From IMG/VR virus record IMGVR_UViG_3300037069_000142, positions 1 to 20,002 of that record: 20,002 nucleotides of DNA; one strand, given 5' to 3'. Source of the stretch: a virus. A model generated the notes under the pieces. The model did not search any database. It was not told where the DNA came from and worked only from the letters and a program-made list of their open reading frames with translations. A program made the position numbers and the translations under genes. Below, piece after piece: positions 1-20,002 of the stretch. Within the stretch, counting starts at the first letter, position 1. Every line of letters starts with the position of its first letter.

Positions 1-23
1 AGACGCCCGCCTCTTCAAAAAAT

Positions 24-109
24 CCCCGGGGGGAATTTTCCGGGGGACAGACCCACTTTTACTAGGGGGAAACTCCTTGTAAGTGATAGACATCTCGCTC
101 AAAGTGGGT
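24..109. promoter_or_regulatory. Hairpin-rich leader before the first gene
   Basis: The first 135 bases hold no convincing gene. CCCCGG at 24-29 can pair with CCGGGG at 41-46 around an AT-rich loop. Separately, ACCCACTTT at 51-59 is a perfect 9-base inverted repeat of AAAGTGGGT at 101-109. The first hairpin could terminate transcription from upstream, although no T-run follows it. The second could form a 5' leader structure for the gene starting at 136. I found no convincing -35/-10 pair. The function is inferred only from the pairing. Confidence 0.4.
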
Positions 110-135
110 GGGATCTAATCTTTAGGAGAACCAAA

Positions 136-420
136 ATGGCTCAGCGAGTCGAACAAGCGATCGTAACTTCTCGGGCAAGCGTTAAGCGCGGCCAGGAGAC
201 CACCAAGCTCGCCCTCTTCAACCCCGATGGCACGCCTTATTCCGCCAGCAAGTCGGTTTCGACCAAGACTCAGATCGTTGCGCTCACTCCGGTGGCTGCT
301 GCGAACGCTGTTGCGGCCGCTGGCGCCAACCCGACCAAGGCTGAGTACGATGCCCTCGTTACTCTGGCTAACGAGAACAAGGCCAAGCTCAACGCGGTCA
401 TCGCGGCACTTAAGGCGTAA
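136..420 (+). CDS. Small fiber-like virion protein, function unproven
   Basis: This encodes 94 residues, starting at an ATG preceded by AGGAG (123-127). The N-terminal half is basic and polar. The C-terminal half (about residues 50-94) is an Ala/Asn/Lys-rich segment that reads as one long helix and ends in a KLNAVIAAL pattern. That pattern resembles the C-terminal ends of small phage head-fiber or fiber-trimerisation proteins. There is no signal peptide or membrane segment. It lies 46 bases upstream of the endolysin gene, so co-transcription is likely. The assignment rests on remembered resemblance and composition; it could equally be an unrelated small helical protein. Confidence 0.55.
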   Translation: MAQRVEQAIVTSRASVKRGQETTKLALFNPDGTPYSASKSVSTKTQIVALTPVAAANAVAAAGANPTKAEYDALVTLANENKAKLNAVIAALKA

Positions 421-431
421 CGCCAAAACAC

Positions 432-452
432 GTCCTACAATTTTTGTTGGAC
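432..452 (+). promoter_or_regulatory. Small hairpin just before the endolysin ribosome binding site
   Basis: GTCC-T-ACAA (432-440) pairs with TTGT-T-GGAC (444-452) around a three-T loop, with one T-T mismatch. The AAAGGAGG ribosome binding site for the endolysin follows directly. The hairpin could tune endolysin translation or protect the end of an upstream message. Neither role is shown. Confidence 0.35.
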
Positions 453-466
453 AAAGGAGGTAACCA

Positions 467-2155
467 ATGGCTAATGCAGCTGTTGTAGAATGCTACGCAA
501 CTCTAGTTGATCCCTTCGGTTCGACTGCTGGTCGCCCTAGCCCTCACCGCGGTGCTGATTATCGACGTAGCGCCGGACAAACGGTCGTCGCTTACGAGAA
601 GTGCACGGTCATCAACTCTGATCTGCACAGTTCCTACCTTGGTTATTCCCTAGTTGCTCAGCGAGCACGCGATGGTAAGTACATCGGTTGGGCGCACTTG
701 CTCAAGGGTACCCGTCCCGGCAACGGTACGGTTCTCGAGGCAGGCGACAAGGTCGGGCTCGTTGCCGGCTTCAACGATGACCACGGTTCTTCGTGGAGTG
801 GACCTCACATCCACACGACCGAGGGTACTACGGCAGATCATATCTACCAGGGGCAGAACAGCGATCCTGCTCCGGACATTGCTGCTGCTCGCGCCGGTAC
901 TGCCGGCGGTGGTGATGGCGGTAACGCCGCTGTCAACTACCATTGGTTCGAACTGACGAAGCAGGCGATGCTCGATCTTCAGCGCATGATGAATGTACTG
1001 AAGATTTTCAATGGCGTCGATGGTTCCACCGGTAAGGAAGATGGAGACTTCGGTCCTGGCGGCGTGAAAGGGATGCAGGAACTCGGCAAGCGCTGGGGTT
1101 TCCTTGCTGGGGACTACAAGGTCGATGGGGTTCCTCACAACCTCGATCAGACGAAGCCGTCCAACTACGGTTATTTCCTTCAGCGTTGGGCCAAGGCTAA
1201 GGCCGGCTATGACGGTAAGGAAGATGGTCTCCCCGGTAGCTACACCAGCCTGTTCCTCAGCAAGGCGGCCAACCAGGTCATCGCTGAGGTTACTGGTGGC
1301 GGCACTCCACCGACTCCACCGGACCCGACACCGGTTCGAACGCCCGATCTACCTGTCGCCCCGGAAGGATTCATTTTCTTCCCCGATCTCGGCACGAGTC
1401 AGGGCGACTTCGACGTTGCAGAGTTCGTAAGCAAGGGTGGTGGTCATGCTTTCCTGAAGGCAGGCGGAAGCAATGCCGGGGACTCCCCGTATATTGCTCC
1501 TCGCTATCAGGACCAGCTGGATCGCTTCCGTGCGAACAACTGCAAGGTCGGTCACTACTGGTTCAACGGCGCCAAGAACGGTCTCACGCCCGAGACGTCT
1601 GTTGATTTCTGGGCGAAGAATCTCGTACTCAAGATTGGCGAAGTCGTCGCCTTCGATGTCGAGCATGAGACGGCAACCGGGACCGTTGCCTGGACTCCTC
1701 AGGACGTTGTACGAGCCATCAATCGGCTCCGTACATATTTCAAGGACATCATCGGTCTGATCTATGCCAGCGACTCGATGCTTGACGATCCTGCTTGGCA
1801 GATTGTCTGGGATCTTGGCTGGGCGCCGTGGGATGCAAGCTGGGGTTCCAACAACGGAGACCCGGGTACGCCCCCGACGACCAGTGCGCCGATTGTGGCT
1901 TGGCAGTACACCAGCGAAGAGAAGGTTCCTGGCAACTACAGCGGAAACCCGAAGGTATATCTTCGCACGGACGGCAATCTCGGCAAGGTCGATCTCTGGG
2001 ATCGTTTCGGTTGGAAGATTCCCGCCGTGGATCCAGACCCGGAGCCTGAGCCCGAGCCTGAACCGGGAGATGACGAGACCCGAAAGGTTCTTCACGATTT
2101 CCTGGCCGACAGTGCACGGCTCGCGACGGAATACGCCGCGGTTCTCGCCCCATAG
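467..2155 (+). CDS. Two-enzyme endolysin: M23 peptidase + GH25 muramidase
   Basis: This 562-residue protein would degrade host peptidoglycan at lysis. Residues about 1-130 form an M23-type zinc peptidase: H27 and D31 sit in HRGAD, and H114/H116 sit in the HxH motif GPHIH. Residues about 155-280 look like a peptidoglycan-binding-type module. A Pro-rich linker follows. Residues about 300-520 match a GH25 lysozyme, with D307 in FPDLG and the D397-x-E399 pair in AFDVEHE, then LIYAS and a late WQY. A Pro-Glu repeat linker and a short helical tail end the protein. There is no signal peptide, so export probably depends on a holin, as for most phage lysins. The ATG at 467 follows AAAGGAGG. The two activities would cut peptide cross-links and glycan strands respectively. 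Confidence 0.9.
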   Translation: MANAAVVECYATLVDPFGSTAGRPSPHRGADYRRSAGQTVVAYEKCTVINSDLHSSYLGYSLVAQRARDGKYIGWAHLLKGTRPGNGTVLEAGDKVGLVAGFNDDHGSSWSGPHIHTTEGTTADHIYQGQNSDPAPDIAAARAGTAGGGDGGNAAVNYHWFELTKQAMLDLQRMMNVLKIFNGVDGSTGKEDGDFGPGGVKGMQELGKRWGFLAGDYKVDGVPHNLDQTKPSNYGYFLQRWAKAKAGYDGKEDGLPGSYTSLFLSKAANQVIAEVTGGGTPPTPPDPTPVRTPDLPVAPEGFIFFPDLGTSQGDFDVAEFVSKGGGHAFLKAGGSNAGDSPYIAPRYQDQLDRFRANNCKVGHYWFNGAKNGLTPETSVDFWAKNLVLKIGEVVAFDVEHETATGTVAWTPQDVVRAINRLRTYFKDIIGLIYASDSMLDDPAWQIVWDLGWAPWDASWGSNNGDPGTPPTTSAPIVAWQYTSEEKVPGNYSGNPKVYLRTDGNLGKVDLWDRFGWKIPAVDPDPEPEPEPEPGDDETRKVLHDFLADSARLATEYAAVLAP

Positions 2156-2162
2156 AATGACC

Positions 2163-2205
2163 CCGCGGGGGTTGAGACCTCCCAAGGCCACCTCAGCCCC
2201 CGCGG
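2163..2205 (+). terminator. Strong GC hairpin after the endolysin
   Basis: Bases 2163-2176 pair with 2192-2205 in a 14-base stem (one G-T wobble), starting 8 bases after the endolysin stop. A short CCT/AGG stem can form inside the loop. No T-run follows, which is common for actinobacterial and phage terminators, so it may only partly stop transcription or stabilise the 3' end of the message. Confidence 0.6.
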
Positions 2206-2238
2206 TTCCCCCTGCAAAACCATCCCAAAGGACTCCGC

Positions 2239-2577
2239 ATGAAGCACCTTTTCTTGATGCCAGTCCAAGTGACCGGTGAAGAACCTGATCTTATCACCTC
2301 AATCATGACCAAGGATTGGGCCGCTCTTGGTGGCTGGTCATTGTTCATCATGTTGTGTCTGTTTATCGTTTTCGGTGCTTTCCGCGAATGGTGGGTGCCC
2401 GGTAGTCGTTATACACGTCTAGAAGTCAGCGCAAGTAAACTTCTCGAGTCGAACGGCCAGCTAACAACGCAAAACGGCCAGCTTATCGTGGCAAATGAGA
2501 TCACAACGCACTTCTTCAAAGAGACCGTCCCCAAGAGAGGGGAGGCACCACATGATGATTCGCAGTTGGTCGAGTAA
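2239..2577 (+). CDS. Single-span membrane protein, putative holin-like lysis protein
   Basis: This encodes 112 residues starting at an ATG after AAAGGA. About 30 residues precede one clear membrane span (about 34-51, rich in Leu, Ile, Phe and Met). A Trp-rich boundary (REWW) and a polar, probably coiled-coil region with repeated QLTTQNGQL-like segments follow. Its place right after the endolysin and before two more small genes, one also membranous, suggests a lysis role: a one-span holin, holin partner or spanin-like protein. No lipobox is visible. The assignment comes mainly from topology and neighbours. The next gene overlaps its end by 26 bases. Confidence 0.6.
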   Translation: MKHLFLMPVQVTGEEPDLITSIMTKDWAALGGWSLFIMLCLFIVFGAFREWWVPGSRYTRLEVSASKLLESNGQLTTQNGQLIVANEITTHFFKETVPKRGEAPHDDSQLVE

Positions 2578-2752
2578 AAACCCATCACGGATTGATCCTG
2601 CCGAATTGGAGCGCGTAGCCACCGATTCCCTCGATAAAGTCCGTAAGCAGCAGCCCAGAGTTAATGCACTAACGTCATATCTGGAGCGTAGGAAGAACCA
2701 AAATGGTTTCGGGGAAGATTTTGAGTACACACTACGCACCAAGGAGGCGTAA
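2552..2752 (+). CDS. Small conserved-looking lysis-module protein of unknown function
   Basis: This encodes 66 residues. The ATG at 2552 is preferred because GGGGAGG lies just upstream; reading further upstream in this frame would overlap the previous gene more and lacks such a site. The protein is charged and helical, with a PRVNALTSYLERR stretch and a NGFGEDF motif near the end. Small proteins with this 'ERR..NGF' pattern sit beside holins in many actinobacterial phages, and I recall them under a DUF7620-type label, which needs a search to confirm. It has no membrane segment. Its overlap with the holin-like gene and the 3-base gap to the next gene suggest coupled translation. Confidence 0.6.
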   Translation: MMIRSWSSKNPSRIDPAELERVATDSLDKVRKQQPRVNALTSYLERRKNQNGFGEDFEYTLRTKEA

Positions 2753-2755
2753 ACC

Positions 2756-3178
2756 ATGACGGAGTGGTTGTCATCAATCCAAACGATTTTCGAATCGTTT
2801 AATGAGTTTTTCTGGATCACAGCGAACCTTTTGATTGCTTATAATGCAATTGTATTGGTGGTTTTCGTAGTTCTATACTATGTATTCTTTGATCCGAGAG
2901 CAACAACTGCCGGGCGTTTCGTTTTCCGATTCATGCTTTCGCTGATCGGCGTTATCGGCCTAGTCGTGATTGGAATCTTCCTAGATCCTTCTCACGATCG
3001 CAAATGGTACGAAGATCCCGGGGATATCCTTTGGTGGAGACCCTTTGCAAGGTTTGTTGTCTATGGTTACGTAGCATATTCTGTCACTGCACTGGCGGCC
3101 TTGGTCGTTATTCGTAAGTGGTGGCCGGAAAAGATCCACACGTCCAAAACTCGAGAGCTTCTTAAAACTCGACACTGA
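2756..3178 (+). CDS. Three-span membrane protein of the lysis region
   Basis: This encodes 140 residues starting at an ATG preceded by CAAGGAGG. Three hydrophobic spans are visible: about 22-45 (Ile/Val/Phe-rich), 58-76 (LSLIGVIGLVVIGIF) and 98-118 (VVYGYVAYSVTALAALVV). A basic C-terminal tail ends KTRELLKTRH. No enzyme motif is visible. Multi-span proteins beside an endolysin are often holins or antiholins, and this could be the main holin with the 2239 gene as partner, or the reverse. It is the last gene before the long inverted repeat. Confidence 0.6.
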   Translation: MTEWLSSIQTIFESFNEFFWITANLLIAYNAIVLVVFVVLYYVFFDPRATTAGRFVFRFMLSLIGVIGLVVIGIFLDPSHDRKWYEDPGDILWWRPFARFVVYGYVAYSVTALAALVVIRKWWPEKIHTSKTRELLKTRH

Positions 3179-3183
3179 AATCC

Positions 3184-3310
3184 ACATAGAGTCCGCCTGA
3201 CGGGTCACCAGACCAAACAAAAACGGGTCCTCATCAACCCATTCTCCTTTCAAGAGGTTGTGTCCTGTCGGGCGCAATCGGGCTGGTGACCCATCAGGTT
3301 GACTCTATGT
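3184..3310. repeat. Long inverted repeat before the terminase module
   Basis: Bases 3184-3214 pair with 3280-3310. The outer 10 bases are perfect (ACATAGAGTC with GACTCTATGT), there is an inner perfect run of 10 (3202-3211 with 3283-3292), and only three mismatches and one wobble occur in 31 positions. The 65-base centre contains a smaller GGGT/ACCC hairpin (3225-3240). The element fills most of the 158-base gap between the lysis genes and the putative small terminase. It could be a terminator or processing structure, a protein-binding site, or part of a packaging-initiation region. The sequence alone does not decide. Confidence 0.6.
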
Positions 3311-3336
3311 ATTTGCTTATTGGGAGGTGAAAACCT

Positions 3337-3678
3337 ATGGTACGTCCCCGGAAGGACGCTGAAAAACCAGTTTCAAAGCGCCCTCCGGCCACCACTGCAG
3401 AGGCCAGAGAGAAGCGTCTCATTGGTCTGGCAGTCGATTTGGTTGAACGTAAACTAATCGAAGGTACGGCGTCATCACAGGAAACCACTCATTTTCTCAA
3501 ACTAGCATCCGTTCGACACACGCACGAAACGGCCAAATTGGTCGCGGAAACGAAGCTCGCGGAGGCTAGGGTGACCTCTATGGCCATGGGTGAGAACATC
3601 GAGAAGCTATATGGCGACGCTATTGCGGCGATGACGTCATATCAGACCGGTGAAGAGTTTGAAGAGTACGATGGTTAA
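3337..3678 (+). CDS. Putative small terminase subunit
   Basis: This encodes 113 residues, starting at an ATG after GGGAGGTGAAAA. The basic N-terminus (RPRKD, SKRPPATT) is followed by helical segments: about 24-45 (EKRLIGLAVDLVERKL), a THFLKLAS segment and a long coiled-coil-like helix (about 58-85). An acidic tail follows. This layout, with a DNA-binding-like basic start and oligomer-forming helices, resembles small helical proteins before the large terminase in actinobacterial phages that are called small terminase subunits. Such a protein would recognise the packaging site and regulate the motor. No clear helix-turn-helix is visible. The HNH gene overlaps its 3' end. Confidence 0.55.
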   Translation: MVRPRKDAEKPVSKRPPATTAEAREKRLIGLAVDLVERKLIEGTASSQETTHFLKLASVRHTHETAKLVAETKLAEARVTSMAMGENIEKLYGDAIAAMTSYQTGEEFEEYDG

Positions 3679-4087
3679 CAACGTCCGCTCTTATCAAGAA
3701 ATGAAGCGGTTTATAACCCACGAAGAACGATTCGATTATTTGAAGCTTCGTGCTTCAGTTGGCGAGTCTACTTTCGGGTTTGACCGATGGATTAACCAGA
3801 ATTTCTATCGATCTGCGCAGTGGAAACACACGCGAAATGTCGTGATTGCTAGGGATATGGGTCTGGATATGGGCGTTGAGGGTTTCGAGATTTACGATAA
3901 GGTTATCGTTCATCACATGAATCCAATGCGCCCCGAGGACATTGACGATGGAGATCCGGATATTTTGAACCCGGAATACCTCGTTTGTGTCGCCCACCGA
4001 ACCCATAATGCCATCTATTTCGGCGATAAAAGCCTGCTCCCGCAGCCACTTATCGAAAGAAAACCTGGGGATACAAAGCTTTGGTAG
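3671..4087 (+). CDS. HNH endonuclease
   Basis: This encodes 138 residues. The ATG at 3671 is chosen because GAAGAG lies at a good distance and it gives only an 8-base overlap with the previous gene; an upstream in-frame start would lie deeper inside that gene. The nuclease core is visible: KVIVHHMNP holds the first histidines, followed after an acidic insert by NPEYLVCVAHRTHNAIYFG, the Asn/His part of the fold. In many HK97-type phages an HNH protein beside the terminase helps the motor cut concatemeric DNA, and the position here fits that role. A homing nuclease is less likely, since the gene sits in frame with its operon and does not interrupt another gene. Confidence 0.85.
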   Translation: MVNNVRSYQEMKRFITHEERFDYLKLRASVGESTFGFDRWINQNFYRSAQWKHTRNVVIARDMGLDMGVEGFEIYDKVIVHHMNPMRPEDIDDGDPDILNPEYLVCVAHRTHNAIYFGDKSLLPQPLIERKPGDTKLW

Positions 4088-4114
4088 ATCGATCTATAAA
4101 GAAGGGAGTTTGTT

Positions 4115-4483
4115 GTGGCTGACGACAGCATCCTCGACAGTACCAAGAAATTGCTTGGTATCGCTGAAGATTACGACGTATTCGACATCGATATTAAGAT
4201 CCACATCAACTCGGTCTTTTCGACCCTACTTCAGCTCGGTATCGGCCCCACAGAGGGGTTCATGATCGAAGACGATTCTGAAACATGGGCCCAATACCTC
4301 GAGGACAAGCTCTACCTGAACCAGGTCAAGAGTTATATGTACCTTCGGGTTCGAAATCTTTTCGACCCGCCGACTACATCGTTCGCGATCGAGGCGTTCA
4401 AGGCACAGATCTCGGAATTGGAGTGGCGACTTAGTTTGTACGCTCCCAAGCCCATATATTCCACCGACATTCCGGTTCCCTAG
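4115..4483 (+). CDS. Head-tail connector, gp6-like adaptor
   Basis: This encodes 122 residues with a GTG start after GAAGGGAG. The opening DSTKKLLGIAEDYDVFDIDIKIHINSVF pattern (two helices with an acidic connection), then LLQLGIGP, a Trp-containing helix (ETWAQYLED) and YMYLRVRNLFDPP, matches the small helical connectors that bind under the portal ring (HK97 gp6 / SPP1 gp15 type). These normally lie after the capsid gene. Here the gene precedes the large terminase, about 4 kb before the portal and over 7 kb before the head-closure gene. The family call is from pattern recognition. Confidence 0.7.
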   Translation: MADDSILDSTKKLLGIAEDYDVFDIDIKIHINSVFSTLLQLGIGPTEGFMIEDDSETWAQYLEDKLYLNQVKSYMYLRVRNLFDPPTTSFAIEAFKAQISELEWRLSLYAPKPIYSTDIPVP

Positions 4484-4491
4484 GAGGTATA

Positions 4492-4890
4492 ATGCTCGTT
4501 TCGGAACTTGAACACGCCGGCGTGAAGGGTATGAAGTGGGGCGTTCGCAAAGCCGACCGTGTTGCTTCATCGGATCATACCGAAGCTCGAAGTCTGAAGA
4601 AGAAAAAGGTTAGCGAGCTCTCAAATACGGAGCTTCGCAAGCTTAACGACCGAAAGCAGCTTGAAAAGAAGTACAAGGACCTCAACCCTAACGTGATCCA
4701 AGCCGGACACAAGAAGGTTGCGGCCATCATTGCTCTTGGCGGACTTGCAGCTACCGCGGTAGCCCTTAGTAAGGGTCCCGTTGGTCAGCTCGGTAAGGAA
4801 GCCATCGCAAAGGCAGTAAAAGCTAGCATGTCCAATGCTGGTAAGCACGTCCTGGTCGAAGCCACCAAGGCTACGGCTCGGCATCTCTAG
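4492..4890 (+). CDS. Tag protein 1: HAGVKGMKWG motif plus hydrophobic helix
   Basis: This encodes 132 residues with an ATG after TAGGAGG. The tag HAGVKGMKWG is at residues 8-17, directly after a short acidic start. A Lys-rich helical stretch (about 36-62) and a hydrophobic Ala/Gly/Leu segment (about 74-96, KVAAIIALGGLAATAVAL) follow, then an amphipathic Lys/Ala tail. Tags of this form occur near structural genes in many Gram-positive phages, but I know of no proven function. The hydrophobic segment suggests possible contact with a membrane or a hydrophobic virion surface. It lies between connector and large terminase and is the first of four proteins here with this tag. Confidence 0.7.
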   Translation: MLVSELEHAGVKGMKWGVRKADRVASSDHTEARSLKKKKVSELSNTELRKLNDRKQLEKKYKDLNPNVIQAGHKKVAAIIALGGLAATAVALSKGPVGQLGKEAIAKAVKASMSNAGKHVLVEATKATARHL

Positions 4891-4910
4891 TCTAGTAAGG
4901 AGGATTGGCG

Positions 4911-6659
4911 ATGGGACTCTCCAATACAGCAACACCTCGGTATTATGGGGAGTTTCGCGAAAAGGTCATCAATGGTGAAATTCCTGTTAACAAGGAAGTA
5001 GCCATGGAGATGGAACGCATCGACGATCTCATCGCCAATCCGAATTACTACTACGACGATGGGGCCATTAATGGCTTCATTAACTACTGTGAGAAAGAAC
5101 TCACTCTAACTGATGGAACGGATCTCCATCTCCTAGACTCATTCAAGCTCTGGGCCGAGTCCCTACTCGCCTGGTTCTACTTTGTCGAGCGCAGCGTGTA
5201 CGTTCCCTCGCCCGACGGTCATGGCGGAAACTACGTCCGAAAGACCATCAAGAAGCGGTTGGTTAGTAAGCAGTATCTCATCGTTGCTCGAGGGGCAGCG
5301 AAATCGATGTACGCTTTCTGCATCCAAAGTTACTTCTTGAACATCGATACACAGACGACTCACCAAATCACTACGGCTCCGACCATGAAGCAGGCTGAGG
5401 AAGTGATGTCGCCGTTCCGAACGGCCATCACTCGAGCTCGTGGTCCGCTGTTTAAGTTCCTCACCGAGGGTTCGCTGCAGAACACGACGGGCTCTAGGGC
5501 TCTCCGTGTCAAGTTGGCGTCTACCAAGAAGGGGATTGAGAACTTCCTCACCGGTTCGATCCTCGAGATTCGCCCGATGTCGATTAACAAGCTCCAGGGT
5601 CTACGACCCAAGGTGTCTACGATTGACGAATGGTTGTCTGGTGACGTTCGAGAGGACGTTGTCGGCGCAATCGAGCAGGGCGCATCCAAGCTTCCGGATT
5701 ACATCATCGTCGCGATCTCTTCTGAGGGCACCGTCCGTAATGGTAGTGGCGACACTATCAAAATGGAACTCGCGGACATTCTCAAGGGCGAGTACTACAA
5801 CCCTCACGTTTCGATCTGGTGGTATAAGCTCGACTCAATCGAAGAAGTAAATGATCCGGCGATGTGGCCTAAGGCCAACCCAAACCTGGGTAAGACCGTT
5901 TCGTATGAAACCTATCAGCAGGATGTCGAACGGGCCGAGAAGGCTCCCGCCGCGAGGAATGATATCCTTGCCAAGCGCTTCGGCATCCCAATGGAAGGTT
6001 ATACGTACTTCTTCACCTATGAAGAGACGATCCCCAGCAAGCGGAAGAAGGAATACTGGCGAATGGTTTGCGCTTTGGGCGCCGATCTCTCTCAGGGCGA
6101 TGACTTCTGTGCGTTTACTTTCTTGTTCCCCCTACCTACTGGTGGATTCGGTATCAAAACCCGAAGCTACATCTCCTCCGCGACTCAGCTGAAGCTTCCC
6201 GGCGCAATGCGAGCGAAGTACGAAGAGTTCATCAATGAGGGTAGCCTTCATGTCCTTGACGGATCCACTCTGGACATGGATGATGTGTTTACCGACCTGG
6301 ATAAGTATATCCTGGCTTCGGAATACGACGTTCGCGCTCTCGGATACGACCCCTACAATGCCAAGGTCTTTGTCAGTCGTTGGGAAACCGAGAATGGTCC
6401 TTACGGAATCGAGAAGGTTATTCAGGGAGCTCGAACTGAATCCGTCCCGCTTGGTGAACTAAAGCACCTGAGCGAGGATGGCTTGCTTGAGTTCGATCAG
6501 AACCTTATGTCTTTCGCGATGGGTAATGCCATCACTATGGAAGACACAAATGGTAACCGAAAGCTCCTCAAGAAGCGGCAAGATCAGAAAATCGACAACG
6601 TGGCAGCCTTGATGGATGCGTATGTCGCCTGGAAATCCCATCGAGGAATGTTTGAATAG
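4911..6659 (+). CDS. terL: Large terminase subunit (packaging ATPase and nuclease)
   Basis: This encodes 582 residues. It powers DNA translocation into the prohead and cuts the concatemer. The ATPase half shows a Walker A-like ARGAAKSM (R127 to S132, K131) and Walker B TIDEW with D239 and E240. The nuclease half has GADLSQGDD (D392), a later GYDPYNAK segment, and IDNVAALMDAY near the C-terminus (D562), fitting acidic metal ligands of the RNase H-like fold. Length and motif order fit HK97-type large terminases. The ATG at 4911 is chosen because AAGGAGG lies 7 bases upstream; the TTG at 4905 is too close to it. The next gene starts 8 bases after the stop. Confidence 0.93.
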   Translation: MGLSNTATPRYYGEFREKVINGEIPVNKEVAMEMERIDDLIANPNYYYDDGAINGFINYCEKELTLTDGTDLHLLDSFKLWAESLLAWFYFVERSVYVPSPDGHGGNYVRKTIKKRLVSKQYLIVARGAAKSMYAFCIQSYFLNIDTQTTHQITTAPTMKQAEEVMSPFRTAITRARGPLFKFLTEGSLQNTTGSRALRVKLASTKKGIENFLTGSILEIRPMSINKLQGLRPKVSTIDEWLSGDVREDVVGAIEQGASKLPDYIIVAISSEGTVRNGSGDTIKMELADILKGEYYNPHVSIWWYKLDSIEEVNDPAMWPKANPNLGKTVSYETYQQDVERAEKAPAARNDILAKRFGIPMEGYTYFFTYEETIPSKRKKEYWRMVCALGADLSQGDDFCAFTFLFPLPTGGFGIKTRSYISSATQLKLPGAMRAKYEEFINEGSLHVLDGSTLDMDDVFTDLDKYILASEYDVRALGYDPYNAKVFVSRWETENGPYGIEKVIQGARTESVPLGELKHLSEDGLLEFDQNLMSFAMGNAITMEDTNGNRKLLKKRQDQKIDNVAALMDAYVAWKSHRGMFE

Positions 6660-6667
6660 GAGTCGGT

Positions 6668-7237
6668 ATGAACAAAAACCTCGAGGAACAAAAGGAAGAG
6701 TTCCTCGCGCATCACGGCATTAAAGGGATGCGTTGGGGGCATCGCGGAAAGAGCGAAAATTATTCTGACCAACAGGTAAAGCGGGATGCTCAGATCTATG
6801 GTAAGCGTGGGACGCAACGAATCAATCGTTCGATCACCAAGGGCGACCAAATTTCAGTGGCTAGAGGCGATGAGAAAACTCGCCGAGACAAGGTCATGGG
6901 TCGAAATAAGTACGTCCGACAGGGCGGAAAGATGGCCGGCGCCGTTGGTGGTGCTGCCGTAGGATATCTTGCGGTTAAGGGTCTTTCGGCCCTCGTTGAG
7001 AGTGATCTCGGACGCGCCGCCGTTCTTAAGGTAATGGGTTCTGGGACTCGAAACTCATTTATGGCGTCGACTCTTGCGTACCATCAAATCCGAGAAGGAA
7101 TTAACGCATACGCCGAGAGTCCTCTCATTCAAGGTATGGTCGCCGTGGGCGCTGCAAAAATTGGACATATGTTGGCTGGCGACATTGCAGTTAACGTAAA
7201 TATGAGGGCGCATGGTTATGACCCTAACAGAAAGTGA
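6668..7237 (+). CDS. Tag protein 2: HHGIKGMRWG motif, Gly-rich hydrophobic segments
   Basis: This encodes 189 residues. An acidic helical lead (NLEEQKEEFLAH) precedes the tag HHGIKGMRWG at residues 15-24. A polar region follows with SDQQVKRDAQIYGKRG and NRSITKGD, a pattern I associate with tag proteins from other Gram-positive phages. Two Gly/Ala-rich hydrophobic stretches come next: about 95-117 (GKMAGAVGGAAVGYLAVKGL) and about 154-172 (IQGMVAVGAAKIGHMLAG). The stretches could insert into membrane or line a hydrophobic assembly. Its first 50 bases are almost identical to those of the next gene, while the remaining proteins differ. The role is unknown. Confidence 0.7.
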   Translation: MNKNLEEQKEEFLAHHGIKGMRWGHRGKSENYSDQQVKRDAQIYGKRGTQRINRSITKGDQISVARGDEKTRRDKVMGRNKYVRQGGKMAGAVGGAAVGYLAVKGLSALVESDLGRAAVLKVMGSGTRNSFMASTLAYHQIREGINAYAESPLIQGMVAVGAAKIGHMLAGDIAVNVNMRAHGYDPNRK

Positions 7238-7244
7238 TGCCACC

Positions 7245-7676
7245 ATGGACAAAAACCTCGAAGAACAAAAGGAAGAGTTCCTCGCGCATCACGGTGTGAA
7301 GGGTATGAAGTGGGGCGTTACGAAAGCCGATGGTTCTCGGGTGGAAGTCTCCAAGAAAGACTACAAGTGGATCAAGAAGGCAACCCGTAAGTATCCCATG
7401 GACGCTTACAATCGTGCTGCATCCAAGATGAACGACGGTGAGATCGATCGAATCAACGGTAAGCGTGAATACCAGAACGTGGACATGCTGGATCCGAAGA
7501 ATAAGCGAGTCGCCGACAAGTATTACAACGAGTATTCGACCGCCATGACCAAGGCGCTGAATGATTCGGTCAAGGAGCTCGGTTTGGTTAGTCCAGATGG
7601 TGCGCTCAAGATCGGTTTCGAATACGATGTTGAGACCGACGCCATGCCTAGATGGGGGTTGATTGAGAATGACTGA
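7245..7676 (+). CDS. Tag protein 3: HHGVKGMKWG motif, soluble body
   Basis: This encodes 143 residues. The ATG at 7245 is preferred over an upstream in-frame GTG because the protein from here matches the start of tag protein 2 (MDKNLEEQ against MNKNLEEQ). The tag HHGVKGMKWG is at residues 15-24. The body is polar and rich in Lys, Asp, Tyr and Asn (KKDYKWIKKATRKYP, KYYNEYSTAM), with no membrane span, and ends in an acidic stretch. Unlike proteins 1 and 2 it looks fully soluble. It overlaps the start of the next tag gene by 8 bases if that gene begins at 7669. The function is unknown. Confidence 0.7.
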   Translation: MDKNLEEQKEEFLAHHGVKGMKWGVTKADGSRVEVSKKDYKWIKKATRKYPMDAYNRAASKMNDGEIDRINGKREYQNVDMLDPKNKRVADKYYNEYSTAMTKALNDSVKELGLVSPDGALKIGFEYDVETDAMPRWGLIEND

Positions 7677-8151
7677 TATTTCTCCTATTGACGTCCAGAT
7701 GGACGAGCGGGGACTCATCGTATCGATTTCTTTTGGAGATGTGGCTTCTATGGCTCACGCAGATAAAACTCTTGATGAGTTGAAGACCGAGTTCCACGCC
7801 GAGCTCAAGCATATCGGCGTGAAGGGTATGAAGTGGGGTAAGCGAAAGGGCGGTATCGGTTCCCGAACCAGTGAAGCCCACACGGATCGCAACTCCACAC
7901 TGGCAAATCGTAGTAGGCGGATCGCTGAAGGCAAAGCCTCCAAGCTCGAGGTAGCCAAGGCCGCCGTTCTGACTACTAGCCTGACCAGCATTATCAAAAA
8001 TGGTGGACTTAAGGGCGCAGCCAAGAAGCGTGTTAAAGACCTGGAGGCCCAGAGCGAACGAATCGCTGCGGGTAAGGCTACGATCGGCGATCGACTCAAC
8101 ATCGCTGGGCGACTTCGGGTTTCCGATCTCGTCGTAAAGCGAGTTTCCTAG
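7669..8151 (+). CDS. Tag protein 4: HIGVKGMKWG motif, basic helical body
   Basis: This encodes 160 residues from the ATG at 7669, which overlaps the previous stop and suggests coupled translation. The ATG at 7750, with GGAG upstream, is an alternative start giving 133 residues. It would place the tag HIGVKGMKWG at residues 21-30 after an acidic helix (KTLDELKTEFHAEL), as in proteins 2 and 3. The body is Lys/Arg/Ala-rich with IAEGKASKLE and IAAGKATIGD, two similar segments around a middle LTTSLTSIIKNGGLKG stretch. This suggests a small internal duplication. The portal gene follows, so the protein may act in head assembly or be packaged, but no enzyme motif is visible. Confidence 0.68.
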   Translation: MTDISPIDVQMDERGLIVSISFGDVASMAHADKTLDELKTEFHAELKHIGVKGMKWGKRKGGIGSRTSEAHTDRNSTLANRSRRIAEGKASKLEVAKAAVLTTSLTSIIKNGGLKGAAKKRVKDLEAQSERIAAGKATIGDRLNIAGRLRVSDLVVKRVS

Positions 8152-8187
8152 AAGGATCACCTAGTCCAAGAAAGGAGGTGAGCCATA

Positions 8188-9438
8188 GTGGTATCTATTT
8201 TCGAGCGGATGGCCAACGGAGCCAATCGACTCTCCCATGCCTGGAACGCATTCATCGATAAGGATGAAGAACGCGAGCAGGGATACAATCCTAGTTACGG
8301 CGCGGCATATGGGGTTACCCCAAATCGTCGTAGACTGACTGGGGCGAATGAGCGATCGATTGTTGCTTCGGTATATATGCGTTTGGGTATCGACGGCGCG
8401 GCGGTTGACATGCGGCATGTTCGACTTGACGAGAACGGTCGATACGAAACCGATATTCCGAGCGGGCTCAATGAAATTCTGACGCTCGAAGCCAACATCG
8501 ACCAGGGTTCTCGACATTTTCGTCAGGATGCCATCATGACGATGTGTGATAAGGGCTACGTAGCTCTTGTACCGATCGATACATCGACAAATCCCCAAAT
8601 GCCAGGCGTTTGGGATATTAAGTCGATGCGAGTAGGTGAGATTGTTCAGTATTACCCTCGACATGTTCGAGTAAGTGTATGGAACGATATGCTGGGTCGC
8701 CGAGAAGAACTCACGGTACCCAAGGCCCTCACTCCGATCGTCGAAAACCCTCTGTATCAGGTCATGAATGAGCCGAACTCGACTGCTCAGCGACTCATCA
8801 GGAAGCTCAACATCCTCGATGCCGTTGACGAAGCGTCTAGTTCGGGTAAGCTCGATCTGATTATCCAGCTTCCTTATGTGGTGAAGTCTGAAACCCGAAA
8901 GGATCAGGCCGAGTCCAAGATTAAGGACATCGAGATGCAGCTGAGGGGGTCTAAGTACGGAATCGCCTATGCGGACGCCGCTGACAAGATCACCCAGTTG
9001 AATCGCCCGGCCGAAAACAACCTTCTTTCCCAGATCGAGTATCTTACGAAGATGTTGTATGGACAGCTGGGCATGACCGAGTCGGTCTTCACGGGATCTG
9101 CCACTGAGCAGGAGATGCTGAACTACTACAACCGCACGCTGAATCCAATTCTGGCTGCGTTTACGGAAGCCATGCGTCGAACCCTCCTTACGAAGACCGC
9201 TCGAACCCAGCGGCAGTCCATTATGGCCTTCCGTGATCCGTTCCGGGACGTTCCGGTCTCAAACATCGCTGAGATCGCGGACAAGTTTACTCGAAATGAA
9301 ATTCTGTCGGCGAACGAGATTCGCGGCGTCATTGGATTCCGTCCTTCGGCAGATCCCAAGGCTGATAAGTTGGTCAACTCCAACATGCCTCAGCCTGACC
9401 CCTCAAGTCCGCCGGTTTCAGAAACCGAACAAGTCTAA
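8188..9438 (+). CDS. Portal protein (HK97 type)
   Basis: This encodes 416 residues with a GTG start 7 bases after AAAGGAGGTGAG. It forms the ring at the capsid vertex through which DNA enters and leaves. Recognisable parts are the early ERSIVASVYMRLGIDGAAVDMRHV region, NPLYQVMNEPNSTAQRLIRKLNILDA in the middle, and the helical part with LTKMLYGQLGMTESVFTGSAT followed by EQEMLNYYNRTLNPILAAF. The later EIADKFTRNEILSANEIRGVIGF is a typical portal C-terminal element. Its length is normal for HK97-like portals, and the C-terminus is Pro/Ser-rich. It sits just before the protease/capsid gene, the standard order. Confidence 0.9.
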   Translation: MVSIFERMANGANRLSHAWNAFIDKDEEREQGYNPSYGAAYGVTPNRRRLTGANERSIVASVYMRLGIDGAAVDMRHVRLDENGRYETDIPSGLNEILTLEANIDQGSRHFRQDAIMTMCDKGYVALVPIDTSTNPQMPGVWDIKSMRVGEIVQYYPRHVRVSVWNDMLGRREELTVPKALTPIVENPLYQVMNEPNSTAQRLIRKLNILDAVDEASSSGKLDLIIQLPYVVKSETRKDQAESKIKDIEMQLRGSKYGIAYADAADKITQLNRPAENNLLSQIEYLTKMLYGQLGMTESVFTGSATEQEMLNYYNRTLNPILAAFTEAMRRTLLTKTARTQRQSIMAFRDPFRDVPVSNIAEIADKFTRNEILSANEIRGVIGFRPSADPKADKLVNSNMPQPDPSSPPVSETEQV

Positions 9439-9456
9439 CGAAAGGAGATCTTCAAA

Positions 9457-11487
9457 ATGGGACAGTCCAAGACTGGCGATAAGCCGGATTTTGGTGGTTG
9501 GGCCACTAAGAACGATCTGCTGTGTTCGGATGGACGAACTATTCGGGCCGGAGCCTTCAAGCACCAGTCCGGCGTGGTAGTTCCTCTCGTCTGGCACCAC
9601 CAGTATGACTCCCCGGACAACATTCTTGGTCACGCCGTTCTTACGGAACGACCGGGTGGTGTTTACGCGGAGGGATACTTTAACGACAACGCTTCGTCCA
9701 AGTCCGCTAAGGTTCTTGTGCAGCATGGTGATGTAAACATGCTCTCGATCCTGGCCAATAAGCTTATCCAGCGCGGCGGCGACGTCATGCGTGGAGACAT
9801 CAAGGAAGTGAGTCTGGTTCTTGCCTCGGCAAATCCTGGCGCCTTCATTGAAAGCGTAAACCTCGCTCATGGCGACGGATTCACCATCTCGGAAGATGAA
9901 GCTATCATCCGATCTGGCGAGGAACTCGACTTCGGCGATCTCATCCAGCACGCTGACGAGTCTATCTCCGACGCTGGCGAAACGAAAGAAGAGGAACAGA
10001 TGGCACCCCAGCTCCAGCACGCCGAGGCGACTGAAGATGAAGAGACCGTCGAGGACGTTCTCGGGACTCTCTCCGACAAGCAGCGAAAGGTCGTCGAGTT
10101 CGTCGTCGGCGCCGCTGTTCAGGACGAGCGGGACAACAATTCCGGTGGAGACACCGTAAAGCACAGCGAAATCGAAACCGATCAGCTGATCCACGAATAC
10201 AAGGAAGGTTTCACTGCGGCTATGAACGCTTTCGAACAGAACGGCACGCTTGGCGGGGCCGCTTCTCAGCAGCGTCCGACGCTGACCCACTCGCAGCTCG
10301 AGACGATCGTCAAGGACGGTCCGAAGTTCGGCTCGATCAAGGAGTCGTTCCTGGCTCACGCCGAGGAGTACGGTATCGAGAACATCGATCTCCTGTTCCC
10401 CGACGCGAAGACGGATAGCAACGGCATTTCTTGGATCAAGCGTCGCACTGAGTGGGTCGCCAACGTCTTCGCGAATGTCCACCGCTCGCCCTTCTCGCGT
10501 GTGAAGTCCCTTTCGGCCGACATCACCGCCGACGAGGCCCGTGCAAAGGGTTACGTCAAGGGTACGATGAAGAAGGACGAGGTGCTCAAGCTTCTGAAGC
10601 GCGTCACCACGCCCAAGACCATCTACAAGAAGCAGAAGCTTGACCGCGACGACATCGTCGACATCACCGAGGTCGACATCATCACCTGGCTCAAGGGTGA
10701 GATGCGCCTCATGCTCGATGAGGAAATCGCTTCGGCCATCCTCGTTGGTGACGGTCGCGAGCCTGACGACGAGGACAAGATCGACGAGGACCACCTTCGT
10801 CCGATCGCGTTCGATGTCGACATGTACAACACGACCATCGAGCTCTCTGCCAACCCGGAGCCTGCCGACATCGTCGAGCAGATCGTGCGTGCCCGCAAGC
10901 ACTACAAGGGTACCGGCACTCCGACGTTCTACACCACGGACGATGTCCTCACCGACCTCATCCTGGATAAGGACACCCTGGGTCGTCGCTTCTACGCGAC
11001 CGAGGCCGAGCTCGCTGCTGCTCTCCGCGTCAAGGAGATCATCGTCGTCGAGACCATGGAGCGCGTGCCCGACATCGTGGGTATCATCGTCAACCTCACC
11101 GACTACCAGGTCGGCGCGGACAAGGGCGGCGAGATCAACACGTTCGATGACTTCGACATCGACTACAACCAGCAGAAGTACCTGATCGAGACCCGAATCT
11201 CGGGTGCGCTGACCAAGCCCAAGGCTGCCGTCACGATCAAGTACAACCAGGGTAACGTTGTGACCCCGAACGCCCCCACCTTCGTGTCGGGTACCGGCGT
11301 CGTGACCATCCCGTCGCAGACCGGTGTCGTGTACAAGAACGATGACACCAACGCCACGCTGACCGCAGGCGCTCAGACCGCTCTCGCCGCTGGCGCGACG
11401 CTGAACGTCCAGGCTGCGCCGGCCGCGGGCTACTCGTTCCCGCACGGTGGCGACTACGACTGGGCCTTCACCCGTCCTCTGTCCTAA
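9457..11487 (+). CDS. Fusion of prohead protease, scaffold and major capsid protein
   Basis: This single 676-residue frame starts after AAAGGAG. Residues about 1-165 look like an HK97-type prohead serine protease: W46-H47-H48 with the likely catalytic His, MLSILAN with candidate S97, then KEVSLVLASANPGA. Residues about 182-270 are acidic and helical (DKQRKVVEFVVG), fitting an internal scaffold. Residues about 275-595 are an HK97-fold capsid protein (FPDAK, DIVDITEVDIITWL, LGRRFYATEAELAAALRV). Residues about 600-676 form a beta-rich end domain (TGVVYKNDDTNAT, AGYSFP, DYDWAF), also present on the major tail protein. Normally protease and capsid are separate genes. The capsid part shows strong G/C-ending codon bias, fitting high expression. 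Confidence 0.88.
   Translation: MGQSKTGDKPDFGGWATKNDLLCSDGRTIRAGAFKHQSGVVVPLVWHHQYDSPDNILGHAVLTERPGGVYAEGYFNDNASSKSAKVLVQHGDVNMLSILANKLIQRGGDVMRGDIKEVSLVLASANPGAFIESVNLAHGDGFTISEDEAIIRSGEELDFGDLIQHADESISDAGETKEEEQMAPQLQHAEATEDEETVEDVLGTLSDKQRKVVEFVVGAAVQDERDNNSGGDTVKHSEIETDQLIHEYKEGFTAAMNAFEQNGTLGGAASQQRPTLTHSQLETIVKDGPKFGSIKESFLAHAEEYGIENIDLLFPDAKTDSNGISWIKRRTEWVANVFANVHRSPFSRVKSLSADITADEARAKGYVKGTMKKDEVLKLLKRVTTPKTIYKKQKLDRDDIVDITEVDIITWLKGEMRLMLDEEIASAILVGDGREPDDEDKIDEDHLRPIAFDVDMYNTTIELSANPEPADIVEQIVRARKHYKGTGTPTFYTTDDVLTDLILDKDTLGRRFYATEAELAAALRVKEIIVVETMERVPDIVGIIVNLTDYQVGADKGGEINTFDDFDIDYNQQKYLIETRISGALTKPKAAVTIKYNQGNVVTPNAPTFVSGTGVVTIPSQTGVVYKNDDTNATLTAGAQTALAAGATLNVQAAPAAGYSFPHGGDYDWAFTRPLS
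9987..10002 (+). promoter_or_regulatory. Possible internal ribosome binding site and start within the capsid fusion
   Basis: An in-frame ATG at 10000 (M182 of the fusion) has GAAGAGG six bases upstream, exactly at the protease/scaffold boundary. Starting here would yield a 495-residue scaffold-capsid protein without the protease. This would allow many capsid subunits per protease copy, as in phages where the protease and scaffold genes nest. It is a sequence-based suggestion only. Confidence 0.4.
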
Positions 11488-11496
11488 GGATTCAAA

Positions 11497-11829
11497 ATGG
11501 CGAAGTTCTACGGTGAAATCGGATACGGTCACACGGTAGAGAGCCCGCCAGATTCGGGAGTGTGGAAGGACGTCGTCACCGAGCGCAAAGCTTATGGCGA
11601 CGTCCTCCGCAACTCTCGTACCTTGCAAGAGGGAGAGAAAGTTAATAACGATCTCTCGGTGGGCAACTCCATTAGCATCGTGGCTGATGCTTATGCTAAT
11701 GAGAACTTCCACGCCATGCGGTACATCAAGTGGATGGGGAGCCTCTGGATTGTCAGTAATGTCAATGTCGAGGCTCCCCGTTTGATCTTGAGGCTTGGGG
11801 GTGTTTACAATGGCCCGACCCCGGATTGA
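11497..11829 (+). CDS. Head closure protein (head-tail stopper)
   Basis: This encodes 110 residues with an ATG after a short gap (CTAAGGATTCAAAATG). It is a small beta-rich protein with YGEIGYGHTVES, YGDVLRNSRTL, NDLSVGNSISIVAD and IKWMGSLWIVSNVNVEAPRLIL segments. These match a family that sits between capsid and tail terminator in Gram-positive phages and acts as the stopper beneath the connector (SPP1 gp16-like). Its place right after the capsid gene fits. The next gene overlaps its end by 20 bases. The family call comes from memory of the pattern, without a structural comparison. Confidence 0.7.
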   Translation: MAKFYGEIGYGHTVESPPDSGVWKDVVTERKAYGDVLRNSRTLQEGEKVNNDLSVGNSISIVADAYANENFHAMRYIKWMGSLWIVSNVNVEAPRLILRLGGVYNGPTPD

Positions 11830-12121
11830 ACTCCAGGCTGTTCTCACTGCGCTTCTTCCTTCGGGAAAGAAGGCATATTTCCAGCCCGCGGAAAACGTTC
11901 GTATGGAATACCCGTGCATCGTCTACAAGCGAGACTACGCAGACATTCAGTATGCCAACAACGCCCCTTACCGTCATCTGAAGCGATATCAGGTTACTGT
12001 TATCGACTCGGATCCTGATTCAGAGATCCCTGACAAGGTTAAGGAACTTCCTTTGACCGAGTTCCAGAGATTCTTCGTGGCTAATCAACTTAACCACGAC
12101 GTCTACAACATTTACTTCTAG
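11810..12121 (+). CDS. Tail terminator protein
   Basis: This encodes 103 residues. The ATG at 11810 gives MARPRIELQ and has a G-rich stretch upstream; a possible start 15 bases earlier is less likely. The pattern of an N-terminal helix (LQAVLTALLPSG), CIVYKRDYADIQYANNAPY, then KRYQVTVIDSDPDSEIPDKVKELP and a last FFVANQLNHDVYNIYF strand is typical of the small alpha/beta proteins that cap the tail tube (lambda gpU / SPP1 gp17 type). It lies between head closure and major tail protein, the usual order. Confidence 0.78.
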   Translation: MARPRIELQAVLTALLPSGKKAYFQPAENVRMEYPCIVYKRDYADIQYANNAPYRHLKRYQVTVIDSDPDSEIPDKVKELPLTEFQRFFVANQLNHDVYNIYF

Positions 12122-12133
12122 AAAGGAAGTATC

Positions 12134-13009
12134 ATGGCTGTACTTACTTGGGACGGAACGGGTGAGCGTCAGTTTGAAACTGGTGTCGACCGTGGCGTCC
12201 TGTACCTTCCGACGGGCGGTGTCTACGACACTGGTTTCGCCTGGAATGGTCTGACGGCCGTCACTGAAAGCCCTTCGGGTGCCGAGGCGACGCCGTTCTA
12301 CGCAGACAACATCAAGTACGCGAACCTTCTCTCGGCTGAGGAGTTCGGCGGAACGATCGAGGCTTACACCTACCCGAAGGAGTTCGGTCAGTGCGATGGC
12401 ACGGCCACTCCCCAGCCTGGTGTCTCGGTCGGTCAGCAGACTCGTAAGTCGTTCGGTCTGTCGTACCGCACCAAGATCGGTAATGACCTGTCGCCGGATG
12501 CCGGCTACAAGCTTCACCTGGTCTGGGGCGCCCTCGCGGCACCTTCTGAGAAGGCATACGCGACTGTCAATGACACTCCTGAGCTGATTACATTCAGCTG
12601 GGAGATGACCACGACCGCGGTCCCCGTCACGGGCCTCAAGCCCACGGCTACGATGACGATCGACTCGACCAAGGTTGCGCAGTCCGCGCTGACCGTCCTC
12701 GAGAATGCTCTCTACGGCACGGCCGGTACTTCACCGCGCCTCCCCATGCCCGACGAGGTCATCGCGATGTTCGCTGGTACGGTCACTGCGGTCACCCCGA
12801 CCGCCCCGACCGCCACCACGGCTGGTGTCATCACCATCCCGACCGTCACCGGTGTGGTTTACCGTCGCGCGGACACGAACGCCGTCGTCACTGGTTCCGT
12901 TACGATCACTACGCTCAACGACTCGCTCGTTATCAAGGCGCAGCCGATCGCTGGCTACCAGTTCACGCCCATGTCGGACGACGACTGGACGTTCAAGAAG
13001 ACGGTCTAA
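12134..13009 (+). CDS. Major tail protein (tail tube) with C-terminal surface domain
   Basis: This encodes 291 residues with a strong GAAAGGAAG site. Residues about 1-215 are a tail-tube fold typical of Gram-positive siphophages, with GVDRGVLYLPTGG, WNGLTAV, NIKYANLLSAEEFGGTIEAYTYPKEF, and the tube-family signature SFGLSYRTKIGND followed by YKLHLVWG. Residues about 220-291 are a separate beta-rich domain (GVITIPTVTGVVYRR, AGYQFTP, DDDWTF), closely similar to the C-terminal domain of the capsid protein. It probably projects from the tail surface. G/C-ending codon bias is strong, as expected for an abundant protein. Two paralogues lie downstream and lack this end domain, so this copy is the likely principal tube subunit. 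Confidence 0.88.
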   Translation: MAVLTWDGTGERQFETGVDRGVLYLPTGGVYDTGFAWNGLTAVTESPSGAEATPFYADNIKYANLLSAEEFGGTIEAYTYPKEFGQCDGTATPQPGVSVGQQTRKSFGLSYRTKIGNDLSPDAGYKLHLVWGALAAPSEKAYATVNDTPELITFSWEMTTTAVPVTGLKPTATMTIDSTKVAQSALTVLENALYGTAGTSPRLPMPDEVIAMFAGTVTAVTPTAPTATTAGVITIPTVTGVVYRRADTNAVVTGSVTITTLNDSLVIKAQPIAGYQFTPMSDDDWTFKKTV

Positions 13010-13033
13010 CCGTCATTGGAAAGGAGGCCGGGG

Positions 13034-13576
13034 ATGCTCGGTGTAACAGTACCTGCTTCTACCGACTGGGACGAGGCGACTGAAAAGTTCATCACGTTCC
13101 AAGGAGAAGAGCTGTTGCTCGAACACTCCCTGGCCTCCGTTTCAAAATGGGAGTCGCTGACATCAAAACCCTTCCTCGTCAAGGAAGAAAAGTCCGGGGA
13201 TGAGATCCTTGAATACATCAAATGTATGACAATCTCCCCGGTCGTAGACCCAAATGTCTATGCGCATCTCTCAAACCAAAACATCTCCGATGTAAATGAG
13301 TACATCAATCTCAAGATGACGGCTACCTGGTTCCGAGACGAAGGTCCCAACCGTCCAAACGGTGAAACCATCACCGCGGAGATCATGTACTACTGGATCA
13401 TCGCCCTAAACATCCCCATGGAATGTCAGTATTGGCATCTCCAGAAATTCCTGACTTTGGTCAGGGTTGTGAATCTCAAGAATGCTCCGCCTAAGAAGCA
13501 GACTCGAGGCGACATGGCAGCACAGCGTCGAGCGTTGAACGAACAGCGTCTCGCCCAAAACAAGACTACCGGATAG
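13034..13576 (+). CDS. Tail assembly chaperone
   Basis: This encodes 180 residues with an ATG 7 bases after AAGGAGG. The layout matches Gram-positive tail assembly chaperones: FQGEELLLEHSLASVSKWES, KPFLVKE, EILEYIKCM, then ITAEIMYYWIIALNIPMECQYWHL and the Lys/Arg-rich tail (KNAPPKKQTRGDMAAQRRALNEQRLAQ). These bind the tape measure and help tube assembly. Usually two products arise by a -1 frameshift and the gene lies directly before the tape measure. Here no canonical slippery site is in phase near the stop, and the gene is about 4.8 kb before the tape measure, between tail-tube paralogues. Confidence 0.75.
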   Translation: MLGVTVPASTDWDEATEKFITFQGEELLLEHSLASVSKWESLTSKPFLVKEEKSGDEILEYIKCMTISPVVDPNVYAHLSNQNISDVNEYINLKMTATWFRDEGPNRPNGETITAEIMYYWIIALNIPMECQYWHLQKFLTLVRVVNLKNAPPKKQTRGDMAAQRRALNEQRLAQNKTTG

Positions 13577-13585
13577 GAGCAGTCC

Positions 13586-14392
13586 ATGGCTAAACTCGCT
13601 TGGGGCCTGTCTGGTCAGCGATATTTTGAATCGGGAACCGATCGAGGCGTGCTGTACGTTGGCACGACCCCGGGGGTTCCCTGGAACGGTCTCATTTCGG
13701 TTAGTGAGAATCCCTCTGGCGGTGATCCGGTTCCCTACTACATGGACGGGATCAAGTATCTTAACGTCGCTGCGGCAGAGGAATTCGAGGCCACGATCAG
13801 CGCCTTCTCTTCCCCTGATGAATTCGGCGTTTGTGACGGTACGGCTTTGCTTTCAAATGGTCTGTTCGCTACACAGCAGCCTCGGAAGCCTTTCGATCTC
13901 ACATATCGTACACTAATCGGTAACGACGAAGATGGTATTGAGCACGGATACAAGCTCCATCTCGTATATAATGCTCTGGCGAAGCCTACGACTAGAGAGA
14001 ACAAGACTCTTGAACGATCGGTAACACCGGCAAATTTCGACTGGGATATTTCGACGTTGCCTATCCCTGTTCCGGGCTATAAGCCTACGGCACACTTCAT
14101 TATCGATAGTCGTCAGTCTTCGAAACTTCTAATGGATCAGATCGAAAGTATTCTGTACGGTTCGGCGATCACCGATCCTCGAATGCCGTCGATCTCTGAG
14201 ATTCTGGTCATGTTTGCCAGCTATGCAGAGCTCGAAGTCATGGTCAAATATGACACCGGTCTCTTTGGCGTTGCCATGCTTCCGACGATTATCAGTTCGA
14301 TTGTTCCGGCCCTTCCCCAGGGGGTTTCTTCCCTATGGTTGGACAAATCTCAAGGAACATATTCCACTCTTAAACAAGTTATTGGAGACTAA
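13586..14392 (+). CDS. Second tail-tube paralogue
   Basis: This encodes 268 residues with an ATG after TAGGAGC. The first about 210 residues align along their whole length with the major tail protein at 12134: GTDRGVLYVGTTPG, PWNGLISVSENPSGG, DGIKYLNVAAAEEFEATISAF, FDLTYRTLIGND, GYKLHLVYNALAKP. The end differs: instead of the beta-rich surface domain there is a short, hydrophobic, Pro/Ser-containing segment (about 225-268). It may be a minor tube component, a distal tail adaptor or a tube cap. Codon use is less biased than in the first copy, suggesting lower expression. Confidence 0.78.
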   Translation: MAKLAWGLSGQRYFESGTDRGVLYVGTTPGVPWNGLISVSENPSGGDPVPYYMDGIKYLNVAAAEEFEATISAFSSPDEFGVCDGTALLSNGLFATQQPRKPFDLTYRTLIGNDEDGIEHGYKLHLVYNALAKPTTRENKTLERSVTPANFDWDISTLPIPVPGYKPTAHFIIDSRQSSKLLMDQIESILYGSAITDPRMPSISEILVMFASYAELEVMVKYDTGLFGVAMLPTIISSIVPALPQGVSSLWLDKSQGTYSTLKQVIGD

Positions 14393-14394
14393 AA

Positions 14395-15297
14395 ATGGGT
14401 GTAACAAACCTGCTCCTGTCCGCAGTGGCGGCTCTCGTCGATCCCGTCCTTGTGGCGGACCAGGTTTCACCTCTTCTGGTCTCAGCGAGTGGTCGACTCA
14501 AGACGGATTCTAAGCCGGGAGCATATCCGACGATTTCGGGCGCGCTTACTGCTTCCGCGCAGGCTCTTGCCGTGGACGTTAATGACGCTTCCAACATTAT
14601 TTTCCACCTAAAGAACCTTGGTACCTCTCCGACCACGGCCGGCGCTTTCGCTTTCGAAGGATCGGTCGATTCTACCGATGGTGTGGACGGTACCTGGTTC
14701 TCGGTTCAGGCGGTTCGAACCGATAGCAATACTGTCGAAAACTCTCGGGCTACGTCGAGCCTCGCCGCTGGCGCTGCTCAGGCGTATGGCTGGGAGCTCT
14801 CGGTTAACGGATTCAAGTGGTTCCGAATTCGATGCACTACAACTCCGACGAACAACTCGACTCCGACATGGACTGTTGTTCGTGGCGCCTATGCGACGGA
14901 ACCGATTCCCGCCACGCAGACCGCAACGGTTAGCATCAATGGTACGACCATCGTTCAGCCCGGAACCCCGTCAAACTATGGTCTGATTTCTGCAGCGACG
15001 ACGAACGCGGCCGTCGTTAAGAACTCTGCCGGTCAGCTTCTTGAAGCCAGCATTTTCAATCCGACAGCGGCGCTCATCTATGTTAAGTTCTATAACAAGA
15101 CAACCGCGCCTACGGTGGGTACTGATGTTCCATTGTTCACGATTCCGGTGCCTGTAAATGGCGTTGCTTCGTTTGAATTCGGCGCGATGGGTAAGCGATT
15201 CGCGACTGGCATTGGTATTGCAATCACAGCCGGCCCCTTGGCTACTGATGTTGCCGCTGTCGCGGTTGGTGCCCAGGTTTCGGCTACGTTCCTTTAA
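14395..15297 (+). CDS. Virion structural protein of unknown exact role
   Basis: This encodes 300 residues and begins 2 bases after the previous stop. The protein is rich in Thr, Ala, Ser and Val and low in charge, with predicted beta segments (NIIFHLKNLGTSPTTAGAF, FAFEGSVDST) in the first half. A C-terminal region (about 190-300) carries LIYVKFYNKTTAPTVGTDVPLFTIPVP and GKRFATGIGIAITAGP. This C-terminal pattern recurs in phage virion proteins I know only as hypothetical structural proteins. No catalytic motif or collagen repeat is visible. It lies between two tail-tube paralogues, so it is probably a tail-associated or decorative protein. Confidence 0.65.
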   Translation: MGVTNLLLSAVAALVDPVLVADQVSPLLVSASGRLKTDSKPGAYPTISGALTASAQALAVDVNDASNIIFHLKNLGTSPTTAGAFAFEGSVDSTDGVDGTWFSVQAVRTDSNTVENSRATSSLAAGAAQAYGWELSVNGFKWFRIRCTTTPTNNSTPTWTVVRGAYATEPIPATQTATVSINGTTIVQPGTPSNYGLISAATTNAAVVKNSAGQLLEASIFNPTAALIYVKFYNKTTAPTVGTDVPLFTIPVPVNGVASFEFGAMGKRFATGIGIAITAGPLATDVAAVAVGAQVSATFL

Positions 15298-15314
15298 ACA
15301 GTGGAGACGATCTC

Positions 15315-16094
15315 ATGACGAGACTCAATTGGCATGAGATCGATTCTATTTCCTATAACGCTGGAGCCGACCGAGGTGTATTCTATCCTTCGGTCGGCCC
15401 CGGCGTTCAATGGGACGGTATCGTCTCTGTGAACGAGACTATCGAAGACTCCGACGCTAGAATTATCTATATTGACGGAGCAAAGATTCAGACTGAATTG
15501 TCCCTCGGGGTATTTTCAGCCGAACTCACGGCGGTGACGTACCCCCCGGAGTTCGAAGAATATGATGGGATCGCCGAAGACGGTTGGACAGATCAGTCTC
15601 GAAAAACATTCAATTTTTCCTATCGAACACTAGTCGCCGATGACGAAAAGGGCATCGATCGCGGATATTTGATCCACCTGGTCTATAATGTTTTGGCCGC
15701 CCCCACGGCTAGAGAATATTCAACGTTAGACGGGTCGATCGATCCAACTCCATTCTCATGGGAGTTGACGACCAAGCCAGAATTCATTCCGAATCTTCGG
15801 GCCACTTCTCATCTGATCATCGATTCCACCAAGGTATATCCGGGGGTCCTGACCGACATCGAGAACCTTCTTTATGGCAGCGCCATCACGGATCCGAAGT
15901 TCCCCACGATCCAAGAAGTGATGGCGCTGTTTGAGTCGTATGCCATATTCAAGGTTACCAACCTTGGCGACGGGGTGGTTCGGGTCGAAGGTCCTGATAG
16001 TGTGGTATATCCTACCGGTCCTGGCATGTTTGCTATGGACTGGCCTTCTGTGGTTCGAATTTCGAGCGACACTTTTCGTATTTCCTCACTCTGA
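15315..16094 (+). CDS. Third tail-tube paralogue
   Basis: This encodes 259 residues with an ATG after GTGGAGACG. It aligns with the other two tube proteins through about residue 215: GADRGVFYPSVGPGVQWDGIVSVNE, FSAELTAVTYPPEFEEYDG, FNFSYRTLVADDEKGIDRGYLIHLVYNVLAAPTAREYSTLDGS, and IDSTKVYPGVLTDIENLLYGSA. The last about 45 residues (FKVTNLGDGVVRVEGPD onward) form a different short beta-rich end. It is closer in its shared segments to the second copy (LVYN.LA.PT.RE) than to the first. A role as specialised tube or distal-tail ring is inferred from homology and position only. Confidence 0.76.
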   Translation: MTRLNWHEIDSISYNAGADRGVFYPSVGPGVQWDGIVSVNETIEDSDARIIYIDGAKIQTELSLGVFSAELTAVTYPPEFEEYDGIAEDGWTDQSRKTFNFSYRTLVADDEKGIDRGYLIHLVYNVLAAPTAREYSTLDGSIDPTPFSWELTTKPEFIPNLRATSHLIIDSTKVYPGVLTDIENLLYGSAITDPKFPTIQEVMALFESYAIFKVTNLGDGVVRVEGPDSVVYPTGPGMFAMDWPSVVRISSDTFRISSL

Positions 16095-16106
16095 AAGGGG
16101 TTGCCC

Positions 16107-17510
16107 ATGGGTATGGCAGAAGTCCTAGACAAAGATCGTATGCTGGCCATCGAGGCAGCTTCTGTCGTTTCCGGCACGGTTGACTCCGGCGGCGATCTGA
16201 TCCTTACCACTCACGGTGGTACACCGATCAACGCCGGTAACGTTGCTACTTTGTCACATCTAGAGGCCGAGGATACCACCTCAGTTCTTATCGAACTTAC
16301 GGGCTCTGGCTCGACGGCTGATCCTTGGCATATCGAGGCCGAAGTCAATAAGATCGACGCAAGTGCGATTGATAGTGGAACTATCGGTTATGCTCGACTC
16401 CCACAGACAACGGTTGTTGGTACACTACACCCCTCCTATAAGGGCATTGGTCCTACCTCGGTAATGATCGATGGGGATTCGTCATATACCAACAATCTCG
16501 AATGGGTGGCTCCCTATCTCCCATCATATTCTCGTAGAGTTTCCCTTTCGAGGTTCGGTAGTCGATGGGTTATTATTGGTCAGACCCAGTTCGAATTGGG
16601 CACCAACGGTCATCGGGTCTACGGTCTTACCTTGGGTCCGAACTGGCAGACCTATAATGAGTCTACGTCCACCTCGGTGTGGTCTGAGCCTAGGGCCACT
16701 CGACTTCCTTCGGGTTTGGTGGTTCTGACCGGGCTTATTCGATTCACAAATGGTGTTCCGGCCGGCGCTGCGGTTATTGTAAGCGGGATGGAGACCGAAC
16801 TTCGTCCCGAGTTTGAAATCATTCACTACGTCAATAACAGCGACAGTAACAAGTCGGTAAGCATCAAACCCGACGGAACAATCGTCGTTCGAGGCACCGC
16901 GTTCATCACGAATGGTTACTTGTCGCTAGACGGGATTGCCTATTGGCCCGCAAACACTGCTACATGGATTCCTGTCGGAACTGCGGGATCGTCGTTCGGT
17001 ACGGGTTTTTCCTCGGATGCAACATTCGAGACAGTATTCGGCAAACCAGCATTCTATAAAGACATTTACGGGTTCACATGGGGTCGTGGGTTGGTCAAAC
17101 TTACCACTTCTTCGCCCACGGACAATCAGGTGATGGTTAATCTACCGGATGCCTATAGAACCGCACCTTCCGAGGGCGGAAAACACTTCCGAACTACGGG
17201 AGCTGATACTTTTGCAGTCATCGGCTCAACCGCAGTAGTTTCCCCGACGGCTGCTGGGTTCGAATGGAAAGCTGGGAGCCCTTCAACATCTGGAAGCTGG
17301 ATGAGCTTGTCGAGCGTTGCAATCCCAACGGCAGACGCTTTCACCTTGAACACGTGGAAGACCGCCCCGGGGTTTATTAATAGCTGGTCTCGATATTCGT
17401 CGTCATTCCCTGCTCCGGGATTCCTCAGACGGGGCGACGGTCTATGTATGACCAAGGGGCTTATGGGAGTTGGAACATATCAGAACCTATTCTGGCCGTT
17501 TGATCTTTGA
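16107..17510 (+). CDS. Fiber-like tail protein, frame apparently ends early
   Basis: This encodes 467 residues from the ATG at 16107 (AAAGGGG upstream; another ATG at 16113). The N-terminal part (about 1-110) has GGDLILTTHGGTPINAGNV and KIDASAIDSGTIGYARLP segments, typical of an attachment region of tail fibers. Then come beta-rich repeats with a W...RLPSGLVVLTGL...RPEFEI...NGYLSLDGIAYWP pattern, followed by a second copy beginning NTWKTAPGFINSWSRY...RRGDGLCMTKGLM. The second copy is cut off by TGA at 17508, yet the next frame continues with its missing half (ASWFSLDGLKW). The complete product would be about 519 residues if joined. It probably binds host surface. Confidence 0.65.
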   Translation: MGMAEVLDKDRMLAIEAASVVSGTVDSGGDLILTTHGGTPINAGNVATLSHLEAEDTTSVLIELTGSGSTADPWHIEAEVNKIDASAIDSGTIGYARLPQTTVVGTLHPSYKGIGPTSVMIDGDSSYTNNLEWVAPYLPSYSRRVSLSRFGSRWVIIGQTQFELGTNGHRVYGLTLGPNWQTYNESTSTSVWSEPRATRLPSGLVVLTGLIRFTNGVPAGAAVIVSGMETELRPEFEIIHYVNNSDSNKSVSIKPDGTIVVRGTAFITNGYLSLDGIAYWPANTATWIPVGTAGSSFGTGFSSDATFETVFGKPAFYKDIYGFTWGRGLVKLTTSSPTDNQVMVNLPDAYRTAPSEGGKHFRTTGADTFAVIGSTAVVSPTAAGFEWKAGSPSTSGSWMSLSSVAIPTADAFTLNTWKTAPGFINSWSRYSSSFPAPGFLRRGDGLCMTKGLMGVGTYQNLFWPFDL

Positions 17511-17667
17511 TACGGTAGCGACTACTGCTCGTGGGCGGGTCGACATCTCCGGTCTACTAGATGTCTCAGATAATGGCGGCCAGTATATCCCCGGAGGGGT
17601 CGTACCAATTGCTGGTGGAGCCTCTTGGTTCAGCCTCGATGGTCTTAAATGGGTAAACGGAGTATAG
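17452..17667 (+). other. Continuation of the fiber protein in the +1 frame
   Basis: The +1 frame is open from 17452 to a TAG at 17665-17667. From about 17488 it reads YSGRLIFDTVATTARGR, then VDISGLLDVSDNGGQYIPG, then a GASWFSLDGLKW end. This matches the second half of the repeat found earlier in the same fiber protein (RPEFEIIHYV...NGYLSLDGIAYW). A frame change anywhere between 17452 and 17508 would join the two. The stop context is CTT-TGA, the same six bases used for +1 recoding in bacterial release factor 2 genes, but no AGGGGG-like stimulator lies just before it. An ordinary indel or assembly error is equally possible. Confidence 0.6.
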
Positions 17668-17674
17668 GAGAATC

Positions 17675-18001
17675 ATGGCAGTACCCGACATCGCAAATCT
17701 GTCCAAGGACGAGCTTACCGAACTCATCACGACGGCAAATCTCGCATATCAGAAAACTCTGGTCGAGGATAAAGTGTCCGTGGCTGAGAAGAAGATCGAG
17801 ATTGGAGAGGCAATCGCCGAACTTCAGGCCCTTTTGGGTCCGGAGGGCGCCTCTCCTTCGCTCAACAGTATTCGAGGGGTTCTCGGATTCACAGATCAGC
17901 AACTGGCCGAGAACTCAGGCCTAGCCTTCCGTCTTATCCTTCTCGGGATGGAACAGCTGACCAAAACCACTCTGGATCTCGCAGAGGTCATCTCGAAGTA
18001 A
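17675..18001 (+). CDS. Small helical protein before the tail completion gene, function unknown
   Basis: This encodes 108 residues with an ATG after TAGGAGAATC. It starts with DIANLSKDELTELITTANLAYQ, followed by a long charged helix with heptad-like spacing (about 28-56: VEDKVSVAEKKIEIGEAIAEL). A SLNSIRGVLGFTD turn and a final helix (LILLGMEQLTKTTLDLAEVI) follow. It looks like a small coiled-coil oligomer. No catalytic residues or membrane span are visible. Its place between fiber and neck/tape measure genes suggests a tail assembly role, but I do not recognise the family. Confidence 0.6.
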   Translation: MAVPDIANLSKDELTELITTANLAYQKTLVEDKVSVAEKKIEIGEAIAELQALLGPEGASPSLNSIRGVLGFTDQQLAENSGLAFRLILLGMEQLTKTTLDLAEVISK

Positions 18002-18019
18002 TCAAAATGGGAGTGAATC

Positions 18020-18397
18020 GTGATTACCATTACTCAGAGCGGCAACTTCAACAAGACTGAAGCGGCACTCAAAAAGATGCTTGAGCCAAATGTCCTGACC
18101 ATCTTGCACAAATACGGCAAGATGGGCGTTTCCGCTCTGAGTAATGCCACTCCCGTAGCTACTAGCCGAGCCGCCACTTCCTGGGGCTATACCGTAGAAG
18201 GCGGCAAAGCAGGCTATAGCATCACGTGGACTAACAGTGACATTGAGAACGGCTTTCCGGTCGTAATCATGTTGCAGTATGGCCATGGTACTGGTACTGG
18301 TGGTTATGTCCAGGGTCAGGACTTTATCAACCCGGCTCTTCGGCCGATTATGGACAAACTAGCAGACGAGGTCTGGAAGGCGGTGACTTCTGCATGA
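18020..18397 (+). CDS. Tail completion protein, HK97 gp10-like
   Basis: This encodes 125 residues with a GTG start after GGGAGTG. The helical start (KTEAALKKMLEPNVLTILHKYGKMGVSALSNATP) is followed by ATSWGYTVEGGKAGYSITWTNSD, then LQYGHGTGTGGYVQGQDFINPALRPIMD. The GHG-TGGYV-DFI-P pattern before the last helix is the hallmark of HK97 gp10-type proteins that join tail to head. In most phages this gene sits between head closure and tail terminator. Here it lies directly before the tape measure gene, whose ATG overlaps its TGA by 4 bases (ATGA), implying coupled translation. Confidence 0.75.
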   Translation: MITITQSGNFNKTEAALKKMLEPNVLTILHKYGKMGVSALSNATPVATSRAATSWGYTVEGGKAGYSITWTNSDIENGFPVVIMLQYGHGTGTGGYVQGQDFINPALRPIMDKLADEVWKAVTSA

Positions 18398-20002
18398 GCA
18401 CGAACATTGACGAGCGCGTTGTCGCTATGAAGTTCCAGAACAGCCAGTTTCAGTCTGGTGTTTCGGAAACACTGTCCTCGCTTGACAAGCTCAAGAAGGG
18501 TCTGAATCTCGACGGGGCAATTAAGGGGCTCAGCGATCTGGCAAAGGCTGGAAAGCAGTTCACTCTTGATGGTCTTGCCGCTGGTATCGACAACCTCTCG
18601 AACAAGTTCACCGCTCTCGGAGCCATCGGCTTTACGGTCCTCAACAATCTGGTAAACAAGGCTGTGAACGCCGGAACCCAGATGATGAAGTCTCTCACAA
18701 TCGACCCAATCAAAGCCGGCTTCGATGAGTACGAGCTGAAGATGGGGTCGATCCAGACTATTCTGGCTAACACCCAGAAGTTTGGAACAACCCTTCCGCA
18801 GGTAACTGCGGCCCTGGACGAACTCAACAGTTACGCCGATAAGACGATCTACAACTTCGGCGACATGACCAAGAACATTGGTCTGTTCACGAACGCTGGT
18901 ATTGAGATCGACTCGGCGACGTCCATGATCAAGGGATTCTCGAACGCGGCTGCCGCGTCCGGAACCAACGCTCAGGGCGCAGCTAGTGCCGCATATCAGC
19001 TTTCCCAGGCTTTGTCCGCGGGAAAGATTACCCTCATGGACTGGCGTTCCCTTCAGAACGTCGGTATGGGTAACAAGAATATGCAGCAGGGCATCCTCGA
19101 TATCGCTGCGGCGATGGGGACCCTCGAGGCGAATGGTACGTCTGCGGAAGAGGTCCAGCAGAACTTCAATGGTTCCCTGGAGAAGGGCTGGCTGACGGCT
19201 GACGTCATGTCCAAGTACCTCAACATCATGGCTGGGGATATGGACGCCGCCTCTATGGCCGCGCTCGGACTCTCCGATGCTCAGATCGCCTCGTTCCAAC
19301 AGCAGCAGAAGACCGCTGAAGAAGCGGCCACGAAGGTTCGTACCTTTACTCAGCTGATCGGAACGATGAGGGAAGCGGTTGGTTCGGCATGGTCCGAAAC
19401 GTTCGGCATTCTTCTTGGTGACTTTGACGAAGCCACGACCCTTTTCACAAAGGTCAACGATACCCTCGGTCCGATGATCGGCGCGGCCGGCGAGGCCCGT
19501 AACCAAATCCTCCAGGCATGGAAGGACCAGGGCGGCCGTACAATGGTCATCGACGCCATCACCAACGCCTTCAATGCGCTTCTGGCCATTGTGAAGCCGG
19601 TGATGGACGCCTTCCGTGAAATCTTCCCGCCGATTACGGTGGAGCAGCTTATGTCTATGACACAAGCGGTTCTCGATTTCACCAAGACCCTCATGCCTAG
19701 CGCCGCCACTCTCGACAACATCAAGAGCACGGCTAAGGGTTTCTTCGCTGCTCTGGACATCGGCCGCATGATCTTCATGCAGATCATCGGTCTTTTCGGA
19801 CGCCTCCTGGGCGAGACGAAGGGTGTCGGTGGTGGATTCCTTGAGATCACTGGTAACATTGGTGATTTCGTCGTCAAGATCCGAGATGCGATCAAAGATG
19901 GTGACGGACTGGCCAAGGTCTTTAAGGTCATCGGTGATGTCCTCGAGAAGCCGATCGATCTGATCAAGAAGATGGGTCAAATGACCATCGACTGGGTCAA
20001 TG
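18394..20002 (+). CDS. Tape measure protein (5' part, continues beyond the window)
   Basis: At least 536 residues are encoded, open to the window end. The ATG overlaps the previous stop in ATGA. The protein sets tail length and is carried inside the tube. The first 60 residues are polar helical (SGVSETLSSLDKLKKGLN). About residues 105-300 show the tape measure N-terminal domain: DEYELKMGSIQTILANTQ, LDELNSYADKTIYNFGDMTKNIGLFTNAGI, AAYQLSQALSAGKITLMDWRSLQNVGMG. Later parts are hydrophobic helices (LLAIVKPVMDAF, IGRMIFMQIIGLFGRLLG), consistent with membrane contact during DNA entry. Long open frames on the opposite strand here are side effects of codon bias. Confidence 0.9.
   Translation, partial: MSTNIDERVVAMKFQNSQFQSGVSETLSSLDKLKKGLNLDGAIKGLSDLAKAGKQFTLDGLAAGIDNLSNKFTALGAIGFTVLNNLVNKAVNAGTQMMKSLTIDPIKAGFDEYELKMGSIQTILANTQKFGTTLPQVTAALDELNSYADKTIYNFGDMTKNIGLFTNAGIEIDSATSMIKGFSNAAAASGTNAQGAASAAYQLSQALSAGKITLMDWRSLQNVGMGNKNMQQGILDIAAAMGTLEANGTSAEEVQQNFNGSLEKGWLTADVMSKYLNIMAGDMDAASMAALGLSDAQIASFQQQQKTAEEAATKVRTFTQLIGTMREAVGSAWSETFGILLGDFDEATTLFTKVNDTLGPMIGAAGEARNQILQAWKDQGGRTMVIDAITNAFNALLAIVKPVMDAFREIFPPITVEQLMSMTQAVLDFTKTLMPSAATLDNIKSTAKGFFAALDIGRMIFMQIIGLFGRLLGETKGVGGGFLEITGNIGDFVVKIRDAIKDGDGLAKVFKVIGDVLEKPIDLIKKMGQMTIDWVN

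Follow-up and report, generated by a model that had tools for sequence, protein, structure and literature searches.

The window, by which we mean the whole 20,002-nucleotide stretch of viral DNA analysed here (IMG/VR record IMGVR_UViG_3300037069_000142), encodes four proteins that carry the same short N-terminal tag, HxG[VI]KGM[KR]WG, close to genes for the terminase large subunit, the portal and a fused protease-capsid protein. The genes and tag cores are as follows.

4492..4890, + strand: tagged protein 1, 132 residues; tag MLVSELEHAGVKGMKWG, then a basic linker and a hydrophobic/Gly-rich segment
4513..4542, + strand: core of tag 1, HAGVKGMKWG (DUF7211), H8-G17 of ORF 4492-4890
4905..6659, + strand: terminase large subunit (TerL), outside the tag system and marking its position
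6668..7237, + strand: tagged protein 2, 189 residues; tag and Gly-rich hydrophobic body
6710..6739, + strand: core of tag 2, HHGIKGMRWG, H15-G24 of ORF 6668-7237
7245..7676, + strand: tagged protein 3, with ATG at 7245 (longer ORF begins at 7212); soluble polar body
7287..7316, + strand: core of tag 3, HHGVKGMKWG, H15-G24 of ORF 7212-7676, counted from ATG 7245
7750..8151, + strand: tagged protein 4, start at 7750 within ORF 7663-8151; tag and basic helical body
7810..7839, + strand: core of tag 4, HIGVKGMKWG, H21-G30 of ORF 7663-8151, counted from 7750
8188..9438, + strand: portal protein
9457..11487, + strand: fused head maturation protease-major capsid protein, 676 residues (phrog_3270, E 1.6e-225); proposed partner of the tag

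A preliminary description of this DNA had reported the tag in these four proteins at these residues, and the ORFs, a DNA pattern and profile matches all confirmed it. Across the whole record, a degenerate DNA pattern for the tag had four matches on the + strand and none on the reverse strand, and a reversed-pattern control had no match. All four proteins scored above the 27-bit curated cut-off of the 25-residue Pfam family PF23847 (DUF7211), with 31.1-47.6 bits and E-values of 1e-12 to 2e-7. By score, the window tags are therefore members of a family without described function; the earlier view that the tag has no established role stands, although the tag was already catalogued in Pfam. The placement of the cluster between terminase and portal holds for three of the genes, whereas the first (4492-4890) lies just upstream of the terminase (4905-6659).

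The bodies behind the tags are unrelated, as originally claimed. BLASTP detected no similarity between any pair of the four window bodies (E > 2), and each body falls in a family of its own with relatives in other phages. Body 1 belongs to a widespread family and matches the end of phrog_7021, body 3 is homologous to the first half of phrog_7021, and body 4 falls in the phrog_17496 family. Single-linkage clustering had grouped bodies 1 and 3 and bodies 2 and 4; with no similarity on direct comparison, this grouping was dismissed as a chaining artefact. That the tag is part of one ordinary fold common to all bodies, an outcome that the preliminary description had set against its own proposal, was ruled out by the unrelatedness of the bodies and by the disorder of the tag in a polymerase model described below.

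At the DNA level, tags 2 and 3 including their leaders are identical at 62 of 75 nucleotides, while their flanks are not alike (10 of 40 and 25 of 100 nucleotides identical). Such near-copies amid unrelated flanks indicate that the tag moves as a module. Third codon positions were near-random in 299 tag DNAs in which the protein positions are fixed, showing that selection acts on the protein and that the tag is a selected module.

The PHROGs head maturation protease profile covers nearly the entire fusion protein, with a capsid match in its second half. In the predicted structure the N-terminal domain is ordered, the linker is for the most part disordered and the capsid domain has the HK97 fold, giving a layout of protease (residues ~10-125), linker (135-272) and capsid (from about 279) in which the protease fold rests on the PHROG assignment and the capsid fold on the model and a fold search. 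PDB sequence searches with the fusion gave weak capsid matches alone, so folds were compared instead, and the capsid model matched encapsulins. A single ORF with protease and HK97-fold capsid domains, the hallmark of the 1706-like lineage, is thus present in the window. The protein's relatives bear the annotation major capsid and protease fusion protein, and Klyczek et al. (PMC5513430) described a protease-capsid fusion in Arthrobacter phages as unusual.

Possession of this fusion defines a single phage lineage, to which Lactococcus phage 1706 and many actinobacteriophages belong, and the tag is confined to it. Thirty-five virus records were drawn from a tag pattern scan blind to the capsid, and 34 of them encode the fusion (phrog_3270); the exception is a 15.8 kb fragment. 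When bacterial genomes and virus records were instead searched for the fusion, 93 loci had 6 kb or more of upstream DNA, and the tag was present at 91 of them. Among 50,697 annotated phage records, the fusion occurred in 244, the tag in 233 and the polymerase introduced below in 250. Compared per genus, not accession by accession, fusion, tag and polymerase counts were 95/95/95 in Arthrobacter, 55/55/55 in Gordonia, 54/54/54 in Streptomyces and 7/7/7 in Curtobacterium, and were equal in Microbacterium too. The tag was undercounted in lactococcal phages because there it has diverged to forms such as GTVGMKWG and GVIGMRWG. Of 447 mapped tags, 425 lay ahead of TerL or in the interval from TerL to portal, and a single one followed the capsid gene. 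Co-occurrence of tag and fusion within one lineage could reflect common descent instead of direct interaction.

We also considered whether any protease-capsid fusion goes with the tag. The fusion of the small cluster AN Arthrobacter phages is an unrelated one (PMC5513430), and tag matches in Arthrobacter equal the phrog_3270-type count (95 and 95), so a link to arbitrary fusions was rejected.

The linker of the fusion is rich in histidines preceded at position -2 by an aliphatic residue, here termed Phi-x-H. Sites of this kind in the window are listed below, an arrow marking the proposed cut.

8230..8238, + strand: site near the portal N terminus, RLSH↓AWNAF, of the same kind
9862..10290, + strand: linker aliphatic-x-His sites LAH138, IQH165, LQH188, VKH236, LIH246 and LTH278; proposed protease sites
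10351..10359, + strand: LAH301↓A, the seventh aliphatic-x-His site, early in the capsid domain

All seven histidines within residues 135-310 of the window fusion fit the motif, five of them in the disordered linker. LTH278↓S279 falls at the start of the ordered capsid domain in the model, and we propose S279 as the mature capsid N terminus. Over 67 non-redundant fusions, 429 of 501 linker histidines had L, I, V, M or F at -2, against 116 in composition-preserving shuffles (maximum 143), and the residue after the histidine was mostly S, A or G. This 3.7-fold linker enrichment compares with 0.85- to 1.9-fold in control proteins; we attribute the moderate enrichment of some control families (1.5-1.9 fold) to single conserved positions. 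The capsid core of the fusions was not enriched (45 versus 58 expected). Portals carried a Phi-x-H site near the N terminus in 138 of 206 cases (38 expected), occurrences that look like one homologous site. Phi-x-H is likely the site of the lineage's maturation protease, in the style of T4 gp21 (PMC9026906). A precedent comes from SPN3US and phiKZ, whose propeptides contain a short motif in several copies at which they are cut (PMC10052503, PMC9026906).

The tag shares the P3 and P1 residues of the linker sites, with L or I at -2 in 95% and His in 99% of tags. By repeating the linker motif, the aliphatic-x-His of the tag appears either to imitate a protease site or to be one. The next residue differs, being aromatic (Y/H/F) in most tags and small (S/A/G) in linkers, and the tag may therefore bind the protease as an uncut substrate mimic. 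Cutting within the tag itself is conceivable, but we lean against it.

Some relatives of the window proteins have two or three tags in one ORF. At one such locus (L284), the first and second modules are similar to window proteins 3 and 1, respectively. In 28 of 35 distinct two-tag cases, a Phi-x-[H/Q] site stood a short way ahead of the internal tag (10.7 in shuffled sequences, maximum 19), and tagged bodies are depleted of Phi-x-H. These internal sites would fit a separation of the modules by the protease. The single connection to virus particles is the two-tag protein gp07 of phage 1706, which is annotated, as deposited, as a virion structural protein, a label that reportedly came from mass spectrometry, together with its relative in ReqiPepy6, which also bears a structural label, by similarity.

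Pfam searches of tagged proteins identified a GNAT acetyltransferase together with a papain-fold deamidase toxin-like domain, and further an ADP-ribosyltransferase exoenzyme, a transglutaminase-like domain, DUF6883 and a 2H phosphoesterase, each in usually one or two proteins. Comparable enzymes occur in proteins injected by other phages (PMC5512222, PMC7824862). Most tagged bodies are unnamed and many are hydrophobic or Gly-rich; the sample formed 160 body groups by the single linkage that had chained the window bodies. No enzyme domain was recognised in the four bodies of the window itself. An iterated search on 118 tagged bodies yielded a conserved domain with the signature GYxAxxDxND. By eye it was taken to be ADP-ribosyltransferase-like; Pfam and PDB searches gave no support, and the domain was left unnamed.

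Both fusion loci that lack DUF7211 (L206 and L208) have neighbours that begin with Phi-x-H followed by SGRYPWGSG or a close form. This sister tag shares with the DUF7211 tag its first half alone, [L/I]xH[Y/F]G. The DUF7211 profile matches that half weakly, and the SGRYPWGSG tag had no Pfam match in the proteins scanned. The shared start and the weak match point to a common element, Phi-x-H[Y]G, with two alternative endings. In the form LxHYGxxRxSGRYPWGSG, the sister tag heads a protein of ~900-1000 residues that PHROGs names an RNA-dependent RNA polymerase. It was found in 23 of 23 homologues with a complete N terminus, taken from loci not selected for the sister tag and from annotated phages, including seven phages of five host genera.

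The polymerase has an invariant ADFDGD motif, which conforms to the DxDGD catalytic motif. PDB sequence searches returned HTH and chance matches alone, and folds were compared instead. Its model matched QDE-1 (7y7r, E 2.6e-8), a Thermus phage polymerase (8f72, E 2.4e-6) and, less strongly, the crAss-like virion polymerase; the sister tag region is disordered in this model. By catalytic motif and fold, the protein is a two-barrel RNA polymerase. The polymerase gene is absent from this 20 kb record.

We propose that the tag is a prohead-loading signal read by the protease-capsid fusion, and that the cargo is delivered with the DNA. Taken as a whole, with packaging, receptor, cleavage and ejection as its predicted steps, this account is probably correct; packaging of the tagged proteins is, taken by itself, quite likely. 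The signal would be an N-terminal [acidic]-[L/I]-x-H-[H/Y/F]-G-[V/I]-K-G-M-[K/R]-W-G-V-R. Tagged proteins, encoded in the head-gene block ahead of the shell protein, would be recruited into the assembling prohead by the fusion, most likely via its N-terminal protease domain or long linker. The protease would cut the linker at Phi-x-H↓S/A/G and, at Phi-x-[H/Q]↓S, would split two-tag proteins into their modules; it may also trim off the short leader ahead of the tag. Mature cargo would remain in the head and enter the host along with the DNA. Predicted cargo comprises small hydrophobic or Gly-rich proteins and acetyltransferase, papain-fold, ADP-ribosyltransferase-like and 2H phosphoesterase enzymes, and the sister tag would load a two-barrel RNA polymerase that could transcribe early genes. 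The common sorting signal suggested by the preliminary description is thus well supported, as the tag tracks the fusion almost perfectly, stands on enzyme-like effectors and has a sister on a polymerase, and repeats the linker motif; packaging, processing and ejection are steps that we infer. Among the variants offered there, a protease-processed leader gained most support, with cleavage as its predicted element.

Other readings of the tag were weighed against prohead loading by the fusion. It might be a permanent docking peptide for a groove of the HK97-fold shell or for the portal, never cut, with its likeness to Phi-x-H secondary. A short and extremely conserved peptide on unrelated cargo, nearly always accompanied by the same HK97-fold shell protein, would suit such docking, and the resemblance of the capsid model to encapsulins, the disorder of the tag region in the polymerase model and the aromatic residue after the tag histidine, unlike the linker sites, agree with it. 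Docking leaves unexplained that the tag repeats the motif of the protease linker and that extra Phi-x-[H/Q] sites lie between modules, and we regard it as unlikely. A membrane-translocation or ejection signal, acting not in head assembly but while the protein passes portal and tail or once it is in the new host, would suit the many hydrophobic or Gly-rich bodies and a polymerase that would need delivery. Yet the tag is tied almost perfectly to the fusion and its linker motif, no such tie to a tail or host feature was seen, and the hosts span Lactococcus to actinobacteria; this reading is improbable.

Gene position could also suggest a terminase or portal handle on assembly factors that never enter the virion, given where 425 of the 447 tags lie. 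TerL relatives, however, occur in >2000 phage records against about 233 with tags, and the enzyme domains on some bodies, the sister tag on a polymerase and the structural annotation of 1706 gp07 further make such a handle very improbable. The near-copy DNA of window tags 2 and 3 in unrelated surroundings is, finally, what a functionless recombination remnant, a mobile start segment that gene shuffling reuses, would leave behind. Near-random third codon positions with invariant protein positions in the 299 tag DNAs largely refute this origin, the sister tag retains the same half, and we give the idea almost no credence.

The proposed loading signal resembles several known systems. Like the capsid targeting sequence (CTS) of T4, the tag is a short N-terminal leader shared by unrelated, here putative, head cargo. 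Among the proteins that T4 carries in its head and ejects into the host are an ADP-ribosyltransferase and an anti-restriction protein (PMC9026906). The CTS carries a site for the prohead protease gp21, and the window tag carries the Phi-x-H of the fusion linker with a different residue after the histidine. The two differ in sequence, in a presumed P1 His instead of Glu, and in a conserved block that runs about 10 residues beyond the presumed cut. In contrast to T4, protease and capsid protein form one fusion here, a two-barrel RNA polymerase bears a sister tag at its N terminus, and loading is predicted. Encapsulin cargo-loading peptides are short conserved peptides that direct unrelated enzymes into an HK97-fold shell. 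The phage tag is likewise short, conserved and attached to unrelated proteins beside an HK97-fold shell whose model matches encapsulins. Encapsulin peptides mostly sit at the C terminus, are not cut and have an unrelated sequence, whereas the phage tag is N-terminal or internal and resembles protease sites. We regard the likeness to both the CTS and encapsulin peptides as functional and do not claim homology.

The effector-domain repertoire overlaps that of polyvalent proteins injected by phages (Iyer et al. 2017, PMC5512222). Polyvalent proteins concatenate effectors, while here most are separate small proteins or two- or three-tag ORFs with a tag for each module. Similarly, the tagged polymerase is a single-chain phage enzyme like the virion RNA polymerases of N4, crAss-like phi14:2 and Thermus phage P23-45 (PMC10770324). 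It differs from them in not being fused to a tail protein, and is predicted to be carried by its short N-terminal tag.

Literature searches returned nothing on GVKGMKWG or DUF7211, and no direct virion evidence for these phages. What this analysis adds is the association of the tag with a single protease-capsid fusion throughout a lineage, the protease-like motif that the two share, the sister tag and a predicted virion RNA polymerase. If the loading model is true, DUF7211 gains a function and any match to the tag predicts head cargo, with a reach of hundreds of phages that carry hypothetical genes beside the terminase. A cleavage rule would be predicted for a large group of protease-capsid fusions, and many well-studied teaching phages would possess a virion RNA polymerase, encoded by a gene now annotated as a helix-turn-helix protein or RNA-dependent RNA polymerase. 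Should loading be confirmed, the tag would serve as a simple handle to put chosen proteins into these phage heads.

Both tags might form a two-part address code, Phi-x-H[Y/F]G plus either KGMKWG or SGRYPWGSG, that is read by the fusion and loads changeable effectors and the virion polymerase for delivery. We hold this extension tentatively, as close to an even call. About 250 sequenced records make up the lineage concerned, which takes in lactococcal, actinobacterial and gut phages.

Iterated searching recovered a conserved domain, with GYxAxxDxND close to its end, on up to about 118 bodies carrying the DUF7211 tag, from 79 loci (L083, L162, L036, L048, L156 and others in alignment A6). Relatives of the domain were sought in Pfam and PDB, and none was found. 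The proteins listed next begin with a 2H phosphoesterase module (2'-5' RNA ligase-like) that is joined to a tagged module; if delivered, this phosphoesterase could break down nucleotide immune signals.

L314:4552-6147, 2H phosphoesterase-tagged module fusion (ReqiPepy6)
L155:5378-7078, 2H phosphoesterase-tagged module fusion (Secretariat)

The sister tag, LxHYGxxRxSGRYPWGSG, stands at the N-terminus of a two-barrel (QDE-1-like) RNA polymerase, a candidate virion RNA polymerase. This protein, often labeled as a helix-turn-helix protein, occurs across the same phages as the protease-capsid fusion. Examples outside the window are:

L335:4592-7366, tagged two-barrel RNA polymerase
L346:165-2840, the same
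L349:253-3342, the same

The capsid fusion (9457-11487) and a tail protein (12134-13009) have in common a C-terminal Ig-like domain with 47% identity over 60 residues. In the fusion of Arthrobacter phage Paella (L156:18272-20764), the linker is enlarged through repeated modules, each bearing its own aliphatic-x-His site. By eye, three consecutive tail proteins of the window appear mutually related.

12134-13009, tail protein
13586-14392, tail protein
15315-16094, tail protein

Two further window genes lie upstream of the terminase gene; in the relatives looked at, they follow the capsid gene.

3650-4087, HNH endonuclease
4115-4483, head-tail connector (PF24829)
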